A stretch of 5,945 bases of DNA from Deltaproteobacteria bacterium (lineage in GTDB: Bacteria > Desulfobacterota > Syntrophia > Syntrophales > UBA2210). This document shows, piece by piece, positions 1 through 5,945 of the stretch. The position numbers and the translations under genes were made by a program. Under the pieces are notes generated by a model that had not been told where the DNA came from, made no database searches, and saw only the letters and a list, made by a program, of their open reading frames with translations. The stretch is from NCBI GenBank assembly GCA_019314085.1, contig JAFCZZ010000341.1, positions 1 to 5,945 of the forward strand, in the 5' to 3' direction. Within the stretch, counting starts at the first letter, position 1. Each line of letters starts with the position of its first letter.

Positions 1-2
1 GT

Positions 3-770
3 ATGAGAAGACCTTCCCACAAGACACCAGCCTTTGTCCTTCATTTTCTCAACTACGGAGAGGCCGACCGCATCGTTACCCTCTTCACCAGGGAATTCGG
101 CAAGCTCAAGGGAATCGCCAAGGGAGCCCGGCGGAGTAAGAAGCGATTCTCCAACGCCATAGAGCCCTTCTCCCATTCCATGCTTCTCTTCTCCAGAAGG
201 GATGAAAACAGCCTCGCCCTCATAGAGGGTTGTGATGTCATCAATCACTACCCGGCTATCAGGGCCGATCTGGGAAGGACCATGACCGCGTCATACCTGA
301 TCGAACTCGTCGATAAGTTCTCCGCGGAGGGCAAGAGAAGCATTGGCATCTTCCACCTTCTGGAGGGCTTTCTGGGACTCCTGGAGGAGGGGAACGGCCT
401 GGAGGAGACGTCACGGTTCTTCGAACTGCGCCTGCTCAAGCTCTCGGGATACGAGCCGGTCCTGGAGAGATGCATCCTCTGCAACACACCCCTTGATGAA
501 ATCGACGCCACCTTCTTTGATGCGGCGAGGGGCGGTATCCGGTGTTCGCGGTGCGGCCGGGGCGATCAGAACTGTATCCCCGTGTCCACCGGAACCATCA
601 AGACGCTCCTCATGGGGAAGGAGATCGAGACGGATCGTATACCGCGGCTGATCCTGTCGGAGAACGCCCTGAAGGAGAGCAGCCAGATCTTCAGACACTT
701 CATACGGTATATCCTCGGAAGAGAACCAAAGTCCCTGCGCGTCCTGGATGAAATCAACGGAATGATGTGA
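3..770 (+). CDS. recO: DNA repair protein RecO
   Basis: RecO acts in the RecFOR branch of recombinational repair. It binds single-stranded DNA and RecR, displaces SSB and helps load RecA at gaps. The 255-residue product has the usual family length. Residues 10-50 fit the N-terminal OB-fold, with the family-like stretch YGEADRIVTLFTREFGKLK and then AKGARRSKKRF. The C-terminal part holds a four-cysteine zinc-binding site, CILC at 157-160 and CSRC at 181-184, found in many but not all RecO proteins (the E. coli protein lacks it). The ATG at base 3 puts the conserved start of the OB-fold about ten residues in, as expected, but its ribosome binding site lies outside the window, so a slightly earlier start cannot be excluded. 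It precedes glyQ and glyS, an order known from several bacterial groups. Confidence 0.93.
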   Translation: MRRPSHKTPAFVLHFLNYGEADRIVTLFTREFGKLKGIAKGARRSKKRFSNAIEPFSHSMLLFSRRDENSLALIEGCDVINHYPAIRADLGRTMTASYLIELVDKFSAEGKRSIGIFHLLEGFLGLLEEGNGLEETSRFFELRLLKLSGYEPVLERCILCNTPLDEIDATFFDAARGGIRCSRCGRGDQNCIPVSTGTIKTLLMGKEIETDRIPRLILSENALKESSQIFRHFIRYILGREPKSLRVLDEINGMM

Positions 771-804
771 TCCGGTGACCCGAAGTTCGAAACTCGATTC
801 CGCC

Positions 805-832
805 TTGACAGTCTCCCCCCCTTGATGATAGC
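805..832 (+). promoter_or_regulatory. possible weak promoter before glyQ
   Basis: A perfect TTGACA lies at 805-810 in the 95-base gap between recO and glyQ. The best -10 match at a usable distance is poor (GATAGC at 827-832, 16-base spacer, three of six consensus bases), so this is weak evidence. A run of seven C lies in the spacer. glyQ may equally be transcribed from upstream of recO. I see no T-box leader in this gap, and it is too short for one. Confidence 0.2.
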
Positions 833-860
833 GTCCCCTCGTTCAAATACCGTAAGCCCA

Positions 861-866
861 AGGAGG
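861..866 (+). promoter_or_regulatory. ribosome binding site deciding the glyQ start
   Basis: AGGAGG at 861-866 is a full Shine-Dalgarno core. A GTG at 866 overlaps it and cannot be the start. The in-frame GTG at 872, five bases downstream of the core, is correctly spaced and also gives the family-like N-terminus [14 protein letters not shown]. Confidence 0.8.
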
Positions 867-871
867 TGAAC

Positions 872-1753
872 GTGACCTTTCAGGAACTGATATTCGCCCT
901 GGAAAAGTACTGGGCCGATCAGGGATGCATCGTACAGCAGCCCTATGATATAGAGGTGGGTGCCGGCACCTTCAATCCGGCAACGTTTCTCAGGGCGCTC
1001 GGGCCGGAACCGTGGAATGTCGCCTACGTGGAACCCTCGCGCAGGCCGACGGACGGCAGATACGGTGAAAACCCGAACCGTCTGCAGCACTATTACCAGT
1101 ATCAGGTAATCATGAAGCCCTCCCCTCTCGACATACAGGATCTGTATCTCAATTCCCTGAAGAGCTTCGGCATCGATCCCCTGGATCACGATATACGGTT
1201 CGTGGAGGATGACTGGGAATCCCCCACCCTCGGCGCCTGGGGACTGGGATGGGAGGTCTGGCTCGACGGCATGGAGATCACGCAGTTCACCTACTTCCAG
1301 CAGGTCGGCGGGATAGATCTCAGCCCCGTATGCGTCGAGATCACCTACGGCATAGAACGGATCGCCATGTACATACAGGAGATCGACAACGTATACGACC
1401 TGGAGTGGGGGCACGGGATAACGTACGGAGACGTCCATCACCGGGGTGAGGTGGATTTTTCCACCTACCAGTTCGAAGAGGCCGATACCGACATGCTCCG
1501 GACACTCTTCGATATGTACGAGACGGAATCGATCAAAACCGCCGAGAAGGGCCTCGTCCTCCCCACATACGACTACTGCCTGAAATGCTCGCACGTATTC
1601 AATATCCTGGACGCGCGGGGCGCCATAAGCGTGAATGAGCGTACAAGCTACATCGGCAGGGTGAGGAACCTCGCCCGCCTCAGCGCCGAAGGGTACTCCC
1701 GGCAGAGGGAAGAGATGGGATATCCCCTGACGGGAAAGTTTACCAGGAGTTAA
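872..1753 (+). CDS. glyQ: glycyl-tRNA synthetase alpha subunit
   Basis: This is the catalytic alpha subunit of the two-subunit (alpha2beta2) bacterial glycyl-tRNA synthetase, a class II enzyme that charges tRNA-Gly with glycine in the cytoplasm using ATP. The 293 residues from the GTG at 872 fit the usual length of about 290-305. Conserved blocks are very clear: [19 protein letters not shown] (41-59), [19 protein letters not shown] in the motif 2 region (61-79), [20 protein letters not shown] (120-139) and the motif 3 region [13 protein letters not shown] (157-169). The C-terminus has [20 protein letters not shown] as in other GlyQ proteins. No frame damage is seen. glyS follows 19 bases after the stop, so the two are almost certainly cotranscribed; the alpha subunit needs the beta subunit for tRNA recognition. 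Confidence 0.97.
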
Positions 1754-1772
1754 AAGAGGAGTTATTGTTCTC

Positions 1773-2999
1773 ATGGCAAAGGATCTGTTGTTGGAGATAG
1801 GAACGGAAGAGATCCCGGCCGCCTTCCTCCCGAAGGCGCTGAAGGATATGGAGCGGATTATCACCGGGGAGCTTTCCGAAAACCGTATCGGCCACGGCCG
1901 GCTGCGGACCATGGGTACACCGAGAAGGCTGCTCCTGTCGATCGAGGATGTGGAAGAGAGACAGGAGGATCAGGTCCTGGAGAAGATGGGGCCTTCAACA
2001 GCCGTGGCCTTCGACGAAGGGGGCAGCCCCACGAAGGCGGCCATCGGATTCGCCCGGGGGCAGGGAGTAGAGGTCTCCGAACTGGAGATCGTGGAAACGC
2101 CCAAGGGAAAACAGATCTGCGCGCGGAAAAAGATCATCGGTGAGGATACCCTCGACATCCTGAAGGACCTCCTGCCGCGATTCATCCTGTCCATCCCCTT
2201 CCGGAAATCGATGCGCTGGATGGGTCTGGGTCTGCGCTTTGCAAGACCGATTCATTGGATACTGGCCATCTTCGGGGGTGAGGTTATCCCCTTTTCGATA
2301 GAGAACATAACCAGCTCAGATACAAGCCGCGGCCACCGGTTCATGGCCCCGGAACCGTTCAAGGTCGAGGGCTTTGAGGACTACCTCAAGAAAACGGAAG
2401 AACGATTCGTCATTGTGGACCCGGACCGAAGGAAAAAGATCATACAGGATGAGGCCAAGGCCGCCGCCGAGAGCGTCTCAGGGGCCGTTCTTGAAAACGA
2501 GGCCCTCCTGGAAGAGGTGAGCTTTCTCATCGAATATCCCTCCGACGTATGCGGAACCTTCGACAGGGAATATCTCGATCTTCCCAAAGATGTCCTGACC
2601 ACCACGATGATGAAACATCAGAAATACTTCCCCGTCGTCGATACGCAGGGAAAACTGCTTCCTCATTTCATCACCGTGAACAATACCCTGTCCCGGGACC
2701 CCTCGGTCGTGGCCCGCGGCAATGAAAAGGTGATCCGGGCCCGGCTGGCCGACGCCCGATTCTTCTTCGATGAAGACCGTAAGACCCCTCTCGAAGAGCA
2801 CCTGGAAAAGCTGAAGAATGTCGTCTTTCACAGCGCTCTTGGTACCTCGTGTGAAAAAGTGGAACGGTTCAGGGAGCTTGCGAAGAATATCTCGACCAAG
2901 ATCGTTTTTTCCTCTCCTGCATCCTCATTGGCAACAGTTGATATGACTGCAACACTTGCCAAGGCGGACCTTGCGAATTTGCCGAACTGCAGGGGGTGA
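1773..2999 (+). CDS. glyS: glycyl-tRNA synthetase beta subunit, N-terminal part of a frame-broken gene
   Basis: The beta subunit supplies tRNA binding and partners the alpha subunit in GlyRS. This ORF starts at ATG 1773, with a purine-rich site AAGAGGAG at 1754-1761, and gives 408 residues against about 690 for the whole family. Recognisable blocks are LLLEIGTEEIPAAFLP near the N-terminus, GTPRRLLLSI (48-57), SRGHRFMAPEPF (185-196), MMKHQKYFPVVD (279-290), and NEKVIRARLADARFFFDEDR (317-336). The match holds to AKADL (396-400), inside the HD-like domain. After L400 the frame reads ANLPNCRG and stops at TGA 2997-2999, while the expected continuation (EFAELQGVMGREYA) is found in another frame from 2975. 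Family members have about six residues between the two blocks and here only two bases remain, so this is a deletion of about 16 nt, not just a slipped base. Confidence 0.88.
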   Translation: MAKDLLLEIGTEEIPAAFLPKALKDMERIITGELSENRIGHGRLRTMGTPRRLLLSIEDVEERQEDQVLEKMGPSTAVAFDEGGSPTKAAIGFARGQGVEVSELEIVETPKGKQICARKKIIGEDTLDILKDLLPRFILSIPFRKSMRWMGLGLRFARPIHWILAIFGGEVIPFSIENITSSDTSRGHRFMAPEPFKVEGFEDYLKKTEERFVIVDPDRRKKIIQDEAKAAAESVSGAVLENEALLEEVSFLIEYPSDVCGTFDREYLDLPKDVLTTTMMKHQKYFPVVDTQGKLLPHFITVNNTLSRDPSVVARGNEKVIRARLADARFFFDEDRKTPLEEHLEKLKNVVFHSALGTSCEKVERFRELAKNISTKIVFSSPASSLATVDMTATLAKADLANLPNCRG

Positions 3000-3001
3000 T
3001 G
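2970..3001 (+). other. frame break and apparent ~16-nt deletion in glyS
   Basis: The codon for L400 ends at 2972 and the next homologous codon, GAA for the E of EFAELQG, starts at 2975. The two bases between (GC) stand where GlyS proteins have about six residues, typically of the form VTxMVx. Shifting the frame alone cannot restore the missing residues. I see no slippery heptamer here that would suggest programmed frameshifting. The stop TGA (2997-2999) overlaps the possible restart codons GTG (2996) and ATG (2999). Confidence 0.8.
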
Positions 3002-3841
3002 GGCAGGGAGTATGCCCTGCTGCAGGGAGTAGAACCCTCTGTCGCAAAGGCGATCTACGAGCACTACCTCCCGACGGCCGCCGGAGGCGAACTCCCGGAA
3101 ACAGACGAAGGTTCCATCGTCAGCATCGCCGACAAGATTGATACAATCGTGGGATTTTTCGGCATAAACCTCGTACCAACAGGCACGGCCGATCCCTTTG
3201 CCCTCAGAAGGCAGGCCCTCGGCATTATCAATATCATTCTGAACAAAAGGTATCCGCTGAATCTGGATGAACTCATCGACATGAGCATCTCAGCCCTCGA
3301 CAAGAAACTGAAGAGGAGCCCGGAAGAGACAAAGGCGGATGTGATCGATTTTTTCAGGGGACGGTTTGAAAATCAGCTGATATCACAGGGGCATCCCTAT
3401 GATGTGGTGGGTGCCGTTCTGGCGCTCGGCATAGCCGATATCGTCCAGTCCATGGGAAAGATAGAGGCCATGGAGGCATTCAAGAAACACCCCGACTTCG
3501 AACCCCTGGCGGTTGCCTTTAAGCGCGTCGTCAATATCCTCAAGGGCTTTGAGGGGGGATCCGTTGACACGTCCATCTTTGACGCCCCTGCCGAGGAGGA
3601 CCTCTACCGTGCATTTACCGACATACGGGAGAGAGCGAATACCTGCATAGACAACGGCAGTTACTCGGAAGCCCTGTCAGAAATGGCAAAACTCCGAAAA
3701 CCGGTCGACACCTTTTTTACTGAAGTTATGGTTATGGCGGAAGATGAGAAGATCCGGTTCAACCGGCTGTCCCTTCTGGAGAAGATGTCTCACCTCTTCC
3801 ACCGGATAGCCGATTTTTCGAAGATCGTAACGGAAGGCTGA
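2996..3841 (+). CDS. glyS: glycyl-tRNA synthetase beta subunit, C-terminal part of a frame-broken gene
   Basis: This frame carries the rest of the beta subunit. The homologous reading resumes at GAA 2975 (EFAELQGV), before any start codon. The first possible starts are GTG 2996 and ATG 2999, giving 281 or 280 residues. Visible family blocks are MGREYALLQG, VAKAIYEHYLP, SIADKIDTIVGFFGI and the strongly conserved PTGTADPFALRRQALGIINI. A C-terminal DALR-type anticodon-binding region follows, ending PVDTFFTEVMVMAEDEKIRFNRLSLLEKM. Both GlyS parts plus the missing six residues total about 694, the normal size. The TGA of the first part overlaps the start (GTGATG), and AGGGGG at 2991-2996 might act as a poor, very close ribosome site. 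Re-initiation is therefore conceivable; a sequence error or true inactivation are the alternatives. The coding quality of this half shows no further decay. Confidence 0.85.
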   Translation: MMGREYALLQGVEPSVAKAIYEHYLPTAAGGELPETDEGSIVSIADKIDTIVGFFGINLVPTGTADPFALRRQALGIINIILNKRYPLNLDELIDMSISALDKKLKRSPEETKADVIDFFRGRFENQLISQGHPYDVVGAVLALGIADIVQSMGKIEAMEAFKKHPDFEPLAVAFKRVVNILKGFEGGSVDTSIFDAPAEEDLYRAFTDIRERANTCIDNGSYSEALSEMAKLRKPVDTFFTEVMVMAEDEKIRFNRLSLLEKMSHLFHRIADFSKIVTEG

Positions 3842-3843
3842 AC

Positions 3844-3897
3844 GGGATACCCCCCCCTGCCCTTCCTGACAGCCCCATTGCAACACGGGGGCATCCC
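3844..3897. repeat. imperfect inverted repeat after glyS
   Basis: GGGAT-A-CCCCC at 3844-3854 can pair with GGGGG-C-ATCCC at 3887-3897, giving ten pairs with a single A/C mismatch and a loop of about 32 bases. No T tract follows, so it is not a classical intrinsic terminator. It begins three bases after the glyS stop and may stabilise the 3' end of the gly transcript, or may be chance in a C-rich stretch. Confidence 0.3.
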
Positions 3898-3926
3898 ATC
3901 GGTAAAGGGCTTGTAAATATTAGGTC

Positions 3927-3971
3927 TTTCCTCCATCACAATCCGGTCGCTCTTCAATGGAGAAATTTTTT
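3927..3971 (+). terminator. candidate weak terminator of the recO-gly operon
   Basis: TTTC-C-TCCAT at 3927-3936 pairs with ATGGAGAAA at 3957-3965. This gives nine pairs with one bulged C and a 20-base loop, directly followed by six T (3966-3971). The stem is AU-rich at its base and the loop is long, so termination would be weak. Its place, between the glyS end and the next promoter, fits. The T tract could instead be part of an AT-rich element upstream of the -35 box at 3975. Confidence 0.35.
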
Positions 3972-3974
3972 CCC

Positions 3975-4004
3975 TTGACAGCACCCATGATTTATGATTA
4001 TGAG
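3975..4004 (+). promoter_or_regulatory. sigma-70-type promoter for the aromatic leader and aroF-aroB
   Basis: A perfect -35 box TTGACA lies at 3975-3980. Candidate -10 boxes are TATGAG at 3999-4004 (18-base spacer, four of six consensus bases) and GATTAT at 3996-4001 (15-base spacer, four of six). Either would start transcription near 4008-4012, leaving about 20 bases before the leader peptide start, typical of attenuated operons. The exact -10 is uncertain. Confidence 0.6.
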
Positions 4005-4031
4005 CTACATTACTTTTGGAAAGGTGCTTCT

Positions 4032-4118
4032 ATGATGGGCAGAAGTCTGAATTTAACTTATTGGTTTAGCTATTACTATTTTGGCGGATCGGTGTGCCCA
4101 TTGCTTATGAATAGCTAA
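4032..4118 (+). CDS. aromatic-rich leader peptide of the aroF-aroB attenuator
   Basis: This 28-codon ORF starts at ATG 4032 (or the adjacent ATG 4035) and stops at TAA 4116. AAGGTG at 4021-4026 is a well-placed ribosome site (5 or 8 bases). The peptide begins MMGRSLNL and continues with TYWFSYYYF at residues 9-17. Seven of the eight residues 10-17 are aromatic: four Tyr, two Phe and one Trp. The rest of the peptide (GGSVCPLLMNS) has none. Such a cluster is the hallmark of a sensor peptide in transcription attenuation, as in the trp, phe and his operons of enteric bacteria. The codons are translated, not the product used: scarcity of charged aromatic tRNAs stalls the ribosome there. It lies between a good promoter and tandem terminator-like hairpins, ahead of the gene for the first enzyme of aromatic synthesis. 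The role is inferred from these features; no homologous leader was searched for. Confidence 0.85.
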   Translation: MMGRSLNLTYWFSYYYFGGSVCPLLMNS

Positions 4119-4140
4119 CTTCAGAACATAAAGAGCTAAG

Positions 4141-4179
4141 CCATGGGTAGACCGAAAGCGTCTACACCGTGGTTTTTTT
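4141..4179 (+). terminator. terminator-like hairpin A of the attenuator
   Basis: CCATGG-GTAGAC at 4141-4152 pairs with GTCTAC-A-CCGTGG at 4160-4172. This gives twelve pairs with one G-U and one bulged A, a seven-base loop, and seven T immediately after (4173-4179). The shape is that of an intrinsic terminator. Its 5' arm is also complementary to the end of the leader ORF, so its formation should depend on ribosome position. Confidence 0.7.
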
Positions 4180-4185
4180 GTTTAT

Positions 4186-4228
4186 AAGGCCATGGTGAAA
4201 TCAGTTTCACCATGGCCTTTTTATTTTT
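4186..4228 (+). terminator. strong intrinsic terminator B just before aroF
   Basis: AAGGCCATGGTGAAA at 4186-4200 and its exact reverse complement at 4205-4219 form a perfect 15-pair stem closed by the four-base loop TCAG. The T-rich tract runs TTTTT-A-TTTTT from 4218 to 4228, so its first two T belong to the stem. It ends only three bases before the aroF ribosome site. As a constitutive terminator it would block aroF transcription from upstream, so it must be read through conditionally, which supports attenuation. Confidence 0.9.
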
Positions 4229-4231
4229 GAC

Positions 4232-4237
4232 AGGAGG
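4232..4237 (+). promoter_or_regulatory. ribosome binding site deciding the aroF start
   Basis: AGGAGG at 4232-4237 lies nine bases before GTG 4247. This supports GTG 4247 over the in-frame ATG at 4259, and the resulting N-terminus MIIVMKRNAT aligns with the start of the Thermotoga-type enzyme (MIVVLK). Confidence 0.8.
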
Positions 4238-4246
4238 ATTTGAGAC

Positions 4247-5275
4247 GTGATCATCGTAATGAAGAGGAACGCAACAGAGGCACAGATTAAAAATGTAATC
4301 GACTGGATTGAGTCGGTCGGTTACACGACCCATCCCTCTCACGGGGTTGAACGGACCATTATAGGGGCCGTGGGAGACAACCGCGGAAAGGAGAATCTCA
4401 AATTTGCCGAATCCCTTTCGGGGGTTGAAAAAACGATCCCTATTCTTAAACCGTACAAACTGGCCAGCCGCGAGGCACGACAGGGGAAGACCATCATACG
4501 GGTCGGCAATCTGGAGATCGGGGGCCCAAGGTTTGTCGTTATGGCGGGTCCCTGTTCGATTGAAAGTCCGGAGCAGATGATGGAAAGCGCCTTCATCGCC
4601 AAGAAGGGGGGAGCCGACATCATCAGGGGCGGGGCCTTCAAGCCGAGAACATCGCCTTACAGTTTCCAGGGCATGGAAGAAGAGGGCCTGAAACTCATCA
4701 GAAAAGCCGGCGACAAGGCGGGCCTGCCCGTCATCACGGAGGTGCTCAATACCACCGATGTCGACCTGATTGAAGAATACGTCGATATCCTCCAGATAGG
4801 GGCACGAAACGTCCAGAACTTTGCCCTCCTGAAAAAGGTGGGGAAGGCGAAAAAACCCGTGCTTCTCAAGCGGGGAATGATGACGACGATCGAAGAGTTT
4901 CTCATGTCGGCGGAATATATCCTCTCGTCGGGAAATGATGACGTCATCCTGTGCGAGCGGGGGATCCGCACCTTTGAGACGGCAACCCGCAACACCCTCG
5001 ATATCAGCGCCGTCCCCGTCCTAAAGGAACTGTCGCACCTGCCGGTGATCATCGACCCCAGCCACGCGGCTGGCAACTGGAAGTATGTCCTTCCCCTGAC
5101 GAGAGCGGCGCTCGCGGTGGGAGCGGATGGTGTCATGATCGAGGTTCATCCCGAGCCGGGGAAGGCCGTCTCGGACGGGATTCAGTCCCTGAAACCGGAA
5201 AAATTCTACGGGTTAATGGAAGAGATACGAAACCTCGAAAGTCTCATCCGAAAGGAGGCGAAGGTGTCCGCATGA
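4247..5275 (+). CDS. aroF: 3-deoxy-7-phosphoheptulonate (DAHP) synthase, type I beta, with N-terminal regulatory domain
   Basis: The enzyme condenses phosphoenolpyruvate and erythrose 4-phosphate to DAHP, the first step of the shikimate pathway. The 342 residues match the Thermotoga maritima type in length and layout. An N-terminal ferredoxin-like domain (about 1-70, ending in the family motif ILKPYKLASRE) is followed by a TIM barrel. Blocks include AGPCSIES (100-107), RGGAFKPRTSPYSFQG (127-142), QIGARNVQNF (183-192), LLKRGM (206-211), CERGIRTFE (236-244) and DPSHAAG (270-276). By family alignment the metal ligands are C103, H273, E299 and D310, all present. In this subfamily the N-terminal domain mediates feedback inhibition by Tyr or Phe, so similar control is likely here. 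A terminator and an aromatic-rich leader lie upstream. Its stop overlaps the aroB start, so the two are translationally linked. Confidence 0.96.
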   Translation: MIIVMKRNATEAQIKNVIDWIESVGYTTHPSHGVERTIIGAVGDNRGKENLKFAESLSGVEKTIPILKPYKLASREARQGKTIIRVGNLEIGGPRFVVMAGPCSIESPEQMMESAFIAKKGGADIIRGGAFKPRTSPYSFQGMEEEGLKLIRKAGDKAGLPVITEVLNTTDVDLIEEYVDILQIGARNVQNFALLKKVGKAKKPVLLKRGMMTTIEEFLMSAEYILSSGNDDVILCERGIRTFETATRNTLDISAVPVLKELSHLPVIIDPSHAAGNWKYVLPLTRAALAVGADGVMIEVHPEPGKAVSDGIQSLKPEKFYGLMEEIRNLESLIRKEAKVSA

Positions 5276-5945
5276 AAAGGATCAAGGTCAATCTCGACAA
5301 GCAATCTTCCCTCTCTCACGAGATTTGCATCGGCCATAACATCCTTGACCGCATAGGGCTTGTCATTGCGAAGGCAAACATCGCCCATCGATATACGGTC
5401 ATCACCGACTCCAACGTATCCGCCCTTTACGGGGAAGAGATTCTCGGCGTATTGAAGGGGGTGGGTGTGAAAGCCGATCTGATTGAGTTCCCGGCAGGAG
5501 AGGCGTCTAAGAATATGGAGACGGTCCTCACCATTGTAAAGGAGCTGATCAATCGCGGTGTTGACAGAAGTTCCGCCCTGATTGCGCTCGGAGGCGGGGT
5601 CACCGGCGATATAACCGGTTTTATCGCATCCATATACATGAGGTCTATGCCCTATATCCAGGTACCAACGACCCTTATGGCCCAGGTAGACAGCAGCATC
5701 GGCGGCAAGACGGGGATCGATCTCCCGGAGGGGAAAAACCTGCTGGGGGCATTTTTCCAGCCGCAGGCTATATTCACAGATCTCCAGTTTCTGAGCACCC
5801 TCCCGGACGATGAATTTATCAGCGGCCTGTCGGAGGTCGTAAAGTACGGGATCATTGATGATGTGGATCTCTTCACCCTCCTGGAGGGGAAGGCCGACGC
5901 CATTCGGAACCGTGACCCGGATATATTGCAGGCGATTGTGGAGCG
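5272..5945 (+). CDS. aroB: 3-dehydroquinate synthase, N-terminal 224 residues (cut by window end)
   Basis: AroB converts DAHP to 3-dehydroquinate, the second shikimate step, using NAD+ and a divalent metal. The reading frame opens at ATG 5272, overlapping the aroF stop (ATGA), with GGAGG at 5254-5258 and the closer AAGGTG at 5261-5266 upstream. It is open to the window edge, which cuts it after 224 codons of the usual 350 or so. Visible motifs are FPAGEASKNMETV (73-85), the glycine-rich NAD+ loop GGGVTGD (107-113), QVPTTLMAQVDSSIGGKTG (130-148), PEGKN (152-156) and SEVVKYG (187-193). By alignment with the Aspergillus enzyme, D140, K146, K155, E188 (metal ligand) and K191 match the known active-site residues at a constant offset of six. 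The two metal-binding histidines would lie past the window end. Overlap with aroF implies coupled translation and shared attenuation. Confidence 0.96.
   Translation, partial: MKRIKVNLDKQSSLSHEICIGHNILDRIGLVIAKANIAHRYTVITDSNVSALYGEEILGVLKGVGVKADLIEFPAGEASKNMETVLTIVKELINRGVDRSSALIALGGGVTGDITGFIASIYMRSMPYIQVPTTLMAQVDSSIGGKTGIDLPEGKNLLGAFFQPQAIFTDLQFLSTLPDDEFISGLSEVVKYGIIDDVDLFTLLEGKADAIRNRDPDILQAIVE

Follow-up and report, generated by a model that had tools for sequence, protein, structure and literature searches.

The trpL and pheL leaders of Escherichia coli are each devoted to one amino acid, use one terminator and control end-product branches. The attenuator of the enteric his operon is laid out in six segments, in which the AB, CD and EF (terminator) pairings alternate with the BC and DE antiterminator pairings, and in such a his-type relay the last hairpin alone is a terminator. 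Neshat et al. reportedly described an aroR-aroF leader in Corynebacterium glutamicum in 2014. According to the accessible text of PMC11802643, an aromatic-codon leader (Phe-Tyr-Phe only) lies upstream of the DAHP synthase gene of C. glutamicum, stalling on it raises transcription under Phe limitation, and it is reported to be unresponsive to Tyr; a C. glutamicum aroF leader is also reported in the available part of PMC4046766, and the accessible portions of these two sources mention no tandem terminator. The Acholeplasma uORFC-13-1 motif places a uORF upstream of aroF with one or more Phe codons next to a terminator; the accessible text of PMC8632094 counts 24 representatives from Acholeplasma and environmental DNA, names Phe alone and describes no Trp/Tyr cluster. 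For Desulfovibrio vulgaris, Song et al. listed in 2005 a predicted attenuator ahead of the aroA'-aroB' supraoperon, taken from Merino's database (PMC1173090 Table 7); the available portion of their paper gives neither leader peptide nor mechanism. The rimP-leader of Gammaproteobacteria combines two tandem terminators with a potential antiterminator, and the accessible part of PMC2965389 describes no amino-acid leader for it.

We have analysed a window of 5,945 nucleotides, by which we mean the whole stretch of deltaproteobacterial DNA under study, in which a leader ORF sits between glyS and aroF-aroB. The element is very probably a ribosome-mediated transcription attenuator of the aroF-aroB operon that senses aromatics. 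Like the E. coli trpL and pheL leaders it joins a leader peptide to a 1:2, 2:3, 3:4 logic; unlike them it would control the common first step, with several aromatics and two terminators. Its proposed full scheme, 1:2/3:4/5:6 against 2:3/4:5, would be like that of the enteric his operon, from which it differs in that the middle hairpin (3:4) is itself a predicted terminator with a U-run (72 of 73 aligned rows), that two terminators stand in series and that the sensor is aromatic. As far as the accessible sources go, it shares with C. glutamicum, a member of another phylum, the aromatic-codon leader peptide ahead of a DAHP synthase gene, with Acholeplasma the uORF and terminator upstream of aroF, and with D. 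vulgaris, likewise a deltaproteobacterium, a computed attenuator before genes of the ADH synthase route; the rimP-leader concerns a different gene and lineage. The sequence-only reading, which had recognised the leader, knew of no description of it in this type of organism. Our literature search, with most subscription journals outside it, likewise found none for this leader in Deltaproteobacteria or Desulfobacterota, nor any account of a three-frame core or of tandem-terminator leader attenuators for Desulfobacterota. DAHP synthase leader control is, however, known in C. glutamicum and proposed in Acholeplasma, and the idea of an aroF leader is therefore not unprecedented. The attenuator would amount to a concrete, testable control of the step at which aromatic synthesis begins in a large group of anaerobes, most of them uncultured.

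A conserved aromatic leader upstream of aroF

Translation of the leader ORF gives MMGRSLNLTYWFSYYYFGGSVCPLLMNS followed by a stop, 28 codons in which seven of the eight at positions 10-17 are aromatic and codon 13 is Ser, in agreement with the earlier claim. When the 405-base intergenic stretch was subjected to dinucleotide shuffling, an ORF with at least seven aromatics per eight codons appeared in 2 of 5000 shuffles. The good ribosome site that had been claimed for the leader proved plausible. A consensus promoter scan of the window did not list the TTGACA/TATGAG site, which was found by reading the sequence. The features of the locus are collected in Table 1.

Table 1 Features of the leader region and the genes downstream of it (window positions)
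Feature	Positions	Strand	Basis
Probable promoter: TTGACA 3975-3980, weak -10 TATGAG 3999-4004, 18-base spacer	3975..4004	+	sequence reading
Leader ribosome-binding site GGAAAGGTG, plausible	4018..4026	+	sequence reading
Leader peptide ORF MMGRSLNLTYWFSYYYFGGSVCPLLMNS	4032..4118	+	translation, conservation; start may be 4035
Strand 1, covers second ATG; can pair with 4095-4102 if leader untranslated	4034..4041	+	fold
Sensor codons 10-17, Y W F S Y Y Y F	4059..4082	+	translation
Strand 2, antiterminator strand over leader SVCPLL codons	4089..4107	+	pairs with 4137-4155, 17 pairs
Strand 3, contains 5' arm of T1	4137..4155	+	pairing, folding
Predicted terminator T1: stem 4141-4152 / 4160-4172, then U7 4173-4179	4141..4179	+	covariation, 73 aroF rows and 91 multi-operon rows
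Candidate relay 4:5: T1 3' arm 4165-4172 with T2 5' arm 4190-4197	4165..4197	+	perfect 8 pairs, 12 with U:A/U:G extension
Predicted terminator T2: stem 4186-4200 / 4205-4219, then U-rich tail	4186..4229	+	conservation, covariation
aroF, 3-deoxy-7-phosphoheptulonate synthase, PRK08673/TIGR01361 type	4247..5275	+	NCBIfam
aroB, 3-dehydroquinate synthase, cut by window end	5272..5945	+	NCBIfam TIGR01357, partial match, below whole-protein cut-off

Relatives were taken from one protein scan of genome contigs as the best 80 of 320 (aroF identity 70-93%), with record titles mostly of Syntrophales, Syntrophaceae or Deltaproteobacteria MAGs; two without the aroF start (L065, L078) were dropped, leaving 78 aroF loci. 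The alignment of regions upstream of aroF homologues that the sequence-only reading had proposed bears the leader out: an intact aromatic-rich leader precedes aroF in 72 of these 78 loci, in each case as an aromatic cluster followed by [VD]C[PLS], and these 72 together with the window form the 73-row aroF alignment (A1). Two contigs (L054, L063) begin inside the leader, that of L049 is masked by N, and L055 keeps the aromatic stretch without the usual start codon. A leader ORF was sought upstream of aroF in L022 and L053 and was present in neither; L022 has retained a T1-like hairpin directly 3' of a TTGACA promoter, and L053 has neither leader nor T1-like hairpin. All 72 rows with enough sequence (window included) carry TTGAC in the 95 nt upstream of the leader, and only 36 of them have a -10 match as well. 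Because some relatives, L002 and L004 for example, have the second ATG only, the leader may start at position 4035.

Trp, Tyr and Phe occur together in 69 of the 73 leaders (window included). The mix of three aromatics, which had been taken to fit control of the common first step, therefore holds for most of the set and fails in four leaders that lack Trp (L010, L023, L047 and L075). The 14 residues preceding VC hold at least six aromatics in 73 of 73 rows, and Y, F and W swap for one another among the aroF leaders while the aromatic class of the cluster is maintained. This maintenance, together with the position of the leader ahead of alternative terminator/antiterminator pairings, supports the earlier proposal that the leader may place aroF under aromatic control. 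At the C-terminus, VCPxLRR, the VCP is conserved and the LRR often so. In 33 of 73 aroF rows, the window not among them, an SD-like AGGAGG (two AGG Arg codons) lies just before the leader stop; such leader tails might hold the ribosome over strand 2.

The flanking genes call for two remarks. In the window, glyS is broken into two reading frames (1773-2999 and 2996-3841), and its alignment to the relative L001 shows 16 gap positions at 2960-3000, from which the window glyS has either a frameshifting deletion or an assembly fault. On the longer contig L033, aroF is followed by aroB and then by genes that look pheA-like and aroD-like when their translations are read by eye.

Predicted terminators and alternative pairings

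Two hairpins, T1 and T2, are predicted intrinsic terminators between the leader and aroF. The sequence-only reading was silent on them. Across the 73 aroF rows, T1 (3:4) has 89.1% of its cells paired and seven pairs with two-sided changes; the corresponding values for T2 (5:6) are 96.5% and six, with 70 two-sided cells. The percentage paired, the two-sided cells and the covariation score were matched in 0 of 500 shuffles for either hairpin, and for T2 the number of two-sided pairs was reached in 10 of 500 and the number of pair types in 25 of 500; kinship can inflate such shuffle tests, as it can swap tests. Within the eight columns after the stem, at least five T are found in 72 of 73 rows for T1 and 70 of 73 for T2. 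Both hairpins covary again across operons, in 91 sense-strand matches to a covariance model (R1) built from the 73-row aroF alignment.

The mutually exclusive antiterminator, 2:3, uses the strand that a ribosome would cover near the leader stop. In the window its 17-pair duplex reaches -25.7 kcal/mol against -21.1 for T1, and in the 73 aroF rows 93.3% of its cells are paired against 30-39% when slid. Covariation of 2:3 was sought within these 73 rows and not found: two-sided changes are absent, and the values are no higher than in shuffles. Across operons (91 rows) the native 2:3 pairing averages -25.4 kcal/mol, swaps across classes -19.4 and swaps within a class -22.4; the native pairing beats the cross-class mean in 84 of 91 rows, comparisons whose Wilcoxon p values ignore relatedness. 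A strand-2 core, GG[TC][CT]TG[CT]C, is present in 55 of the 91 multi-operon rows and absent from 36, and relative to the leader it is read in all three frames, giving VCP, GLP or RSA/FVR-type residues. Third codon positions in or beside strand 2 (alignment columns 6, 12 and 18) are invariant in 73 of 73 aroF rows; columns 16 and 17, which are first and second codon positions, vary, and so do the third positions at columns 9 and 15. Since the core is read in three frames and three third positions are invariant in aroF, the constraint on strand 2 appears to act largely at the RNA level. The candidate 1:2 pairing around the start codon is weakly supported: its duplex amounts to -13.8 kcal/mol in the window, and it ranks among the best 5 of 100 shuffles in only 27 of 73 rows.

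Pairing between the 3' arm of T1 and the 5' arm of T2 (4:5) was examined in the 91-row multi-operon alignment, which is fitted to the T1/T2 structure and not to 4:5. There it is 85.5% paired, with seven two-sided pairs and 46 two-sided cells, values each reached in 0 of 500 shuffles; the number of pair types is reached in 49 of 500, and 4:5 slid by -1 is still 48.9% paired, with 35 two-sided cells against 46. Covariation of 4:5 within the 73 aroF rows was sought and none was found. Over 100 rows, the T1 3' arm pairs with its own T2 5' arm at -17.3 kcal/mol, against -15.4 with other classes and -16.4 within class; for aroF, for ilvB and for the mixed 'other' class the native pairing is on average no better than cross-class swaps, and here too the Wilcoxon p values leave relatedness out of account. 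With the 5' arms of 24 terminators that a script picked out in 400 kb of the genomes concerned, not all of them surely real, T1 3' arms pair at -8.4 kcal/mol, and the own-T2 pairing outdoes at least 95% of these 24 in 90 of 100 attenuators. A common terminator style as the source of the likeness between T1 and T2 was rejected on the much poorer pairing of these terminators with T1 and on the lack of any R1 match at E <=1 in those 400 kb. Because 4:5 covaries across operons, though not within aroF, it suggests a relay of the his-operon type that could also disarm T2. In L252, L253, L181 and L186 the first hairpin has no U-run and the 4:5 complementarity is kept, which makes them natural examples in which the leader could govern the second terminator through the relay alone.

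Folding was evaluated as equilibrium values with an assumed ribosome edge, the stalled state being RNA from 4086 and the stop state RNA from 4128. In the window, stalled RNA to 4179 gives P(2:3)=0.80 and P(T1)=0.11; by 4190 T1 is back at 0.97, its U-run having already been transcribed. At 4197-4211, 2:3 (0.91) coexists with 4:5 (1.00), and at 4217 or 4228, with strand 6 complete, T2 wins at 0.95. With strand 2 covered by a ribosome at the stop, P(T1)=1.0 and 4:5 is absent; with no ribosome, T1 stands at 0.90-1.00 for RNA to 4172-4190, and 2:3 and 4:5 reappear at 4197-4205. In the stop state T1 lies above 0.5 in all 73 rows, and stalling brings it under 0.5 in only 33 of them; 4:5 with strand 6 unmade exceeds 0.5 in 59 of 73 when stalled and in 0 of 73 in the stop state. 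At full length in the stalled state the means over the 73 rows are 0.90 for T2 and 0.06 for 4:5. As T2 thus wins at equilibrium even when the ribosome is stalled, any disarming of T2 must be kinetic.

The course of events that we infer, from translation of the leader and stalling to the response to starvation and what becomes of T2 when the operon is ON, would run as follows. Under a shortage of charged tRNA-Tyr, -Phe or -Trp, the ribosome would stall at the sensor codons and leave strand 2 free to pair with strand 3, so that T1 would be blocked; the freed T1 3' arm could then pair with the T2 5' arm and disarm T2 too, and with both terminators disarmed transcription would continue into aroF. 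When aromatics are plentiful, the ribosome would reach the stop at 4118 and cover strand 2, and T1 and T2 would both form. Were the leader untranslated, strand 1 near the start codon could take strand 2, and T1 would again be able to form.

Competing explanations

The main rival to the relay is a single T1 switch of the classic trp type, in which T2, outside ribosome control, serves as a fail-safe, as a partial terminator or as a stabilising 5' hairpin. Such a switch would account for T2 being thermodynamically favoured at the end in both states, for the missing 4:5 covariation within the aroF set and for native 4:5 pairings no better than cross-class ones in the aroF, ilvB and 'other' classes, and single-terminator versions do exist, in 8 of 16 leader-bearing ADH synthase genes. 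It sits poorly with the covariation of 4:5 across operons and with the gap between own-T2 pairing and pairing with script-found terminators, and an uncontrolled T2, if fully efficient, would silence the operon. Moreover, as the first hairpin of L252 and L253 has no U-run, the leader there could act only through the second terminator, via the relay. On balance we regard the single T1 switch as unlikely, yet worth keeping in mind.

The remaining alternatives replace ribosome-mediated attenuation altogether. A nascent peptide arrested by the C-terminal VCPxLRR, stalling the ribosome on free aromatic in the manner of TnaC, would explain why VCP, and often LRR, is conserved in aroF leaders; it is disfavoured and very improbable, given that VCP is only one reading of these strand-2 bases, which in related leaders encode GLP or RSA/FVR-type residues, and that three third positions in aroF are invariant. 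A metabolite riboswitch is a still poorer candidate. The Rfam trpB motif RF04312 gives a match over both hairpins at 29.8 bits against a gathering cut-off of 59, no listed Rfam match reaches its cut-off, and a conserved coding leader explains the data; the accessible text of PMC11109978 reports the trpB motif from Firmicutes and Fusobacteria. The Rfam leaders for Trp (RF00513), His (RF00514), Leu (RF00512) and Thr (RF00506) were absent among the five matches at E <=5. Finally, a chance ORF before two ordinary tandem terminators, with no regulation, draws on the aromatic density having been reached in a few shuffles and on data that consist of sequence throughout. This reading, to which we attach almost no weight, was rejected on the conservation of the leader in 72 of 78 loci, and matching runs precede matching genes across the phylum. 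Ribosome-mediated attenuation remains our preferred reading of the locus.

Occurrence before other genes

All eight genomes on which the R1 model was tried gave a match, each of them with secondary ones besides, and at E <=1e-4 the model matched 167 of 395 Desulfobacterota genomes; 400 kb taken from elsewhere in the same genomes gave no match at E <=1. From a longer list, 106 further loci were fetched (19 of 24 secondary matches, 27 from the best phylum matches and 60 more), the proteins downstream of them were grouped into clusters by blastp, and NCBIfam supplied names for ten representatives. The downstream genes comprise TIGR01361 DAHP synthase (24 loci by clustering, four of these behind Trp-only leaders, and four more by leader and position, where the script had picked another frame), ADH synthase TIGR01949 (23 loci), trpE (13), an amino-acid-type binding protein (11, on a match of 51 bits, far below cut-off), TrpB-like PRK12391 (8), AroFGH-type DAHP synthase TIGR00034 (6), ilvB (6), and a leuA cluster, trpD and PaaK with two loci each; the trpE, ilvB and PaaK queries were 300-residue fragments and scored under whole-protein cut-offs. 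Five of the 106 loci fall outside the named clusters, and one of these, L106, looks false.

Leader runs fit the gene where they are seen. WWWW-type runs precede trpE and VVVV-type runs ilvB, mixed F/Y/W leaders precede all three first-step enzymes, and F or Y runs precede the binding protein. In the trpB-like cluster Trp runs are visible, yet the best ORF of the script differed in L103, L155 and L190. The leuA representative, L104, has an LLL leader and one hairpin; L189 of the same cluster has two hairpins and no clear Leu run. Both hairpins have at least seven pairs in 94 of 100 multi-operon rows, the failing ones being L122, L128, L182, L096, L104 and L107.

We tentatively propose, with slightly more doubt than belief, that these loci share an interchangeable Desulfobacterota attenuator module, consisting of the strand-2 core GGTCTGCC, T1, T2 and the relay 4:5. 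The module would be reused before different aromatic first-step enzymes and before further amino-acid genes, its leader recoded each time and its core readable in any of three frames, which would make these phylum-wide tandem-terminator switches with a his-type relay. The same kind of predicted control stands before two DAHP synthase types and before a different enzyme family, ADH synthase, that does the analogous step. A tandem-terminator relay is a compact design that could shut an operon off more tightly than a single terminator, and the reading of one RNA core in three frames suggests a way in which an attenuator can be re-coded to serve a different amino acid. The covariance model also helps to mark which operons in these genomes may answer to which amino acid.

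Selection by R1 favours loci with two hairpins, so loci were also sampled by protein family, each sample being of best-scoring loci and not random. The trpE sample, drawn from the order, held 30 loci of 60 genomes, two of them with short upstream DNA (L206, 260 bases; L213, 177 bases). A Trp leader was present in 27 of the 28 trpE loci with enough upstream DNA, and two hairpins in 26 of these 27 (16 called by script, the other 10 by reading); in L197 and in L200 one U-run is weak, and L214 has one hairpin. For ADH synthase, sampled over the phylum as 23 of 25 matches over cut-off with one per genome, an aromatic leader was found in 16 of 23 loci (17 flagged, L266 being judged spurious), eight of the 16 having two hairpins by reading; L252 and L253, whose first hairpin lacks a U-run, belong to this sample. 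Among the best-scoring 30 phylum loci of DAHP synthase, 13 had a leader (14 flagged, L327 being judged spurious), and L331 showed two hairpins with its leader unflagged. None of the best-scoring 30 phylum loci of ilvB had a Val leader (L291 was flagged and judged spurious), which indicates that the Val version is restricted. Universality of the attenuator before these genes was accordingly rejected, as far from every copy carries a leader.

Several of the genes so preceded deserve mention in their own right. A DAHP synthase paralogue in L147, L161, L165 and L169 follows Trp-only leaders such as WCWWWAW, which suggests a Trp-specific isozyme. Phe- or Tyr-run leaders stand before ABC-transporter-type binding proteins in L090, L093, L098, L107 (where the second hairpin is degenerate), L164, L167, L168, L170, L171, L172 and L178, and these proteins may bind Phe or Tyr instead of branched-chain amino acids. 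Attenuator-like matches also precede PaaK-type (phenylacetate-CoA ligase) genes in L188 and L194, the leader of the latter being MSGIFFFFFYFTRSAREMAT.
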